Both the position numbers and the translations under genes were made by a program. From Rubrivivax sp. (GTDB taxonomy: Bacteria > Pseudomonadota > Gammaproteobacteria > Burkholderiales > Burkholderiaceae_C), in NCBI GenBank assembly GCA_019635285.1, contig JAHBZS010000003.1, forward strand, positions 124,001 to 188,000: a DNA stretch of 64,000 nt, read 5' to 3'. The notes under the pieces are model-generated. The model was not told the DNA's origin. It saw only the letters and a list, made by a program, of their open reading frames with translations, and made no database searches. Shown here one piece after another: positions 1 to 64,000 of this stretch; the stretch's first letter is position 1; every line of letters starts with the position of its first letter.

Positions 1-885
1 ATGCTGCGCTCGGTGCGCGCCGGCAAGCGCGTGACGCTGTCGGATGTCGGCCTGTTCGCCGACGGCACCGCGGTCAAGCAGGTGGGCGTCGAGACCTTCC
101 GCCTGGCGCGTGCGCTGGTCGACGACTACGTGCTCGTCGACACCGACGCCATCTGCGCCGCCATCAAGGACGTGTTCCAGGACACGCGCAGCATCCTCGA
201 GCCGTCGGGGGCGGTCGGCGTGGCGGCCTGCAAGCAGTACGTCGAGACGCACAAGCTCAAGGGCCAGACCTTCGTCGCCATCACCAGCGGCGCGAACATG
301 AACTTCGACCGGCTGCGCTTCGTCGCCGAGCGCGCCGAGTTCGGCGAGCAGCGCGAGGCGCTGTTCGCCGTGACCATCCCCGAAGAGCGCGGCTCGTTCA
401 GGCGCTTCTGCGAGCTGGTGGGGCCGCGCGCCGTCACCGAATTCAACTACCGCATCAGCGACGCGCACGTCGCGCACGTGTTCGTCGGCGTGGCCATCGG
501 CCGGCGCGACGAGGCCGAGCGCATCGCCCGCAACTTCGTGCGCCACGGCTTCCCGACGGTCAACCTCAGCGACGACGAGCTGGCCAAGGAGCACGTGCGC
601 CACATGGTCGGCGGCCACTCCGAGCTGGCGCGCCATGAGCGGCTGTTCCGCTTCATCTTCCCGGAGCGGCCGGGCGCGCTGATGCGCTTCCTGGCGGCCA
701 TGCACCCGGGCTGGAACATCAGCCTGTTCCACTATCGCAACCAGGGCGCCGACTATGGCCGCATCCTGGTCGGCGTCCAGGTGCCCGAGGCCGACGAAGC
801 GGCCTTCCAGTCCTTCCTCGAGACGCTGGCCTACCCCTACGTCGAAGAGTCGGCCAACCCGGTGTACCGGCTGTTCCTGCGCTGA
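1..885 (+). CDS. ilvA: Threonine ammonia-lyase, biosynthetic (C-terminal part, cut by window start)
   Basis: Threonine deaminase makes 2-oxobutanoate from threonine, the first step of isoleucine synthesis. The reading frame is open at base 1, and the 294 visible residues correspond to roughly the last 290 residues of the ~510-residue enzyme. They cover the end of the PLP fold (EPSGAVGVAA, then a SGAN segment at about 97-100) and two tandem ACT-like regulatory domains. Each ACT-like repeat carries the family pattern: EFNYR followed by FVGV in the first, and SLFHYRNQGADYGR in the second. These domains bind isoleucine and valine in the known enzyme. The PLP lysine and glycine loop lie upstream of the window. 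The ATG at base 1 is an internal methionine, not the start. Confidence 0.95.
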   Translation: MLRSVRAGKRVTLSDVGLFADGTAVKQVGVETFRLARALVDDYVLVDTDAICAAIKDVFQDTRSILEPSGAVGVAACKQYVETHKLKGQTFVAITSGANMNFDRLRFVAERAEFGEQREALFAVTIPEERGSFRRFCELVGPRAVTEFNYRISDAHVAHVFVGVAIGRRDEAERIARNFVRHGFPTVNLSDDELAKEHVRHMVGGHSELARHERLFRFIFPERPGALMRFLAAMHPGWNISLFHYRNQGADYGRILVGVQVPEADEAAFQSFLETLAYPYVEESANPVYRLFLR

Positions 886-920
886 TCCCGGCGGTGGGCC
901 CAAGCCCTACACTGCCACGC

Positions 921-1991
921 ATGCCCGCCAGCCGATCGCTCATCGCGCCGACCTCGAACCCGCTGCTCGAGCGCGCGCTCGTGGACAAGCTGGCGCGCCG
1001 CGCCGAGGCGGCCGGCAGCCTGGGCGAGCTGGTGCCGCTGGCGGTGCGGCTGGGGCTGATGCAGAACACGCTGAAGCCGCGCTTCCGCGACCCGCAGCTG
1101 GTGGTCTTCGCCGCCGACCACGGCATGGCCGTCGACGACATCGACCCGGTCTCCAGGCACCAGACCTCCGAGCAGGTGCGCCAGCTGCTGGGCGGGCAAC
1201 TGCCGCTGTCGGTGTTTGCGCGCATCCAGCACATCGGGCTGACCGTGGTCGACTGCGGCGTCGCCGACGACATCGCCGCGCACGAACGCCTGCTGATGCG
1301 CAAGATCGCCCATGGCACACGCAATGCACGCGTCACCGGTGCGATGACGCCCGAACAGGCGCATGCGGCGATGCGCGCCGGCATGGAGATCGGCGACTCG
1401 CTGCGCGGCAACATGCTCGTCTGCGCCGGCATCGGCGTGGGCTCGCACTTCAGCGCGGCGCTGGTGCTGTCGCGGCTGGCCGATGCGCCGCTGCGCGACC
1501 TGCTGGCGTCGGGGCCGGCGATGGACCCGGACACCCTCGACCGCCTGGTGGCGCTGGCGCAGGCGGTGCACACGCGCCATCGCGACCTGCATGAGCCGGT
1601 GCAACTCCTCGCCGCCTTCGGCGGCTTCGAGGTGGCGATGATGGTCGGCGTCATGCTCGTCGCGGCCAGCAAGCGCCACATGCTGATGATCGACGGCATG
1701 GCCGCCTGCGCCGCGCTGATGCTGGCGTCGCGCATTGCCTCGCCGATCACCGACTACTGCGTGTTCTGCCGCAGCCATCCGCACCGCGGACTGGACAACG
1801 CGCTGCATCTGTTTCGCGCGTCGGCCCTGCTCGAACTGGGCCTGAACAGCATGGACGGCACCGGCGCCACCCTGGCCTGGCCGCTGGTGCGCAGCGCCGC
1901 CGCGCTGCTCACCGAAGTGGCCGACGGTGAGGAGGCAGGGCCCTCCCGGCCCGCGCCGATGCCGGAGGCGCCGGCACCCAACGGCGGCTGA
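921..1991 (+). CDS. cobT: Divergent CobT-like nicotinate-nucleotide phosphoribosyltransferase
   Basis: This protein matches the CobT family, which attaches the lower-ligand base to nicotinate mononucleotide during cobamide assembly. Visible family blocks are VVFAADHGMA near the N-terminus, FGGFEVAMMVG, IDGMAACAA and a C-terminal DGTGATLAWPLV. I chose the ATG at 921 (MPASRSL), 35 bp after the ilvA stop; a GTG at 894 is in frame. Two key acidic positions differ from classic CobT. The catalytic glutamate in GEG(S/T)GA is Asp here (MDGTGA), and the conserved GEMGIGN block reads CAGIGVG. It may be a paralogue with a different base preference, or a related enzyme. No other cobalamin gene is nearby. 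Confidence 0.8.
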   Translation: MPASRSLIAPTSNPLLERALVDKLARRAEAAGSLGELVPLAVRLGLMQNTLKPRFRDPQLVVFAADHGMAVDDIDPVSRHQTSEQVRQLLGGQLPLSVFARIQHIGLTVVDCGVADDIAAHERLLMRKIAHGTRNARVTGAMTPEQAHAAMRAGMEIGDSLRGNMLVCAGIGVGSHFSAALVLSRLADAPLRDLLASGPAMDPDTLDRLVALAQAVHTRHRDLHEPVQLLAAFGGFEVAMMVGVMLVAASKRHMLMIDGMAACAALMLASRIASPITDYCVFCRSHPHRGLDNALHLFRASALLELGLNSMDGTGATLAWPLVRSAAALLTEVADGEEAGPSRPAPMPEAPAPNGG

Positions 1992-1993
1992 AC

Positions 1994-2641
1994 TCAGGCG
2001 GGCGGACGTGTGCCGGAAGGCGACGTGACCGCCGGCGGCAGCGGCGAATCGGGCGCCGGCGTATCGACCTCGATGTTGCTGTCCAGCGGCTGCGGTATCT
2101 GCGGCTGCAGCGGCACCGGCTGCAGCGGCGGCAGCATGGGCGCTGCAGCACGCGGCATCGCCGCCAAGGCGGGCCGGGGCGGCGCCGCGGACGTGGCGGT
2201 GGACGGCGGCGGCAGCGCCGGCAGCTGCAGGTCCACCTGCGCGTCCTGCCCGGCGGGGCCGAGCGACGCGCCGCGCGCGCGCACCGACAGCAGCACCAGG
2301 TCACCGTCGACCGGTGCGCCCACCCGATAGGCCTTGGGCGGCTTGCCGTCGGTGGCAATCAGGGCCACGCCCACGGGGCCTGCGTCGGCGCCGCGCGGCG
2401 CGACCACGCCGATGAGCCGGAAGCGGGGGTCTGCGGATATCTGCGGCGCCGCGGTGGGGGCGCCGACGGGCGCATCGGCACCGAGCACGCGGCTCGGGTC
2501 GCCGCTGAAACCGTCGGTCATGGACACCACCACGGCGTGCGCCGGCACCGCCACCGGCCGCACCCCGAGCTGCAAGGCCCAGTACACGACGCTAGCGGCC
2601 ACCGCGGCCCAGATCACGAATGCAGCGACGCGCGGCAACAT
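1994..2641 (-). CDS. gspC: Type II secretion inner-membrane protein GspC
   Basis: GspC links the inner-membrane platform to the outer-membrane secretin. The 215-residue protein starts with a single membrane segment (about residues 6-24) and continues as a periplasmic HR-type domain (RFRLIGVVAP, VGVALIATDGKPPKAYRVG). It ends in a long Pro/Ala-rich tail. There is no PDZ domain, so it is shorter than the ~270-residue enterobacterial form. I chose the ATG at 2641; a TTG at 2692 would add 17 residues but would overlap the gspG start. It is transcribed away from gspG with only 43 bp between the starts, so both promoters must lie in or very near that gap. Confidence 0.85.
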   Translation of the reverse strand: MLPRVAAFVIWAAVAASVVYWALQLGVRPVAVPAHAVVVSMTDGFSGDPSRVLGADAPVGAPTAAPQISADPRFRLIGVVAPRGADAGPVGVALIATDGKPPKAYRVGAPVDGDLVLLSVRARGASLGPAGQDAQVDLQLPALPPPSTATSAAPPRPALAAMPRAAAPMLPPLQPVPLQPQIPQPLDSNIEVDTPAPDSPLPPAVTSPSGTRPPA

Positions 2642-2684
2642 GCGCCGATTATCATGCACGGCCCTGTTCCAGACCCGCGAAACG

Positions 2685-3122
2685 ATGCTCAAGTCTCACC
2701 GCCGCGCCACGACCGTGCGCGGCTTCACGCTCATCGAGCTGATGGTGGTGCTGGTCATCATCGGCGTGCTGGCCGCCCTGATCGTGCCGAACGTGCTCGA
2801 CCGTGCCGCCGACGCCCGCGTCACCGCTGCGCGCACCGACGTCAACAACCTGATGCAGGCGCTGAAGCTGTACAAGCTGGACAACCAGCGCTACCCGAGC
2901 GCCGAGCAAGGATTGGACGCGCTGGTGCGCAAGCCGACGGTGGGCGTCATCCCGGCGAACTGGCGGCCCTATCTCGACAAGCTGCCGAACGATCCCTGGG
3001 GCCGGCCCTACCAGTACCTGAATCCCGGCGTGAAGGGGGGCGAGATCGATGTCTTCAGCTTCGGGGCCGATGGTGCACCCGGCGGCGAAGGCCACGACGC
3101 CGACGTCGGCTCCTGGCAGTAG
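2685..3122 (+). CDS. gspG: Major pseudopilin GspG
   Basis: GspG is the main subunit of the type II secretion pseudopilus. The 145-residue protein has a short basic leader, then the prepilin peptidase site RG-FTLIELMVV and a hydrophobic helix (VVLVIIGVLAALIVPNV). The rest is the typical GspG globular domain, with YPSAEQGLDALV, PWGRPYQYLNPG and an acidic, calcium-binding-type C-terminus (FGADGAPGGEGHDADVGSWQ). The Glu5 of the mature protein is present. It is the first gene of the plus-strand operon, and gspH overlaps its 3' end by 74 bp. Confidence 0.95.
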   Translation: MLKSHRRATTVRGFTLIELMVVLVIIGVLAALIVPNVLDRAADARVTAARTDVNNLMQALKLYKLDNQRYPSAEQGLDALVRKPTVGVIPANWRPYLDKLPNDPWGRPYQYLNPGVKGGEIDVFSFGADGAPGGEGHDADVGSWQ

Positions 3123-3582
3123 CCGCCGCGGCGCGGCCGCGGGCTTCACGCTGATCGAGCTGATGGTGGTCATCGCGTTGATCGCGGTGGCCGCCGGCGT
3201 GGTGAGCCTGGCGCTGCGCGACCCGACGCGCACCCGGCTGGACACCGAAGCGCAGCGCCTCAGCGCGCTGCTCGAGACCGCGCGCGCCGAGTCGCGGGCA
3301 TCGGGCCTGCCCGTGGTCTGGGCGCCGACCAGCGTCGACGGCGAGACCCAGTTCCGCTTCGCCCGCGTGCTGGGCACGCGCGTCGAACCGCTGGCCATGC
3401 CCACGCACTGGCTCGATGCGCAGGTGCGGGCCGAGGTGCTGGGCATGCCGTCCGTGCAACTCGGCCCCGAACCGCTGATCGGCGCCCAGCGCATCGTGCT
3501 GCGCCTGGGCGATCAGCAGGTGCAACTGGCCACCGACGGACTGGGCCCGTTCAGCGTGGTCGAAGACGGGGCCCGCCCGTGA
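3049..3582 (+). CDS. gspH: Minor pseudopilin GspH
   Basis: This is a minor pseudopilin thought to sit near the pseudopilus tip. It has the prepilin motif AGFTLIELMVV at about residues 31-41 and a hydrophobic helix (IALIAVAAGVVSLAL). A GspH-type domain follows, with ESRASGLPVVWAP. The ATG at 3049 gives 177 residues with an unusually long 30-residue leader overlapping gspG. An in-frame ATG at 3070 (MVHPAAK) would shorten the leader and is a reasonable alternative. Its stop overlaps the gspI GTG start by 4 bp, suggesting coupled translation. Confidence 0.88.
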   Translation: MSSASGPMVHPAAKATTPTSAPGSSRRGAAAGFTLIELMVVIALIAVAAGVVSLALRDPTRTRLDTEAQRLSALLETARAESRASGLPVVWAPTSVDGETQFRFARVLGTRVEPLAMPTHWLDAQVRAEVLGMPSVQLGPEPLIGAQRIVLRLGDQQVQLATDGLGPFSVVEDGARP

Positions 3583-3938
3583 CGCGCCGGCGCGGCTTCA
3601 CGCTGGTCGAGGTGCTGGTGGCGGTGGCGGTGATCGCCATCGCGCTGGGCGCCGGGCTGCGCGCGGCCGGCGTGCTGGTCGACAACTCGCAGCGCCTGAG
3701 CGACGTCATCGCGGCGCAGTGGTGCGCCGAGAACTACCTGACGAACCTGAAGCTGACGCGCCAGTTCCCCGGCATCAGCGAGACCGCCTTCAGCTGCGAG
3801 CAGCTGGGCCGGCAGTACAGCGGCCGTGCGCTGGTGGCCGGCACCCAGTACGCCGACCTGCGCCTGGCCGATGCGATCGTCAGCGACGACGCCGGACACC
3901 AGCTGGTGCGCCTGACCACCCTGCTGTACCGGCCGTGA
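3579..3938 (+). CDS. gspI: Minor pseudopilin GspI
   Basis: This 119-residue minor pseudopilin starts at a GTG that overlaps the gspH stop (GTGA). It has the prepilin site RRGFTLVEVLVAVAVIAIALG almost at the N-terminus. The C-terminal part matches the GspI domain (WCAENYLTNLKL, then LVRLTTLLYRP). In other systems GspI nucleates the pseudopilus tip together with GspJ and GspK, whose genes follow directly here. Confidence 0.92.
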   Translation: MTRRRGFTLVEVLVAVAVIAIALGAGLRAAGVLVDNSQRLSDVIAAQWCAENYLTNLKLTRQFPGISETAFSCEQLGRQYSGRALVAGTQYADLRLADAIVSDDAGHQLVRLTTLLYRP

Positions 3939-3939
3939 C

Positions 3940-4638
3940 GTGAAGCCCTGGCTGAGCACTTCGCGCGCCGGCCGGCGGGCCGGGCAAGCCCGGTCTGCGG
4001 CGGCGGCCGGCGCCGCCGGGCTGGTGACGCGTCCCTCCGCGGGCTTCACGCTGGTGGAAGTGCTGGTGGCGCTGCTCATCCTGTCCGTGCTCAGCACGAT
4101 GGCCTGGCGGGGCATCGACGGCATGGTGCGCGCCCGCGACATCAGCCAGGCCCGGCTGGACCGCAGCCTGCGCCTGAGCACGGTGATGGCGCAGTGGGAC
4201 CAGGACCTGGCGGCGCTGTTCGACAGCCCGGTGGTCGAGCACCTCGGCTTCGACGGCAACACACTGCGCCTGGTGCGGCGCGCCGCCGGCGGCGTGCAGC
4301 TGGTGGCCTGGTCGCTCGAAGGCACGCAGTGGCGGCGCTGGGCCGGCCCGGTCGTCACCCGCGTGGCCGAGCTGCAGGAAAGCTGGATGCGCAGCCACCA
4401 ACTGACGGGCGCCGAAAGCGGCTGGCTGGTGCTGCTGGACGGCGTCAGCGACGTGCAGATCCAGTTCTTCCGCGACAACGGCTGGTCCAACCCGCAGTCC
4501 AGCGGCGACGTGGCGCCGGCGACCCCCGGCAGCGCCGCCACCCGGCGCGAAAGCACGCTGTACGGCGTGCGCCTGCGCCTGTCCATCGGCGAGCAGCAAC
4601 TGACGCGCGACGTGGCCCTGTCGCTGCAGCAGCCATGA
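3940..4638 (+). CDS. gspJ: Minor pseudopilin GspJ
   Basis: This 232-residue minor pseudopilin has a basic leader of about 30 residues, then SAGFTLVEVLVALLILSVLS, followed by the GspJ domain. Recognisable pieces are MAWRGIDGM, MAQWDQDLAAL and the late segment VSDVQIQFFRDNGW. The start is a GTG one base after the gspI stop. The leader is rich in Arg, Gly and Ala and longer than usual, so a downstream start cannot be excluded. Its last codons overlap the gspK ATG (ATGA). Confidence 0.9.
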   Translation: MKPWLSTSRAGRRAGQARSAAAAGAAGLVTRPSAGFTLVEVLVALLILSVLSTMAWRGIDGMVRARDISQARLDRSLRLSTVMAQWDQDLAALFDSPVVEHLGFDGNTLRLVRRAAGGVQLVAWSLEGTQWRRWAGPVVTRVAELQESWMRSHQLTGAESGWLVLLDGVSDVQIQFFRDNGWSNPQSSGDVAPATPGSAATRRESTLYGVRLRLSIGEQQLTRDVALSLQQP

Positions 4639-5594
4639 AGCGCCGCCGTCCGCCCCGTGGTGCCGCGCTGCTGGTGGCGATGATCGTGCTCACGCTGGTG
4701 GCCACGCTGGCCGCGGGCATGATCTGGCAGCAGTCGCGGGCCATCGGCGTGGAAGCCGCCGAGCGCGCCCGCGTGCAGGCGGCGTGGATCCTCGGCGGCG
4801 CGATGAACCTGGGCCGCGTGTTGCTGCGCCTGGACGCACGCACGCCGGGCGTCGACCACCTGAACGAACTCTGGGCCACGCCGCTGCAGGAGGCCTCGCT
4901 GTCGAGCATGCTGGCGCAGGACCGCGACAACAACGTCGTCGATGGCGCGCCGCAAGCCGTGCTCAGCGGCGCCATCACCGACGCGCAGCGGCGCTACAAC
5001 CTGCGCAATCTCGTCGATCCGGCCACGCGCAAGATCGCGCCGGCCGAACTCGAGGCGCTCGGCCGCCTGTGCGAGACGGCGTCCGTGCCGCCGCAGACCG
5101 CGCAACTGCTGGCCCAGGGCCTGCAAGCCGCATGGCGCGCAGAGACCGACGGCGCCAAGGACGACGACGAGGCCAACGGCGATGCGCCGCTGGCCCCGCA
5201 GGCCGTCGACCAGCTGGGCTGGCTGGGCCTGGACGCGGAAAGCGTGCGGCGCCTGCAGCCCTACGTCGAGCTGCTGCCCGAGCCGACGCCGCTGAACATC
5301 AACACCGCGTCGCCCGAAGTGCTGGCCGCCGTCATCGGCCTGGACGTGGCCAGTGCCAAACGCCTGGAAAGCAAGCGGCCCTTCAAGACGCTGCAGGACG
5401 CGCGCGGCGACATCCCGGCCAGCATCCCGCTCGACCCCAAGCGCCTGGGCGTCGGGTCGAACTACTTCATCATCGCTGGCGTGCTGCGCATGGACGGCCG
5501 GGTGCTGGAAGAGCGCCTGCTGGTCAAGCGCGACAACCGCCAGGTGCTGCCGCTGGCGCGCACACGCCAGGCGCTGCTGCCCGCGACGCCGTGA
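4635..5594 (+). CDS. gspK: Type II secretion protein GspK
   Basis: GspK caps the pseudopilus tip. The 319-residue protein starts at an ATG overlapping the gspJ stop. It has a basic leader (KRRRPPRGAALL) and a hydrophobic segment (VAMIVLTLVATLAAGMIW). The position-5 residue that is Glu in other pseudopilins is not acidic, as expected for GspK. It contains DAQRRYNLRNLV and a helix-hairpin-helix-like block, PLNINTASPEVLAAVIG. A short acidic stretch (DGAKDDDEANGD) lies mid-protein. About 117 bp of less GC-rich sequence separates it from gspL. Confidence 0.92.
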   Translation: MKRRRPPRGAALLVAMIVLTLVATLAAGMIWQQSRAIGVEAAERARVQAAWILGGAMNLGRVLLRLDARTPGVDHLNELWATPLQEASLSSMLAQDRDNNVVDGAPQAVLSGAITDAQRRYNLRNLVDPATRKIAPAELEALGRLCETASVPPQTAQLLAQGLQAAWRAETDGAKDDDEANGDAPLAPQAVDQLGWLGLDAESVRRLQPYVELLPEPTPLNINTASPEVLAAVIGLDVASAKRLESKRPFKTLQDARGDIPASIPLDPKRLGVGSNYFIIAGVLRMDGRVLEERLLVKRDNRQVLPLARTRQALLPATP

Positions 5595-5673
5595 AAGGGG
5601 CCGCACGTTGCATGAATGCTGCGAACAGCCCACCGAAATGGCATCTAAGTCTTTGATTTACATAGCACCTCGA

Positions 5674-5702
5674 TTGATAAAACCGGGGCTGCACGCTAGT
5701 CT
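5674..5702 (+). promoter_or_regulatory. Possible sigma-70 promoter before gspL
   Basis: In the AT-richer gap between gspK and gspL there is TTGATA (5674-5679), a 17-bp spacer, then TAGTCT (5697-5702). The -35 match is good and the -10 match weak. Transcription would begin almost at the gspL ATG (5712), giving a leaderless or near-leaderless message, so this is only a candidate for an internal promoter. Confidence 0.3.
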
Positions 5703-5711
5703 ATCCACGCC

Positions 5712-6959
5712 ATGTCCGTTCTCGTGATCCTGTTGCCGCCGCGCGCGCGCCTCGGCGCCCGCGCCGCGGCTGCCGGCGCCGTGCCGGTCGGCGACGACTA
5801 TGGCTACGTGCTCAGCACAGACGGCGTGCATGTCACGCGCCATGGCCGGGCGCCGCTGGCGCTGCTGCCGCGTGCCGATAGCGTGGTCGCCGTGCTCGCC
5901 GACAGCGACCTCAGCTGGCACCGCCTCACGCTGCCCAAGGCGCCCGGCGCCAAGCTGCGGGCCGCCCTGGGCGGCCTGCTCGAAGAGCAGCTGCTCGAGG
6001 ACGGCGACGCGCTGCATCTGGCGCTGGCCCCGCAGGCGCGGGCCGGCGAGCCGACGTGGGTGGCGGCCGTGCACAAGGCCTGGCTGCGCACCGAGCTGGA
6101 CAAGCTCGAACAGGGCGGGCTGAGCATCGAGCGCGTGCTGCCCCCCAGCTGGCCCGGCGACGCACCGCAGGGCCACTTCTTCGCACCGGCCGGTGCCGAG
6201 GGCGACGACGCCCACATCCTGCTGTGCCACGCCGACGAGCAGGGCCTGCGCCTGCTGCGCTTGCAGGGCTCGCTGGCGCGGGCGCTGCTGCCCGCGGCCG
6301 ACGCGCCGCCCACGCTGTGGAGCGCCGAGCCCGCGGTGGCGGCGGCCGCCGAGCGCTGGCTGGGCAGCAGCGTGCAGGTGCGCACCGAGGCCGAGCGCGC
6401 GCTGCTGGCCACGCGCTCGCTATGGAACCTGCGGCAGTTCGACCTCGCCCCGCGACACCGCGGCACGCGTGCGCTGCGCGACCTGCTGCGCCAGTGGCTC
6501 AGTCCGGCCTGGCGCCCGGCGCGCATCGGGCTGGTGGCGCTGCTGCTGCTGCAGGTGCTGGGGCTCAACGCCTGGGCCTGGCAGCAGCGCCAGGCGCTGA
6601 GCGCCAAGCGCCTGGCCCAGGAGCAACTGCTGCGCGCCACCTTTCCGCAGCTGCGCACCGTGCTCGATGCGCCGCTGCAGATGCAGCGCGAGACCGATGC
6701 GCTGCGCGCCGCCGCGGGGCGCGCCGGCGACAACGATCTGGAAGGGCTGCTCGGCGCCGCCGCCGCCGCCTGGCCGCAAGGCCAGGGGCCGGTGCAGGGC
6801 CTGCGTTTCGAGCCCGGCAAGCTGACCCTGTCGGTGCCGGGCTGGAGCGCCGCGCAGGTGGCGCAGTTCCGTGACCGGCTGCGGCCGGGCGGCTGGCTCG
6901 TCGAGGGCGGCGAAGGCCAGGTCTCGCTCAGCCGCGCCCCGTCGGGAGCGAAGTCTTGA
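5712..6959 (+). CDS. gspL: Type II secretion platform protein GspL
   Basis: GspL couples the cytoplasmic ATPase GspE to the inner-membrane platform. The 415-residue protein has a cytoplasmic actin-like N-terminal domain of about 265 residues. Landmarks are LSWHRLTLPKAPGAKLRAAL and a late LWNLRQFDLAPR. One membrane helix follows (RIGLVALLLLQVLGLNAWAW, about 272-291), then a short periplasmic ferredoxin-like domain. The architecture and length are normal for the family. The stop overlaps the gspM start by 4 bp. Confidence 0.92.
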   Translation: MSVLVILLPPRARLGARAAAAGAVPVGDDYGYVLSTDGVHVTRHGRAPLALLPRADSVVAVLADSDLSWHRLTLPKAPGAKLRAALGGLLEEQLLEDGDALHLALAPQARAGEPTWVAAVHKAWLRTELDKLEQGGLSIERVLPPSWPGDAPQGHFFAPAGAEGDDAHILLCHADEQGLRLLRLQGSLARALLPAADAPPTLWSAEPAVAAAAERWLGSSVQVRTEAERALLATRSLWNLRQFDLAPRHRGTRALRDLLRQWLSPAWRPARIGLVALLLLQVLGLNAWAWQQRQALSAKRLAQEQLLRATFPQLRTVLDAPLQMQRETDALRAAAGRAGDNDLEGLLGAAAAAWPQGQGPVQGLRFEPGKLTLSVPGWSAAQVAQFRDRLRPGGWLVEGGEGQVSLSRAPSGAKS

Positions 6960-7474
6960 ACGCCGCCTCGGGCATGGCGCTGCCCACGCCGCCGGCGGGC
7001 CGGCTCGGCGCACTGCGCGCGCGCTGGGGCGCCCTGGGCGAGCGCGACCGCCGCATGATCGGGCTGGCCGCCGTCGTGCTGGGCGCGTTCCTACTGTGGA
7101 GCGTGGCCCTTCAGCCGGCCTGGCGCACGCTGCGCGAGGCGCCGGCACAACGCGATGCGCTGGACGCCCAATTGCAGGCGATGCAGGCGCTCGCCGCCGA
7201 GGTCAAGCAGCTGCGCGACGCCCCCGCGCTGAGCGCCGAACAGGCCGCCGCGGCGTTGCGCGCCTCCAGCGACCGGCTGGGCGGCAAGGCCCGGCTCACG
7301 TTGCAGGGCGACCGCGCGGTGTTCACCTTCAACGGCGTGAGCAACACGCAGCTGCGCGAGTGGCTGGCGGAGGTACGCGCCGGCGCCCGGGCGCGGCCCA
7401 TCGAGGCCCAGCTGAGCCGCGGCGCGCAGGGCTTCAACGGCAGCGTGGTGCTGCAGATCGGGGCCGGACGATGA
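6956..7474 (+). CDS. gspM: Type II secretion protein GspM
   Basis: GspM is the bitopic partner of GspL. The 172-residue protein has a cytoplasmic N-terminus with ALGERDRRMIGLAAVV, one membrane helix (about 37-53) and a periplasmic domain ending in NGSVVLQIGAGR. The likely start is a TTG overlapping the gspL stop (TTGA); an ATG six codons later (6974) is the alternative. A 58-bp gap separates it from gspN. Confidence 0.88.
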   Translation: MNAASGMALPTPPAGRLGALRARWGALGERDRRMIGLAAVVLGAFLLWSVALQPAWRTLREAPAQRDALDAQLQAMQALAAEVKQLRDAPALSAEQAAAALRASSDRLGGKARLTLQGDRAVFTFNGVSNTQLREWLAEVRAGARARPIEAQLSRGAQGFNGSVVLQIGAGR

Positions 7475-7532
7475 GCGCGCCGGGTCGCTGCCGAGCGCTC
7501 GCCCCGGAGCGAGCCGCGCGGAGGGCAGTGCA

Positions 7533-8354
7533 GTGAGCGCGCTGTCGGCACAGGGCGCCTGGCAGCGCACGCGCCGCAGCGCGTCGCGCTGGGCCTGGTG
7601 CGGGCTGGCGTGTGGCGTCGTCCTTGCGCTGGTGGTCTTTGCGCCGGCCAGCTGGCTGGCGGCCGTCGTCGCCGAGCGCAGCGCCGGCAAGCTGGTGCTG
7701 GCGGACGCGCGCGGCAGCCTCTGGAACGGCAGCGCCGTGCTGCTGCTCGGCGCCGGACCCGACAGCCGCGGCATGACGATGCTGCCGGGGCGCATCCAAT
7801 GGCGCCTCGCGCCGCGTGGGCTGGGGCTCGAGCTGAGCCTGCGCCAGCCCTGCTGCATCGCCGACCAGCTGGTGCTGCACCTGCGGCCCGGCGCGGGCCG
7901 CCTGTGGGTGCAGCTGCAGCGCGGCAGCGGCACGCTGGGCGAATGGCCTGCCGCGTTGCTGGCCGGGCTGGGGGCGCCGTGGAACACGCTGCAACTGGGC
8001 GGCACCTTGCGCCTGGCCAGCGACGGCCTGAACCTGGACGCGGCGGCCGGGCGCTGGAACCTGGTCGGCCAGGCCGATCTGGAACTGCACAACCTCAGCT
8101 CGGCGCTGAGCACGCTGGACCGGCTGGGCAGCTACCGGGTGCACCTGGACGCCGCCGACGGCCGGCTGCCGGCCTTCACGCTGAGCACGCTGGACGGCGA
8201 CCTGCAACTCAGCGGCTCCGGCCAATGGACCGGATCGCACCTGCGCTTCCGCGGCGAGGCCCGGGCGGCGCCGCGCGCCGAAGGCGAGCTCGACAATCTG
8301 CTGAATTTCTTCGGCCGGCGCCAGGGTGCGCTGTCTCTCATTTCGATCGGATGA
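7533..8354 (+). CDS. gspN: Type II secretion protein GspN
   Basis: GspN is an accessory inner-membrane protein found in part of the known type II systems. The 273-residue protein has one N-terminal membrane helix (about 22-45) and a periplasmic region. That region has the repeated beta pattern of the family (LVLADARGSLWNGSAVLLLG early; FTLSTLDGDLQLSGSGQW late) and ends in LDNLLNFFGRRQG. Two adjacent cysteines (PCC, near residue 108) could form a disulphide. It starts at a GTG and overlaps the gspD ATG by 4 bp. Confidence 0.85.
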   Translation: MSALSAQGAWQRTRRSASRWAWCGLACGVVLALVVFAPASWLAAVVAERSAGKLVLADARGSLWNGSAVLLLGAGPDSRGMTMLPGRIQWRLAPRGLGLELSLRQPCCIADQLVLHLRPGAGRLWVQLQRGSGTLGEWPAALLAGLGAPWNTLQLGGTLRLASDGLNLDAAAGRWNLVGQADLELHNLSSALSTLDRLGSYRVHLDAADGRLPAFTLSTLDGDLQLSGSGQWTGSHLRFRGEARAAPRAEGELDNLLNFFGRRQGALSLISIG

Positions 8355-10603
8355 CCATGACATTGCGCCGACCTTCGCCCTGCCTGCACGGACTGGCCGT
8401 GGCCGGGCTGCTGGCGTGCTTCCCGCCGCTGCAGGCGCAGGGCACCGACCCGGCGGCGCGGCCGCGTGCGGCCAACGCGCCCGCCGGACACAGCCCGGCG
8501 CTGCGCTCGACGGCGCCGGTGACGGTGAACTTCGTCAACGCCGACGTCGAGGCGGTGACACGCGCCATGGCCACGATGATCGGCCGCCAGATCGCGCTGG
8601 ACCCGCGCGTCAAGGGCACGATGACGCTGTTCAGCGACCAGCCGCTGACGGTGCGCGAGGCCTACCTGAACTACCTGTCGGCGCTGCGCGGCCTGGGCTT
8701 CACGATCGTCGAGAACGGCGGGCTGCTGAAGGTGGTGCCCGAGGCCGAGGCCAAGCTGCAGACCGGCACCGTGTCGGTGGGCCCGCCGGCGATACGCGGC
8801 GACCAGATCATCACGCAGATCTTCCAGCTCAGCCACGAGAACCCGAACAACCTGGTGGCCGTGCTGCGGCCGCTGATCAGCGCCAACAACACCATCAACG
8901 CCAGCCCGACGAGCAACGCGCTGGTCATCACCGACTACGCCGACAACCTGCAGCGCATCGCCAAGATCATCGCGGCGCTGGACCAGCCGGCCGGCGACAC
9001 CGACGTGATCCCGCTCAAGCACGCCGTGGCCAGCGACCTGGCGCCGATGGTGCAGCGCCTGTCCGACAGCAGCGCCACGCCGGCCGCGCCGGGCCTGCCG
9101 GGCGCCGCCGGCGCGCTCACCGTGCTGGTCGACCCGCGCAGCAACTCACTGATCCTGCGCGCCTCCAACCCGGCCAAGCTGGCCATCGCGCGTGCGGTCG
9201 TGGCCAAGCTGGACCAGCCCACGCAGGGCGGCGGGCCCGGCGGCAACATCTGGGTGGTGTACCTGAAGAACGCCGACGCGGTGAAGCTGGCAGCCGTGCT
9301 GCGCGCCGCCTTCACCACCGGCGGCCAGGCCGGCGGCAACGCCGGCGGCATCGGCAACCTCGGCGGCGCGAACGCCACCGCGCTGCAGCCATCGATCCGC
9401 ACCGCCGCCGACGCCACGTCGGCGGCGTCGCCGTCGACCACGCCGGTGGCGGCGTCGGCCGGCCCCTCCACCGGCGGCTTCATCCAGGCCGACCCGTCGA
9501 CCAACTCGCTGATCATCACCGCGCCGGAGCCGCTGTACCGCCAGCTGCGCAACGTCATCGACCAGCTCGATTCGCGGCGCGCGCAGATCTACATCGAGAC
9601 CCTGATCGTCAAGGTCGACGCCGACAAGGCGGCCGACATCGGCATTCAGTGGCAGGCCATCTCCGGCGACCAGAACAGCTCGCGCAACTTCGTCGGCGGC
9701 ACCAACTACACCGGCGCCGACAACATCGTCAACCTGACCACGGCCATCAACAACGGCCGCACCGGGCTGGCGTCCATCGCCGTGCCGGCGGGCTTGAACT
9801 TCGGCATCCTGCAGAAGGTCGGCGACCTGTGGAACATCGGCGCGCTGGCGCGCTTCCTGGAGACCAAGGCCAACGCCAACATCCTGGCCACGCCCAACAT
9901 GGTGGCGCTGGACAACGAAGAAGCGAAGATCGTCGTCGGCCAGAACGTGCCCTTCATCACCGGCTCCTTCACCACCAACACCTCGGGCTCGAACAACCCG
10001 TTCCAGACCATCGAGCGCAAGGACGTGGGCCTGACGCTGCGCATCAAGTCGCAGATCGGCGAAGGCGGCACGATCCGGCTGATCATCTACCAGGAGGACT
10101 CGCGCGTGGTGCCGTCCAGCCGCACCTCGCCGCAGGGCCTGACCACCGACAAGAGCGCGATCGAGACCACGGTGGTTGTCGACGACGGCCAGATCATGGT
10201 GCTGGGCGGGCTGCTGAAGGACGAATACGGCGGCAGCGTGCAGCAGGTGCCCTTCCTGGGCGACCTGCCGGGCGTCGGCGGGCTGTTCCGCTATGACAGC
10301 CGCACGCGCACCAAGAGCAACCTGATGGTCTTCCTGCGGCCGATGATCATCCGCAACCAGGACCAGCTGAACGCCCTGTCGGTGGACCGCTACGACCTGA
10401 TCCGCGCGGCGCAGCAGGGCGTGGGCCAACCGGTGCAGCGCGTCATCATGCCGATCAACGACGCGCCGGTGGCGCCGTCCGCGCCCGCGCCGCCCGCCCC
10501 GCTGGGCAACGGCACGGTGCCGCCGCCGCTGTCGTGGCCGGAGCCGCGGCCGAACGTGCCGCCGGCGTACGCCCCGCCCCCCGTGCCGGCCCCGCCGCAG
10601 TAG
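8351..10603 (+). CDS. gspD: Type II secretion outer-membrane secretin GspD
   Basis: GspD forms the outer-membrane exit channel. The 750-residue protein has a signal peptide (about 1-30). A LLAC segment inside it could be a lipobox. An N0 domain (VTVNFVNADVEAVTRAMA) and several N-type repeats follow. The secretin core includes LDNEEAKIVVGQNVPF and the late VPFLGDLPGVGGLFR. A Gly/Ala/Ser-rich insert sits near 325-375 (GGQAGGNAGGIGNLGG). The C-terminal tail of about 50 residues is Pro-rich. The start overlaps gspN (ATGA). Confidence 0.96.
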   Translation: MTMTLRRPSPCLHGLAVAGLLACFPPLQAQGTDPAARPRAANAPAGHSPALRSTAPVTVNFVNADVEAVTRAMATMIGRQIALDPRVKGTMTLFSDQPLTVREAYLNYLSALRGLGFTIVENGGLLKVVPEAEAKLQTGTVSVGPPAIRGDQIITQIFQLSHENPNNLVAVLRPLISANNTINASPTSNALVITDYADNLQRIAKIIAALDQPAGDTDVIPLKHAVASDLAPMVQRLSDSSATPAAPGLPGAAGALTVLVDPRSNSLILRASNPAKLAIARAVVAKLDQPTQGGGPGGNIWVVYLKNADAVKLAAVLRAAFTTGGQAGGNAGGIGNLGGANATALQPSIRTAADATSAASPSTTPVAASAGPSTGGFIQADPSTNSLIITAPEPLYRQLRNVIDQLDSRRAQIYIETLIVKVDADKAADIGIQWQAISGDQNSSRNFVGGTNYTGADNIVNLTTAINNGRTGLASIAVPAGLNFGILQKVGDLWNIGALARFLETKANANILATPNMVALDNEEAKIVVGQNVPFITGSFTTNTSGSNNPFQTIERKDVGLTLRIKSQIGEGGTIRLIIYQEDSRVVPSSRTSPQGLTTDKSAIETTVVVDDGQIMVLGGLLKDEYGGSVQQVPFLGDLPGVGGLFRYDSRTRTKSNLMVFLRPMIIRNQDQLNALSVDRYDLIRAAQQGVGQPVQRVIMPINDAPVAPSAPAPPAPLGNGTVPPPLSWPEPRPNVPPAYAPPPVPAPPQ

Positions 10604-10607
10604 CCGC

Positions 10608-12029
10608 ATGGGCACGCGCCACCCCCTGCCCTACGCCTTCGCCAAGGCGAACACGCTGCTGCTCGAGGACGACGGCACGCAGCTGCTGCTGTGGGCGGCG
10701 GAGACGACGCCGGGCAGCGCGCTGTCCGAGGTCAACCGGCTGTTCGACGTCGACAGCTACGAGCGTGAGCCGGCGGCGACGCTGGCGCAGCGCATCGCCG
10801 TGGCCTATGCCGGCGCGGAGTCCAGCGCCGCCACCGTGGTCGGCGAGGTGGAAAGCGCCGTCGACCTGAGCCGGCTGATGCAGGACCTGCCGGCGGTGGA
10901 AGACCTGCTGGAAGCCAGCAACGACGCGCCGATCATCCGCATGCTCAACGCGCTGCTGACGCAGGCGGTGAAGGACGGCGCCAGCGACATCCACATCGAG
11001 CCCTACGAGCGCAGCAGCGCCGTGCGCTTCCGCATAGACGGCACCTTGCGCGAGGTGGTGCAGCCCAACCGCGCGCTGCACGCGGCGCTGATCAGCCGGC
11101 TGAAGATCATGGCCGAGCTGGACATCTCCGAGAAGCGCCTGCCGCAGGACGGGCGCATCAGCTTGCGCGTCGGCGGCCGCGCCATCGACGTGCGCGTGTC
11201 CACGCTGGCCAGCGCGCACGGCGAGCGTGCGGTGCTGCGCCTGCTGGACAAGAGCGAATCGCGCTTCACGCTCGAAGGCCTGGGCATGAGCGGCGACGTG
11301 CTGCGCGCCTTCGACCGGCTGATCCACCAGCCGCACGGCATCGTGCTCGTCACCGGGCCCACCGGCTCGGGCAAGACGACCACGCTGTACGCGTCGCTGA
11401 GCCGCATCGACACCAGCAGCACCAACCTGCTGACGGTGGAAGACCCGATCGAATACGAGCTGCCCGGCATCGGCCAGACGCAGGTCAACCCGAAAATCGA
11501 CCTGACCTTCGCCAAGGCGCTGCGCGCCATCCTGCGCCAGGACCCGGACGTCATCATGATCGGCGAGATCCGCGACTACGAGACCGCGTCGATCGCCATC
11601 CAGGCCTCGCTCACCGGCCACCTGGTGCTGGCCACGCTGCACACCAACGACGCGCCGAGCGCGGTGACGCGCCTCACCGACATGGGCGTCGAGCCCTTCT
11701 TGCTGAGCTCGTCGCTGCTGGGCGTGCTGGCGCAGCGCCTGGTGCGCCGGCTGTGCCTGCACTGCCGGCGTGTCGACGAGCGCGGCCAGTGGCATCCGGT
11801 GGGCTGCGAGCACTGCCTGCAAAGCGGCTACAGGGGGCGCACCGGCGTGTACGAGCTGATGGTCGCCGACGATGCGCTGCGCACCTTGATCCACAACCGC
11901 GCTCCCGAGAGCCAGCTCTTCGCCGCGGCCGAGGCGGCGGGCCTGCGCTCGATGCGCGCCGACGGCCAGCGGCTGATCGACGAGGGCACCACCTCGCTGG
12001 AAGAAGTGCTGAGCGTGACGCGCGACTGA
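10608..12029 (+). CDS. gspE: Type II secretion ATPase GspE
   Basis: GspE powers secretion from the cytoplasmic face. The 473-residue protein has an N1E/N2E region, then the RecA-like domain. Walker A is GPTGSGKT (about 250-257), the Asp box lies near SDIHIEPYE, and Walker B is DVIMIGEIRD. His boxes follow, with GHLVLATLHTND. A zinc-binding four-cysteine knuckle (CLHC ... CEHC) lies near residues 380-405, as in known GspE. It lies 4 bp after gspD. Confidence 0.97.
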   Translation: MGTRHPLPYAFAKANTLLLEDDGTQLLLWAAETTPGSALSEVNRLFDVDSYEREPAATLAQRIAVAYAGAESSAATVVGEVESAVDLSRLMQDLPAVEDLLEASNDAPIIRMLNALLTQAVKDGASDIHIEPYERSSAVRFRIDGTLREVVQPNRALHAALISRLKIMAELDISEKRLPQDGRISLRVGGRAIDVRVSTLASAHGERAVLRLLDKSESRFTLEGLGMSGDVLRAFDRLIHQPHGIVLVTGPTGSGKTTTLYASLSRIDTSSTNLLTVEDPIEYELPGIGQTQVNPKIDLTFAKALRAILRQDPDVIMIGEIRDYETASIAIQASLTGHLVLATLHTNDAPSAVTRLTDMGVEPFLLSSSLLGVLAQRLVRRLCLHCRRVDERGQWHPVGCEHCLQSGYRGRTGVYELMVADDALRTLIHNRAPESQLFAAAEAAGLRSMRADGQRLIDEGTTSLEEVLSVTRD

Positions 12030-12148
12030 TGGCCGCCACCCCAAGCGCCTTCGGTACGGCCCGCGACGCCGCAACGCCGGGCCCGCGGCGTCGGCGCGAC
12101 GGCCGCCCTCACGCCGCGCGTCGCCGGCGCCCGCGGAGCGCCTAGGCC

Positions 12149-13366
12149 ATGCCCGCCTTCAAGTACGAGGCGCTGGACGCCGCCGGCAAGGCCAGCAGCG
12201 GCCTGCTCGACGCGGAAAACGCCCGCGCCGCGCGTTCGCAGCTGCGCGCGCAGGCGCTGGTGCCGCTGGCGGTGACGCCGGTGGCCGCCGGCCTGGCCAC
12301 GGGCCAGGCGCCGAGCCGCTTCTCGCGCCGCGTCTTCGACAGCAGCTCGCTGGCGGTGTGGACGCGGCAGATGGCCGGGCTGGTCGGCGCCGGGCTGCCG
12401 CTGGAGCGCGCGCTGACCGCGCTGGCCGACGAATCGGAAAGCCCGCGCCAGCGCGAGCTGGTGGTGCACCTGCGCAGCGAGGTCAACGGCGGCGCGCCCT
12501 TCGCGCGCGCGCTGGCCGGCGCGCCGCGCGAATTCGACGAGGTGTATTGCGCGGTGGTCGCCGCCGGCGAGCAGAGCGGCGCGCTCGGCCGCGTGCTGGA
12601 GAAGCTGGCCGACGACCTGGAAGAGCGCCAGGCGCTGCGCGCCAAGCTGCTGGGCGCGATGCTCTACCCGGCCATCGTCTCGTTGATCGCCATCGTCATC
12701 GTCATCTTCCTGGTCACCTACGTGGTGCCGCAGGTGGCGACGGTGTTCACCAGTTCGAAGCGCGCGCTGCCGGCGCTGACCGTGGCCATGATGGCCCTCA
12801 GCGACTTCGTGCGCAGCTATGGCTGGCTGCTGCTCGGCGTGGGGGGGGCGGCGGTCGTGGGCTTCGTGCTGCTGCGCCGCAACCCGGCCTTTCGCGAACG
12901 CAGCGACGCCGCGGCGCTGACGCTGCCGCTGGCCGGCAAGCTGGCGCGCGGCTACAACGCGGCGCGCTTCGCCGGCACGCTGGCCATGCTGGCCGGCGCC
13001 GGCGTGCCGATCCTGAAGGCGCTGCAGGCCGCGGCCGAGACCTTGGGCAACCGCGCCATGCGCGCCGATGCGATGGACGCGCTGGTGCAGGTGCGCGAAG
13101 GCGCGCCGCTGGCGTCGGCGCTGGCCGCCAAGAAGCGCTTCCCCGGGCTGCTGGCGATGTTTGCGCGCCTGGGCGAGCAGACCGGCCAGCTGCCGGTGAT
13201 GCTGCAGCGCGCCGCGGCGCAGCTCGGCACCGAGGTGCAGCGCCGCGCCATGGCGCTGGCCACCATCCTGGAGCCGCTGCTCATCGTCGTCATGGGCGTG
13301 GTGGTGATGCTCATCGTGCTGGCCGTGCTGCTGCCGATCATCCAGCTGAACACCTGGGTCAAGTAG
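12149..13366 (+). CDS. gspF: Type II secretion inner-membrane platform protein GspF
   Basis: GspF is the polytopic platform protein. The 405-residue sequence has the family start MPAFKYEALDAAGKA and two repeated T2SSF domains (WTRQMAGLVGAGLPLERAL; ARFAGTLAMLAGAGVPILKAL). It has three membrane segments, near 170-200, 225-245 and 372-398. A 119-bp non-coding GC-rich gap separates it from gspE, in which I see no clear signal. It is the last gene of the operon. Confidence 0.96.
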   Translation: MPAFKYEALDAAGKASSGLLDAENARAARSQLRAQALVPLAVTPVAAGLATGQAPSRFSRRVFDSSSLAVWTRQMAGLVGAGLPLERALTALADESESPRQRELVVHLRSEVNGGAPFARALAGAPREFDEVYCAVVAAGEQSGALGRVLEKLADDLEERQALRAKLLGAMLYPAIVSLIAIVIVIFLVTYVVPQVATVFTSSKRALPALTVAMMALSDFVRSYGWLLLGVGGAAVVGFVLLRRNPAFRERSDAAALTLPLAGKLARGYNAARFAGTLAMLAGAGVPILKALQAAAETLGNRAMRADAMDALVQVREGAPLASALAAKKRFPGLLAMFARLGEQTGQLPVMLQRAAAQLGTEVQRRAMALATILEPLLIVVMGVVVMLIVLAVLLPIIQLNTWVK

Positions 13367-13373
13367 CACTCGC

Positions 13374-13394
13374 GCGCGGCGACTGCTGCCGCGC
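13374..13394 (+). terminator. Hairpin after the gsp operon
   Basis: A 7-bp perfect inverted repeat, GCGCGGC / GCCGCGC with a 7-nt loop, lies 8 bp after the gspF stop. No T-tract follows, so its role as an intrinsic terminator is uncertain. Confidence 0.35.
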
Positions 13395-13495
13395 CAGACG
13401 GGCGGTGAAGCAGGCGATGACAGGTTAATTCCCGATCTGCCCGGGGCACGTTGTTTGCTTGAATGCAAGCAAGCGTTCATCACCGGAGGCACCCC

Positions 13496-14497
13496 ATGGG
13501 CAGCGGCAATCATCTGGTTCCGATGGCAGCGGCCAAGGCGCAGATCCCCATCGCGCAGATGCGCAGCGTGTACCACGTCGGCGACGTCGAGAAGCGCCTG
13601 GACAAGCTGCCCGCCCGCGAGCACGAGACCCTGCGCTCGACCTATGAACGCATGCTGGAGAAGGGCCCCGAGCGCTTCCAGGTCAAGCCCTCGGGCCTGC
13701 CGGCGATGGAGCACCTGTACGACGAGCTGCCCAACTTCAACGACGTGCTCGACGACCTGAAGCGCCAGCTGGCGCTGTGCAGCGACAGCCGCGACGGCCT
13801 GGAGATCACGCCGATGCTGCTGCTCGGGCCGCCCGGCATCGGCAAGACACACTTTGCGCGGCGCGTGGCGCAGCTGCTGGGCACCGGCCTGGGCTTCATC
13901 TCGATGAGCTCGCTCACCGCCGGCTGGGTGCTCAGCGGCGCGTCCAGCCAGTGGAAGGGCGCGCGGCCCGGCAAGATCTTCGAGACCTTGGTCGACGGCG
14001 CCTATGCCAACCCGGTGATGGTGGTGGACGAGATCGACAAGGCGCGCGGCGAACATGCCTACGACCCGCTGGGCGCGCTGTACGGCCTGCTCGAGCACGA
14101 CACCGCCGGCAGCTTCGTCGACGAATTTGCCGAGGTGTCGATCGACGCCAGCCAGGTGATCTGGGTGGCCACGGCCAACGACGAGCGGGCCATCCCCGAG
14201 CCGATCCTGAACCGCATGAACGTCTTCGAGGTGCAGGCGCCGGACCGCGACGCCGCACGCGCCATCGCGCTGCGGCTGTACCGCGGCATCCGCGCCGAGC
14301 ACGACTGGGGCCGGCGCTTCGACGACGAGCCGCCCGAAGCCGTGCTGGACCGCCTGGGCGGCATGGCGCCGCGCGAGATGCGCCGCGCCTGGATGACGGC
14401 CTTCGGCAACGCGCGGCTCGACGGCCGTGCCACGCTGACGCTGGACGACCTGCCCGAGGCCACCGCGCGGCGCGCGCCCATCGGCTTCACCAACTGA
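13496..14497 (+). CDS. Stand-alone AAA+ ATPase, Lon-like ATPase core without protease domain
   Basis: The 333-residue protein has Walker A GPPGIGKT (111-118), Walker B VMVVDEID (174-181), a sensor-1 ATAN (about 225-228) and an arginine-finger region LNRMNVF. The spacing resembles the ATPase module of Lon, but there is no substrate-binding N-domain and no Ser-Lys protease domain. It could be a chaperone-like remodeller; the partner is unknown. The ATG at 13496 is preceded by a good GGAGG. Upstream there is a small dyad, GCTTG-N4-CAAGC (13457-13470). It does not belong to the gsp operon, which ends 130 bp earlier. Confidence 0.85.
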   Translation: MGSGNHLVPMAAAKAQIPIAQMRSVYHVGDVEKRLDKLPAREHETLRSTYERMLEKGPERFQVKPSGLPAMEHLYDELPNFNDVLDDLKRQLALCSDSRDGLEITPMLLLGPPGIGKTHFARRVAQLLGTGLGFISMSSLTAGWVLSGASSQWKGARPGKIFETLVDGAYANPVMVVDEIDKARGEHAYDPLGALYGLLEHDTAGSFVDEFAEVSIDASQVIWVATANDERAIPEPILNRMNVFEVQAPDRDAARAIALRLYRGIRAEHDWGRRFDDEPPEAVLDRLGGMAPREMRRAWMTAFGNARLDGRATLTLDDLPEATARRAPIGFTN

Positions 14498-14540
14498 CGT
14501 AGCATGGCCCGGCCGCAGCCCCGCGGCTGCCGGAGCCGCC

Positions 14541-14894
14541 ATGCTGCTTGCCGCCAATGTCGTGATCGCGCTGGTCGCGCTGCTGCATCTGTACTTCCTG
14601 GTGCTGGAGATGTTCCTGTGGGACAAGCCGGCCGGGCTGAAGGCCTTCGGCCAGACGCCTGAAGCGGCCGCCGCCAGCAAGGTGCTGGCCGCCAACCAGG
14701 GCCTGTACAACGGCTTCCTGGCCGCCGGCCTGGTGTGGGGCCTGAGCCTGGGCGCCGACGGCCGCGGCGTGAAGATCTTCTTCCTCAGCTGCGTGCTGAT
14801 CGCCGGCCTGTACGGCGCGGCCACGGCCAGCCGCAAGATCCTCTTCGTGCAGGCGCTGCCGGCGGCAATCGCGTTGGCACTGCTGCTGGGCTGA
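14541..14894 (+). CDS. DUF1304 family small membrane protein
   Basis: The 117-residue protein has four predicted membrane helices: 5-24, about 55-70, about 80-95 and 100-116. It carries the family landmarks EMFLWDKPAGLKAFG and NQGLYNGFLAAGLVWG. DUF1304 proteins are small integral membrane proteins of unknown function. It lies 43 bp after the AAA+ gene and 13 bp before the glutamate-carrier-like gene. Confidence 0.85.
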   Translation: MLLAANVVIALVALLHLYFLVLEMFLWDKPAGLKAFGQTPEAAAASKVLAANQGLYNGFLAAGLVWGLSLGADGRGVKIFFLSCVLIAGLYGAATASRKILFVQALPAAIALALLLG

Positions 14895-14907
14895 AGGCGC
14901 GCCGGCC

Positions 14908-16146
14908 GTGCAGTCGATCGCGCTCAACGAGCTGTGGACGCTGGTCGTCGCGCTGCTGACCATCGCGCTGGGCACGGCCGTCATCGCCCGCGTGCCGCTG
15001 CTGGCGCGTTACTCCATTCCACCGGCCGTGGTCGGCGGCTTCCTGGTGGCGCTGCTGCTGCTGGTGCTGCAGGTCTTCGGCTGGCGCTTCGGCTTCGGAT
15101 CGCAGGCACGCGGCGCGCTGCTGCTGATGTTCTTCACCACGCTGGGGCTCAGCGCGCGGCTGAGCCTGCTGCGCGGCGGCGGCGCCTCGGTGGCGCTGGT
15201 GGCGCTGGCCATCGGCCTGCTGGCGGTGGCGCAGAACCTGGTCGGCGCCGGCGTGGCCCGGGCCTTCGGCGAGCCGGCGTCGCTGGCGGTGTTCCTCGGC
15301 AGCGCGGCTTTCCTCGGCGGCCACGGCACCACCGCGGCCTGGGCGGGGCAGCCGCTGGCGGCCGGCGCGAAGAACGCCTTCGACGTGGGCATGGCCTGCG
15401 CGACGCTCGGCCTGGTGGCCGGCGGCGTGCTCGGCAGCGTGGTCGCGACGCGGCTGTTGCAGCGCGCCCCGCGCAAGGGTGCCCACGCGCCGCTGGAAGC
15501 GCCGGTGCATGGCGAGGTGACGCTGCACACCGCGGCCGACGATGCCCGCTTCGGCCGCTGGACCGAGTCCGACCGCTGGCTGCGGCAGCTGCTGGTGCTG
15601 GCGGTGACCATCGGGCTGGCACTCGCCTGGCAGGCCTGGCTGGGCACGCGGGGCATCAACGTGCCGCCGTTCCTGGCCTGCCTGCTGACGGCGGTGGCCT
15701 TCACCAATCTGGCCGACCTGTTCAAGCACGGCGTCGACCTGGAGACGGCCGACCTCGTCGGCACCGTGGCGCTGCGGCTGTTCCTGGCGATGAGCCTGAT
15801 GAGCCTGGATCTGCTGGCGGTGCTGCAGGCCGCCGGGCTGATCCTCAGCGCGCCGGCGCTGCAATGCCTGGTCACGGCGCTGATCGCGGTGACGCTGGTG
15901 CGCCATGCCGCGTCGATGGGCTCGCACGGCGCACAGGCCGTGCGCGAAGGCGCCGTCGCCGCGGGCGGCTTCATGGGCTTCGGCCTGGGCGCGATGCCGG
16001 TGGGCCTGTCGGTGATGCAGCGCATCACCCTGCAGCATGGCGCCGCGCCGCGGGCCTTCCTGGTGGTCACGCTGGCCGCGTCGCTGGTGCAGGACCTGAT
16101 CAACGCCGGCGTGGTGCAGGCCGCGCTGAGCTGGGCGGCGCGCTGA
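14908..16146 (+). CDS. gltS: GltS-like sodium/glutamate symporter family protein
   Basis: The 412-residue protein has about ten hydrophobic helices and the GltS-type signatures YSIPPAVVGGFLVALL and GGHGTTAAWAG. The second is the re-entrant Gly-rich loop of the family. GltS imports glutamate with sodium in the known cases; the substrate here is inferred from the family only. The start is a GTG at 14908. Its stop codon overlaps the next gene's ATG (TGATG), so the nucleotidase gene is probably co-translated. Confidence 0.8.
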   Translation: MQSIALNELWTLVVALLTIALGTAVIARVPLLARYSIPPAVVGGFLVALLLLVLQVFGWRFGFGSQARGALLLMFFTTLGLSARLSLLRGGGASVALVALAIGLLAVAQNLVGAGVARAFGEPASLAVFLGSAAFLGGHGTTAAWAGQPLAAGAKNAFDVGMACATLGLVAGGVLGSVVATRLLQRAPRKGAHAPLEAPVHGEVTLHTAADDARFGRWTESDRWLRQLLVLAVTIGLALAWQAWLGTRGINVPPFLACLLTAVAFTNLADLFKHGVDLETADLVGTVALRLFLAMSLMSLDLLAVLQAAGLILSAPALQCLVTALIAVTLVRHAASMGSHGAQAVREGAVAAGGFMGFGLGAMPVGLSVMQRITLQHGAAPRAFLVVTLAASLVQDLINAGVVQAALSWAAR

Positions 16147-17036
16147 TGGCGGCGACGCTGGACGGCCGGCTGGTCGTGGCCATCTCCTCGCGGGCGCTGT
16201 TCGACTTCGAAGAGGAGAACCGGCTGTTCGAGGCCGGCGACGACCAGGCCTACATGCGCCTGCAGCTGCAGCGGCTGGAGCAGCCGGCGCCGCCGGGCGT
16301 GGCCTTCTCGCTGGTGCGCAAGCTGCTGGCCTTCAACGGCCCTGCGCCGCGCGTCGAGGTGGTCATGCTGTCGCGCAACGACCCGGCCTCGGGCCTGCGT
16401 GTGTTCCGCTCGGCCCAGCACTACGGGCTGAAGGTGGAGCGCGGCGTGTTCACGCGCGGGCAGCCGCCGTGGCGCTACCTGATGCCGCTGCGCGCCAACC
16501 TGTTCCTGTCGGCCAACGAGGCCGACGTGCGCGCCGCGCTGGCCGCCGGCGTACCCGCGGCGCGCGTCTACCCGCATGCGGCGCGCGCCTCCGAAGCCCA
16601 CCCCGACGAGGTGCGCATCGCCTTCGACGGCGACGCGGTGCTGTTCGGCGACGAAGCCGAGCGCGTGTACCAGCGCGGCGGCCTGGATGCCTTCCAGACG
16701 CACGAAGCCGAGCACGTGGCGCGGCCGCTGCCGGCGGGGCCGTTCAAGCCGCTGCTGCAGGCGCTGCAGCGGCTGCAGCGCGAGCCCGCGCCGATGCGCA
16801 TCCGCACCGCGCTGGTCACGGCGCGCAGTGCGCCGGCACACGAGCGCGCGATGCGCACGCTGATGGACTGGCACATCGAGGTCGACGAGGCGATGTTCCT
16901 GGGTGGCCTGCCCAAGGGCGAGTTCCTGCGCGAGTTCGAGCCCGATTTCTTCTTCGACGACCAGACCGGCCATGTGGATTCGGCGGCGGCGCATGTGCCG
17001 GCCGGGCACGTGGCCGCAGGAGTGAGCAACCCATGA
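16146..17036 (+). CDS. Cytosolic 5'-nucleotidase family protein (NT5C1-like)
   Basis: This 296-residue protein resembles the cytosolic 5'-nucleotidase I family, which dephosphorylates nucleoside monophosphates. Visible blocks are VVAISSRALFDFEEENRLFE, VVMLSRNDPASGLRVF, FLSANEADVRAAL, IAFDGDAVLFGDEAE and PDFFFDDQTGHVD. The FDGDAVLF and FFDDQ acidic motifs fit a HAD-like metal site. It starts one base inside the GltS-like stop. It overlaps the following small gene by 4 bp. Confidence 0.82.
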   Translation: MAATLDGRLVVAISSRALFDFEEENRLFEAGDDQAYMRLQLQRLEQPAPPGVAFSLVRKLLAFNGPAPRVEVVMLSRNDPASGLRVFRSAQHYGLKVERGVFTRGQPPWRYLMPLRANLFLSANEADVRAALAAGVPAARVYPHAARASEAHPDEVRIAFDGDAVLFGDEAERVYQRGGLDAFQTHEAEHVARPLPAGPFKPLLQALQRLQREPAPMRIRTALVTARSAPAHERAMRTLMDWHIEVDEAMFLGGLPKGEFLREFEPDFFFDDQTGHVDSAAAHVPAGHVAAGVSNP

Positions 17037-17332
17037 GCGACGACTTCGGCTTCGCCCCGCCGCCCTTCAAGCCCGACGACGCGCTGCAACGCCTGAAGCG
17101 CGAGCTGCGCGAGCTCGGCCTGAGCGAACGCGAAGGCATCTTCGAGCGCCGCGGCGTGGCCATCGCGCGCGTGCGCCTCGACGGCACACAGCTGGACGCG
17201 GCGCTGGTGCGCAAGCCCAGCCGGGCCAGCCCACAATGGCAGCCACGCCAGCTGGGCAGCAGCGCCGCGGTGCGCGACTTCACCGCCGAGCTGAAGAAGG
17301 CCTTGCGCGACTGGGGAGACCGGGATGAGTGA
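17033..17332 (+). CDS. Small hypothetical protein between nucleotidase and ligase genes
   Basis: I do not recognise this 99-residue protein. It is charged and has no membrane segment or signal peptide. The N-terminus is MSDDFGFAPPPFKP, then a helical Arg/Leu-rich stretch (ALQRLKRELRELGLSE), a beta-rich middle (AIARVRLDGTQLDAALVRK) and a helical C-terminus. It overlaps the upstream gene by 4 bp and the downstream ligase by 8 bp. High GC in third positions and the tight overlaps support a real gene in one transcript. Confidence 0.7.
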   Translation: MSDDFGFAPPPFKPDDALQRLKRELRELGLSEREGIFERRGVAIARVRLDGTQLDAALVRKPSRASPQWQPRQLGSSAAVRDFTAELKKALRDWGDRDE

Positions 17333-18584
17333 GTTCTACGACGCACTGGAAACACGCGATCCGGCCGTGCGCGAGGCGGCCCTGTGCGCGGCGCTGGCCG
17401 CACAGGTGGCGGCGGCGCAGCGCACGCCGGCCTTCGCCGAGATCCTGCGCGGCGTGGACGCGGCGGCCATCACGTCCCGCGCGGCGCTGGCACAGCTGCC
17501 GGTGACGCGCAAGTCCGCGCTGCTGGAGCGCCAGAAGGCGCAGCGTGCGCAGGATCCGTTCGGCGGCTTCTCGGCCATCGGCTGGCGCAACCTGGGCATG
17601 GCGCGCACCGCACGGCGCGTGTTCCAGTCGCCCGGCCCGATCTACGAGCCCGAAGGCCACGACGCCGACTACTGGCGCTTTGCGCGCGCGCTGCATGCCG
17701 CGGGCTTTCGCGCCGGCGACCTGGTGCACAACAGCTTCAGCTACCACCTGACCCCCGCCGGGCTGATGCTCGAGACCGGCGCCCAGGCGCTGGGCTGCAC
17801 GGTCTTCCCGGGCGGCGTCGGCAATACCGAGCTGCAGCTGCAGGCCATGGTCGAGTTGCGTGCCGACGGTTATGCCGGCACGCCCAGCTTCCTGCGCATC
17901 GTGCTGGAGAAGGCCGACGAGGCCGGCCTTGCGCTGCCCGCGCTGCGCAAGGCCTCGGTCGGCGGCGAGGCCTTTCCCGCGGCGCTGCGCGACCAGTTGC
18001 GCGCACGTGGCATCGAGGCCTACCAGAACTACGGCACCGCGGACCTGGGCCTGATCGCCTACGAAACCGCAGCGCGCGAAGGCCTGGTGCTGGACGAAGG
18101 CGTGATCGTCGAGATCGTGCGCCCCGGCACCGGCGAACCGGTGGCCGAAGGCGAGGTCGGCGAAGTCGTCGTCACGCCGCTGAACCGGGACTACCCGCTG
18201 GTGCGCTTCGGCACCGGCGACCTCAGCGCCATCCTGCCGGAGCACTGCCCGACGGGACGCACGCACACGCGCATCAAGGGCTGGATGGGCCGCGCCGACC
18301 AGACCGCCAAGGTGCGCGGCATGTTCGTGCATGCCAGCCAGGTAGCCGACGTGCTGAAGCGCCATGCGGAACTTTCGCGCGCCAGGCTGGTCATCGAAGG
18401 CGAGATGGCCAACGACCGCATGACGCTGCGCGCCGAGGCCGTCACACGGCCCGAAGGCCTGGCCGCTGCGGTGGCGGCCAGCGTGCGCGACATCACCAAG
18501 CTGCGCTGCGACGTGCAGCTGGAAGTGCCGGGCACGCTGCCCAACGACGGGAAGGTCATCGAGGACTTGCGGCAAATCAACTGA
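17325..18584 (+). CDS. Atypical phenylacetate-CoA-ligase-like AMP-binding protein
   Basis: The 419-residue protein has PaaK-like features: SVGGEAFPAALRDQL, EAYQNYGTADLGLIAYE, the FGTGDLS adenylate site and the C-terminal PNDGKVIEDL lysine region. At the place of the usual Ser/Gly/Thr-rich phosphate loop it reads FQSPGPIYEPEG. Classic ATP binding may therefore be altered. It probably activates an aromatic or other acid as a CoA thioester, but the substrate is unknown. It overlaps the preceding small gene. A TctC-type binding protein gene follows after a 103-bp gap, a combination that suggests uptake and activation of a carboxylate. Confidence 0.8.
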   Translation: MSEFYDALETRDPAVREAALCAALAAQVAAAQRTPAFAEILRGVDAAAITSRAALAQLPVTRKSALLERQKAQRAQDPFGGFSAIGWRNLGMARTARRVFQSPGPIYEPEGHDADYWRFARALHAAGFRAGDLVHNSFSYHLTPAGLMLETGAQALGCTVFPGGVGNTELQLQAMVELRADGYAGTPSFLRIVLEKADEAGLALPALRKASVGGEAFPAALRDQLRARGIEAYQNYGTADLGLIAYETAAREGLVLDEGVIVEIVRPGTGEPVAEGEVGEVVVTPLNRDYPLVRFGTGDLSAILPEHCPTGRTHTRIKGWMGRADQTAKVRGMFVHASQVADVLKRHAELSRARLVIEGEMANDRMTLRAEAVTRPEGLAAAVAASVRDITKLRCDVQLEVPGTLPNDGKVIEDLRQIN

Positions 18585-18687
18585 AGCGGCGGCGCGCTAC
18601 GTACTTTCCACGTCGCGTCGGCGACGGTGCTTGCCTAGCATCGGCCCACCTAGACCTTTACCCAGACCTTTAACGTTGGAGACAGGC

Positions 18688-19656
18688 ATGAAGAAGCTGA
18701 CCCTCGCCCTGGCCGCCGCGACGCTGGCCGCCGGCGCCCAGGCCTACCCGGACAAGCCGATCACCATCGTCGTGCCCTTCGCGGCCGGCGGCCCCACCGA
18801 CAAGGTGGCGCGCGACTTCGCCGAAGCGCTGCGCAAGCCGCTGAACAACGCCACCGTGGTGATTGAAAACGTCGGCGGCGCCGGCGGCACGCTGGGCGCC
18901 AACAAGGTGGCCAAGGCCGCGCCGGACGGCTACACCTTGCTGCTGTACCACGTGGGCATGGCCACCTCGCCGTCGCTGTACCGCAACCTGCCGTACAAGA
19001 CGCTGGACGACTTCGAGTACCTGGGCCTGATCAACGAGGTGCCGATGACGCTGGTCGGCCGCCCGACCCTGCCGGCCAACAACTACGCCGAGCTGGTGAA
19101 GTGGCTCGAGGCCAACAAGGGCAAGATCAACCTGGCCAACGCCGGCCTGGGCGCGGCCTCGCACCTGTGCGGGCTGATGTTCCAGCAGGCGATGAAGATG
19201 GACATGCAGACCGTGCCCTACAAGGGCACCGCGCCGGCGATGACCGACCTGATCGGCGGCCAGGTCGACATCATGTGCGACCAGACCACCAACACCACCA
19301 GCCAGATCGAGTCCGGCAAGATCAAGGCCTATGCGGTGACCTCGACCAAACACCTGACGACGCCCGCGCTGGCCAAGCTGCCGACGCTGGACGAGGCCGG
19401 CCTGAAGGGCTTCAACGTGACCATCTGGCACGGCCTGTACGCGCCGAAGGGCACGCCCAAGGCCGTGCTCGACCAGCTGAACGCGGCGCTGCGCACGGCG
19501 CTGAAGGACCCCGAGTTCGTCAAGCGCGAAGAAGCGCTGGGCGCGGTGGTGGTGACCGACGGCCGCCTGGCCCCGGCCGAACACAAGAAGTTCGTCGCCG
19601 CAGAGATCGACAAGCTCGGCGGCGCCATCAAGGCGGCCGGGCAGTACGCCGACTGA
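18688..19656 (+). CDS. TctC/Bug family periplasmic solute-binding protein
   Basis: The 322-residue protein has a signal peptide ending AGAQA-YPDKPI (about residue 19). It also has the Bug family landmarks ITIVVPFAAGGPTDKVAR, VENVGGAGG-type loop (IENVGGAGGTLG), DGYTLL and VPYKGTAPAMTDLIGGQVD. Such proteins bind carboxylates for tripartite tricarboxylate transporters, but TctA/TctB genes are absent here, as is common for Bug proteins in Burkholderiales. The ATG at 18688 follows GTTGGAGAC. A strong terminator lies 25 bp downstream. Confidence 0.93.
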   Translation: MKKLTLALAAATLAAGAQAYPDKPITIVVPFAAGGPTDKVARDFAEALRKPLNNATVVIENVGGAGGTLGANKVAKAAPDGYTLLLYHVGMATSPSLYRNLPYKTLDDFEYLGLINEVPMTLVGRPTLPANNYAELVKWLEANKGKINLANAGLGAASHLCGLMFQQAMKMDMQTVPYKGTAPAMTDLIGGQVDIMCDQTTNTTSQIESGKIKAYAVTSTKHLTTPALAKLPTLDEAGLKGFNVTIWHGLYAPKGTPKAVLDQLNAALRTALKDPEFVKREEALGAVVVTDGRLAPAEHKKFVAAEIDKLGGAIKAAGQYAD

Positions 19657-19681
19657 AGACGCCCGGCGCGTCCGTCAACCC

Positions 19682-19706
19682 AGCCGCCCCGAGGGGCGGC
19701 TTTTTC
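19682..19706 (+). terminator. Rho-independent terminator after the TctC-type gene
   Basis: GCCGCCC and GGGCGGC arms surround a CGAG tetraloop and are followed at once by TTTTT (19701-19705). This is the clearest intrinsic terminator in the window. It separates the plus-strand unit from the convergent dtd gene. Confidence 0.9.
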
Positions 19707-19743
19707 ATTGGCGCCGGTGCGGGAGACGGCGCCGGCCCGTCGC

Positions 19744-20184
19744 TCAGCGAAGGGTGATCGGCAGCGTCACCGGCCCGTCGTTGACCAGGTGCACCTGCAT
19801 GTCCGCGCCGAAGACGCCGCAGGCCACCGGTGCGTGCTGGCGGCGCGCCAGGTCCACCACCGCGTCGAACAGCGCGCGCCCCTGCGCCGCCGGCGCCGCG
19901 CCCGAGAAGCCCGGGCGATGGCCGCGCGAGGTGTCGGCGGCCAGCGTGAACTGCGACACCAGCAGCAGGCCGCCGGCCACGTCCTGCAGGTTCAGGTTCA
20001 TCTTGCCCTGCGCATCGCCGAAGATGCGCAGCGCCAGCAGCTTGGCCACCAGGCGCTCGGCGTGCGCGGCCGTGTCCGCCGGTTCGGCGCAGACGAAGAC
20101 CAGCAGGCCGGCGTCGATGGCGCCGACCGTGGCGCCGTCCACCACCACCCGCGCCTGGGTCACGCGCTGCACCAGCGCGATCAC
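19744..20184 (-). CDS. dtd: D-aminoacyl-tRNA deacylase
   Basis: Dtd removes D-amino acids wrongly loaded onto tRNA. The 146-residue protein has the family start VIALVQRVTQARVVVDG, the active-site block SQFTLAADTSRGHRPGF and the conserved late NDGPVTLPI (the Gly-Pro motif). The start is a GTG at 20184 that overlaps the stop of the upstream cation-efflux gene (GTGA). It ends just before the terminator shared with the convergent TctC-type gene. Confidence 0.95.
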   Translation of the reverse strand: MIALVQRVTQARVVVDGATVGAIDAGLLVFVCAEPADTAAHAERLVAKLLALRIFGDAQGKMNLNLQDVAGGLLLVSQFTLAADTSRGHRPGFSGAAPAAQGRALFDAVVDLARRQHAPVACGVFGADMQVHLVNDGPVTLPITLR

Positions 20185-21071
20185 GGCAGATCCTCCTCGT
20201 CGCGCCCGTGGGTCTCCATGTCCATCGGCAGCAGCTGGATGCTGGCGCGCAGCCCGGGCACGGCGCTCATCAGCGCCTGCTCGACGTCGCCGCGCAGCGC
20301 CGCGGCGCGGCCCAGGCTCCACTGGCCGGGCAGGTGCATGTGCAGTTCGACGAAGCGGCGCGCGCCGGCACGGCGCGTGGCCACGTGGTCGAAACGCAGC
20401 ACATGGTGGCGGAAGCCGTCCAGCACCTGTTCGATCTGTGCCTGCACCTGGGGCTCCAGCGCGCGGTCCATCAGCCCGTCGACCGAGCGCCGCAGCAGCG
20501 CGACGCCCTCGCGCACGATGTTCAGCGCCACGGCAATGGCCACCAGCGGGTCCAGCCACAGCCAGCCGGTGGCCATCACCGCCAGCAGCCCGAGCACGAC
20601 GCCGGCCGAGGTCCACACGTCGGTGAACAGGTGGCGCGCATCGGCCTCCAGCGCGATCGATCGGTGCTCCCGCGCCTTGCGCAGCATGGCCCAGGCGAGT
20701 GCGGCATTCAGCGCCGAGCTGAGCACGCTCAGGCCCAGGCCCCAGCCCAGGCTTTCCAACGGCTGCGGCGCGCGAAAACGCTCCACCGCCGCCCAGATGA
20801 TGGCCAGCGCGGCGACCAGGATCAGCGCACCTTCGAAGCCGCTGGAGAAGTACTCGGCCTTGTGGTGGCCGAAGGGATGCTCGTCGTCCGCCGGCTGGGC
20901 GGCAATGGTCACCATCGCCAGCGCAAACATCGCGCCGGCCAGGTTGACCAGCGCCTCGAGCGCATCCGACAGCAGGCTGACCGAGCCGGTGATCCACCAG
21001 GCCCCGGCCTTGAGCAGGATGGTCGTCGCGGCGACGGCGACCGACAGCTTCAGGTAGGCGCTGACCTGCAT
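20181..21071 (-). CDS. Cation diffusion facilitator family transporter
   Basis: The 296-residue protein belongs to the CDF family, which exports Zn, Fe, Mn or similar divalent metals against protons. It has about six helices. Visible are the site in helix II (SLLSDALEALVN), HPFGHHKAEYFSSGFEG after helix III, and the helix V motif ALEADARHLFTDVWTSAGV. A C-terminal cytoplasmic domain carries VELHMHLPG. The metal preference cannot be read from sequence. It overlaps dtd by 4 bp. Confidence 0.9.
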   Translation of the reverse strand: MQVSAYLKLSVAVAATTILLKAGAWWITGSVSLLSDALEALVNLAGAMFALAMVTIAAQPADDEHPFGHHKAEYFSSGFEGALILVAALAIIWAAVERFRAPQPLESLGWGLGLSVLSSALNAALAWAMLRKAREHRSIALEADARHLFTDVWTSAGVVLGLLAVMATGWLWLDPLVAIAVALNIVREGVALLRRSVDGLMDRALEPQVQAQIEQVLDGFRHHVLRFDHVATRRAGARRFVELHMHLPGQWSLGRAAALRGDVEQALMSAVPGLRASIQLLPMDMETHGRDEEDLP

Positions 21072-21090
21072 CCGCGTGGCGCCGCCCGGC

Positions 21091-21489
21091 TCAGCGCTTC
21101 TTCTCGATGCGGCGCAGTTCCTGCCCCAGGAACTCGGCGCTGGGCAACGTGCGCCCGTCGCCCAGCCGCACCAGATAAGCCTCGCCGGTGGTGGTGGAGC
21201 GCGTGCCCACCTCGGCGATGAAGTCCTGCATCGTCGCCACCTTCTCGATGCGCCACTTGAGCTTGCCGCGCAGGAAGTCGCCCGCCTGGACCGCCGTGTA
21301 TTCCTTGCCGTTGCGGATGAACTTCAGGTCGCCGTGCTGCGCCACCGCATCGATCAGCCGGTTGATGCGGGCCATCTCGGCCGGCGGCGGCTCCGCCCGC
21401 GCCCAGGCGGTGCACCCCGCCAGCAGGCCGAGGCAGGCGCGCCGTCCCCGCCGCGGCAAGGTCTCAGGCGGACAGCGCGACACGGGCAA
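21091..21489 (-). CDS. DUF5329 family protein, possible lipoprotein
   Basis: The 132-residue protein has a basic N-terminus (RRGRRACLG) and a LLAGC stretch at about 22-26 that could be a lipobox, or part of an ordinary signal peptide ending ARA. The mature part matches DUF5329: [23 protein letters not shown], then DFLRGKLKW, and a late [13 protein letters not shown]. The function is unknown. Its first 26 bp overlap the end of tyrS in another frame, and it lies 19 bp before the CDF gene. Confidence 0.75.
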
Positions 21490-22708
21490 ACCTGCGCTTG
21501 CCGACCTGCAGGACGTAGACGCCGGCCGGCAGCTTGAGCCCGCGGTCGGAGATGGTCGTGCCGTCGATGCGCACGCCCCCCTGCTCGACCAGACGCAGCG
21601 CCTCGCTGGTGCTGGGCACCAGGCCGGCCTGCTTGAGCAGGCTGCCGACGGCCAGCGGCGCCCCGCCCAGCGCCAGCTCGGGAATGTCGTCCGGCACGCC
21701 GCCGCGCGCGCGCAGCTCGAAATCGGCCTCGGCCGCCTCGGCCGCAGCGGCGCTGTGGAAGCGCGCGGTGATCTCCTTGGCGAGCAACACCTTGGCTTCC
21801 TTGGGGTTGCGGCCCTGCGCCACCTCCTGCCGCAGCTGGGCGATCTGCGCTTCGCTGCGGAAGGACAGCAGCGTGTAGTAGCGCCACATCATGTCGTCGC
21901 TGATCGACAGCAGCTTGGCGAACATCGAGCTCGGCTCTTCGGTGATGCCCACCGTGTTGCCCTTGCTCTTGGACATCTTCTCCACGCCGTCCAAGCCTTC
22001 CAGCAGCGGCATGGTGAGCACACACTGCGGCTCCTGGCCATATTCAGTCTGCAGCGCGCGGCCGACCAGCAGGTTGAATTTCTGGTCGGTGCCGCCCAGT
22101 TCCAGGTCGGACCGCAGCGCCACCGAGTCGTAGCCCTGCATCAGCGGGTAGAGCAGTTCGTGCACGCTGATCGGCGTGCCGGCCTTGTAGCGCTTGGTGA
22201 AGTCGTCGCGCTCCAGCATGCGCGCCACCGTGTAGCGGGACGCCAGCTGGATCATGCCGCGCGCGCCCAGCGCGTCGCTCCACTCGCTGTTGTAGCGGAT
22301 CTCGGTGCGCTGCGGGTCCAGCACCAGGCTGGCCTGGGCGTAGTAGGTGGCGGCGTTGGCCTCGATCTGCTCGCGGGTCAGCGGCGGCCGGGTGGCGTTG
22401 CGCCCGGACGGGTCGCCGATCATCGAGGTGAAGTCGCCGATCAGGAAGATCACCGTGTGCCCCAGGTCCTGGAGCTGGCGCATCTTGTTCAGCACCACGG
22501 TGTGGCCGATGTGGATGTCCGGCGCCGTCGGGTCCAACCCCAATTTGATGCGCAGCGGCGTGCCGGTGGCCTCGGCGCGCTGCAGCTTCTTCAGCCATTC
22601 GGCCTGGGGCAGCAGTTCCTCGCAGCCGCGCAGCGAGATGGCCATGGCTTCGCGCACGCGGTCGCTCACCGGCGCTGCTGCTTCGATCGGGGTGACAGCT
22701 TCTGACAT
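21464..22708 (-). CDS. tyrS: Tyrosyl-tRNA synthetase
   Basis: This charges tRNA-Tyr. The 414-residue protein has the class I signature DIHIGH, the KMSKS loop (EKMSKSKGN) and a C-terminal S4 RNA-binding domain ([21 protein letters not shown]). The pattern [17 protein letters not shown] is typical of the TyrZ-like bacterial form. The ATG at 22708 lies opposite the M23 peptidase gene, with a 208-bp divergent gap between them. Confidence 0.97.
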
Positions 22709-22754
22709 GACCTGACTTGTCGGTACATTTACGGGGATCGGTCGCGGCGGTGGT

Positions 22755-22763
22755 TGCTATACT
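22755..22763 (+). promoter_or_regulatory. Extended -10 promoter and hairpin leader before the M23 peptidase gene
   Basis: TGC-TATACT (22755-22763) is a near-perfect extended -10 element pointing toward the peptidase gene; no good -35 is visible. A start near 22770 gives a leader of about 145 nt. That leader contains a C-rich/G-rich hairpin (CCCCC at 22783-22787 with GGGGG at 22796-22800). A second short dyad, TGGA ... TCCA, lies further down. Confidence 0.55.
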
Positions 22764-22916
22764 CGCGCGACTTTGTAAGTACCCCCCTTGTTCATGGGGG
22801 TTCACGACGGCTGGAGCGATTCTAGTTCCAGGGTCATTCCCGAGGCATCGACGGCGGCGGGCCCGCCAGATGATGTGGATTTGCCAGATTGAAGCGCGGG
22901 TCATGCCGACCGAAGA

Positions 22917-24296
22917 ATGCCGAAGCCGTTTGATTCTCTGACCCCCCATCTGGCGCGCATCCGTACCTGGGCGACGCGCCATTCGCGCGCCCTCAGCGCG
23001 AGTTTCATCGCCGTTCTCGGGGGCTTTGCGGCCGCGGCCTTCGGCGTGGCCCCGTTGCTGCCCGATCCGGCCGACCAGCCGCAACGCCTCGTCACCGACA
23101 CGATCGCCCCGGTGGGCCTGCGCGACCAGCTGAACGCGCTGGCCGACCACGACCTGGAACTGTGGCGCACCGACCTGACGCGCGCCAACGACAACGTCGA
23201 CAGCCTGCTGCGCCGGCTGGGCGTCATCGACGCCGAAGCGGCCGGCTTCCTGCGCACCGACCCGCAGGCGAAGCGCCTGATCGACGGGCGCGCCGGCAAG
23301 ATGGTGCAGGCGCGCGCCACCACGGGCGGCAAGCTGATCGAACTGGTGGCTCGCTATGGCGCCCCGGACGGCGCGCAGAACGAAGCCCGCTTCACGCGCC
23401 TGAGCGTGGCGCGCCAGGACGGGCGCTGGAGCAGCCGCACCGAGGTGGCGCCGCTGGTCGGCCAGGTGCGGCTGGCCAGCGGCACCATCCGCACATCGCT
23501 GTTCGCGGCCACCGACGAAGCCCGCATTCCGGACGCCGTGGCCTCGCAGATGGCCGAGGTCTTTGCCGCCGACATCGACTTCCACCGCGAGCTGTACAAG
23601 GGCGACACCTTCAGCGTGGTCTACGAAGCGCTCACCGCGGACGGCGAGCCGGTGACCTGGGCGCCGACGACCGGGCGGGTGCTGTCGGCCGAGTTCGTCA
23701 ACGGCGGCAAGGCCTATCAAGCCCTGTGGTACACCGACGCCTCCGGCCGCGGGGCGTACTTCGGTTTCGACGGCCGCAGCAAGCGCCGCGTCTTCCTGGC
23801 CAGCCCGATGGAGTTCTCGCGCGTCACCTCGGGCTTCGCGATGCGCTTCCACCCGATCCTGCAGACGCTGCGCGCGCATCGGGGCGTGGACTACGGGGCG
23901 CCCACCGGCACGCCGGTGCGCTCCGTGGCGGATGGCGTGGTCGAGTTCGCCGGCTGGCAGAACGGCTACGGCAACGTCATCAAGGTGCAGCACGGCAACT
24001 CGCGCGAGACGCTGTACGCCCACCTGAGCCGCATCGACGTGCGCAAGGGCCAGGCCGTCGAGCAGGGGCAGAACCTGGGGGCGGTCGGCGCCACGGGCTG
24101 GGCGACCGGGCCGCACCTGCACTTCGAGCTGCTGATCAACGGCCAGTACGTCGATCCGCTGAGCATCGCCAAGGCCGCCGACACCGTGACCATCGACGCG
24201 TCCTCGCGCTCGAAGTTCGCCGCGCTGTCGAACAGCGCCCGCCTGCAGCTCGAACTGGCCGAGACGCTGGCCGGCAACCGCCCCCAGTCGGAGTAG
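22917..24296 (+). CDS. M23 family metallopeptidase (murein endopeptidase-like)
   Basis: The 459-residue protein is probably anchored by an N-terminal helix (about 29-47). It then has an OapA/Csd3-type middle region (YKGDTFSVVYEALTADGEPV) and a C-terminal LytM domain. The zinc ligands are visible in HRGVDYG (with FHPI before it) and HLHFELL. Such enzymes cut peptidoglycan cross-links during growth. It is followed 26 bp later by anmK, which recycles peptidoglycan sugar, so the pair forms a plausible cell-wall operon. The ATG at 22917 has GAAGA just upstream. Confidence 0.93.
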   Translation: MPKPFDSLTPHLARIRTWATRHSRALSASFIAVLGGFAAAAFGVAPLLPDPADQPQRLVTDTIAPVGLRDQLNALADHDLELWRTDLTRANDNVDSLLRRLGVIDAEAAGFLRTDPQAKRLIDGRAGKMVQARATTGGKLIELVARYGAPDGAQNEARFTRLSVARQDGRWSSRTEVAPLVGQVRLASGTIRTSLFAATDEARIPDAVASQMAEVFAADIDFHRELYKGDTFSVVYEALTADGEPVTWAPTTGRVLSAEFVNGGKAYQALWYTDASGRGAYFGFDGRSKRRVFLASPMEFSRVTSGFAMRFHPILQTLRAHRGVDYGAPTGTPVRSVADGVVEFAGWQNGYGNVIKVQHGNSRETLYAHLSRIDVRKGQAVEQGQNLGAVGATGWATGPHLHFELLINGQYVDPLSIAKAADTVTIDASSRSKFAALSNSARLQLELAETLAGNRPQSE

Positions 24297-24322
24297 CTTC
24301 TCCGCCGCCTGGCACGGTCCGG

Positions 24323-25450
24323 ATGTCGCTGTTCATCGGGCTGATGTCCGGCACATCGCTGGACGGCGTCGACGGCGTGCTGGCTGACCTGGGCCCGGAG
24401 CCCGCGCAGCGCGGCACGATCCGCGTGCGGGCACATCGGCACCGCGCCTTCGACGACGACCTGCGCAACCGCCTGCTGCGCTTGAACAGCGTGGGCGACG
24501 ACGAATTGCACCAGGCCGCGTTGGCCGCCAATGCGCTGATGCGCCACTACGCGGCGGTGGTGGACCAGTTGCTGCGCGACAGCGGCCTGGCGGCGGCGCA
24601 GGTCCGCGCGATCGGTGCCCACGGGCAGACGGTGCGCCACCGGCCGCTGGAGTTCGACGGCACCGGCTACACGCTGCAGTTGATGAATGGTGCACTGCTC
24701 GCTGAAGCGTGCGGCATCGACGTCGTCTGCGACCTGCGCAGCCGCGACGTGGCGGCAGGCGGCCAGGGCGCCCCGCTGGTGCCCGCCTTGCACGCAGCAT
24801 TGTTTGCGTCGCCGGACGAAGACACGGCCGTGCTCAACCTGGGCGGCATCGGCAACCTGACCCTGCTGCCGGCGCAGGGGCCGGTGCGCGGCTTCGACTG
24901 CGGCCCGGGCAACGCGCTGATGGACCTCTGGTGCCGTCGCCACCTGGGCACCGACTACGACGAGGGCGGCCGGTGGGCGGCCTCCGGGCACGTGGATCCG
25001 TTGCTGCTGCAACGCCTGCTGGACGAGCCGTTCCTGCGACGCTCGCCGCCCAAGAGCACGGGGCGCGATCTGTTCAACGCGGCCTGGTTGGAGCGGGCGC
25101 TGCAGGGCCTGCCGCAGGCCACGGCCCCGTCCGATGTGCAGGCCACCCTTGCCGAGTTCAGCGCCCGCGCCGCGGCCGACGCCTTGCAGGCCCATGCGCC
25201 CGGCACACGCCGGCTGCTGGTCTGCGGCGGCGGCGCCTTCAATGCGCATCTGATGCAGCGCCTGACGGCGCTGTTGCCGGCGACGAAGGTGCAAAGCACC
25301 TCCGAAGGCGGCGTCCCGCCGGAGCAGGTCGAGGCACTGGCATTCGCCTGGCTGGCTTGGGCCTTCGTCCATCGGCAACCGGGCAATCTGGCCACGGTGA
25401 CCGGCGCCCGCGGGCCGCGGGTCCTGGGCGCGCTGTATCCCGCCGCCTGA
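24323..25450 (+). CDS. anmK: Anhydro-N-acetylmuramic acid kinase
   Basis: AnmK opens and phosphorylates anhydroMurNAc to MurNAc-6-phosphate in cell-wall recycling. The 375-residue protein shows GLMSGTSLDGVDGVLAD at the N-terminus, IGAHGQTVRHRP, NLGGIGNLT, FDCGPGNALMD and the late LLVCGGGAFNAHLM. These are the ASKHA-fold nucleotide and sugar sites. Its context after an M23 endopeptidase fits this role. Confidence 0.96.
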   Translation: MSLFIGLMSGTSLDGVDGVLADLGPEPAQRGTIRVRAHRHRAFDDDLRNRLLRLNSVGDDELHQAALAANALMRHYAAVVDQLLRDSGLAAAQVRAIGAHGQTVRHRPLEFDGTGYTLQLMNGALLAEACGIDVVCDLRSRDVAAGGQGAPLVPALHAALFASPDEDTAVLNLGGIGNLTLLPAQGPVRGFDCGPGNALMDLWCRRHLGTDYDEGGRWAASGHVDPLLLQRLLDEPFLRRSPPKSTGRDLFNAAWLERALQGLPQATAPSDVQATLAEFSARAAADALQAHAPGTRRLLVCGGGAFNAHLMQRLTALLPATKVQSTSEGGVPPEQVEALAFAWLAWAFVHRQPGNLATVTGARGPRVLGALYPAA

Positions 25451-25456
25451 ATGCAC

Positions 25457-25479
25457 AAGGGCTGCACGAGGCAGCCCTT
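25457..25479 (+). terminator. Hairpin between convergent anmK and erpA
   Basis: AAGGGCTGC and GCAGCCCTT form a perfect 9-bp stem with an ACGAG loop, 7 bp after the anmK stop. The stem ends in A/T pairs, so it may act on both strands, but no long T-tract follows. Confidence 0.6.
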
Positions 25480-25500
25480 GGTGTCGACGCGAGCCGCGAC

Positions 25501-25875
25501 TCAGGCCGAGAAGCTGGACCCGCAGCCGCAGGTGGTGGTGGCGTTCGGGTTCTTGATCACGAACTGCGCGCCCTGCAGATCTTCCTTGTAGTCGATCTCG
25601 GCGCCGCCCAGGTATTGCAGGCTCATGGCGTCGATCAGCAGCGTGACGCCGTTTTTCGTCATCTGCGTATCGTCTTCGTTGATCACCTCGTCGAAGGTGA
25701 AGCCGTACTGGAAGCCCGAGCACCCGCCACCCTGCACGAACACGCGCAGCTTCAGGTCGGGATTGCCTTCTTCGGCGACCAGGTCCGCCACCTTGGCAGC
25801 CGCGCTGTCGGTGAAGATCAGCGGCGGCGGCATGTCGTCGGCGGCGGGATGGACAGGTTCAGCGATGGCGTTCAT
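25501..25875 (-). CDS. erpA: Iron-sulfur cluster insertion protein ErpA
   Basis: ErpA is an A-type carrier that delivers Fe-S clusters to target enzymes. The 124-residue protein has the three conserved cysteines in [11 protein letters not shown] and CGCGSSF near the C-terminus, plus [17 protein letters not shown] chose the ATG at 25875 (MNAIAEPV), preceded by CTGGAG; the frame is open further upstream, but that part has no family similarity. Confidence 0.95.
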
Positions 25876-26013
25876 GGCAGTGCTCCAGGCAATAGGAAGA
25901 GCATAGCTCGAAAGCAAAACCCCCACGTCGATCGAGCCAACGCGGGGGAACCAGCTTCGCCGAGCCACTCCACCTCGAGGGGGAGCGGCGCAGCCGCTTC
26001 GAGGGTGGGCGGG

Positions 26014-26406
26014 TTAGCGCTTGCTGAACTGCTTGCGACGGCGCGCGCCGTGCAGGCCGACCTTCTTGCGCTCCACCTCGCGGGCATCGCGCGTCACGAA
26101 GCCGGCGCGGCTCAGTTCGCCCTTCAACGCGGCGTCGTAGTCGATCAGCGCACGGGTGATGCCGTGGCGCACCGCGCCGGCCTGGCCGGACTCGCCGCCG
26201 CCGTGCACGTTGACCTTGATGTCGAAGGCCGCGTCGTTGGCCGTCAGCAACAGCGGCTGGCGCGCGATCATGATCGAGGTCTGGCGGCCGAAGTACTGCT
26301 CGATCGCCTTGCCGTTGACCGTGATCTGGCCGTTGCCCTTCTTGATGAACACCCGTGCCACCGAGGATTTGCGGCGGCCGGTGCCGTAGTTCCAGTTACC
26401 GATCAT
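26014..26406 (-). CDS. rpsI: Ribosomal protein S9
   Basis: This 130-residue small-subunit protein has the typical [14 protein letters not shown] start, [11 protein letters not shown], the [15 protein letters not shown] loop and the basic C-terminal tail RRRKQFSKR, which reaches the ribosomal P site. It follows rplM by 9 bp, the usual bacterial L13-S9 pair. Confidence 0.99.
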
Positions 26407-26415
26407 CGCGATTCC

Positions 26416-26844
26416 TTAGATTTCGAGCGCCTTGGGCTGCTGGGCGGTGTGCGGATGCGTGGCACCGCCATACACCTTGAGCTTCTTGATCATCGCGTAG
26501 CCGAGTGGGCCCTTGGGCAGCATGCCCTTGACGGCCTTCTCGAGAGCGCGCCCCGGGTGGCGCGCCTGCATGTCCTTGAAGGACGTGGCATAGATGCCGC
26601 CGGGAAAGCCCGAATGCCGGTAGTAGATCTTGTCGTTGGCCTTGTTGCCGGTGACACGGATCTTCTGGGCATTGACGACGACGATGAAATCGCCGGTATC
26701 GACGTGAGGCGTGTAGATGGCCTTGTGCTTGCCGCGCAAACGGAGTGCCACTTCGCTGGCAACACGTCCGAGCACCTTGTCGGTGGCGTCAATCACATAC
26801 CACTCGTGCTTCACTTCGGCCGGCTTGGCGCTGAAGGTCTTCAT
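26416..26844 (-). CDS. rplM: Ribosomal protein L13
   Basis: This 142-residue large-subunit protein shows [58 protein letters not shown] and YRHSGFPGG. It is the first gene of the rplM-rpsI operon. The leader of about 175 nt contains a hairpin and a clear -10 element, described separately. Confidence 0.99.
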
Positions 26845-26869
26845 GAGGGACTCGCTGGAGATCGGTGCA

Positions 26870-26886
26870 CACCCGTCCTACGGGTG
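26870..26886 (-). promoter_or_regulatory. Hairpin in the rplM-rpsI leader
   Basis: CACCCGT and ACGGGTG form a perfect 7-bp stem with a 3-nt loop, 26 nt upstream of the rplM start codon. Ribosomal protein operons are commonly autoregulated through leader structures. In E. coli L13 represses its own operon, so this hairpin is a candidate binding site; that step is inference. Confidence 0.4.
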
Positions 26887-27027
26887 CGCGCCCTGCCACG
26901 GCTGTTCGGATGCGGCCGGTGCCTTCGGCGCCGCTTGTACAGGCGGCCTCTCGGGACCCTCCGGACTTCTGCACAAGGCCGTCGGCCCCATGCACCATCC
27001 ACCCCGCCGTCAACGGGAAAGCCTGCG

Positions 27028-27033
27028 AGTATA
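27028..27033 (-). promoter_or_regulatory. -10 element of the rplM-rpsI promoter
   Basis: On the minus strand the sequence GTTGTATACTCG contains TATACT, a near-consensus -10 box, about 185 bp before rplM. No convincing -35 is visible in the GC-rich flank. The rest of the 301-bp gap between rplM and the acetyltransferase gene holds the leader hairpin, a short tandem repeat and the acetyltransferase promoter region. Confidence 0.5.
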
Positions 27034-27040
27034 CAACGGG

Positions 27041-27081
27041 CGGCCGGCTTGCGGCCATGGCCGGCCGGCCTGCGGCCATGG
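27041..27081. repeat. Two-copy tandem repeat, 20-bp unit
   Basis: CGGCCGGCTTGCGGCCATGG (27041-27060) is followed after one C by CGGCCGGCCTGCGGCCATGG (27062-27081), a 19/20 match. Each unit is itself rich in GGCC palindromes. It lies upstream of the rplM -10 element and between the two divergent genes. Confidence 0.8.
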
Positions 27082-27145
27082 CGCTGGGGAGGCGTCTCTA
27101 GCCGCCTTCGCTAATATAGGGTTAACACTGACTCTTGGAGTCTGC

Positions 27146-27823
27146 ATGGACACCCTGTTCGATCGAGAGCAGCGACACGCCAAAGTACCTGAACGGCACG
27201 GCGCGGCCCGGCCGGCGAAGCCGGCGTTCGGCTTGCGCTGGATTCCGGTGCGCACGCTCGCCCCCCGGCATCGCCCGCGCCTGCTGAAGCACCTGCTGGC
27301 GCTGGACGATCGCGACCGCTACCTGCGCTTCGGCTATGCCGCCAGCGACGCGCAGATCGAGCGCTACGTCGAACACATCAACTTCGAGCGCGACGAGGTG
27401 TTCGGCGTGTTCGATCGCCGGCTGGCGCTGGTGGCGGTCGCCCACCTGGCGTACCTGGAGGGGCACGCTTCGGGCCGGCCCTGCGCCGAGTTCGGCGTCT
27501 CGGTCGCCAAGGCCTCACGTGGCCGCGGCTATGGCGAGCGGCTGTTCGACCACGCGGCGCTGCACGCCCGCAACCGGGGGGTCGACACGCTGCTGGTGCA
27601 TGCGCTGAGCGAGAACACCGCCATGCTGCGCATCGCGCACAACGCGGGCGCCAGCATCGTGCGCGACGGACCGGAATCCGAGGCCCGGGTCCAGCTGGCA
27701 CCGGAAAATCTGGCATCGCACATGGAAGAGCTGGTCGAGGGCCACGCTGCCGATCTCGACTACCGGCTGAAGCTGCAGGTGAACCGCGTCGACGAGCTGC
27801 TCTGCGCAAGCGGCCGGGACTGA
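27146..27823 (+). CDS. GNAT family N-acetyltransferase
   Basis: The 225-residue protein has a GNAT fold. The acetyl-CoA loop is visible as VAKASRGRGYGERLFDHA (about 116-133), followed by LLVHALSENTAMLRIAHNAGA. The N-terminal part (WIPVRTLAPRHRPRLLKHLLALDDRDRYLRFGY) is typical of a subgroup of unknown substrate. The ATG at 27146 has TTGGAG upstream. A TAATAT (27112-27117) may be its -10 element. Confidence 0.85.
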   Translation: MDTLFDREQRHAKVPERHGAARPAKPAFGLRWIPVRTLAPRHRPRLLKHLLALDDRDRYLRFGYAASDAQIERYVEHINFERDEVFGVFDRRLALVAVAHLAYLEGHASGRPCAEFGVSVAKASRGRGYGERLFDHAALHARNRGVDTLLVHALSENTAMLRIAHNAGASIVRDGPESEARVQLAPENLASHMEELVEGHAADLDYRLKLQVNRVDELLCASGRD

Positions 27824-27972
27824 TGCACGCGCCCCCGGGTTTCACCTCCCCCGGTTGAGGGGACGGCCCCCAAACGCGGGGAGCGGTGGGGGGCATCGGA
27901 GCGCTAGCATCGCCTCCGCAGTCATCGCCTGTCCCCCCAGAGGCACAGCGATGCAATCCCTAAATCATCCGC

Positions 27973-28749
27973 ATGCCGCAGATTCTTCCGTGGACCATCG
28001 CCCTGGCAACGCTGGCCGTGCTCGCCGGCTTGCTGGCTTGGTGGTGGGCGCGATCGCGCACGCCGCGGCCGGCGCCGCTGCCCACCGAATGGAACCTCAG
28101 CGCGCGGCCTGTCTTCAGCACCGACGAGCGGCGCGTCTATCGCCAGCTGCGTGAGGCGCTGCCGCATCACATCGTGCTGTCGAAGCTGCCGCTGGTGCGC
28201 TTCTCCCAGCCCACCGACCCCGAGCAGGTGCGCTACTGGTACGACCTGCTGGGCGCGATCCACGTGACCTTCGCCATCTGCAGCGCCAACGGTCGCGTGC
28301 TCGCCGCCATCGACCTGGATACCGACCGCGGCAACTCGCGACGCGTGCTGCAGATCAAGCAGTCGGTGCTGGCCGCCTGTCGGGTGCGCTACCTGCGCTG
28401 CCCCGTCGACCACCTGCCGTCGGTGCCGGAACTGCAGCTGCTGGTGCCGCAGAGCACCGCGTCGGCCCGCGGGCCGCAGCCGGCCCCCAGCGTCGACACC
28501 ACGCGCGACGCGATGACCGGCGCCGTGGCCTCGCGGCGCCGCGAGCGCTCCGCGCTGTGGCAGGACTCGGGCTTCTTCCAGGATTCCTTCTTCGGCGCCG
28601 AAAGCCGCTCCGACGCCGGCCCGGCCAGCGAATTCGGCGCCATCGGCAGCATCCTGCGCGGCGGCGTCAGCCAGCGCGACCTGCATGCACCGTCCACGGA
28701 CGACAAGCCCGACGGCGACACCCCGCGCCCGCCTTCTGCCCGCCACTGA
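27973..28749 (+). CDS. Membrane-anchored DUF2726 protein
   Basis: The 258-residue protein has one N-terminal membrane helix (about 7-26). A domain like DUF2726 follows: FSTDERRVYRQLREALPHHIVLSKLPLVRF, then VTFAICSANGRVLAAIDLD and LRCPVDHLPSV. This fold is distantly related to restriction-endonuclease-like and topoisomerase zinc proteins, but a function is not known. The last 90 residues are polar and low in complexity (FFQDSFFGAE, DDKPDGDTPRPP). It is followed 21 bp later by srkA. Confidence 0.65.
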   Translation: MPQILPWTIALATLAVLAGLLAWWWARSRTPRPAPLPTEWNLSARPVFSTDERRVYRQLREALPHHIVLSKLPLVRFSQPTDPEQVRYWYDLLGAIHVTFAICSANGRVLAAIDLDTDRGNSRRVLQIKQSVLAACRVRYLRCPVDHLPSVPELQLLVPQSTASARGPQPAPSVDTTRDAMTGAVASRRRERSALWQDSGFFQDSFFGAESRSDAGPASEFGAIGSILRGGVSQRDLHAPSTDDKPDGDTPRPPSARH

Positions 28750-28770
28750 CCGGGCGCGTAGCATGGCCGC

Positions 28771-29817
28771 ATGCCTGCGACCGATGCGCCCCCGAGCTAC
28801 GCCGACCTGACCCCATCGGAACTGCTGAACGCGCTGGACGCGGCCGGCTTTCGCGGCGATGGGCGCATCCTGCAGCTCAACTCCTACGAGAACCGCGTCT
28901 TCCAGGTGATGCTGGAAGACGGCGAGGCGGTGGTCGCCAAGTTCTACCGCCCCGCGCGCTGGAGCGACGCGCAGATCGTCGAGGAGCATGCGTTCGCGCT
29001 GGAACTGGCCGAGGCCGAGGTGCCGGTGGTGGCGCCGTGCCTCATGGACCACAGGTCCGCCCGTGTGCAGCTGCTGCCTGAGCGCGGCCCGGCCACGCTG
29101 GCGCTGCGCCCCTGCGCCAGCGGTGTGCACCGCTACGCGCTGTCGCCACGCCGCGCCGGGCGCTCGCCCGAGCTGGAGGACGATGCGGTGCTGGTGCGCC
29201 TGGGCGGCTTCATCGGCCGGCTGCATGCGGTGGGCGCGCGGCGCCCGTTCGCCCATCGGCGCACGCTGCACGCGCCGCGCGACGCGCGCGAGGCCGTGGC
29301 CCTGCTGCAGGCGGGCGGCTTCGTCAGCGACAACCAGCGCGACAGCTGGGCCGCGGCCTGCGCCGAGGCCATCGCCTGCATCGATGCCGCCTTTGCGGCC
29401 TGCGAGCCGAAGTCGATCCGTCTGCACGGCGACTGCCATCCGGGCAACCTGCTTTGGCGCGACGCCGGCGCGCACGTCGTCGACCTGGACGACGCCTGCA
29501 TGGGCCCGGCGGTGCAGGACCTGTGGATGCTGCTGTCCGGCGAGCCCGAGGCCATGGCCCGGCAGCTGCAATGCCTGCTGCGCGGCTACGCCCCGTTCAT
29601 GGACTTCGATCGGGCCGAACTGCGCCTGATCGAGCCGCTGCGCCTGCTGCGCATGATCCGCCACAACGCCTGGGTGGCGCAGCGCTGGCAGGACCCGGCC
29701 TTCCCGGCCGCGTTCCCCGACTTCGGCAGCTCGGGCTACTGGGGCCAGCAGGCGCTGCAGCTGCGCGAGCAGGTGCGGCTGGCCGCCGAGACGCCCAGCC
29801 TGGCCTCGTTGATGTGA
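28771..29817 (+). CDS. srkA: Stress response serine/threonine kinase SrkA (YihE)
   Basis: SrkA protects cells from stress-induced death in E. coli. The 348-residue protein has the aminoglycoside-phosphotransferase-like kinase fold: LQLNSYENRVFQVMLEDGEAVVAKFYRP at the N-terminal lobe. The catalytic loop is LHGDCHPGNLLW, followed by the metal-binding VVDLDDACMGP. SSGYWGQQALQLREQ closes the protein. Length and motifs match the family. Confidence 0.93.
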   Translation: MPATDAPPSYADLTPSELLNALDAAGFRGDGRILQLNSYENRVFQVMLEDGEAVVAKFYRPARWSDAQIVEEHAFALELAEAEVPVVAPCLMDHRSARVQLLPERGPATLALRPCASGVHRYALSPRRAGRSPELEDDAVLVRLGGFIGRLHAVGARRPFAHRRTLHAPRDAREAVALLQAGGFVSDNQRDSWAAACAEAIACIDAAFAACEPKSIRLHGDCHPGNLLWRDAGAHVVDLDDACMGPAVQDLWMLLSGEPEAMARQLQCLLRGYAPFMDFDRAELRLIEPLRLLRMIRHNAWVAQRWQDPAFPAAFPDFGSSGYWGQQALQLREQVRLAAETPSLASLM

Positions 29818-29896
29818 GCCGGGCGCGGCCGCTGCAAAGCGGCTTGCGCCGCCGCGGTGGGCCGAGCACGTCGGGCCTGTGCGGCCCGCCCCGTCC

Positions 29897-31777
29897 TCAG
29901 GCCGCCAGCAGCCGGTTGACGCGCTGCACGTAAGCCGCCGGGTCTTCCAGCTGGCCGCCTTCGGCGAGCAGCGCCTGGTCGAAGATGATCTGCGCCAGGT
30001 CGTCGAAGCGCGCGTCGCTTTCCAGCCGCTTGACCAGCGCGTGCTCGGCATTCACCTCCAACGTGGGCAGCGACTTCGGCGCGTCCTGGCCGGCCTGCTT
30101 GAGCAGCCGCGCCAGGTGCCCGCTCATGTCGCCTTCGTCGACGACGATGCAGGCCGGCGATTCGACCAGCCGCGTCGTCACGCGCACGTCCTTGGCGCGG
30201 TCCTTCAGCGCGGCCTTCAGGCGCTCGAGCACCGGCTTGAATTCTTCGGCCGCCTCTTCGGCCTTCTTCTTTTCTTCCTCGTCCTGCAGCTTGCCCAGGT
30301 CGAAGGCGCCCTTGGCCACGCTCTGCAGCATCTTGCCTTCGAACTCGTACAGGTGGCTCAGCATCCATTCGTCGACGCGGTCCGTCAGCAGCAGCACCTC
30401 GATGCCCTTCTTGCGGAAGATCTCCAGCTGCGGGCTGCTCTTGGCCGTGGCCAGGTTGTCGGCGGTGATGTAGTAGATGGCCTCCTGGCCGTCCTTCATG
30501 CGCTTGACGTAGTCGGCGAAGGACACGCCCGCATCGGCCTGCGTGCTGGCAAAGCGCAGCAGCTTGGCCAGCCGCTCCTGGTTGGCATGGTCCTCGCCGA
30601 TGCCTTCTTTCAGCACCGCGCCGAAGTCCTTCCAGAAGGCGGCGTACTTGTCGCGCTCGGCGGCGTCTTCGCTGTCGGCCAGCGACTCCAGCATGCCCAG
30701 CACACGCTTGGTGCTGCCCTCGCGGATGGCCTTGACGTCGCGGCTTTCCTGCAGCAGTTCGCGGCTGACGTTCAGCGGCAGGTCGGCCGAGTCGATCACG
30801 CCCTTGACGAAGCGCAGGTACACCGGCATCAGCGCCTCGGCGTCGTCCATGATGAACACGCGCTTGACGTACAGCTTGACGCCGCCGCGCTTGTCGCGGT
30901 TCCACAGGTCGAAGGGCGCCTTGCTCGGCACGTACAGCAGCTGCGTGTATTCGCTGCGGCCCTCGACGCGGTTGTGCGTGTAGGCCAGCGGCGGCGCCTG
31001 GTCGTAGCTGATCTGCTTGTAGAACTCCTGGTACTCAGCGTCGGTGATGTCGCTCTTGGGGCGCGTCCACAGCGCCGCGGCCTTGTTCACCGTCTCCCAT
31101 TCGTCCGTCAGCAGCTGCTCCTTCTTCTCCTCGTCCCAGCGCTCCTTCTTCATCAGGATGGGCAGCGAGATGTGGTCGGAGTACTTGGCGACGATCGACT
31201 TGAGCTTCCAGGTGGACAGGAACTCCTCCTCGCCGTCGCGCAGGTGCAGGATGACGTCGGTGCCGCGCTCGGCCTTGTCGACGGCCTCGACCTCGAACTC
31301 GCCGGCGCCCGTGCTGCTCCAGCGCACGCCCTCGGCGGCGGGCAACCCGGCGCGGCGCGAGAGCACGGTGATGCGGTCGGCGACGATGAAGCCGGAATAG
31401 AAGCCGACCCCGAACTGGCCGATCAGGTTGGCGTCCTTCTTCTTGTCGCCTTCCAGCCGCGACAGGAACTCGCGCGTGCCGCTCTTGGCGATGGTGCCCA
31501 GGTGCGCCACCGCTTCCTCGGCGCTCATGCCGATGCCGTTGTCGCGGATGGTCAGCGTCTTGGCGTCCTTGTCGAAGAACACACGCACCTCGAGATTGGG
31601 CGCGTCTTCCCACAGCGCACTGTTGTCCAGCGCTTCGAAGCGCAGCTTGTCGCAGGCGTCGGACGCGTTGGAGATCAACTCGCGCAGGAAGATCTCCTTG
31701 TTCGAGTACAGCGAGTGCGTCACCAGATGCAGGATCTGCTGCACCTCGGCCTGGAAGGAAAGGGTCTGTTTGCTCAT
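29897..31777 (-). CDS. htpG: Molecular chaperone HtpG (Hsp90)
   Basis: This is the bacterial Hsp90. The 626-residue protein has the GHKL ATPase domain with [36 protein letters not shown] and [11 protein letters not shown]. The middle domain has the NVSRELLQ catalytic loop, and a dimerisation domain follows. It is complete and of normal length. A heat-shock promoter lies about 40 bp upstream. It is convergent with srkA; the 79-bp gap has only a weak GCCGC/GCGGC hairpin. Confidence 0.98.
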
Positions 31778-31814
31778 GGATTCTTGGAGTGATGTGCCGA
31801 CGGGAGCCGACTGC

Positions 31815-31843
31815 AGATGGGGTAAGCTTCAAGCACTTTCAAG
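31815..31843 (-). promoter_or_regulatory. Sigma-32 (RpoH) heat-shock promoter of htpG
   Basis: On the minus strand CTTGAAA (31837-31843) is followed after 14 bp by CCCCATCT (31815-31822). This matches the RpoH consensus CTTGAAA-N13/14-CCCCATnT essentially perfectly. The transcript would start near 31808 and give a leader of about 30 nt. Confidence 0.9.
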
Positions 31844-31977
31844 AGCGCGGTGTCGGCGCCTGCCGAAGCGCAGCGGGAACTTTCAGACCCGCGCCGCCAT
31901 CCGACTGTGCTTGTGCCATCGCCGCAGAGCGGTGCGCGACTGATCCACAGCCGCCAAAAAAAGGGAGGGCACCGCCG

Positions 31978-33240
31978 ATGTCGAACGGCAGCACGGGCAT
32001 TTTGCCGCAGGCGCCAGATATTTCCTGGCCCGATCTCCACCAACTCGACCCGGTGCTGGGCCTGGCACTGGTGATGCTCATTGCGGTCGTGGCCGCGAGC
32101 ACCTTGCACCGCCTGCTCAGACTGCCGCGGCTGGCGGGCTACATGCTCGTCGGTGCACTGGCCAGCCCGCTGGGCCTGGGCCTGCTGCGCCCGGACGACC
32201 TGGACAGCTGGAAGCCGATCATCGACCTGGCCATCGCCGTGCTGGTGTTCGAGCTCGGCAGCCGCCTGCGGCCGCGCTGGCTGATCGACAACCCGTGGCT
32301 GGCCGCCAGCTGCGTGCTCGAAGGCCTGTGCGCCGCGCTGGCCGTGGGCGGCATCCTGGTGTGGCTGGGCGCGCCGCTGCCGTCTGCGGTGCTCGCCGGC
32401 ACCGTGGCGGCCTCGACCTCGCCGATCATCGTCATGGCCGGCGTGCACGAACTGCGGCCGCGCGGGCAGGTGGGCGAGCGGCTGCTGATGATGTGCGCCA
32501 TCAACAGCGTGCTCGCCATGCTGGTGCTCAAGCTCTGGCCGCTGCTGGCCATGACCGGGCAGGCCTCGCTGGCCAGCGACGCGACGACCTGGCTGGCCAG
32601 CGCACTGTTCGTGGTCTGCGGCTCCTTCCTGCTCGGCCTGATCGGCGGCTGGATCCTCGACCGCGCGACGCGCTTCAGCGACCAGCGCTCGGGCACGCTG
32701 GTGCTGCAGATCGCGCTGGTCATGCTGGCGTCGACGCTGGCCTCGATCTGGGGCCTGTCGCCGCTGCTGACGCTGCTGGTGGCCGGCATGACGGCGCGCG
32801 CCCTGATGGGCCATCGGCTCACTGTCGAGCCTTACCTGGGCAGCGCCGGCGCGGCGCTGACCGTGCTGCTGTTCATCAGTCTGGGCGTGCTGTTCACCTT
32901 CGACGGCGCGCAGCAGGTCTGGCCCTGGGTGCTGGCGCTGATCGCCGCGCGGCTGATCGGCAAGGGCGTGGGCGTCGCGCTGCTGGCCCGGCCCAGCGGG
33001 CTGGGCTGGCGCCAGGCCCTGGGCCTGACGCTGTCGCTGCAGCCGATGGGCAGCCTGGCCGTGCTGCTGGTGGCCGACAACTTCCGCTGGGGGCAGCAGC
33101 TGCCCGGCCTGGACCCTGCGGTGCTGCAGGCGCTGCTGGTCTGCGCCGCGGCCATGCAGCTGACTGGCCCGCTGTGGTTGAACCTGGGCCTGCGCCGCGT
33201 GGCCGGCGAGTGCCAAGAGGAGGATGCGCATGGCGCTTGA
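31978..33240 (+). CDS. Kef-like cation/proton antiporter (CPA2), no regulatory domain
   Basis: The 420-residue protein has about 12-13 membrane helices and CPA2 features: [22 protein letters not shown] near the N-terminus, [11 protein letters not shown] and [16 protein letters not shown] (the unwound-helix region). [15 protein letters not shown] and [11 protein letters not shown] follow. KefB/KefC carry a C-terminal Rossmann domain that binds NADH and glutathione; this protein ends after the membrane part. The ATG at 31978 has a strong AAGGGAGGG. Its last 11 bp overlap a glutamate-cysteine-ligase-like gene. Confidence 0.85.
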
Positions 33241-34345
33241 GAACTTCACCGTCTCCGAGCCGTTGACGATGGGCGTCGAGCTCGAGCTGCAGTTGCTGGA
33301 CACGCTCGAATTCGACCTCTCGCCACGCGCGCAGGACCTGCTGCGTGCGCTGGACAAGCACCCCGGCGCGTGGGACGTCAAGCCCGAGATCACGCGCAGC
33401 ATGATCGAGATCGGCACCTCCATCCAGCGTGAGCACGCGCCGCTGCGCGACGAGCTGCACGACCTGTGCCGCCAGCTGTCGCGCGCCGCGCGCAAGCTCA
33501 ACATCGGCATCGCCGGCGGCGGCACGCACCCGTTCCAGCACTGGAGCGAGCAGCAGATCTTCCCCACCGAGCGCTTCCACTACATCAGCGAGCTCTACGG
33601 CTACCTGGCCAAGCAGTTCACCGTCTTCGGCCAGCACGTGCACATCGGCGTGCCGCACGGCGACGAGGCGCTGTGGCTGCTGCATGCGCTGTCGCGCTAC
33701 GTACCGCACTTCATCGCGCTGAGCGCCTCGTCGCCCTTCGTGCAGGGCGTGGACACGGGCTTCCATTCGGCGCGGCTGAATTCGGTGTTCGCCTTTCCGC
33801 TGTCGGGGCGCGCCCCCTTCGTGCTCACCTGGGACGCCTTCGGCCAGTTCTTCGAGAAGATGACCAGCACCGGCGTCGTGCAGTCGATGAAGGACTTCTA
33901 CTGGGACATCCGCCCCAAGCCCGAGTTCGGCACCATCGAGCTGCGCGTGTGCGACACGCCGCTCACCGTCGACAAGGCCGCCGCGCTGGCCTGCTACCTG
34001 CAGAGCCTGTGCCGCTACCTGCGCGAGGAGCGGCCTTTCGAGCCGGCCGAGGACGACTACCTGGTGTATACCTTCAACCGCTTCCAGGCCTGCCGCTTCG
34101 GCCTGGACGGCGAGATCGTCGACCCCAAGACCAAGCAGCGCGAGCGCTTGCGCGACGACATCGTGCGCACGCTGGCGCGCGTGGCCGAGCACGCGCTGGA
34201 CCTGCGCTCGCTGGAGGCCAACAACCAGATCCGCGACTCGCTGTTCGAAGGCAACGACGCCACCTGGCTGCGCGCGCAGCGCCAGGTCGGCGTGCCCATC
34301 CCCGCGGTGGCCGAAGCCGCCAGCGCACGCTGGATGATGAAGTGA
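33230..34345 (+). CDS. ybdK: YbdK family carboxylate-amine ligase (GCS2-like)
   Basis: The 371-residue protein belongs to the glutamate-cysteine ligase type 2 family (YbdK has weak gamma-glutamylcysteine synthetase activity in vitro). Landmarks are [50 protein letters not shown] and [12 protein letters not shown] chose the ATG at 33230 because AGGAGG lies 6 nt before it; the ATG at 33224 is too close to that site. The overlap with the Kef-like gene implies coupled expression and a link between thiol synthesis and cation/proton antiport. Confidence 0.9.
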
Positions 34346-34397
34346 CGCGGTGGCGCTTGGCGTATCGTGCTAGGCCTCTGACCACGGTGCGCCTCGC

Positions 34398-35834
34398 ATG
34401 AACTACCCGAACACCCGACTCCTCATCGACGGCCAGTGGTGTGACGCCACCGACGGCAAGACCCTCGCGGTGCTGAACCCGGCCAGCGGCCGGGAAATCG
34501 GCCGCGTGGCGCATGCCGGCATCGCCGACCTGGAGCGCGCGCTGGCCGCCGCGCAGCGCGGCTTCGAGCAGTGGCGCGACACGTCCGCGCTGGAGCGCAG
34601 CGCGGTGATGCGCCGCGCCGCCGCGCTGATGCGCGAACGCGCCGCCGACATCGGCGCGCTGATGACCATGGAGCAAGGCAAGCCGCTGGCCGAGGCCAAG
34701 GCCGAAGCCACGATGGCCGCCGAGATCATCGAGTGGTTCGCCGAGGAAGGCCGCCGCGTCTACGGCCGCGTCGTGCCCTCGCGCTCGCTGGCCGTGCAGC
34801 AGACGGTGCTGAAGAGCCCGGTCGGCCCGGTGGCCGCCTTCACGCCCTGGAACTTCCCCATCAACCAGGTGGTGCGCAAGCTGTCGGCGGCGCTGGCCAC
34901 CGGCTGCTCGATGATCGTCAAGGCGCCCGAAGAAACCCCGGCCTCGCCGGCGGCGCTGATCCAGGCTTTCGTCGATGCCGGCGTGCCCGCCGGCGTGGTG
35001 GGGCTGGTGTACGGCAACCCGGCCGAGATCTCGTCGTACCTGATCGCGCATCCGGTGATCCGCAAGATCACCTTCACCGGCTCCACGCCGGTGGGCAAGC
35101 AGCTGGCCGCGCTGGCCGGCACGCACATGAAGCGCGCCACCATGGAGCTGGGCGGCCATGCGCCGGTGATCGTGGCCGAGGACGCGCAGATCGACCTGGC
35201 CATCAAGTGCGCGGGCGCCGCCAAGTTCCGCAACGCCGGCCAGGTGTGCATCTCGCCGACGCGCTTCCTGGTGCACAACAGCATCCGCGCCGAATTCGCG
35301 GCCAAGCTGGCCAAGCATGCGCAGTCGCTGAAGGTCGGCGACGGCCTGGCCGAAGGCACGGCGATGGGCCCGCTGGCCAACGCCCGCCGGCTGACGGCGA
35401 TGGCGCAGTTCGTCGACGACGCCCGCGCCAAGGGCGCGACGGTGGCCGCCGGCGGCGAGCGCATCGGCTCGGCCGGCAACTTCTTCGCGCCCACGGTGCT
35501 GGACGAGGTGCCGCTGGAAGCCGCAGTGTTCAACCAGGAGCCCTTCGGCCCGCTGGCGGCGATCCGCGGCTTCGACCGGCTGGAAGACGCCATCGCCGAA
35601 GCCAACCGCCTGCCCTACGGCCTGGCCGGTTATGCCTACACCCGCTCGCTGAAGAACGCGCAGCTGCTGTCGCAGCGCCTGGAGCTGGGCATGCTGTGGA
35701 TCAACCAGCCGGCACTGCCCTGGGTGGAGATGCCCTTCGGCGGCATCAAGGACTCGGGCTACGGCTCGGAAGGCGGCAGCGAGGCGCTGGAGGCCTACCT
35801 CAACACCAAGGCGGTGTCGATCCTCTGCGCCTGA
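34398..35834 (+). CDS. gabD: NAD(P)-dependent aldehyde dehydrogenase, succinate-semialdehyde type
   Basis: The 478-residue protein is a complete aldehyde dehydrogenase. It has [15 protein letters not shown], the cofactor loop [10 protein letters not shown], the general base in MELGGHAP and the catalytic Cys in [11 protein letters not shown]. The late [16 protein letters not shown] is typical of the succinate-semialdehyde/GabD subgroup. The exact substrate is inferred. It is followed 7 bp later by a drug/metabolite exporter gene. Confidence 0.85.
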
Positions 35835-35841
35835 GCGCTCC

Positions 35842-36744
35842 ATGGCGCCGGCCCAGGCCCTGAGCCCCAGGGCTTTCGTCATGCTCTTGCTGCTGGCCTG
35901 CATGTTCGGCGGCAACCACGTGGCCGCGCGCTTCGCGCTCGACCACGGCATGGACGTGGCCAGTGCGGTGGCGGTGCGCAGCCTGGCGACGGCCACGGTG
36001 GTGGCCGTGATCGTGGGGCTGTACCGCGTGCCGCTGGCCCTGACACCCAGGCACCGCAAGATGATGCCGCTGATTGCGCTGTTGGTGGGCGTGCAGAGCC
36101 TGTGCCTGTATTCGGCGGTGGCGCGCATCCCGGTCGGCCTGGCGCTGCTGGCCTTCAACACCTATCCGCTGTGGACCGCTGCTGCGGTCTGGGCGATCTA
36201 CGGCCACCCGCCCGAACGGGCGGTGTTGATCGCCATGCCGGTGATCCTGCTGGGCCTGGCGCTGGCGCTGGACGTGTCCGGCGCGGCGTCCGGGCTGGGG
36301 CTGCAGGCGCAGTGGCTGCGCATCGGCGGCGGCGTCGGCTTCGCGCTGGTGGCGGCCGCCTGCTTCGGCCTGGTGCTGGCGCTGACGCAGCACGAGGTGG
36401 CCGACCTGGACGGGCGGCTGCGCACCGCCCTCACCATGGGCATCGTCGGCGTGCTGGCCTTGCTGGCCAGCCTGGCGCAGGGCGGGCTGCACTGGCCCGA
36501 CGCCGCCGCCGGCTGGTGGGGCCTGGCGCTGCTGACGCTGCTCTACGGCACCGCCTTCACCATCATGTTCACGCTGCTGCCCAAGCTGGGCGTGGTCGGC
36601 AACTCGCCGATCCTGAACGTGGAGCCGGTGGCGGCGCTGGCGCTGGCCTGGCTGCTGCTCGGGCAGTCGGTGTCGATGGTGCAGATGCTGGGCGCGCTGC
36701 TGGTGGTGGGCACGGTGATGGTGCTGGGGTTGCGCAGGCGGTAG
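35842..36744 (+). CDS. EamA family (DMT superfamily) transporter
   Basis: The 300-residue protein has ten predicted membrane helices in two EamA repeats. Landmarks are ACMFGGNHVAARFALDHG and VGLALLAFNTYPLWTAAA in the first repeat. The second ends with SPILNVEPVAALALAWLLLG. Members export amino acids, metabolites or drugs; the substrate is unknown. It lies 7 bp after the aldehyde dehydrogenase gene and probably shares its transcript. Confidence 0.88.
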   Translation: MAPAQALSPRAFVMLLLLACMFGGNHVAARFALDHGMDVASAVAVRSLATATVVAVIVGLYRVPLALTPRHRKMMPLIALLVGVQSLCLYSAVARIPVGLALLAFNTYPLWTAAAVWAIYGHPPERAVLIAMPVILLGLALALDVSGAASGLGLQAQWLRIGGGVGFALVAAACFGLVLALTQHEVADLDGRLRTALTMGIVGVLALLASLAQGGLHWPDAAAGWWGLALLTLLYGTAFTIMFTLLPKLGVVGNSPILNVEPVAALALAWLLLGQSVSMVQMLGALLVVGTVMVLGLRRR

Positions 36745-36963
36745 GCTGGGGGTTTACCGGCTTACGCGGCACATGCCGTCAGTCGCAGCATGTGCTCTGT
36801 GCCAGATTTCAATGAGAGAACTTGATGTATGTACCCTCACGCAAGCAGAGGCATCCCAAGAACATGTTGGACGCCAGGCAGTGCGCCCGCAGAGTTGTGC
36901 TGGTCTCCTGGTGGATCAATGGCGAGAGGTAGCGCACTGTTTAGACCGTCTACGTAGCACGAT

Positions 36964-36972
36964 TGCTATACA
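36964..36972 (+). promoter_or_regulatory. Extended -10 promoter of the toxin-antitoxin pair
   Basis: TGC-TATACA (36964-36972) lies 8 bp before the antitoxin ATG, in a 236-bp gap clearly poorer in GC than its surroundings. The start codon would be almost at the transcript start. A short dyad around TAGACCGTCTA (36942-36952) directly upstream could be an autoregulation site. Confidence 0.5.
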
Positions 36973-36980
36973 CTGCAGCA

Positions 36981-37265
36981 ATGCGCTCCGCCACCTTCCC
37001 CCCCATCCGCGTCGAACCCAAGGTCAGAGCCGAAGTCGAGGCTGTTCTGCGCGACGGTGAATCGTTGACCCAGTTCATCGAGGAGGCTGTCGTCGCCGCC
37101 GCGGCCTGGCGCCGCGTGCAGGCCGAATTCGTCACCCGGGGCGAGGCGGCCATCGAGCGTTGGAAGCGCGAAGGCGGCGGGCACACGGTCGACGCCGTCA
37201 TGGATGGCCTGCAGACGCGCCTGGATGACGCCAAGCGCCGAGTCGCCAAGCGCGCGGGCCGGTGA
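36981..37265 (+). CDS. Antitoxin of a type II toxin-antitoxin module (YlcI/YnfO-like)
   Basis: The 94-residue protein begins MRSATFPPIRVEPKVRAEVEAVL, a ribbon-helix-helix-like N-terminus. SLTQFIEEAVVAAAAWRRVQ and a basic C-terminus (LDDAKRRVAKRAGR) follow. This order (short RHH protein, then ParE-like toxin, 4-bp overlap) is the standard module. Family assignment is by pattern. The ATG at 36981 is chosen over an upstream TTG because it follows the -10 element properly. Confidence 0.8.
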   Translation: MRSATFPPIRVEPKVRAEVEAVLRDGESLTQFIEEAVVAAAAWRRVQAEFVTRGEAAIERWKREGGGHTVDAVMDGLQTRLDDAKRRVAKRAGR

Positions 37266-37588
37266 CGATCCAGTTCACGGTCACGCTGCTGCAGGAGGCC
37301 GCGGAAGACCTGCAGCGTCTGGAGGACTTTGCCATCGAGCGCGAGCTGGCAAGCCAGACGCCCGACTGGTCCACGCCGCAGCGAGCGCTGGACGCCATCC
37401 GCGAGGGCATGCGCCTGCTGTCCTGGTCACCCTATTCGTGTCGCCGGGCGGAGCTGGGCAACGGCCGCTCGCGGGAACTGATCGTGCCCTTCGGTGCAGC
37501 GGGCTACGTCGTTCTGTTCGAGATCGTCAGCGACGTCGTCGTCATCGGCGCCGTGCGGCACCAGCGGGAAGAAGACTACCGGCGCTGA
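37262..37588 (+). CDS. RelE/ParE family toxin
   Basis: The 108-residue protein starts at a GTG overlapping the antitoxin stop. It has the ParE-like order: a helical N-terminus (EAAEDLQRLEDFAIEREL), then WSPYSCRR-AELGNGRSRELIVPFGAAGYVVLFEI, and the late VVVIGAVRHQREEDY. The last block is the characteristic C-terminal strand and helix of the fold. ParE members poison gyrase and RelE members cut mRNA; sequence alone does not decide. It is complete, so the module may be active. Confidence 0.85.
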   Translation: MTIQFTVTLLQEAAEDLQRLEDFAIERELASQTPDWSTPQRALDAIREGMRLLSWSPYSCRRAELGNGRSRELIVPFGAAGYVVLFEIVSDVVVIGAVRHQREEDYRR

Positions 37589-37599
37589 GCGGCCCCCAC

Positions 37600-39330
37600 T
37601 CAGCGCTCGTCGGCCGGCTGCGCAGACGCCGCCTGGTAAGCCCGAACCGCATCGTCAATCGTGGCAAAGAAGGTCTGCTGCCCGAAGTGGCTGAACAGGC
37701 CGAAGCGCTTGAGCTTGTCCTTCACCGGGCCCTTCATCTCGGCAAAACACAGCTCGATGCCCTGCTGCTGCAGCGATTCGTCCAGCTCGCGCAGCATGTC
37801 GGCGGCGGTGATGTCGACGCTGGTCACCGGCTCGGCCGTGACCACCAGCCAGCGCACCGGCGTGGGCGCCGCGGCCAGGGTGTCGCGCACCACGCGCTCG
37901 AACCAGTCGGCATTGGCAAAGAACAGCGGCGCGTCCCAGCGCAGCAGCACCAGTCCGTCGATGCGCTGCGCCTCGGGGTGGCGCCGCACGTCGTGCCAGC
38001 CGTCGACGCCCGGCACCTTGCCCAGCACCGCCGCATGCGGGCGCCAGCCGTCCCACAGGAATTCGACCACCGAGACGACGATCGCCAGCGCGATGCCCTG
38101 GATGGCCCCGAGCAGCAGCACGCCCGCCGCGCAGCCGATGGACAGCCAGAACTCCCAGGCCTGCATGCGCCGGATGCGCTGCAGGTCGCGCCATTCGATC
38201 AAGCCCAGCACCGAGGCGATGACCACCGCCGCCAGCGCGCTATAGGGCAGGCGTTCCAGCAACTGCGGCGCCAGCAGCAGCAGCGCGGTCACGCCCAGCG
38301 CGCCGACCACGCCGGTCATCTGCGAGCGCGCGCCCGCCGCCTCGGCCACCGGCGTGCGTGACGAGCTGCTGCTGATGGGGAAACCCTGGAACAGGCCCAC
38401 CACCAGGTTGGTGGCGCCCAGCGCCACCAGCTCCTGGTTGGGGTCCACCGGCTGGCGCTGGCGCTGTGCGTAGGTGCGCGACAGCACGCTGGTGTCGGCA
38501 AAGGCCACCAGCGACACGGCCAATGCGCCGCCCAGTACCGGCATCAGGTCGGACCAGTCGATCCATGGCAGCGCCAGCGACGGCAGCCCCTGCGGCAACG
38601 CGCCCAGCACGCGCACGTCCTGCTGGCGGTCCAGGTCGAAAAGCGCCACCACCAGCGTGGCGGCGGCGATGGCGACGAGCATGCCGGGCACACGCGGCCA
38701 GCGCTTCAGCAGCAGGATCAGCGCCAGCGCCCCGGCGCCCAGACCGAAGGCCGCGGCGTTGAGCTGCCCTTGCCACAGCGCGCGCACGAAGGCCAGCGCC
38801 TGCGCCGGCGGGCCGTCGCCGTCGACGGCGATGCCGCACAGCTTCGGGCATTGGCTGATGATGACCGCCAGCGCGATGCCGTTCATGTAGCCGTAGCGGA
38901 TGGGCTTGGACAGCAGCTCGGTGATGAAGCCCAGCTTGGCCAGCCCGGCGGCGATGCAGATCAGGCCCACGGCCAGCGCCATCGCCCCGGCCAGCGCCAC
39001 CGCGCGCGCCGGGTCGCCGGCCGCCAGCGGCAGCACCACGGCCAAGATCAGTGCCGCCAGCGACGAATCCGGCCCCATCACCATGATGCGGCTGGGCCCG
39101 AACAGCGCGTAGGCCAGCAGCCCGGCGATGGTGGCGTACAGCCCGTGGATGCCGGGCAGGCCCGAGGCCACCGCATAGGCAATGCCCACCGGCACGAGCA
39201 TCGTCGTCAGCACCAGCCCCGCCGCCACGTCGTGGCGCCACCCGCTCGCCGGGTAGTGGCGCAGCAGCTGCAGCCCGGGCAGCCAGCGCGCGGCACCTGA
39301 GGCGAGTGGGGGTGTCACCAGCGGATGCAT
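37600..39330 (-). CDS. SulP family anion transporter with STAS domain
   Basis: The 576-residue protein has about 12-14 membrane helices and SulP signatures: VLTTMLVPVGIAYAVASGLPGIHGLYATI early. Also visible are GPDSSLAALILAVVLP and GLFQGFPISSSSSRTPVAEAAGARSQMTG. The C-terminal cytoplasmic STAS domain starts near residue 440 (IDGLVLLRWDAPLFFANADWF). Members carry sulfate, bicarbonate or dicarboxylates. I chose the ATG at 39330 (MHPLVTP); a GTG three codons upstream is also possible. It is divergent from the AsmA-family gene, 32 bp away. Confidence 0.92.
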   Translation of the reverse strand: MHPLVTPPLASGAARWLPGLQLLRHYPASGWRHDVAAGLVLTTMLVPVGIAYAVASGLPGIHGLYATIAGLLAYALFGPSRIMVMGPDSSLAALILAVVLPLAAGDPARAVALAGAMALAVGLICIAAGLAKLGFITELLSKPIRYGYMNGIALAVIISQCPKLCGIAVDGDGPPAQALAFVRALWQGQLNAAAFGLGAGALALILLLKRWPRVPGMLVAIAAATLVVALFDLDRQQDVRVLGALPQGLPSLALPWIDWSDLMPVLGGALAVSLVAFADTSVLSRTYAQRQRQPVDPNQELVALGATNLVVGLFQGFPISSSSSRTPVAEAAGARSQMTGVVGALGVTALLLLAPQLLERLPYSALAAVVIASVLGLIEWRDLQRIRRMQAWEFWLSIGCAAGVLLLGAIQGIALAIVVSVVEFLWDGWRPHAAVLGKVPGVDGWHDVRRHPEAQRIDGLVLLRWDAPLFFANADWFERVVRDTLAAAPTPVRWLVVTAEPVTSVDITAADMLRELDESLQQQGIELCFAEMKGPVKDKLKRFGLFSHFGQQTFFATIDDAVRAYQAASAQPADER

Positions 39331-39362
39331 GCGAATCACGCTATCACAGCGAAAATGCGCCG

Positions 39363-41447
39363 ATGGCCCGGCAGACCCCGCCCCTGCGCTGGCCCAGGCT
39401 CCTGCTCGGCATCCTGGCGGGCCTGGTGCTGCTGGCGGGCGTGGCCTATGTCGGCTTGAACCAGGCCTTCCCGCCGGAGCGGCTGGCGGCGATGCTCGCC
39501 GAGCAGGTGCGCAGCCGCACCGGCCGCGATTTCGCGGTGCGCGGGCCGCTGTCCATGCGCCTGCTGCCGCGCATCGGCGTGGCTGCCAGCGACGTGGTGC
39601 TGGGCAATGCGCCCTGGGGCACGCGCAAGGACATGCTGGTGGTGCAGCAGGCGCGCTTCGACATCGCGCTATGGCCGCTGCTGCGCGGCGTGGTGGACAT
39701 CGCCCGCGTGTCCTTCGACGGCGTCGACCTGCTGCTGGAGACCGACCGCCACGGCGTCGGCAACTGGGCGATGGGTGGCACCGGCGGCGGCGAGGCCGGC
39801 AGCCCGTCGCCGCCTCCGTCCGGCGGTGACGGCGGTGCGCCGCTGCGCCTGCAGCTGTCCCACCTGAGCCTGAGCCACGCCCAGCTCAGCTACCGCGACG
39901 GGCGCAGCGGCCGCACCCACCAGGTGACGGTGCCCCAGCTGGCGCTCGACACGGTCGACGACGCCCAGGCGCTCGCCGCCACCTTCGAGGCCGGCGCACA
40001 GACCTGGCAGCTGAAGGGCCGCATCGGCCGCGTGTCCTACCTGGCGCTCAACCAGGCGGACTGGCCCTTCGACCTGCAACTGGCCGGCGACGGCGCCGCG
40101 CTGGCCGCCAAGGGCCTGCTGCGCCGCGGCGCGCCACCGCGCACCTTGGAGGCCGACCTCCGCGCCAGCCTGCATAAGGCCGCGGCCCTGGCCCCCTGGG
40201 TGGCGGACGCGGCGCGCGTGCCGCTGCCGGCCGAGCTGAAGGGGCGGCTCAACGTCGCGCCGCAGTCGCTGCGCCTGGACGAGCTGCAGCTGTCGCTGGC
40301 ACAGCAGCAGCTCAGCGGCCAGATCAAGGCGCAAGGCGGCGAGCCGTGGCGCATCGACGCGCAGTTGAGTTCGCCGTCCATCGATCTGGCGCGCTGGCTG
40401 CCGCCGCACGCCGCGGGCGGCGGTGGCGCCGCGCCGGGCACCGACCGCCGCGTCTTCGGCAACACCCCGCTGCCCTTGGATGCCCTGCCCGCCTGGCCGG
40501 CGACGCTGACGCTGCGCGTCGACCGCCTGCTGGCCCCCGGCCTGCCGCCGCTGTCCAAGCTGAACCTGCAGCTGCAGGCCCAGCCCGGCCGCTTCAGGAT
40601 CGACGCCTTGAGCGCCGAGCTCGCCGACGGCACGCTGCGCGGCAGCCTCAGCATCGGCACCGTCGCCGGCGCGGCGCCGCGCGTGGCGCTGCAGGCCCAG
40701 GCGGACAAGCTGTCGATGGACACGCTGCTCAAGGCCACCGGCCACACGGCCTTCGCCCGCGGCGGGCAGCTGCAACTGCGCGCCGACCTCAACGGCGCCG
40801 GCAACACGGCCCAGGCCCTGGCCGCCAGTGCCAGCGGCGAGCTGATGCTGTCGGTGGCCGACACCACGCTGGGCAGCGGCAGCTCGCCGCTGGGCGCCGA
40901 CCTGCTGCGCCGGCTGCTGCAGGCGGTGACCTTGCAGCCGGTGGCGGCCACGTCGTCGCGCGTCGACTGCGCCGTCATCCGCCTGCCGCTGAAGAACGGC
41001 GTGGCCGCGGTGGACCGCTCGATCGCGCTCGAAACCGATCAGCTGGCGGTGTCGGCCAAGGGCGAGGTGCGGCTGGACAACGAGACGCTGGCGCTGGCCT
41101 TCCGGCCGTCGGCGAAGGCGGGGGTGACCATCAGCCCGGTGAACCTGGCGCAGCTGGTGGTGCTGAAGGGGCCGTGGCAGGACCCGAAGCTGAGCCTGGA
41201 TGCGCAGGGCGTGGCCAGCATGGCCGCCTCGGTGGGCCTGGCGGGGCTCACCGGCGGCCTGTCGCTGCTGGCGCAGCAGCTTGTGAAGGCGCCGCCCGAG
41301 AAAGACGTGTGCCGCACCGCGCTGACCGGCGTCGCACCGAGTGCGGCCGCCCCAGCAGGCGCGGACGCGCCGGCGTCTCAGCCCAAGCCGCCGCCGCTGA
41401 AGCTGCCAAAGGAGCTGCCGGGCGTGTTGCGCAACATCTTCAAGTAG
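39363..41447 (+). CDS. AsmA family protein
   Basis: AsmA-like proteins span the periplasm and help phospholipid traffic and outer-membrane homeostasis. The 694-residue protein has an N-terminal membrane helix (about 11-32), then the AsmA start (AAMLAEQVRSRTGRDFAVRGPLSMRLLPRIG). A long beta-rich body follows, and the AsmA C-terminal region near 470-600 includes GELMLSVADTTL and ALAFRPSAKAGVTISPVNLAQ. There are Gly/Pro-rich linkers near 140-160 and a Pro/Lys-rich end. The last 8 bp overlap the convergent hpaR gene. Confidence 0.88.
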   Translation: MARQTPPLRWPRLLLGILAGLVLLAGVAYVGLNQAFPPERLAAMLAEQVRSRTGRDFAVRGPLSMRLLPRIGVAASDVVLGNAPWGTRKDMLVVQQARFDIALWPLLRGVVDIARVSFDGVDLLLETDRHGVGNWAMGGTGGGEAGSPSPPPSGGDGGAPLRLQLSHLSLSHAQLSYRDGRSGRTHQVTVPQLALDTVDDAQALAATFEAGAQTWQLKGRIGRVSYLALNQADWPFDLQLAGDGAALAAKGLLRRGAPPRTLEADLRASLHKAAALAPWVADAARVPLPAELKGRLNVAPQSLRLDELQLSLAQQQLSGQIKAQGGEPWRIDAQLSSPSIDLARWLPPHAAGGGGAAPGTDRRVFGNTPLPLDALPAWPATLTLRVDRLLAPGLPPLSKLNLQLQAQPGRFRIDALSAELADGTLRGSLSIGTVAGAAPRVALQAQADKLSMDTLLKATGHTAFARGGQLQLRADLNGAGNTAQALAASASGELMLSVADTTLGSGSSPLGADLLRRLLQAVTLQPVAATSSRVDCAVIRLPLKNGVAAVDRSIALETDQLAVSAKGEVRLDNETLALAFRPSAKAGVTISPVNLAQLVVLKGPWQDPKLSLDAQGVASMAASVGLAGLTGGLSLLAQQLVKAPPEKDVCRTALTGVAPSAAAPAGADAPASQPKPPPLKLPKELPGVLRNIFK

Positions 41448-41883
41448 GGTCGGGGGCGTCCAGGCGCTGCAGCAGCTGGTCGAGCGTGCGGTACAGCTGG
41501 GCCAGCAGATCGGCACCGATGCGCTGCTCCAGCTCACGGTACTGCGCCTCGATGCGCGGCACGATGCGCCGCGCCAGGGCCCGGCTCTTGGGCGTGATCG
41601 ACACAAGCACGCGGCGCTGGTCCTCGGCCATGCGCTCGCGCTGCACCAGGCCCATCTCCTCCATGCGCGCCAGCACGCCGGTGGCGCTGGCGCTGAGCAG
41701 CTGGCAGCGCTCGCAGATCTGCCGCGGCTCCAGCGGCGAGTCGTCGAGCAGCGCGCGCAGCACGCGCCACTGCTGCTCGGTCAGCCCGTGCTGGTTGAGG
41801 ATGGCGCGAAAGTGCGCCATCACGCCTTCGCGCGAGCGCAGCAGCAGCAGCGCCAGGTTGCGGCGGCTCGGGGCGTGGGGCAT
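41440..41883 (-). CDS. hpaR: MarR family regulator of homoprotocatechuate degradation, HpaR
   Basis: HpaR represses the hpa meta operon until pathway intermediates bind it. The 147-residue protein has the MarR winged helix: LTEQQWRVLRALLDDSPLEPRQICERC, the recognition helix SASATGVLARMEEMGLV and the wing DQRRVLVSIT. I chose the ATG at 41883 (MPHAPSRRN), which matches HpaR length; a GTG at 41904 would add 7 residues. It is divergent from hpaG, and a dyad in the gap may be its operator. Confidence 0.88.
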   Translation of the reverse strand: MPHAPSRRNLALLLLRSREGVMAHFRAILNQHGLTEQQWRVLRALLDDSPLEPRQICERCQLLSASATGVLARMEEMGLVQRERMAEDQRRVLVSITPKSRALARRIVPRIEAQYRELEQRIGADLLAQLYRTLDQLLQRLDAPDPT

Positions 41884-41927
41884 GGCTTCGGCCGTGGTTG
41901 ACACCTCGGAGGGGCGGTGCTGTAATC

Positions 41928-41945
41928 ATACACATGTTAGTGAAT
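41928..41945. promoter_or_regulatory. Candidate HpaR operator
   Basis: ATaCAC-N6-GTGaAT is an 18-bp imperfect dyad between the divergent hpaR and hpaG genes, overlapping the hpaG start codon. MarR-type dimers bind dyads of this size, so it fits repression of the operon and of hpaR itself. Confidence 0.4.
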
Positions 41946-42701
41946 TGCAAGCACCTGCCGAGCATTCGCGATGCCCTGGCCTGCCCGCTGGGCCGCAGCG
42001 CGGCCGAGGACCGGCCGGTGGCGGCCTGGCAGTCGACGCCCGCCTTCGCGCCGCCGCCCATCGCCACCGCCTACGGCACGCTGCTCAACCACCGCGATGC
42101 GCTGGCCGCGCTGGGCGACGCGGTGCACCAGCCGCCGCACAAGGCGCCGCCCAAGGCGCCGGTGCTGTACATCAAGCCGCGCCACTGCCTGGCCGGGCAC
42201 GGCAGCGCGGTCGAGGTGCCGGCCGATGCCCAGGCGCTGGAGGTCGGCGCACAGCTCGGCATCGTCATCGGCACCGACGCCTGCCGCGTGCGCGAAGCCG
42301 ATGCGCTGGCGCACGTGGCCGGCTACACCATATGCAGCGACCTGAGCGTGCCGCATGCGTCGTACTACCGGCCGTCGCTGCGCTACAAGGCGCGCGACGG
42401 CTTCCTGCCGCTGGGGCCGTGGGTGCTGGCGGCGCAGCACGTGCCGCAGCCCGATGCGCTGGAGGTGGTGGTGCACATCGACGGCCGCGAAGCGCAGCGT
42501 TACACCACCGCCGGCATGCAGCGCAGCGTCGCGCAGCTGATCGCCGAGGTCAGCAGCTTCATGACGCTGGCGCGCGGCGACCTGCTGATGCTCGGCGCCG
42601 GCCCGGCCGCACCGCTGGCCCGCGCCGGGCAGGCGGTGCGCATCAGCATCGCGCCCATCGGCACGCTGGAACATCGCCTGGTGGCGGAGGCCGCCGCATG
42701 A
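41934..42701 (+). CDS. hpaG1: Homoprotocatechuate pathway FAH-fold protein, first half (HpaG1)
   Basis: In enteric bacteria HpaG is a two-domain enzyme that decarboxylates and isomerises the 5-oxo-pent-3-ene-1,2,5-tricarboxylate intermediate. Here the two fumarylacetoacetase-like halves are separate genes, and this 255-residue protein is the N-terminal type. It shows IATAYGTLLNHRDALAALGD, PVLYIKPRHCLAGHG, AQLGIVIGTDACRV and LSVPHASYYRPSLRYKARDGF. The ATG at 41934 follows GGAGGGG. It overlaps the next gene by 4 bp (ATGA). Confidence 0.88.
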   Translation: MLVNCKHLPSIRDALACPLGRSAAEDRPVAAWQSTPAFAPPPIATAYGTLLNHRDALAALGDAVHQPPHKAPPKAPVLYIKPRHCLAGHGSAVEVPADAQALEVGAQLGIVIGTDACRVREADALAHVAGYTICSDLSVPHASYYRPSLRYKARDGFLPLGPWVLAAQHVPQPDALEVVVHIDGREAQRYTTAGMQRSVAQLIAEVSSFMTLARGDLLMLGAGPAAPLARAGQAVRISIAPIGTLEHRLVAEAAA

Positions 42702-43474
42702 AGCACGCGCGCATCGCCTGGGCCGGTGCGGTGCACCACGCCGTGGCCGACGGCGGCGGCCTGCGCCTGGCCGACGGCACCTGCCTGGCGGAAGACGAAG
42801 TGGTCTGGCTGCCGCCGGTGCAGCCGGGCACCGTCATCGCGCTGGGCATCAACTACGCCGACCACAAGAAAGAGTTGGCCAAGGAGCTGACGCTAAGCGC
42901 CAAGGACGAGCCGCTGGCCTTCCTGAAGGGCCCCAACGCGCTGGTCGGCCACCGCGGCCGCACGCGCCGGCCTGCGGACGCCGCGTTCATGCACTACGAG
43001 TGCGAACTGGCGGTGGTCATCGGCCGGCATGCGAAGCGCGTCAAGCGCGCCGACGCGCTGAGCTGCGTCGCCGGCTACACCATCGCCAACGACTATGCGG
43101 TACGCGACTACCTGGAAAACTGGTACCGCCCCAACCTGCGCGTGAAGAACCGCGACGGCGCCACCGCGCTGGGCCCGTGGCTGGTCGACGCCGCCGACGT
43201 GCCCGACCCGCACGCGCTGGCGCTGCGCACCTTCGTCAACGGCCAGCTCAAGCAGCACGGCAACACCCGCGACCTGATCGACGACGTGCCCGCGCTGATC
43301 GAATACCTGAGCAGCTTCATGACGCTGGCGCCCGGCGACCTGATCCTCACCGGCACGCCCGAAGGCGTGGTCAACGTCAACCCCGGCGACGAGGTGGTGT
43401 GCGAGATCGACGGCCTGGGCCGGCTGCTCAATACGCTGGTGGCCGACGATGGGGAGCGCGCATGTACTTCGTGA
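42698..43474 (+). CDS. hpaG2: Homoprotocatechuate pathway FAH-fold enzyme, second half (HpaG2)
   Basis: This 258-residue fumarylacetoacetase-fold protein is the C-terminal type of HpaG. The fold's metal and substrate blocks are seen in VIALGINYADHKKELA, EPLAFLKGPNALVGHRG, MHYECELAVVIGRHAKRV (the E-x-E metal site) and GYTIANDYAVRDY. FLTGTPEGVV-like ILTGTPEGVVNVNPGD closes it. It probably works with the preceding protein as a heteromer. Its end overlaps the next gene by 13 bp. Confidence 0.9.
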   Translation: MKHARIAWAGAVHHAVADGGGLRLADGTCLAEDEVVWLPPVQPGTVIALGINYADHKKELAKELTLSAKDEPLAFLKGPNALVGHRGRTRRPADAAFMHYECELAVVIGRHAKRVKRADALSCVAGYTIANDYAVRDYLENWYRPNLRVKNRDGATALGPWLVDAADVPDPHALALRTFVNGQLKQHGNTRDLIDDVPALIEYLSSFMTLAPGDLILTGTPEGVVNVNPGDEVVCEIDGLGRLLNTLVADDGERACTS

Positions 43475-43914
43475 TGGTCTCGCTGCTGATGCTGGTGCTG
43501 CCGCTGGCCTCCATCGTCCACGAGGCTGGCCTGCGCCCCGACCTGTCGGTCGTCGCCAAGTGGTGCGTCTTCTGGATGGTGGGTGCGCGGCTGTTCGCCG
43601 CCGGGCTGCGGCAGATCCTGCAGCCGCGCTACACGGCCAGGAGCATCCTGGCCATCGACGGCGACGCCAATCTGGTGGTCGTGCGCGAGCTGGGCTTCGC
43701 CAACCTGGCGCTGGGCGTCGGCGGCATCACCACGCTGGCCGCGCCGTCGTGGACGCCGCCGATGGCGCTGGTCGGCGGCATCTTCTATGCGGCCGCCGGC
43801 ATCCAGCATGCGCTGCACGGCGGGCGCAACCGCATGCAGAGCTTCGCCATGGTCACCGACCTGTTCGCCGCGGCGGTGCTGCTCGGCTTTTTTGTCTGGA
43901 CGCTGCGTTTCTGA
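43462..43914 (+). CDS. Small membrane protein, DUF6790-like
   Basis: The 150-residue protein has four hydrophobic helices: 3-20, 34-50, about 78-92 and 128-146. A family-like stretch (FWMVGARLFAAGLRQILQP) and ELGFANLALGVGGITTLAAP match my memory of DUF6790. The function is unknown. It overlaps hpaG2 by 13 bp and lies 8 bp before hpaE. It is therefore embedded in the hpa operon, perhaps as a membrane helper for uptake or stress tolerance. Confidence 0.6.
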   Translation: MYFVMVSLLMLVLPLASIVHEAGLRPDLSVVAKWCVFWMVGARLFAAGLRQILQPRYTARSILAIDGDANLVVVRELGFANLALGVGGITTLAAPSWTPPMALVGGIFYAAAGIQHALHGGRNRMQSFAMVTDLFAAAVLLGFFVWTLRF

Positions 43915-43922
43915 GGCAAGAC

Positions 43923-45380
43923 ATGCGCATTCCCCATCTGATCGACGGCCAGGCCGTCGAAGGCCGCGACTATTTCGAGACCCTCGACCCCGCCAACCAG
44001 CAGGTGCTGGCCGAGGTGGCGGCCGGCGGCGAAGCCGAGATCCATGCCGCGGTGGCCGCCGCCAAGGCCGCGTTCCCCAAGTGGGCGGCGACACCCGCCG
44101 CCGAGCGCGCGAAGATGATGCACAAGCTGGGCGAGCTGATCACCCAGCACGTGGCCGAGATCTCGGCCGTGGAGACCCGCGACACCGGCCAGACCATCAG
44201 CCAGACCGGCAAGCAGCTGGTGCCGCGCGCGGCCGACAACTTCCACTACTTCGCCGAGATGTGCACGCGCGTCGACGGCCACACCTACCCGACGCCCACG
44301 CACCTGAACTACACGCTGTTCCATCCGGTGGGCGTGTGCGCGCTGATCAGCCCATGGAACGTGCCCTTCATGACCGGCACCTGGAAGATCGCGCCCTGCC
44401 TGGCCTTCGGCAACACCGCGGTGCTGAAGATGAGCGAGCTGTCGCCGCTGAGCATCAGCCGCTTCGGCCAGCTGGCCACCGAGGCCGGGCTGCCCAAGGG
44501 CGTGCTGAACATCGTGCACGGCACCGGCCGCGAGGCCGGCGAACCGCTGTGCGCGCACCCCGACGTGCGCGCGATCTCCTTCACCGGCTCCACCGCCACC
44601 GGCCAGCGCATCGTGAAGAGCGCGGGGCTGAAGAAGTTCAGCATGGAGCTCGGCGGCAAGAGCCCCTTCGTGGTCTTCGACGACGCCGACTTCGAGCGCG
44701 CGCTGGATGCCGCGGTGTTCATGATCTTCAGCAACAACGGCGAGCGCTGCACCGCGGGCAGCCGCATCCTGGTGCAGAAGAGCCTCTACCCGCGCTTCGT
44801 CGAACGCTTTGCCGAACGCGCCGCGCGCATCGCGGTGGGCGACCCGATGGACGACCAGACGATCATCGGCCCGATGATCAGCCCGCAGCATCTGGCCAAG
44901 GTGCGCAGCTACATCGAGATGGGGCCGCAGGAAGGCGCGACGCTGCTCACCGGCGGGCTGGACGCGCCCGCGCTGCCGGCCGCCTTGGCCCGCGGCAACT
45001 TCGTGCGGCCCACGGTGTTTGCCGACGTGAGCAACTCGATGCGCATCGCGCAGGAAGAGATCTTCGGCCCGGTGGCCTGCCTGATCCCCTTCACCGACGA
45101 GGCCGACGCCATTGCGCAGGCCAACGACATCCAGTATGGGTTGTCGAGCTACGTCTGGAGCCAGGACATCGGCCGCGCGCACCGCGTGGCCGCGGCCATC
45201 GAAGCCGGCATGTGCTTCGTCAACAGCCAGAACGTGCGCGACCTGCGCCAGCCCTTCGGCGGCACCAAGGCCAGCGGCACCGGGCGCGAAGGCGGCACCT
45301 GGAGCTACGAGGTGTTTCTGGAGCCGAAGAACGTCGCGGTGTCCTTGGGCAACCACCACATTCCGCATTGGGGTGCTTGA
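43923..45380 (+). CDS. hpaE: 5-carboxymethyl-2-hydroxymuconate semialdehyde dehydrogenase
   Basis: HpaE oxidises the ring-cleavage product of homoprotocatechuate with NAD. The 485-residue aldehyde dehydrogenase has ISPWNVPFMTGTWKIAPCLA, the cofactor loop SFTGSTATGQ, the general base in MELGGKSPFVVF and the catalytic Cys in NNGERCTAGSR. The late VNSQNVRDLRQPFGGTKASG is the signature of the HpaE subgroup. Its place between hpaG and hpaD supports the name. Confidence 0.95.
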   Translation: MRIPHLIDGQAVEGRDYFETLDPANQQVLAEVAAGGEAEIHAAVAAAKAAFPKWAATPAAERAKMMHKLGELITQHVAEISAVETRDTGQTISQTGKQLVPRAADNFHYFAEMCTRVDGHTYPTPTHLNYTLFHPVGVCALISPWNVPFMTGTWKIAPCLAFGNTAVLKMSELSPLSISRFGQLATEAGLPKGVLNIVHGTGREAGEPLCAHPDVRAISFTGSTATGQRIVKSAGLKKFSMELGGKSPFVVFDDADFERALDAAVFMIFSNNGERCTAGSRILVQKSLYPRFVERFAERAARIAVGDPMDDQTIIGPMISPQHLAKVRSYIEMGPQEGATLLTGGLDAPALPAALARGNFVRPTVFADVSNSMRIAQEEIFGPVACLIPFTDEADAIAQANDIQYGLSSYVWSQDIGRAHRVAAAIEAGMCFVNSQNVRDLRQPFGGTKASGTGREGGTWSYEVFLEPKNVAVSLGNHHIPHWGA

Positions 45381-45394
45381 CGCCACGCCTGCCG

Positions 45395-46177
45395 ATGTCC
45401 GCCGACCCCAGCATCTACGGCAGTGCGCGCTTGGCCGAGGCCTATGCGCGCCACCGGCCTGCGGTTCATCCGGCGGTCGCGGAGCGCCTGCGTCGCGCCC
45501 TGGTCGGAACCGAAGGTTTCGACTCGGTGCTGGACGCAGGTTGCGGTGCGGGTGCTTCGACGGCGGCCATGCTGCCGCACGCTCGCCGCGTCGTCGGCCT
45601 GGACCCCTTCCCCGCGATGCTGAGCTATGCCGCGGCGATGATGCCCGGCGCGTCCTTCGTGCAGGGACGGATCGAGTCGCTGCCGTTCGGTTCGGGAACC
45701 TTCCAGCTCGTCACCTCCGCAGGCGCCATCAACTATGTCGATCCCGACGCGGCTCTGAAGGAGCTGTCACGGGTGCTGCGACCCGGGGGCTGGCTCGCGC
45801 TGTACGACTTTGGTGCCGGCTGCCGGTTGACCCATGAGTCGACGCTGCCGCAGCGCTTTGCCCAGCTGAGTGCCAGCTACCCGCCGCCTGGCGGCTACGC
45901 GCTGGATCTCCAGGCGTTGCCTTTCGCCGGTTCGGCCCTGTCGCCGATCTCCCACCAGGCGTTTGAATTCGCGATACCGCTGACGGCCCCGAAGTATGTC
46001 GACTACATCATGAGCGAGACCGGCATCGAAGCCGCCATCGCCGCAGGTGCCTGCTCGGCCGGGATTCGACAAACAATCGAGCAGCTCTTCACGCCGGTGT
46101 TTGCGGGCGGCGTGGCGGAGGTCGTCTTTGACACGGTGCTGGTGATCGCCCAGCGGATGCCCTCGATGGCTTCATGA
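45395..46177 (+). CDS. Class I SAM-dependent methyltransferase within the hpa operon
   Basis: The 260-residue protein has the SAM-binding motif I VLDAGCGAGAST (about 45-56), an acidic end of strand 2 (VVGLDPF) and a methyltransferase type 11 core (LPFGSGTFQLVTSAGAINYV, then ELSRVLRPGGWLALYDFG). It starts 14 bp after hpaE and is followed by 55 bp before hpaD, which has its own good ribosome site. Such a gene is not part of the usual hpa set, so it looks like an insertion. Its codon choice is slightly less GC-biased than the flanking genes. The substrate is unknown. Confidence 0.85.
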   Translation: MSADPSIYGSARLAEAYARHRPAVHPAVAERLRRALVGTEGFDSVLDAGCGAGASTAAMLPHARRVVGLDPFPAMLSYAAAMMPGASFVQGRIESLPFGSGTFQLVTSAGAINYVDPDAALKELSRVLRPGGWLALYDFGAGCRLTHESTLPQRFAQLSASYPPPGGYALDLQALPFAGSALSPISHQAFEFAIPLTAPKYVDYIMSETGIEAAIAAGACSAGIRQTIEQLFTPVFAGGVAEVVFDTVLVIAQRMPSMAS

Positions 46178-46232
46178 ATTTGGCGACATTGCAGCGGACG
46201 ATCAGCAACACTCGGACCAAGGAAACAGACAT

Positions 46233-47159
46233 ATGGGCAAGGTCGCACTCGCCGCCAAGATCACCCACGTGCCGAGCATGTACCTGAGCGAGCTACCGGG
46301 CCCGCGCCACGGCACGCGGCAGGACGCCATCGACGGCCATGCCGAGATCGGCCGGCGCTGCCGCGCGCTGGGCGTGGACACCATCGTCGTCTTCGACACG
46401 CACTGGCTGGTCAATGCCAACTACCACCTGAACTGCGCGCCGCACTTCAAGGGGCTGTACACCAGCAACGAACTGCCGCACTTCATCAGCAACCTGGCCT
46501 TCGAGTTCCCCGGCAACCCCAGCCTGGGCCAGCTGCTGGCGAAGGCCGCCAACGACATGGGCGTGGAGACGCTGGCGCACGACCGCACCACGCTGGGCCC
46601 CGAATACGGCACCCTGGTGCCGATGCGCTACATGAACACCGACCAGCACTTCAAGGTGGTGTCGGTGTCGGCGCTGTGCATGGCGCACTACCTGAACGAC
46701 AGCGCGCGCCTGGGCTGGGCCTTCCGGCGTGCGGTGGAAGAGCACTACGACGGCACGGTGGCCTTCTTCGCCAGCGGCTCGCTGAGCCACCGCTTCGCGC
46801 AGAACGGGCTGGCGCCGGAATACGGCTTCAAGATCTGGAGCCCCTTCCTCGAGCACCTGGACCGCGAGGTCATCCGCATGTGGCAGGCCGGCGAATGGCC
46901 GGCCTTCTGCGAGATGCTGCCCGAGTACGCCGCCAAGGGCCACGGCGAAGGCTTCATGCACGACACCGCCATGCTGCTGGGCCTGCTCGGCTGGAGCGCC
47001 TACGACGCCCAGGCCGAGATCGTCACGCCGTACTTCGGCGCCAGCGGCACCGGGCAGATCAACGTCGTGTTCCCCGTCACGCCGCAGGACGGGCGGGCGA
47101 TCCCCAAAGCCGTGGCCTCGGCGGCCGACGGCTACACCCACGTCGCGACAAGGCTCTGA
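46233..47159 (+). CDS. hpaD: 3,4-dihydroxyphenylacetate 2,3-dioxygenase
   Basis: HpaD opens the ring of homoprotocatechuate next to the hydroxyls. The 308-residue protein is of the class III extradiol (LigB-like) type. It shows [63 protein letters not shown] and [19 protein letters not shown]. The His and Glu metal ligands lie in these blocks. The ATG at 46233 follows AAGGAAAC. It is 2 bp before hpaF. Confidence 0.94.
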
Positions 47160-47161
47160 CC

Positions 47162-47569
47162 ATGCCCCACCTGGTGATGCTCTACACCCCGCAGCTGGAT
47201 GCGCAAGCCGACCTGTCGCGGCTGTGCCGCAAGCTGGCCGACGCGATGCTGTCGGTGCGCGACGAAAACGGCGCGCAGGTCTTCCCCACCGGCGGCACGC
47301 GCGTGCTGGCCTATCCGGCGGCGCACTACGCGGTGGCCGACGGCAGCGGCGACCATGCGTTCATGTACTTCAACGTGCGCATGGCCAAGGGCCGCAGCGC
47401 CGCGGTGCACAAGGCCGTGGGCGACACGCTGGCCGCGGTGGTGCGCGAAGAGCTTGCGCCGCTGCTGGCCGCCCGGCCGGTCGGCCTGACCTTGCAGGTG
47501 GACGAAGGCCACGAAGTCTTCGACGCCAAGCTCGGCAACCTGCACCCCCTTTTCGCGAAGAAGCCATGA
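47162..47569 (+). CDS. hpaF: 5-carboxymethyl-2-hydroxymuconate delta-isomerase
   Basis: HpaF isomerises the diacid formed by HpaE. The 135-residue protein belongs to the tautomerase superfamily and has the essential Pro right after the start Met (MPHLVMLYT). The end segment [20 protein letters not shown] is typical of the CHMI group. It overlaps the hpaH ATG by 4 bp. Confidence 0.93.
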
Positions 47570-48378
47570 CCACCACCCTAGCCCCGCAGACCATCGCCGC
47601 GCTGGCGCGGCAGCTCTACGACGCACGCAAGTCGCGCACGCAACTGCGCCACCTGTCGGCGCAGCACCCGGGCATGACCATCGAGGACGGCTATGCGGTG
47701 CAGCGCGCCTGGGTGGCACTGGAGCTGGCCGACGGCCGTGTCATCAAGGGCCGCAAGATCGGCTTGACCTCGCGCGCGATGCAGCAGTCCAGCCAGATCG
47801 ACGAGCCCGACTTCGCGCCGCTGATGGACGACATGTTCTTCGCCAACGGCGGCGACATCCCCATCAGCCGCTTCATCGCACCGCGCATCGAGGTCGAGCT
47901 GGCCTTCATCCTGGGCAAGCCGCTGAAGGGCCCGGGCGTGACGCTGTTCGACGTGCTGTCGGCCACCGAATGGGTGAGCCCGGCCATCGAGATCATCGAC
48001 GCGCGCATCGAGCAGTTCGACCGCGACACCAAGGCGCCGCGCAAGGTCTTCGACACCATCAGCGACTTCGCCGCCAACGCCGGCATCGTGCTCGGCGGCC
48101 GGCCGGTGCGGCCGCACGATATGGATCTGCGCTGGGTGGGCGCGATGCTGTTCAAGAACGGCGTCATCGAAGAAACGGGCCTGGCCGCCGCGGTGCTCAA
48201 TCACCCGGCCAACGGCGTCGCCTGGCTGGCCAACAAGATCGCGCCCTACGACGAGCAGTTGCATGCCGGCGAAGTGATCCTCGGCGGTTCGTTCACCCGG
48301 CCGACCACCGCTGTGGCCGGCGACACGCTGCATGCCGACTACGGGCCGCTGGGGGCGGTGAGCTTCCGCTTCGTCTGA
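47566..48378 (+). CDS. hpaH: 2-oxo-hepta-3-ene-1,7-dioate hydratase
   Basis: HpaH adds water to the oxo-heptene-dioate intermediate before aldol cleavage. The 270-residue protein has the hydratase/decarboxylase fold: [48 protein letters not shown] (E-x-E metal site) and [20 protein letters not shown]. It is the last recognisable hpa gene here. The aldolase gene hpaI, which usually follows, is absent from the window. Confidence 0.94.
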
Positions 48379-48440
48379 CGGCAGGATTGCTGGCCGCGCG
48401 TTGCCGTCCTTGTACGCTTGCCTGCCAAGGTCTGCGCGGG

Positions 48441-48543
48441 CCGAGGAGGACGGGCAAGCGCATCCGCTCATGTCCCCCGATCGCGCCGTGCACGGCGCGC
48501 TCTCCTCCTTAACTTCCCGGATGCGCTTGCCCGCCATCCTCGG
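48441..48543 (-). repeat. 103-bp palindromic repeat, copy 1 (inverted)
   Basis: This 103-bp element has 26-bp outer inverted arms (CCGAGG... / ...CCTCGG), a second inner hairpin (CGCGCCGT-GC-ACGGCGCG) and two unpaired stretches. In the family orientation (minus strand) it contains TTAAGGAGGAGAG and TCGGGGGACATGAG. It is 85 percent identical (15 differences of 103) to copy 2, which lies 116 bp away in the opposite orientation. Four of the differences are paired changes that keep a base pair. The element is non-coding by this evidence, although short frames run through it. Confidence 0.9.
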
Positions 48544-48558
48544 CAGGCACCTGCCGAG
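48539..48558. repeat. Short palindrome at the edge of copy 1
   Basis: CTCGGCAGG-CA-CCTGCCGAG is a perfect 9-bp inverted repeat. Its left arm shares the CTCGG end of repeat copy 1, so the two structures are mutually exclusive. A similar arrangement is seen before copy 2 (CCTCGGC at 48634-48640 with GCCGAGG at 48659-48665). It may act as a terminator after hpaH, but no T-tract follows. The rest of the 48379-48854 gap shows no gene. Confidence 0.6.
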
Positions 48559-48659
48559 TCTTCGCAGCGACCAGAAACAGCCCGTGCTGCGCCTCGCGGC
48601 AGTGCTCTCAGGAAGGGGTTGTTGTCTTTGCGTCCTCGGCGTGATCTGGCGGTGCCAAG

Positions 48660-48762
48660 CCGAGGCTGGTGGGTGAGCGCATCCGGGAAGTAAAGGAGGA
48701 GAGCGCGCCATTCATGGCGCGGTCGGGGGACATGAGCGGATGCGTTCGCCCACCAGCCTCGG
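48660..48762 (+). repeat. 103-bp palindromic repeat, copy 2
   Basis: This is the same 103-bp element as copy 1, in direct orientation. The 26-bp outer stem is fully paired if two G-U pairs are allowed. The inner hairpin is CGCGCCAT-TC-ATGGCGCG, and the loop carries AAAGGAGGAGAG, a Shine-Dalgarno-like sequence. It lies 92 bp before the fumC start and would be in the fumC leader if transcription begins upstream. No transposase, target-site duplication or REP-associated transposase gene is visible nearby. Confidence 0.9.
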
Positions 48763-48854
48763 CCCCCGCGCGGTCCAAACGCTCGAAAAGCACGCAGGCC
48801 CATCGCTATGATCCAACGCCTATCTCTGGAGCACAGGTCAGGGAGCCGCAGACC

Positions 48855-50285
48855 ATGAAGATGAGAACGGAGACCGACAGCCTCGGCCCGATCGACGTGC
48901 CGGCCGACAAGCTGTGGGGCGCGCAGACGCAGCGCTCGCTGGAATTCTTCAGCATCGGCCGCGACCTGATGCCGCGCGAGATGATCGGCGCCTATGCGGT
49001 CCTGAAGAAGGCCGCGGCCATCGCCAACCACGACGGCGGCCGCCTGGCCGACGAACCCTTCAGGCTGATCGTCGCCGCGTGCGACGAGATCCTGGCCGGC
49101 CGGCACGACGACATGTTCCCGCTGCACGTGTGGATGACCGGCAGCGGCACGCAGTTCAACATGAACGTCAACGAGGTCATCTCCAACCGCTGCTGCCAGC
49201 TGGCCGGCACGCCGCTGGGCAGCCAGACGCCGGTGCACCCGAACGACGACGTCAACATGGCGCAGTCGACCAACGACAACTTCCCGTCGGCCATGTACAT
49301 CGCCACCGCGATGGGCGCCAAGCAGCGGCTGCTGCCCGCGGTGCAGCAACTGCACGACGCGCTGGCGGACAAGGCCGAAGCCTGGCGCGACATCGTCAAG
49401 ATCGGGCGCACGCACCTGCAGGACGCCACGCCGCTGACGCTGGGCCAGGAATGGTCGGGCTACGTGGGGCTGCTGGCCGACGGCCTGGTGCGGATCGAAG
49501 CGGCGCTGCAGGACGTTTACAAGCTGGCGCTGGGCGGCACGGCGGTGGGCACCGGCATCAACTCGGCGCCCGGCTTTGCCGAGGCCGCGGCGGCGCAGAT
49601 CGCGCAGCTCACCGGCCTGCCCTTCGTCACCGCGCCCAACAAGTTCACGGTGCAGGGCAGCCACGACGCGCTGGTGCAGTTCTCGGCGACGCTGCGCACG
49701 CTGGCCGTGTCGCTGTACAAGATCGGCAACGACATCCGCCTGCTGTCGTGCGGCCCGCGCGCCGGCCTGGCCGAGCTGAACCTGCCGGAGAACGAACCGG
49801 GCTCGTCGATCATGCCGGGCAAGGTCAACCCGACGCAGGCTGAGGCGCTGACCATGGTGGCGGTGCAGGTGATGGCCAACGACGTGGCGGTGGCTTTCGG
49901 CGGCGCCGGCGGGCACCTGGAGATGAACGTCTACAAGCCGCTGTTGATCCACAACATCACGCATTCGATCACGCTGCTGACGGACGGCTGCACCAACTTC
50001 CGCAGGTTCCTGGTCGAAGGCACCACGCCCAACCGCAAGAAGATCGCCGAATACGTGGAGCGCTCGCTGATGCTGGTGACCGCGTTGTCGCCGGTCATCG
50101 GCTATGCCAAGGCCTCGCAGATCGCCCACTACGCGACGGACCACGACCTGACGCTGAAGGCCGCGGCGCTGCAGCTCGGCTTTGTCAGCGAAGCCGAATT
50201 CGACCGCATCGTCGACCCGGCCAAGATGGTGCAGCCCTATGTGGCGGCGCCGGCCACGAAGCCCACCCCACCCGCCAAGCGCTGA
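48855..50285 (+). CDS. fumC: Fumarate hydratase, class II
   Basis: FumC interconverts fumarate and malate. The 476-residue protein has [58 protein letters not shown] and the lyase signature [14 protein letters not shown] short Pro/Lys-rich tail ([10 protein letters not shown]) extends the usual C-terminus. I chose the ATG at 48855; the frame is open upstream only because it runs through the palindromic repeat. Confidence 0.97.
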
Positions 50286-50289
50286 CACC

Positions 50290-51429
50290 ATGCCCCTGAT
50301 CACCTACCTCACGCAGATCCAGATCGAAGCCGGCGCCCGCAAGCTGCTGGCCGGCGAATGCGAACGCACGGGCATGCGCAAGCCGCTCATCGTCACCGAC
50401 GCCGGCGTGCGCACGGCCGGCGTGCTGCAGCAGGTGCTGGATGCGCTGCCCGCCGGTCTGCGCGGCGCGGTCTACGACGGCACGCCGCCCAACCCGAACG
50501 AGCGCGCGGTGCGCGAGGCCGTAGCCATGTTCCAGCAACACGGGTGCGACGGGCTCATCGCCGTGGGCGGCGGCTCGTCGATCGACTGCGCCAAGGGCGC
50601 GGCCATTGCCGCACGCCACCCCGGCCCGCTGAAGACCTACGCCACCATCGAAGGCGGCGCGGCACTGATCACCGACGCCTGCGTGCCGCTGATCGCCGTG
50701 CCCACCACGGCCGGCACCGGCAGCGAGGTGGCGCGAGGCGCCATCGTCATCCTGGACGACGGGCGCAAGGTGGGCTTCCATTCCTGGCACCTGCTTCCCA
50801 AGGCGGCCATCTGCGACCCCGAGCTGACGCTGGGCCTGCCACCGCTTCTGACCGCGGCCACCGGCATGGACGCCATCGCGCACTGCATGGAAACCTTCAT
50901 GGCGCCGCCCTTCAATCCGCCGGCCGACGGCATCGCGCTCGACGGGCTGGCGCGCGGCTGGGCGCACATCGAGCGCGCCACGCGCGACGGCGCCGACCTG
51001 GATGCACGCCTGCAGATGATGAGCACGTCGGCACAGGGCGCGCTGGCCTTCCAGAAGGGCCTGGGCTGTGTGCATTCGCTGAGCCATTCGCTGGGCGGCG
51101 TCAACCCGAAGCTGCACCACGGCACCTTGAACGCGATGTTCCTGCCGGCGGTGATCCGCTTCAATGCCGAGGCGGAGTCGATGCGCAAGGAACGGCGCCT
51201 GGAACGCATGGCCCAGGCCATCGGCGCGAACGGCGGCGACGCCGTGCCCGACGCCATCCGCGCCCTCAACCAGCGCCTGGGCCTGCCCACCGGCCTGGCG
51301 GCGATGGGCGTGCAGCGCGATGAGTTCGACCGCATCATCGCCGGCGCGCTGGCCGACCATTGCCACAAGACCAACCCGCGCATCGCGACGGCGGACGACT
51401 ACCGCGCGATGCTGGAAGCGTCGATGTAG
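50290..51429 (+). CDS. Iron-containing alcohol dehydrogenase family protein
   Basis: The 379-residue protein belongs to the group III metal-dependent alcohol dehydrogenases. It shows the NAD loop [23 protein letters not shown], then [16 protein letters not shown] and [20 protein letters not shown], which carry the metal-binding Asp and His residues. It resembles 4-hydroxybutyrate/succinic-semialdehyde and maleylacetate reductase types, and the substrate cannot be fixed. It starts 4 bp after fumC and probably shares its message. Confidence 0.88.
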
Positions 51430-51430
51430 C

Positions 51431-51976
51431 TCAGGCCGGGAAGCGCGCCGCGTCGGCCTCCAGCGGCAGGCACAGCGCGTTGGTCAGGTAGCTCACGCTG
51501 CGGTAGAAGCCGGCCAGCATCAGCAGCTCCAGCATCGCTTCTTCGCTGAAGTCGGAGCGCAGTGCCTGCCACAGCGCATCGTCGAGCGAGCAGTCACGGT
51601 GCAACGCCTCGCAGAACTCCAGCAGCATCCGCTCCTGCGGCGTCCAGCAGGCATCGGCCGATCCGCCTCGGGCCAGCGATTCGACCTGCTCCGGCGTGAA
51701 GCCGGCGCGCGCGCCGAAGGCCGCGATGTGCACGCCCCATTCGTATTCCGAGCGACACAGCGCCGTGGTGCGGTCGATGACGATCTCGCGCTGGCGCAGC
51801 GTCAGGTGGCCGCGCTCCAGCAGCCCGGCGGAAAAGAACTTGCCGCACAGCCGCGGGTCGCGAGCCAGCGTGGTGAACAGCCGCAGCGGCGCCTTGCCGG
51901 GCGGCATGGTGCGGTCGAACCACGACTGGATGTCGGCGGGGAACGGCGGCTGGGCAGGGGCGATGCGTGCGGACAT
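51431..51976 (-). CDS. Carboxymuconolactone decarboxylase family protein
   Basis: The 181-residue protein shows LTLRQREIVIDRTTALCRSEYEWGVHIAAFGARAGF split over its middle, the pattern of the CMD/AhpD-like fold. It has a Cys and the EYEWGVH active-site type segment. A helical end with LMLAGFYRSVSYLTNAL closes it. Only one Cys is in the AhpD-like position, so it is more likely a decarboxylase-like or unknown enzyme than a peroxidase. It is divergent from an HxlR regulator across a 63-bp gap with dyads. Confidence 0.85.
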   Translation of the reverse strand: MSARIAPAQPPFPADIQSWFDRTMPPGKAPLRLFTTLARDPRLCGKFFSAGLLERGHLTLRQREIVIDRTTALCRSEYEWGVHIAAFGARAGFTPEQVESLARGGSADACWTPQERMLLEFCEALHRDCSLDDALWQALRSDFSEEAMLELLMLAGFYRSVSYLTNALCLPLEADAARFPA

Positions 51977-51986
51977 GGTTGACGAA

Positions 51987-52028
51987 TGCTATATTTTCTG
52001 TAGCAACAAGCATAGATCGAATGCTATG
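51987..52028. promoter_or_regulatory. Two dyads between divergent CMD-like and HxlR genes
   Basis: TGCTA-N9-TAGCA (51987-52005) and CATAG-N8-CTATG (52011-52028) lie in an AT-rich 63-bp gap and share the core sequence GCTA(T). They are good candidates for HxlR dimer sites controlling both genes. A TATATT inside the first dyad may be a plus-strand -10. Confidence 0.5.
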
Positions 52029-52039
52029 AAAAGTAAAGC

Positions 52040-52384
52040 ATGAGTGCGCCGCGCGTGGGCCAACCCGTGCGCGGCTCGAAGACCGGGCGGCCGATCATGG
52101 TCGCGCTGGACCTGCTGGGCCGCCGCGGCAGCCTGCGCATCCTGTGGGAGTTGCGCGAGGGCCAGGCGCTGACCTTCCGCGCGCTGCAGGATGCCGCACA
52201 GACCAACCCGAGCCTGCTGAACACGCGACTGAAGGACCTGCGCGAAGCCGGTCTGGTGGAGCACCTGGGCGATGGCTACCAGCTCACGGCCAGCGGCATG
52301 GAGTTGCTGACCGCGATGCAGCCGCTGTCTGCCTGGGCGCAGCGCTGGGCGGCAAAGCGGGCGCGCAGCGCAGGCGAAGGCTGA
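52040..52384 (+). CDS. HxlR family transcriptional regulator
   Basis: The 114-residue winged-helix protein has ALDLLGRRGSLRILWELREGQALTFRALQ, NPSLLNTRLKDLREAGLVEHLGDGYQLT and a helical end. These are the HxlR recognition helix and wing. No Cys is present, so a redox switch is unlikely. It probably controls the divergent carboxymuconolactone-decarboxylase-like gene, with the dyads between them as sites. Confidence 0.88.
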   Translation: MSAPRVGQPVRGSKTGRPIMVALDLLGRRGSLRILWELREGQALTFRALQDAAQTNPSLLNTRLKDLREAGLVEHLGDGYQLTASGMELLTAMQPLSAWAQRWAAKRARSAGEG

Positions 52385-53099
52385 TACAGCGCGAAGTTGC
52401 TCGCATCGAGCCGGGTTTCAGCGATCGGCGCATTGCGGTCGGAGGCAACAGCCACCCCTTCGAGAGTTCAGCGCATCGCGCCAGGCGGCACCTGTCAGGC
52501 GCTCATGCTGCGGCGGTCGCCGCTTCGCGACGACTGCGCTGTGGTGCTCGCCCCGGGGTCGCGCCGATAACTCACTTCGCGCCTTGGCAGGCGCTACGTT
52601 CAAACAGTATCGGCGAGTCAGATCACGAAGCGCGCTGCGCGCGCCGACCCCGGCGCTGCGCTCCTCGTCGCCGCAGAAATCGCCCCTGCCAGGTGCCGCC
52701 TGACGCGAGGTCGTGGCCGTGGTGGTGTTCTGTCCGAACACCACGAGCGCCGGCCCAGGCCGCGGGCGGATCGCCGGCAGGGCGCCTATGCGACGCCGAG
52801 AAGCGCAGCGCCCATGGCCAGCGCGCGCAGCGCGCCTCAACCTCTGACTTCGTCGCGACTGTTTGAACGGAGCGAACGCAGTTCGCGCAGTGAGTTGGCG
52901 ACGAGGCCATGGGCGCGAGCATCGCAGGGGACCCCGCCCACGGGCGGGGCGTCGCATCGAAGCCCTGACGGCGATCCGCCCGCGGCCTCGCGCCACGACT
53001 GGCACGCACGAAGTCAACGAGCGACCGGAATGCGCCGGAACCTGCCCTCCGAACAGCGAGTCCATATAAGCTAGCCATTCGCCGTCGGAGGATCACGTC
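52385..53099. other. 715-bp non-coding stretch with nested inverted repeats
   Basis: No frame here has convincing coding signs. Instead there are nested inverted repeats. CAGGCGGCACCTG (52482-52494) is mirrored by CAGGTGCCGCCTG (52690-52702). A roughly 43-bp segment ending ACGTTCAAACAGT (52566-52608) is mirrored imperfectly by one starting ACTGTTTGAACGG (52858-52905), with a 12-bp perfect core. There is also a hairpin, GTGGTGTTC-TGTCC-GAACACCAC (52722-52744). It resembles a decayed mobile or dispersed repeat. A GGAGG just before the TauD-like ATG (53100) is the only gene signal. Confidence 0.6.
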
Positions 53100-53939
53100 A
53101 TGACCATGACCATCACCCCGCATGCCGCGCCCTGCGGCGCCAGCGTGCAAGGCATCGATCTGCGCGAAGCGCTGGCGCCGGATACCGTGGCTAGCCTGCG
53201 CCAGGCTTGGCTGCAGCACCAGGTGCTGGCCTTCCCCGACCAGGCGCTGTCGCTGGAGGACCTGGAGCGCGTGGCGCTGCATTTCGGCCCCTTCGGTACC
53301 GACCCATACTTCGGCAGCGTCGCCGGGCATCCGCACATTGCTCAGGTGAAGCGCGACGCCGACGAGAAGACGAAGATCTTCGCCGAGACCTGGCATTCGG
53401 ACTGGAGCTTCCTGGCGGCGCCGCCGCAGGCCACGCTTCTTTACGGCAACGTCATTCCGCCGGTGGGCGGCGACACGCTGTTTGCCAACCAGTACGCCGC
53501 CTGGGACGCGCTGCCGCCGGCGATGCAGACGCGGCTGCAGGGTCTGCAGGGCGTGCATTCGGCGCGCCGCGGCTATGCGCGCGACGGCATGTACGGCGAG
53601 CGCGACAAGGGCCGCTCGATGGCCATCCGCTACGACGACAGCGCACTGGCCACGCAGACGCACCCGATCGGGCGCGTGCATCCGGAGACCGGCCGCCGCG
53701 CGCTCTACGTCAGCCCGGGCTACACCATCGGTATCGAAGGCATGGACGATGCCGAAGCGCAGCCGCTGCTGATGGAGCTGTTCCGCCACCAGGTGCGCGA
53801 CGACTTCATCTACCGCCACCGCTGGCAGCCCGGCATGCTGATGATGTGGGACAACCGCTGCGTCATCCATGCCGCCACCGGCGGCTACGACGGCCACGCG
53901 CGGCTGCTGCACCGGATTACTATCGCCTCTGCGCTATGA
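53100..53939 (+). CDS. TauD/TfdA family Fe(II)/2-oxoglutarate dioxygenase
   Basis: The 279-residue protein has the facial triad: H and D in WHSDWSF (about residues 98-104) and the distal His in RCVIHAATGGYDGHARLLHR, where the last Arg binds 2-oxoglutarate. Other blocks are LREALAPDTVASLRQAWLQHQVLAFPDQ and FANQYAAWDALP. The substrate is unknown; relatives oxidise taurine, sulfonates or 2,4-D type compounds. It follows a good GGAGG. Its stop overlaps the ATG of a TIR-domain gene (ATGA). Confidence 0.92.
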   Translation: MTMTITPHAAPCGASVQGIDLREALAPDTVASLRQAWLQHQVLAFPDQALSLEDLERVALHFGPFGTDPYFGSVAGHPHIAQVKRDADEKTKIFAETWHSDWSFLAAPPQATLLYGNVIPPVGGDTLFANQYAAWDALPPAMQTRLQGLQGVHSARRGYARDGMYGERDKGRSMAIRYDDSALATQTHPIGRVHPETGRRALYVSPGYTIGIEGMDDAEAQPLLMELFRHQVRDDFIYRHRWQPGMLMMWDNRCVIHAATGGYDGHARLLHRITIASAL

Positions 53940-54577
53940 GCAATATCTTCCTTAGCTATGCCCAAGCAGACTACTTCTTCGCCGAGATGCTGGCGCTCAA
54001 GCTTCAACCTGAAGGCTTCAGCCTGTGGCGCGACATGGGGTCGATTCGGGCTGGCGACGATTGGCGCCAGAGCATTGAAGACGGCGTAAAGAAAAGCCTC
54101 GCCGTTGTCGTTGCCTTGAGCGCGCAAGCCGCTGAGTCGCGGTACGTGACCTACGAATGGGCCTATGCGCTCGGCATGGGCAAGACCGTCGTTCCGGTCA
54201 TACTTTCCGCCTGCTGCATCCATCCACGGCTGGAGCTGACACAGCACATCGACTTTTCGTACCCGCGGTCGCTGCCATGGTCTGAGCTGATCGACCGCTT
54301 GCGCCAGATCGAAACGGAGCTCGAGCCAGACGGCCCTGCCCCAGCCTCTGTTGCCGGCCCCACGCAAGCGTCATCGATCGACGACACCGCCAATGCCGTG
54401 CTGGCGTACCTCAATTCGCACGGCTACACGATGGCGAGCTTCGATCGGCTGCGTGAGAAGCTCGATCCGCCGCACAGCGCCGCCGACTTCGACGCGGTGA
54501 TCGCATCCCGGCCCACCGTCTTTCGCACCGCCACGATAAAGGGCGGCAAGCCCGGACTCGCCAAGCGCGTGCCCTGA
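53936..54577 (+). CDS. TIR-domain protein with C-terminal helical domain
   Basis: The 213-residue protein starts with a bacterial TIR domain: IFLSYAQADYFFAEMLALKL, then GFSLWRDMGSIRAGDDWRQSI and VVVALSAQAAESRYVTYEWAYA. The Glu of YVTYEWAYA is at the place of the catalytic Glu of TIR NAD-cleaving enzymes. After a linker with Pro/Ala (near 130-145), residues 147-213 form a small basic domain (AVLAYLNSHGYTMASFDRLREKL) that I do not recognise. It begins inside the stop of the dioxygenase gene. Its GC content is lower than that of neighbours, which suggests transfer. Confidence 0.85.
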   Translation: MSNIFLSYAQADYFFAEMLALKLQPEGFSLWRDMGSIRAGDDWRQSIEDGVKKSLAVVVALSAQAAESRYVTYEWAYALGMGKTVVPVILSACCIHPRLELTQHIDFSYPRSLPWSELIDRLRQIETELEPDGPAPASVAGPTQASSIDDTANAVLAYLNSHGYTMASFDRLREKLDPPHSAADFDAVIASRPTVFRTATIKGGKPGLAKRVP

Positions 54578-54606
54578 CCCCGGCGCGCTCGCGGAGGCCG
54601 CTGAGG

Positions 54607-56175
54607 CTACAGCGGCGGCGCGGGCAGCGCGCCGAGCAGCGATTCAACCGCCATGCCGATGGCGATCAGCCGCGTGTCGCTGCCCAGCGGGCCGTCCAGT
54701 TCCAGCCCCACCGGCAGGCCGCCCGCGGTCAGCCCCGCGGGCAGCGACAGCCCCGGAATGCCGGCGTTGCTGCCGGGGTCGGTGTTGCGGATGAAGGTGC
54801 CGAAGGTGTCGACCAGCGGCCCGCCGTTGATCGACACCTTGCCCGAGCCGGCGGCCAGGTCGATGGGCACCGCCGGCAGGATGGTCGTGGGGAAGAGCAT
54901 CGCGTCCAGCCGGTGGCTGGCGAAGTAGTCGGCATACAGCGCCTGCAGCTTGGGCCGGTGCACGCGCAGCGCGGCGTCGTAGTCCTTGCCGAAGGCGTCG
55001 GCCAGGATCGCGCCGAAAGCGCCCTTCACGTCCGGGCTGGACACCTTGGCGGCGATGTCGGCCAGCGTGATGCCGCTCACGCCGGTGGCCGCCAGGTAGG
55101 CAGGGATGTCGGCGATGGGCTCGTGCAGCGCCAGCTGGAAGGACACGCTGTTGTTCAGCGCCTGCAGGCCGGCCAGGTCGACGTCGACGAAGGCCACGCC
55201 GGCATCCGCCAGTCGGCGGCGCGCCTGGCCCAGCACCGCGGCGACCTGTGCATCCAGGCCTTCCCAGAACGATGCCGGCGTGCCGATGCGCAGCCCGCGC
55301 AGCGACGCCGCGGTGGCCGGCGCGCCGCCGGTGATCACCGCGTCGAGCAGCGCGATATCGGCCACCGTGCGCGCCATCGGCCCGACGGTGTCGCGCGTGT
55401 GGCTGATCGGCACCACCGCATTTGTATCGTCGTAGCGACGCTGCGCGCCGCCGTTGCCGACGGACGGCCGCAGCCCGACGATGCCGCACAGCGCCGCCGG
55501 AATGCGCGTGGAGCCGCCGGTGTCGGTGCCCAGGCCGGCGGGCGCGATGCGTGCGGCGATGGCTGCCGCGGTGCCGCCCGACGAGCCGCCGGCGATGCGC
55601 GTGCGGTCGTAGGGGTTCTTCACCGCGCCGGCAAAGGGCGTCAGGTTGGTGCTGGTGATGCCGAAGGCCAGCTCGTGCAGGTTGGCCTTGCCGAGGACGA
55701 TGGCGCCGGCATCCAGCAGCTTCTGCAGCGACGGCGCGTTGCGCCTGGGCACCACGTCGCGCAGCGCGGCCGTGCCGCCGGTGGTGGGCAGACCCGCGGT
55801 GTTGATGTTGTCCTTGACGACGATCGGCAGCCCCGCCAGATGCGGCAGCGGGATGCCGGCGTCGCGCATGGCGTCGATGCGCCGCGCGGACTCCAGCGCG
55901 CGGGCCGAGTCCAGCAGGATCAAAGCATTGAGATCCTTCAGCGCGTCGGCACGCGCGGTCAGCGTGCGCATGTAGTCCTGCGCCGGCAGGCGGCCGCTGC
56001 GCATGGCCTGCACCGCCTGCACCGCGCTGAGCTGCAGCTGCTCGGCCGGGCTCAGCGGCGGCGGCGGGAAGCTGGGGGCGGCGGCGCAGCCGGCCAGGCC
56101 GGCGCCGAGCAGCGGGCCGGCGGACAGCGCGCCGGTGGTCTTCAGGAACGCACGACGCGAAGCACGCTTGGACAT
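54607..56175 (-). CDS. Amidase, Tat-exported
   Basis: The 522-residue protein begins SKRASRRAFLKTTGALSAG, a twin-arginine signal, followed by LAGC, a possible lipobox. The amidase signature family core has the Ser-Ser-Lys triad: VVKDNINTAG (Lys), then RIAGGSSGGTAAAIAA and GTDTGGSTRIPAALCG (the two Ser). It hydrolyses an amide in the periplasm or at the membrane; the substrate is unknown. It is convergent with the TIR gene, with 29 bp between them. Confidence 0.9.
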   Translation of the reverse strand: MSKRASRRAFLKTTGALSAGPLLGAGLAGCAAAPSFPPPPLSPAEQLQLSAVQAVQAMRSGRLPAQDYMRTLTARADALKDLNALILLDSARALESARRIDAMRDAGIPLPHLAGLPIVVKDNINTAGLPTTGGTAALRDVVPRRNAPSLQKLLDAGAIVLGKANLHELAFGITSTNLTPFAGAVKNPYDRTRIAGGSSGGTAAAIAARIAPAGLGTDTGGSTRIPAALCGIVGLRPSVGNGGAQRRYDDTNAVVPISHTRDTVGPMARTVADIALLDAVITGGAPATAASLRGLRIGTPASFWEGLDAQVAAVLGQARRRLADAGVAFVDVDLAGLQALNNSVSFQLALHEPIADIPAYLAATGVSGITLADIAAKVSSPDVKGAFGAILADAFGKDYDAALRVHRPKLQALYADYFASHRLDAMLFPTTILPAVPIDLAAGSGKVSINGGPLVDTFGTFIRNTDPGSNAGIPGLSLPAGLTAGGLPVGLELDGPLGSDTRLIAIGMAVESLLGALPAPPL

Positions 56176-56249
56176 GGCATCTCCTGCTCAGGGGCGGCGG
56201 ATGCGCGACCGCGTCGCGCCGCCCGATTATCAGGATCTGCCGGCCGATG

Positions 56250-57647
56250 TCAGGCCAGCGCCTCCTGCAGGCTGGGCTCGTCCTGGCCCAGTGCCTGGCG
56301 GATGTGCGCGATCAGCTGGTCCTCGGGATAGGGCTTGCCCAGCAGCACGCTCACGCCGCAGGCGTCGGCCTGCTCGCGGTGGCGGTCGTCGGCGGCGGTG
56401 ATCATGATCACCGGCAGCTGCGCGGTGCGCGGGTCGGCGCGGATGTGCCGCGTCAGCTCGAAGCCGTCCATGCCCGGCATCTCCACGTCGGTGATGACCA
56501 GGTCCGGCAGGCCGTCCTGCAGCTGCTGCGCGGCGTCCAGGCCGTCGCCGGCGTAGCTGACCTGGTACTGGTGCTGCGCCAGTAGCCGGCCGGTCTTGAT
56601 GCGCACCACCTTGGAGTCGTCGACCACCAGCACGCGCGTCTGCGCCGGGCTCTTGGCCGCGAGCTGACGCTCCAGCACCAGGCGCGCGGCCTCTTCCTCC
56701 TCGAGGCGTTGCGCTTCGGCACGCTGCGCAGCATCGCGCTCGGCCTGCAGGCGCCGGCGTTCGGCTTCGGCCTGGGCCGCGGCAAGGCGCTGCGCTTCCT
56801 GGCGCGCGGCTTCGGCACGTGCGGCGGCTTCTACGCGTTCGGCCTCTGCTCGTTCGGCCTCGGCGCGCTCCGCTTCTGCCCGTTCGGCAGCTTCCACCCG
56901 CTCGGCCTCGGCACGTTCTTCTTCCAGGCGTGCGGCTTCGATGCGTGCGGCCTCCGCGCGTTCGGCTTCCACCCGTGCCGCCGCTTCGCGCTCGGCTTGG
57001 GCGCGGGCCGCGGCAGCCTGTGCCTCTTCGTGGCGCGCGGCTGCGGCGCGTTCAGCCTCGGCACGCTCAGCTTCGGCACGTTCAGCCTCCGCCCGCGCCG
57101 CGGCTTCGCGCTCGGCTTGCAGGCGCTGCTGTTCCGCTTGGGCGTGTGCCGCCGCGGCGCGTTCTTCTTCGAGACGCGCGGCTGCGGCGCGCTCGGCTTC
57201 GGCCCGCTCGGCTTCGGCGCGCTCCGCGCTCTCGCGCTCTGCCTCGGCCTCGGCCTCCGCCTGGGCCGCGTCGGCACGCTCTGCCTCCAGGCGCGCGGCG
57301 TCGGCGCCTTCGGCTTCAGCCTGTTGCGCCGCCTCGAACTCGGCCAGCAGGCGTTGCTGCTCGGCTTGCCACGCCGCCTCGCGCTCGGCCTCGGCACGCG
57401 CCGCCTCGGCGCGCTGCGCTTCCAGGCGCTCGGCCTGCGCGCGCTCGGCGGCGGCGGCGTGTTCGGCCGCCACGCGGGCTTCGTCGACCTGCAGGTCCGG
57501 CCCCCGGGACACCGGGGCGGCCGTGGCCGGCCCGGTCGGCATGGCCTCCTGTTCTTCGCGCCGGCGGGCGCGGCGCCGCCGCAGCGCCTGCCAACCGGAC
57601 GCGCCTATGGCCGTGAGGGCCAGCAACCAAGGTAACAGATCACCCAT
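56250..57647 (-). CDS. Membrane-anchored coiled-coil response regulator
   Basis: The 465-residue protein has an N-terminal membrane helix (LLPWLLALTAIGASGW, about 4-19) and a very long helical region (about 50-335). That region is built of Ala/Glu/Arg repeats such as AERAEAERAEAERAAAARL. A CheY-like receiver domain of about 120 residues follows. The receiver has VLVVDDSKVVR, the phospho-acceptor Asp in LVITDVEMPGMDGF, IMITAADD and the Lys in LLGKPYPEDQ. No output domain follows. I chose the ATG at 57647 (MGDLLPW); 21 codons upstream are open but not needed. The partner kinase is not in the window. Confidence 0.85.
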   Translation of the reverse strand: MGDLLPWLLALTAIGASGWQALRRRRARRREEQEAMPTGPATAAPVSRGPDLQVDEARVAAEHAAAAERAQAERLEAQRAEAARAEAEREAAWQAEQQRLLAEFEAAQQAEAEGADAARLEAERADAAQAEAEAEAERESAERAEAERAEAERAAAARLEEERAAAAHAQAEQQRLQAEREAAARAEAERAEAERAEAERAAAARHEEAQAAAARAQAEREAAARVEAERAEAARIEAARLEEERAEAERVEAAERAEAERAEAERAEAERVEAAARAEAARQEAQRLAAAQAEAERRRLQAERDAAQRAEAQRLEEEEAARLVLERQLAAKSPAQTRVLVVDDSKVVRIKTGRLLAQHQYQVSYAGDGLDAAQQLQDGLPDLVITDVEMPGMDGFELTRHIRADPRTAQLPVIMITAADDRHREQADACGVSVLLGKPYPEDQLIAHIRQALGQDEPSLQEALA

Positions 57648-57863
57648 GAGCGGAATTCCGGCGCCAAACCAAGGGCCAGCATAGGCGCGAAGCCGCCTGG
57701 GCGGCCGCACGGCGGCGGCGCCAAGCGCTCAAATTCCTCGAAGTCGGCGACTGCGTGGCGGCTCGGACGCCCCCCAAGGTGCCACCGCGACGTGACGCGC
57801 CGTTCATGCAGAATGCGCACGCACCGCGGCCCCGCGCCCCGAAAACACCGACGGAGACATCGC

Positions 57864-59168
57864 GTGATCCTGGATCTCATCCCCGAATCGACCCGGGCCG
57901 CCGGCCTGGAAGTGCTGATGAAGGGCGCCGGCAAGCTGACGCGCTTCATTCCCATTCCACAGCCCACGCTGCTCGTCGGCCCCGGCGCCAGCGCCCGGCT
58001 GGGGCAGGCGATCGCCGGCTTCGGCCACGCCAGGATCCTCATCGTCACCGACGCGGTGATCGCCAAGCTCGGCCTGCTCAAGCCGCTGACCGACGCGCTG
58101 ACGGCCGGCGGCGCACAGCACGTGGTGTTCGACGAGATCACGCCGGATGCGCCGATCCCGCTGGTCGAGCGCGGCGTGGACTTCTACCGCCAGCACGACT
58201 GCGACGCCATCGTCGCCTTCGGCGGCGGCTCGTCGATGGATGCGTCCAAGGCCATCGCCGCGGCCATCGCCAACCCGAACAAGACCTTGCGCGAACTGGC
58301 CGGCTACCTGAAGTCGCGGCTCAACAACCCGGTGCGCATCTATGCGGTGCCCACCACCGCCGGCACCGGCTCCGAGGTGACGGTGGCAGCGGTCATCGCC
58401 GATCCCGAGCAGCAGGCCAAGCTGGTGATCATCGACCCGCGCCTGGTGCCGAAGATGGCGGCGCTGGACCCGTCGCTGATGACCGGGCTGCCGCCGCACA
58501 TCACCGCGGCCACCGGCATCGACGCGCTGACGCATGCCATCGAATCCTTCGTCGGCCGCTGGACCACGCCCTATTCCGACGGCATGGCGCTGTCGGCGGT
58601 GGGCCTGATCTTCGAGAACCTGCCCATCGCCTACCGCGACGGCAAGAACCTGGCGGCGCGCGAGAAGATGTCGCTGGCCTCCACCTACGCGGGCTTCGCC
58701 TTCACGCGCGCCAACGTCGGCTACGTGCATGCCATCGCCCACCAGTTCGGCGGCCGCTACCACACGCCGCACGGCCTGGCCAACGCCATCCTGCTGCCGC
58801 ACGTGCTGCGCTATTCGCTGTCGGCCATCACCGACCGGCTGGCGCTGCTGGCGGTGCGTGCGCGCGTCGGCCACGAAGGCGAAAGCGAGGACGTGCTGGC
58901 GCAGAAGTTCGTCGATGCGGTGCAGCAGCTGAACGACGACCTGGGCATCCCGCGCTACCTGGACGCGCTGCGCGAGCAGGACATTCCCGCGCTGGCCAAG
59001 GCCGCCTGCGCCGAAGGCAACACCTATCCGGTGCCACGCTACATGACGCAGAGCGCCTGCGAGGAGCTGATCCGCCAGGTGCTTGCGCCCACTCAGCCCG
59101 CCAAGTCCGCCCGCCCCGCCCGGCCCGCCGCGCGCAAGCCGCGCGCCGCCCGCAAGTCCAAGGCATGA
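57864..59168 (+). CDS. Iron-containing alcohol dehydrogenase with basic C-terminal tail
   Basis: The 434-residue protein is a FucO/butanol-dehydrogenase-type enzyme. It shows GGGSSMD (120-126), [10 protein letters not shown], the metal Asp and His in GIDALTHAIE (about 218-227), and IAHQFGGRYHTPHGLANAILL with two more His ligands (293, 303). The catalytic body ends near 407. The last 27 residues (QPAKSARPARPAARKPRAAR and on) are a Lys/Arg/Ala/Pro tail not found in the classic family. The GTG at 57864 is chosen because GGAGA lies 6 nt before it. It lies 23 bp before the reductase-like gene and probably reduces the aldehyde made by it. Confidence 0.88.
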   Translation: MILDLIPESTRAAGLEVLMKGAGKLTRFIPIPQPTLLVGPGASARLGQAIAGFGHARILIVTDAVIAKLGLLKPLTDALTAGGAQHVVFDEITPDAPIPLVERGVDFYRQHDCDAIVAFGGGSSMDASKAIAAAIANPNKTLRELAGYLKSRLNNPVRIYAVPTTAGTGSEVTVAAVIADPEQQAKLVIIDPRLVPKMAALDPSLMTGLPPHITAATGIDALTHAIESFVGRWTTPYSDGMALSAVGLIFENLPIAYRDGKNLAAREKMSLASTYAGFAFTRANVGYVHAIAHQFGGRYHTPHGLANAILLPHVLRYSLSAITDRLALLAVRARVGHEGESEDVLAQKFVDAVQQLNDDLGIPRYLDALREQDIPALAKAACAEGNTYPVPRYMTQSACEELIRQVLAPTQPAKSARPARPAARKPRAARKSKA

Positions 59169-59191
59169 CGCCACACCAGGGAGACAAGTCG

Positions 59192-61492
59192 ATGAAGAAG
59201 GTCGTGACGGTGACGCTGGGTGCGTCGAAACAGGATTTCGAGTTCCAGACCGACTTCCTCGGGGAGCGCTTTTCGGTCAAGCGCCTCGGCGCCGACGGCG
59301 ACCACCGCAGGGCCTGGGAGATGCTGCGCCGCCAGCAGGCCCATGCCGACGCCATCGGCCTGGGCGAGACCTCCGACCACTACCAGGTGGGCCTGCGCAC
59401 CATCGTCAACCGCGAGACCGAGAAGCTCACCAAGGTGGTGACGCGCGTGCCGGTGACCACCGGCGCCACCTTGCGCCGGCTGCTGCAGGTGCGCGCGGTG
59501 CGCCATGTGCAGAAGGAGCTGGGCAGCTACTTCAACAACAACCGCGTGCTGTTCCTGTCGGGCATGCGCAACTACGACATCGCGGTGGCGCTGTCGGACT
59601 ACACCAAGAACCTGAGCTTCGCCGACCCGGTGTTCCAGGCCGGCTCGCCGGTGCTGCTGACCTCGCTGGCGCAGCTGGAGATGTATGCGCGCGGCAACGA
59701 GCTGGTGGCCGGGCAGAAACCGTTCCGGCTGCTGGAGAAGTCGCTGGCCGGGCTGAAGAACATGCGCGTGGCCAACGCCATGACCAAGGCGCACCTGATC
59801 GTCGGCACCTTCAACGAGATCAAGGCCGTCGGCACGGTGGCCAACCTGGAGGGCAAGACGGTCATCACCTCGGCGGTGCACGACGACCAGCTGGCCTTCT
59901 ACAAGCAGTGCAAGGTCAACCTGGTGATCGACGTGTCGCCCAACCTGTTCGGCCGCGTGGTCGGCGTGGCCACGCTGGAGGCGATGATCCTGGCCCACCT
60001 GGGGCGCAACGCCAACGAGCTGGCCGACGACGAGTTCGAGGAGATCATCACCGAACTCGACATCACACCCAGGCTTCTGCACCCGACCGGCCAGTTCCGC
60101 AACATCCGGCGCTTTGCCTTCGTGGTGCACCCCTTGAGCCAGGAGTTCATCAAGAAGGGCTTCCCCATCCCCAAGGCCACGCCCAAGCTGGTGATGGACA
60201 AGGTGGAGCAGCTGGCGGCGTACATCCCGCCGCAGGTGTACTGCAAGATGGAGAACATCGTCTCGCCCACCGGCGCCGAGGCCGAGGGCTGGCTGATCTT
60301 CGTCGGCGGCACGCCCAAGGAGATGCTGTCGCACAGCCCCGAGTTCACCTACCGCCGGCTGCTCGCCGCGGCGGCGATGGCCGAGAAGATGGGCGCGCAG
60401 CTGATGGGGCTGGGCGCCTTCACCAAGGTGGTCGGCGATGCCGGCGTCACCGTGGCGCGGCGCGCCACGTTGCCCATCACCACCGGCAACAGCTATTCGG
60501 CGTCGGGCGCGCTGTGGGCCGCCGCCGACGCGATGAAGCGCATGGGCCTGGTGCCGGTGCCGCCCAAGGGCCAGCGCATCGCCGCCAAGACCATGGTCAT
60601 CGGCGCGTCGGGCTCGATCGGCTCGGTGAGCGCGCGGCTGCTGGCGATGGCCTTCGACGAGGTGGTCATCGCCGGGCGCGACATGAAGAAGCTCGACGAG
60701 CTGAAGAAGTCGATCCTGCAGGACACGCCCGACGCCAACGTGGTGTGCTCCACCGACTACGACAGCCTGCTCGGCGACATGGACATGATCGTCACCAGCA
60801 CCTCGGGCGCGGGCAAGAAGATCCTGGACATCACCAAGGTCAAGCCCGGCTGCGTCATCACCGACGTGGCGCGCCCGCTGGACCTGCCGCCCGAAGAGGT
60901 GGCCAAGCGGCCGGACGTGCTGGTCATCGAATCGGGCGAGATCGAGTTGCCGACGCCCGTCAAGGGCATGAAGAGCATCGGCCTGCCGAAGAATGTGATC
61001 TACGCCTGCCTGGCCGAGACCATCGTGCTGGCGCTGGAAGGCCGCTTCGAGGTCTTCACCATCGGTCGCGACACCGAATGGGAGAAGGTCAAGGAGATCT
61101 ACAAGCTGGGCCTGAAACACGGCATGAAGCTGTCGGCCATCTCCGGCGTCAAGGGCGTCTACAGCGACGAGGACATCGCCAAGGTGGTGGCGCTGGCGAA
61201 GAAGGCGCGGCTCACCTGGAAGGGCGGCACGGCCGCCGCCAAGCCGGCCCGCGCGCCGGCCCGCAAGCGCGCCGCGGCGCCGACCACGAAGCCCACCGCG
61301 GCGAAACCCACGGCCACGAAGGCCGCCCCGAAGGCCGCCACGAAGAAGGCCGCGGTGAAGAAGACGCCGGCCAAGACGCCGGCCAAAGCACCGGCCAAAG
61401 CACCGGCCAAAGCGCCCGCCAAGACGCCCGCCCGAAAGGTCGCACCGAGCAAGGCCGCACCTCGCAAGGCCGCGGCGCGCGCGGCGGCCTGA
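59192..61492 (+). CDS. Acyl-ACP-reductase-like protein with unknown N-domain and histone-H1-like tail
   Basis: The 766-residue protein has three parts. Residues 1-300 form a domain I do not recognise. Residues 305-665 resemble cyanobacterial long-chain acyl-ACP reductase (AAR). Shared features are the TTGNSYSASGA segment (430-440), the Rossmann loop VIGASGSIGS (469-478), the AGRDMKKLDEL region and YACLAETIVLALEG with a Cys (606) where AAR has its acyl-thioester Cys. Residues 680-766 are a Lys/Ala/Pro tail with TPAKAPAK repeats, as in histone-H1-like proteins. The ATG at 59192 follows GGGAGA. The family link is from memory of the AAR sequence and is an inference. Confidence 0.78.
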   Translation: MKKVVTVTLGASKQDFEFQTDFLGERFSVKRLGADGDHRRAWEMLRRQQAHADAIGLGETSDHYQVGLRTIVNRETEKLTKVVTRVPVTTGATLRRLLQVRAVRHVQKELGSYFNNNRVLFLSGMRNYDIAVALSDYTKNLSFADPVFQAGSPVLLTSLAQLEMYARGNELVAGQKPFRLLEKSLAGLKNMRVANAMTKAHLIVGTFNEIKAVGTVANLEGKTVITSAVHDDQLAFYKQCKVNLVIDVSPNLFGRVVGVATLEAMILAHLGRNANELADDEFEEIITELDITPRLLHPTGQFRNIRRFAFVVHPLSQEFIKKGFPIPKATPKLVMDKVEQLAAYIPPQVYCKMENIVSPTGAEAEGWLIFVGGTPKEMLSHSPEFTYRRLLAAAAMAEKMGAQLMGLGAFTKVVGDAGVTVARRATLPITTGNSYSASGALWAAADAMKRMGLVPVPPKGQRIAAKTMVIGASGSIGSVSARLLAMAFDEVVIAGRDMKKLDELKKSILQDTPDANVVCSTDYDSLLGDMDMIVTSTSGAGKKILDITKVKPGCVITDVARPLDLPPEEVAKRPDVLVIESGEIELPTPVKGMKSIGLPKNVIYACLAETIVLALEGRFEVFTIGRDTEWEKVKEIYKLGLKHGMKLSAISGVKGVYSDEDIAKVVALAKKARLTWKGGTAAAKPARAPARKRAAAPTTKPTAAKPTATKAAPKAATKKAAVKKTPAKTPAKAPAKAPAKAPAKTPARKVAPSKAAPRKAAARAAA

Positions 61493-61523
61493 GGCCTGGC
61501 GCGAGCGACCGGGCCCGCGCCGC

Positions 61524-62075
61524 ATGCCACCGATGCCTGCGCGGGTCGTCGCCGTTCACTGCAAGGGCAGCCACGCGTTCTCCAAGGACAGCGCGCGCCG
61601 CATCCAGCTGCTGGCCGGCCAGGGCGTGGCCGGTGACGCGCACTGCGGCGTCACCGTCAAGCACCGCTCGCGCGTTGCCAGAGACCCCACCCAGCCGAAC
61701 CTGCGGCAGGTGCACCTGATGCACAGCGAACTGTTCGCCGAGCTGGCGCGCAAGGGCCTGCAGGTCCTTCCCGGCCAGCTGGGCGAGAACATCACCACGG
61801 CGGGTCTGCCGGTGCTCGACCTGGCGCAGGGCACCGTGCTGCGCATCGGCACGCAGGCCTTGGTGCGCGTCACCGGCTTGCGCAACCCCTGCGCGCAGAT
61901 CGAAGCCTTCATGCCCGGCCTGCTGGCTGCCGTGCTCGACCGCACGCCCCAGGGCCAGCGGGTGCGCAAGGCCGGCATCATGGGCATCGTGCTCGAGTCC
62001 GGCACCGTGGACCCGGGCGACGCCATCACCATCGAGCACATCCCTCACCCCGCTGCGCCCTTGCAGCCGGTGTAG
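61524..62075 (+). CDS. MOSC domain protein
   Basis: The 183-residue protein is a single MOSC domain. It has LLAGQGVAGDAHCGVTVKHRSR, QVHLMHSELFAEL, PGQLGENITTAGL, LVRVTGLRNPCAQIEAF with the conserved Cys that binds the molybdenum cofactor or sulfur, and KAGIMGIVLESG. MOSC proteins act in sulfur transfer or molybdenum reductases; no partner is nearby. It lies 31 bp after the reductase-like gene. Confidence 0.9.
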   Translation: MPPMPARVVAVHCKGSHAFSKDSARRIQLLAGQGVAGDAHCGVTVKHRSRVARDPTQPNLRQVHLMHSELFAELARKGLQVLPGQLGENITTAGLPVLDLAQGTVLRIGTQALVRVTGLRNPCAQIEAFMPGLLAAVLDRTPQGQRVRKAGIMGIVLESGTVDPGDAITIEHIPHPAAPLQPV

Positions 62076-62205
62076 GCCTTCGGCGACGGGTCGGCGTACC
62101 AGCGCGCGACGCAGCCCACGCGATGGCAGTCGCAACCATGCGCGCTCCGCTCCCCTAGACTGCAGCACGCTGCGAAGACGGCATGCACAACACAGGGAGA
62201 CACCG

Positions 62206-62799
62206 ATGGCGTGGATGACGTGGGTGGCCTGGCTGGCCGCCGTGCTGGTGTTTGCGACCTTCTTCATGAAGACCATCGTGCCGCTGCGCACGATGGCCAT
62301 CATCAGCAACGTGGCCTTCATCGTCTATGGCCTGCTCGGCCTGGGCATGGACATCTTCGCCAAGGTGGCGCCGATCCTGGTGCTGCATTGCTCGCTGCTG
62401 CCGCTGAACGTGCTGCGGCTGCTGGAGGTGCAGCGGTCGATCCGCGCGGTGCGCTCGATGCAGGGAGAGCAAGGCACCGCGAACTTCCTGACGCCGTACA
62501 TGACACGCAGCCGCCACCGCGCAGGCTCGGTGCTGTTCTCGCGTGGCGACCCGGCCGACCGCGTCTACGTGCTGGGCAGCGGCACGGTGCGCATCGTCGA
62601 GTTCGACCGCAAGCTTGCGGCCGGCGACCTGTTCGGCGAGATCGGCGTGTTCAACGACCAGGCCATGCGCACCGGCACCGCCGTGTGCGACGACGACTGC
62701 GAGCTGTTCAGCGTGCCCAGCGCCAAGATCCTGGAGCTGTTCTACCAGGACCGCCGCTTCGCCTTCCAGATCGCACGAAGCCTGTCGCGCTATGCCTGA
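62206..62799 (+). CDS. Membrane protein with cyclic-nucleotide-binding domain
   Basis: The 197-residue protein has two or three membrane helices in its first 70 residues (WLAAVLVFATFFMKTI, AIISNVAFIVYGLLGLGM, IFAKVAPILVLHCSLL). A cyclic-nucleotide-binding fold follows: GSVLFSRGDPADRVYVLGSGTVRIVEF, then AAGDLFGEIGVFNDQAMRTGTAV. The phosphate-binding cassette (FGEIGVF...RTGTAV) is well kept, with an Arg in the correct area. There is no DNA-binding domain, so it is a membrane sensor rather than a Crp-type regulator. The output is unknown. Confidence 0.82.
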   Translation: MAWMTWVAWLAAVLVFATFFMKTIVPLRTMAIISNVAFIVYGLLGLGMDIFAKVAPILVLHCSLLPLNVLRLLEVQRSIRAVRSMQGEQGTANFLTPYMTRSRHRAGSVLFSRGDPADRVYVLGSGTVRIVEFDRKLAAGDLFGEIGVFNDQAMRTGTAVCDDDCELFSVPSAKILELFYQDRRFAFQIARSLSRYA

Positions 62800-62911
62800 T
62801 GCCGGCGGCGCATGCCGCCGGCGGCTCGCGCCGAGACAGGCGAACGCCGCAGTGCGCGGGAAGTGCCGTGCAATGGCTCGCCTGCACGGCGGCCTGGCGC
62901 TTGGCGTGCCG

Positions 62912-64000
62912 CTACAGCGGCATCGGCTGGGTCACCAGGTCCTGCAGCGCCGACGGCCGCGGCGCCGGCCGCTCGGGCGGGGCCTGCACCGCGCCGCGGT
63001 GGTGCAGCGTCTCGGCCGGCGCGGGTCGACCGAGCAGGAAGCCCTGCAGTTCGTCGCAGCCGTAGCGCTGCAGCGCACCCATCTGTGCCGAGGTCTCCAC
63101 GCCCTCGGCGTTGACGCGGATCTCCATCGAATGCGCCAGCGTGACGATCGAGCGCACGATCAGCGCCACCTTCGGGTCGCTGCCCAGGCCCTGTGTGAAG
63201 CTGCGGTCGATCTTCACCTTGTCGAAGGGGAAGCGCCACAGGTAGGCCAGGCTCGAGTAGCCGGTGCCGAAGTCGTCCATGGCGATGCGCACGCCCATGG
63301 CCGACAGCGCATGCAGCGTGCGCAGCACCCGCTCGGTGTTGCTCATCAGCAGCGACTCGGTGATCTCCAGCTCCAGGCGCTGCGCCGGCAGGCCGGATTC
63401 ATCCAGCGCCGCGGCCACGGTGTTCATCAGCTCGTCGCTGCGGAACTGCGCCGCCGACAAGTTGACCGACACGGCCAGCGCCTGGGGCCAGCCGGCGGCC
63501 TCGCGGCAGGCGCGCTTCAGCACCCAGGCCCCCAGCGGCTCGATCAGGCCGCTCGTCTCGGCCACGCCGATGAAGTCCCCCGGCGGCACGTTGCCGCGCG
63601 TCGGGTGCTTCCAGCGCAGCAGCGCCTCGTAGCCGACCAGCGAAGCGCCATCGGCGTCGTACTGCGGCTGGTAGTGCAGGTCCAGCGTCTCCTGGGCGAT
63701 GGCCTCGCGCAGGTCGCGCACCAGGTCGCGCTGCGACTGCAGTTGCTGGTCCAGCGCGGCGTCGTAGAAGCTGAAGCCGCCACGGCCTTCGCTCTTGGCG
63801 CGGTACAGCGCCAGGTCGGCCTTGTGCAGCAGGTCGGGCACCGTGTGGGCGTCGCTGCCGAAGACCGCCGCGCCGACGCTGGCCGCGCAGAGCACGCTGC
63901 GGCCATGGATCTCGTGCGGCTCGGCCAGCACCTCGACGACACGCTGCGCCAGCCGCGACACGTCGGCCGGGCCGGTGACGGCATCCTGCAGCACCGCGAA
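62912..64000 (-). CDS. GGDEF-EAL domain protein (C-terminal part, cut by window end)
   Basis: The visible 363 residues cover the end of a GGDEF domain (ADLALYRAKSEGRGGFSFYD) and a full EAL phosphodiesterase domain. The EAL motif is YEALLRW. Catalytic residues appear in SVNLSAAQF, ELEITESLL, MDDFGTGYSS, KVKIDRSFTQGL and NAEGVET, so c-di-GMP hydrolysis is likely intact. The GGDEF catalytic loop and any sensor domain lie beyond the window. A Pro-rich tail ends the protein. The frame is open to base 64000. Confidence 0.93.
   Translation of the reverse strand, partial: FAVLQDAVTGPADVSRLAQRVVEVLAEPHEIHGRSVLCAASVGAAVFGSDAHTVPDLLHKADLALYRAKSEGRGGFSFYDAALDQQLQSQRDLVRDLREAIAQETLDLHYQPQYDADGASLVGYEALLRWKHPTRGNVPPGDFIGVAETSGLIEPLGAWVLKRACREAAGWPQALAVSVNLSAAQFRSDELMNTVAAALDESGLPAQRLELEITESLLMSNTERVLRTLHALSAMGVRIAMDDFGTGYSSLAYLWRFPFDKVKIDRSFTQGLGSDPKVALIVRSIVTLAHSMEIRVNAEGVETSAQMGALQRYGCDELQGFLLGRPAPAETLHHRGAVQAPPERPAPRPSALQDLVTQPMPL

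Follow-up and report, generated by a model that had tools for sequence, protein, structure and literature searches.

Twin hairpins with a covarying stem and a conserved purine loop form a dispersed repeat family in Burkholderiales and Xanthomonadaceae

The two inverted palindromes located between hpaH and fumC in a 64,000-nucleotide stretch of Rubrivivax sp. DNA (the window) constitute one unit of a widespread, dispersed bacterial family of twin hairpins. The pattern of variation among the copies, together with their usual position between or after genes, points to a functional structure more than to mobile DNA in decay, and, judging from sequence comparison, we give about even chances to the reading of the unit as a REP/BIME-like mobile element that is kept as a transcribed mRNA structure with a putative ligand.

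Both window palindromes are imperfect and 103 bp long, and the positions, lengths and opposite strands that a first-pass annotation had assigned to them were correct. The unit and its surroundings, including the plus-strand genes hpaH and fumC, are organized as follows:

47566..48378, plus strand: hpaH, 2-oxo-hept-4-ene-1,7-dioate hydratase (TIGR02312, above cut-off), which precedes the unit
48396..48440: left flank, common to the host-genome copies; its outer end is degenerate and CGGCGCTTTGC-like
48441..48543, minus strand as the functional strand: left hairpin, 85.0 bits with the covariance model
48471-48513: core of the left hairpin, GTTAAGGAGGAG...GGGGGACA, coordinates derived from the core-pattern register
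48544..48659: linker between the hairpins, 116 bp, of the longer linker class
48660..48762, plus strand as the functional strand: right hairpin, 91.9 bits with the covariance model
48690-48732: core of the right hairpin, GTAAAGGAGGAG...GGGGGACA
48763..48807: right flank, also common to the host-genome copies; in this unit the outer end is degenerate, and where the flank stops is uncertain
48783..48812, plus strand: weak promoter-like site, a consensus match only (TCGAAA-18-TATGAT), located between the unit and fumC
48855..50285, plus strand: fumC, class II fumarate hydratase (TIGR00979, above cut-off), which follows the unit

The two copies differ at element positions 7, 11, 15, 16, 33, 51, 53, 56, 63, 86, 88, 93, 94, 96 and 97. 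Eight of these form four compensating pairs (7/97, 11/93, 16/88 and 51/56), three (15, 86 and 94) exchange a Watson-Crick pair and G.U on the named strand, and three (33, 53 and 63) are unpaired; up to this point the earlier tally of the 15 differences held, and it had omitted position 96, where a pair is broken (T-A to T.C). None of 200 shuffles was as stable as either copy (z -8.96 for the plus copy and -7.23 for the minus copy). The reverse strands also folded well (z -9.32 and -9.15), with energies of -61.3 and -63.7, higher than the -73.7 and -68.2 of the named strands. Since both strands fold well, folding alone does not fix the strand, and the polarity was taken from the family. When the covariance model was run on the whole window, just these two copies were retrieved at E values up to 1.

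Family-wide structure was analyzed in 326 unique instances, of which 208 were nonredundant; no more than one mismatch was allowed across the two core motifs. As the instances were found by their core, its conservation partly reflects the way in which they were chosen, while the stems played no part in the choice. In each hairpin, the stem extends over about 31 positions and has G.A pairs close to the core; it is followed by an internal loop (GUAAAGGAGGA / GGGGGACA) and by an inner hairpin that varies. Positions 2, 3, 6 and 8 near the core are mostly G.A or A.G, in place of which some copies have GCGAA/TTCGC; at positions 9 to 31 all four Watson-Crick types are in use, and pairing falls at 32. 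By an ungapped measure, the stem ended at 29-34 in 137 of the 208 instances and at 9 in 14, the latter from shifts or loss. Model matches were mostly 88-113 nt long, with short forms of 88-92 bp.

In an alignment of 62 sequences, 93.4% of the cells were paired compared to 59.0% in shuffles, and two-sided change was found in all 25 outer-stem pairs. The stems co-varied as the first-pass annotation had anticipated, with a covariation score of 0.848 vs. 0.192 in shuffled and 0.13-0.14 in slid controls. Four of five covariation measures lay beyond 500 shuffles; the fifth, the count of pairs with two-sided change, did not separate the element from its controls (31 of 34 pairs vs. 28.9 in shuffles, with 33 of the 500 as high). 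The element thus shows the covariation by which a conserved structured RNA is recognized. Further, isolated stem mismatches in the nonredundant set were G.U or U.G in 250 cases and A.C or C.A in 25 (383 and 29 in all copies), and this excess of about 10 to 1 indicates that one strand is the folded one. Within the inner hairpin the corresponding counts were 12 to 9 in an imperfect alignment, and for this reason we make no claim of polarity there. Taken together, the pairing and mismatch values largely supported the initial proposal of a selected structure with a fixed strand.

The conserved loops of the window copies, GUAAAGGAGGAG / CGGGGGACA, proved nearly fixed across the family, in agreement with the first description. 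The model gave 148 matches in 87 loci; the exact pattern was present in 131 of them, and the other 17 had nearly the same loop strands. A recurrent exchange converts AAGGAGG + CGGGGGA into AAGGGGG + CGGAGGA, and the loop purine pair in 333 copies was A/G in 308 (a number inflated by the way in which the copies were chosen), G/A in 17, A/A in 5, C/G in 2 and G/G in 1. The 17 G/A copies include orthologues (L060/L061, L071/L083 and L111/L112), as well as L161, which has an odd inner segment. Even so, double changes are more numerous than single A-G changes, of which there were six, and both strands of the loop therefore seem to be in contact. The loop also carries AAAGGAGG, which we take to match the 16S anti-Shine-Dalgarno sequence, and GGA motifs that presumably resemble CsrA-type sites. 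The element may sequester a Shine-Dalgarno sequence, as had been suggested; no start codon was conserved after the loop, where ATG was present in 191 of the 326 instances.

No known Rfam family was recognized: the window gave no match at gathering score, and a permissive search of seven copy-bearing loci returned 11 matches, each of them under its gathering score. A literature search for the core letters only retrieved matches under titles on other subjects. The closest described repeat that we found is the Beta-proteobacterial repeat element (BRE), with which the twin element, compared by description only, may share a family or a more distant relationship. In excerpts of the original report (Hot et al. 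2011, PMC3110155), BRE is GC-rich, present in many copies (75-91 bp for full-length Bordetella copies), mostly intergenic and sometimes within genes, hosted by Comamonadaceae and Rhodocyclaceae among others, flanked by codirectional or convergent genes (its Table 3), and reported to occur in tandem, its copies separated by few bases or none. Size (short forms of 88-92 bp), copy number and gene orientation are alike in so far as these excerpts describe them; unlike the BRE tandems, the twin hairpin is mostly an inverted pair with a linker of 40-117 bp (54 of 59 neighbours inverted).

REP/BIME sequences tagged with GTAG or CGTC are described, in the part of the review consulted, as intergenic palindromes of 20-40 bp with a terminal tag, arranged as close inverted dimers, flanked by genes that are codirectional or convergent, and proposed to act through RNA (Di Nocera et al. 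2013, PMC3733652). Against that description, the twin element has the same close inverted dimers and the same gene orientations, but its hairpins are roughly three to five times longer, its stem sequence is free and its conserved segment is an internal loop; no GTAG or CGTC terminal tag was conserved in the flanks beyond the stem. REPINs, in which inverted doublets are the replicating unit in the portion of Bertels and Rainey 2011 (PMC3116915) considered here and which are accompanied by a RAYT (Y1_Tnp) transposase gene in the genome, often adjacent, resemble it in their doublets and differ in their much shorter hairpins and in the RAYT association, which was not seen for the twin element. By defining features, the element fits neither the tagged REPs nor the RAYT-linked REPINs.

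Within the genus, 31 of 81 genomes carried the core pattern GTAAAGGAGG-N5..35-GGGGGACA, as did 79 of 299 genomes of the family (50 of 141 genera) and 10 of 300 genomes of the order sample, while the reversed control pattern gave 0, 0 and 1, respectively, among the matches listed. With stricter filters, the covariance model matched 3 of 274 class-sample and 6 of 299 phylum-sample genomes, all in the host family or in one other family (f63). Relatives of the element thus occur in Burkholderiales and Xanthomonadaceae, and the named carriers, drawn from at least 119 stretches, include Rubrivivax, Hydrogenophaga, Rhodoferax, Variovorax, Sulfurisoma, Oxalobacteraceae, Stenotrophomonas, Luteimonas, Lysobacter and Pseudoxanthomonas. 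Titles with Bordetella, Polaromonas, Delftia or Acidovorax were not among the at least 119 matches listed, some of which are from beta-proteobacteria that lack a species name. A plasmid search gave no match to the window unit. Thirteen viral contigs fitted the core pattern, with one convincing model match (L126, 54 bits) and five others at 19-22 bits; phage carriage was discarded. Several copies were found in a record titled Bacillus subtilis SK7B5 (L171, L190, L204, L238 and L255), a title that looks wrong. The copies examined in another genome, G124 (L360-L366), escape the exact pattern because they have AAATAAAGGAGGAG instead of AAGTAAAGGAGGAG; by eye, one unit of that genome (L364/L380) lies between addB- and addA-like genes.

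The arrangement of the hairpins was nearly constant. Neighbouring model matches within 450 bp of each other (n = 59) were ordered (-,+) in 54 cases, (+,-) in four and (-,-) in one, with 20 further single copies and 9 copies near locus ends. The linkers of the 54 (-,+) pairs measured 40-65 bp in 39 pairs, 87-117 bp in 14 and 313 bp in one. Given this order, a transcript entering from either side would contain the antisense hairpin and then the sense hairpin, so that neither a flip of the unit nor a convergent neighbour would change anything for the transcript. The flanks share no conserved motif, a weak GCCCGCGC after the stem being the sole recurrence. In six of seven copies of one genome (G018, L274-L280), a shared palindromic block of another kind was noticed by eye upstream of the hairpin, in the spot where a partner hairpin might be expected.

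The flanking genes of 90 paired units, with script-made gene calls and orthologous loci counted separately, were codirectional in 57, convergent in 31 and divergent in 2 units, compared to 121, 32 and 32 intergenic spaces of these kinds in one set of searched loci, unit-bearing spaces included. Units therefore avoid divergent gene pairs. We scanned 20 of the 57 codirectional units, picked for their long flanking genes, and 9 of them lay between genes of one system, judged from best family hits of which several scored under the curated cut-offs: OppC-OppD type, DppB-DppC type, binding protein-permease (twice), permease-ATPase, binding protein-ATPase, NarK-NarG, RnfG-RnfE and CusB-CusA type. The gene pairs of the other 11, FtsZ-LpxC among them, were not clearly one system. 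Units were also seen by eye between the large and small subunits of RuBisCO, between propionyl-CoA carboxylase subunits, and between a branched-chain binding protein and its permease. Some units are thus located inside predicted operons. Single copies at codirectional genes showed no sense-strand bias (26 sense vs. 21 antisense; 3 vs. 8 in a model-based count), a result that argues against single copies having a simple cis role.

In the host genome (4.9 Mb in 89 contigs, 94.5% complete), 150 candidates were scored with the covariance model and 26 were full-length copies. Their scores ranged from 78 to 98 bits, and lowering the threshold to E 0.01 added no weaker full-length match; the wider search for the family that had been proposed from the window alone was in this way successful both here and in relatives within the Burkholderiales. 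Twenty of the 26 copies form ten inverted pairs of two sequence types, and a contig end is no more than about 250 bp away from five of the remaining six. Some copies are near-identical. DNA searches added fragments, several of them at contig ends; an interior fragment (C78:60201-60357) and a missing partner (C37) reveal that truncated copies exist. The outer flanks of the host copies are inverted repeats of each other, CGGCGCTTTGC...GCAAAGCGCCG, of which the flank end CGGCGCTTTGC is that of the window's sequence type. This recalls MITEs, which are defined by terminal inverted repeats with target duplication; the ends were noticed only in Rubrivivax copies (G000 and G018) and are not general, and no target duplication was seen by eye at the host copies. 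The outer repeat was rejected as the mark of a transposon family: its 19 exact places in the host include some away from known units, and with two mismatches allowed it is too common (332 and 298 occurrences vs. 167 and 164 for the control).

In a relative (G016), 74 bp separate the corresponding flanks, compared to 460 bp in the host, and hence the unit is absent there. At other sites the unit has been retained. Two Hydrogenophaga species (L132 and L198) carry at one place a right hairpin whose inner hairpin is wholly different and still paired, with altered yet paired outer stems; an ungapped comparison gave two-sided change in 14 of 27 pairs, inflated by a base lost per arm, and one of the two species lacks the left partner. 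Eight pcc-type loci, named by eye, retain the unit at one orthologous place, and in their 16 hairpins 0.89-1.00 of stem positions 9-26 are paired in stems of differing sequence. Broken pairs also occur in orthologous copies (L186/L230, L071/L080 and L106/L107).

Between some orthologous loci with collinear flanking genes (L060/L061 vs. L062; L106 vs. L107), the whole unit and its outer arms are inverted, with inverted matches of 253-269 bp at 81-85%. Among 10 cross-species orthologous groups counted by hand, 2 were inverted, 6 direct and 2 unclear. An exchange confined to the inverted cores would break the stems apart, and the ends of the flip must therefore lie outside the hairpins. The unit appears to have flipped in place, although independent re-insertion of a sister unit may alternatively have occurred. 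The contrast with an insertion element drawn in the first-pass annotation consequently stands only in part, the near-identical copies, the empty site and the in-place inversion being mobile-like. In Stenotrophomonas maltophilia EA1 (L267, about 100-680), two pair units stand in tandem in a VNTR-like array, against a single unit at this place in the related records L186 and L230.

The main rival explanation takes up these mobile features: in a purely selfish, REPIN-like element, a trans-acting enzyme would read one strand as single-stranded DNA and the structure would be kept for moving only. Inverted doublets, near-identical copies in one genome, the empty site, inverted orthologues and unbiased singles are all in line with this, and one-strand recognition would also yield more G.T than A.C. 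However, no partner enzyme was found. The Y1 transposase family PF01797 had no match in four copy-rich genomes (G000, G085, G018 and G558; 4 of 12 high-copy genomes, host included), its overall occurrence being 8 of 12 high-copy genomes vs. 3 of 12 without an exact-pattern match, and the element was absent from the examined flanks of 14 out of 14 transposase loci; a RAYT link is thus not supported. Copies at orthologous sites also remain largely intact, and we regard the selfish explanation as unlikely, if less so than those that follow. An autonomous element was likewise rejected, as the wide pairs L128, L129 and L130 enclose ordinary genes whose translations, by eye, include no transposase.

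A small RNA or titration platform with its own promoter, which would bind CsrA/Rsm-type proteins via GGA or the 30S subunit via AAAGGAGG, is improbable. The loop does combine both motifs, with the presumed links to CsrA and the anti-Shine-Dalgarno sequence given above, and, in the excerpts available, the Bordetella BRE, likened to our element by description only, overlaps the sRNAs bprJ1/bprJ2 (PMC3110155). Nevertheless, 39 linkers of up to 70 bp had no shared fold (mean z -0.5) and were mutually unlike, so that a linker hairpin, although some linkers do fold, is not general. The one weak promoter-like site of the window lies downstream of both hairpins, and its TATGAT is also present in the empty site of G016.

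Even less probable is a site that acts on duplex DNA, through a cruciform or the binding of a nucleoid protein or gyrase. The palindrome and its REP-like location would suit such a site, but the two strands are equivalent in a cruciform, from which a 10:1 surplus of G.T over A.C on one of them would not be expected. Hairpin-templated repair without selection (quasi-palindrome correction) also yields two-sided changes, but repair between palindrome arms predicts equal numbers of G.U and A.C and should neither fix loops nor produce a paired loop change, which makes it scarcely credible as the source of the compensation.

We return to the reading of the unit as a transcribed mRNA structure. From the anatomy, covariation, polarity, pairing rule, gene context and inverted orthologues described above, we infer transcription, a factor and an effect on mRNA in the following manner. 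Each hairpin would fold on its own sense strand and, owing to the back-to-back (-,+) arrangement, a transcript of either direction would present the sense hairpin after the antisense one. The sense hairpin most likely acts in mRNA, between operon cistrons or at gene 3' ends, where its structured purine loop would be recognised by a putative RNA-binding factor; decay or read-through past the hairpin would thereby be limited and the expression of the preceding gene set relative to the following one. The unit would have spread through a mobility route and been inverted in place between some relatives. This order is consistent with an mRNA element that works in both directions, between cistrons and at 3' ends, a role comparable to that proposed for REPs in the consulted part of PMC3733652.

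A more specific version, which we put forward tentatively and consider more likely wrong than right, is that of a hitherto undescribed type of direction-indifferent mRNA element: a mobile twin hairpin whose structured sense purine motif would bind a dedicated factor and set the relative expression of neighbouring cistrons, and which could flip in place without loss of function. The purine motif would contain the A.G/G.A pair and may form a two-tier G-quadruplex with the inner hairpin as its cap. Several results weigh against the mRNA reading, namely that recognition of one strand as single-stranded DNA would equally give polarity, the singles without sense bias in either count, the truncated host copies and broken pairs of some orthologous copies, and the 11 of 20 flanking gene pairs that are not clearly one system. 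Our searches found no binding factor for the element.

If the mRNA reading is true, a portable control element, with no Rfam family found for it in our searches, is present in many operons of Burkholderiales and in some of Xanthomonadaceae, and its free stems and fixed loop would offer a strong handle for finding the binding partner. Whether REP-like repeats are selfish, useful or both would also become testable at orthologous sites, which allow position, structure and strand to be compared.

Two further locations were recorded. A copy at L130:4187-4274 (minus) lies, by eye, within a predicted cobB-like gene whose frame stays open, and a second copy is placed between two genes of the same cobalamin cluster. 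Finally, units in L111, L112, L036 and L135 occupy one place beside hpaD-like genes, with hpaE- and hpaD-like neighbours by eye in L111, and these share a pathway cluster with the window unit, which follows hpaH.
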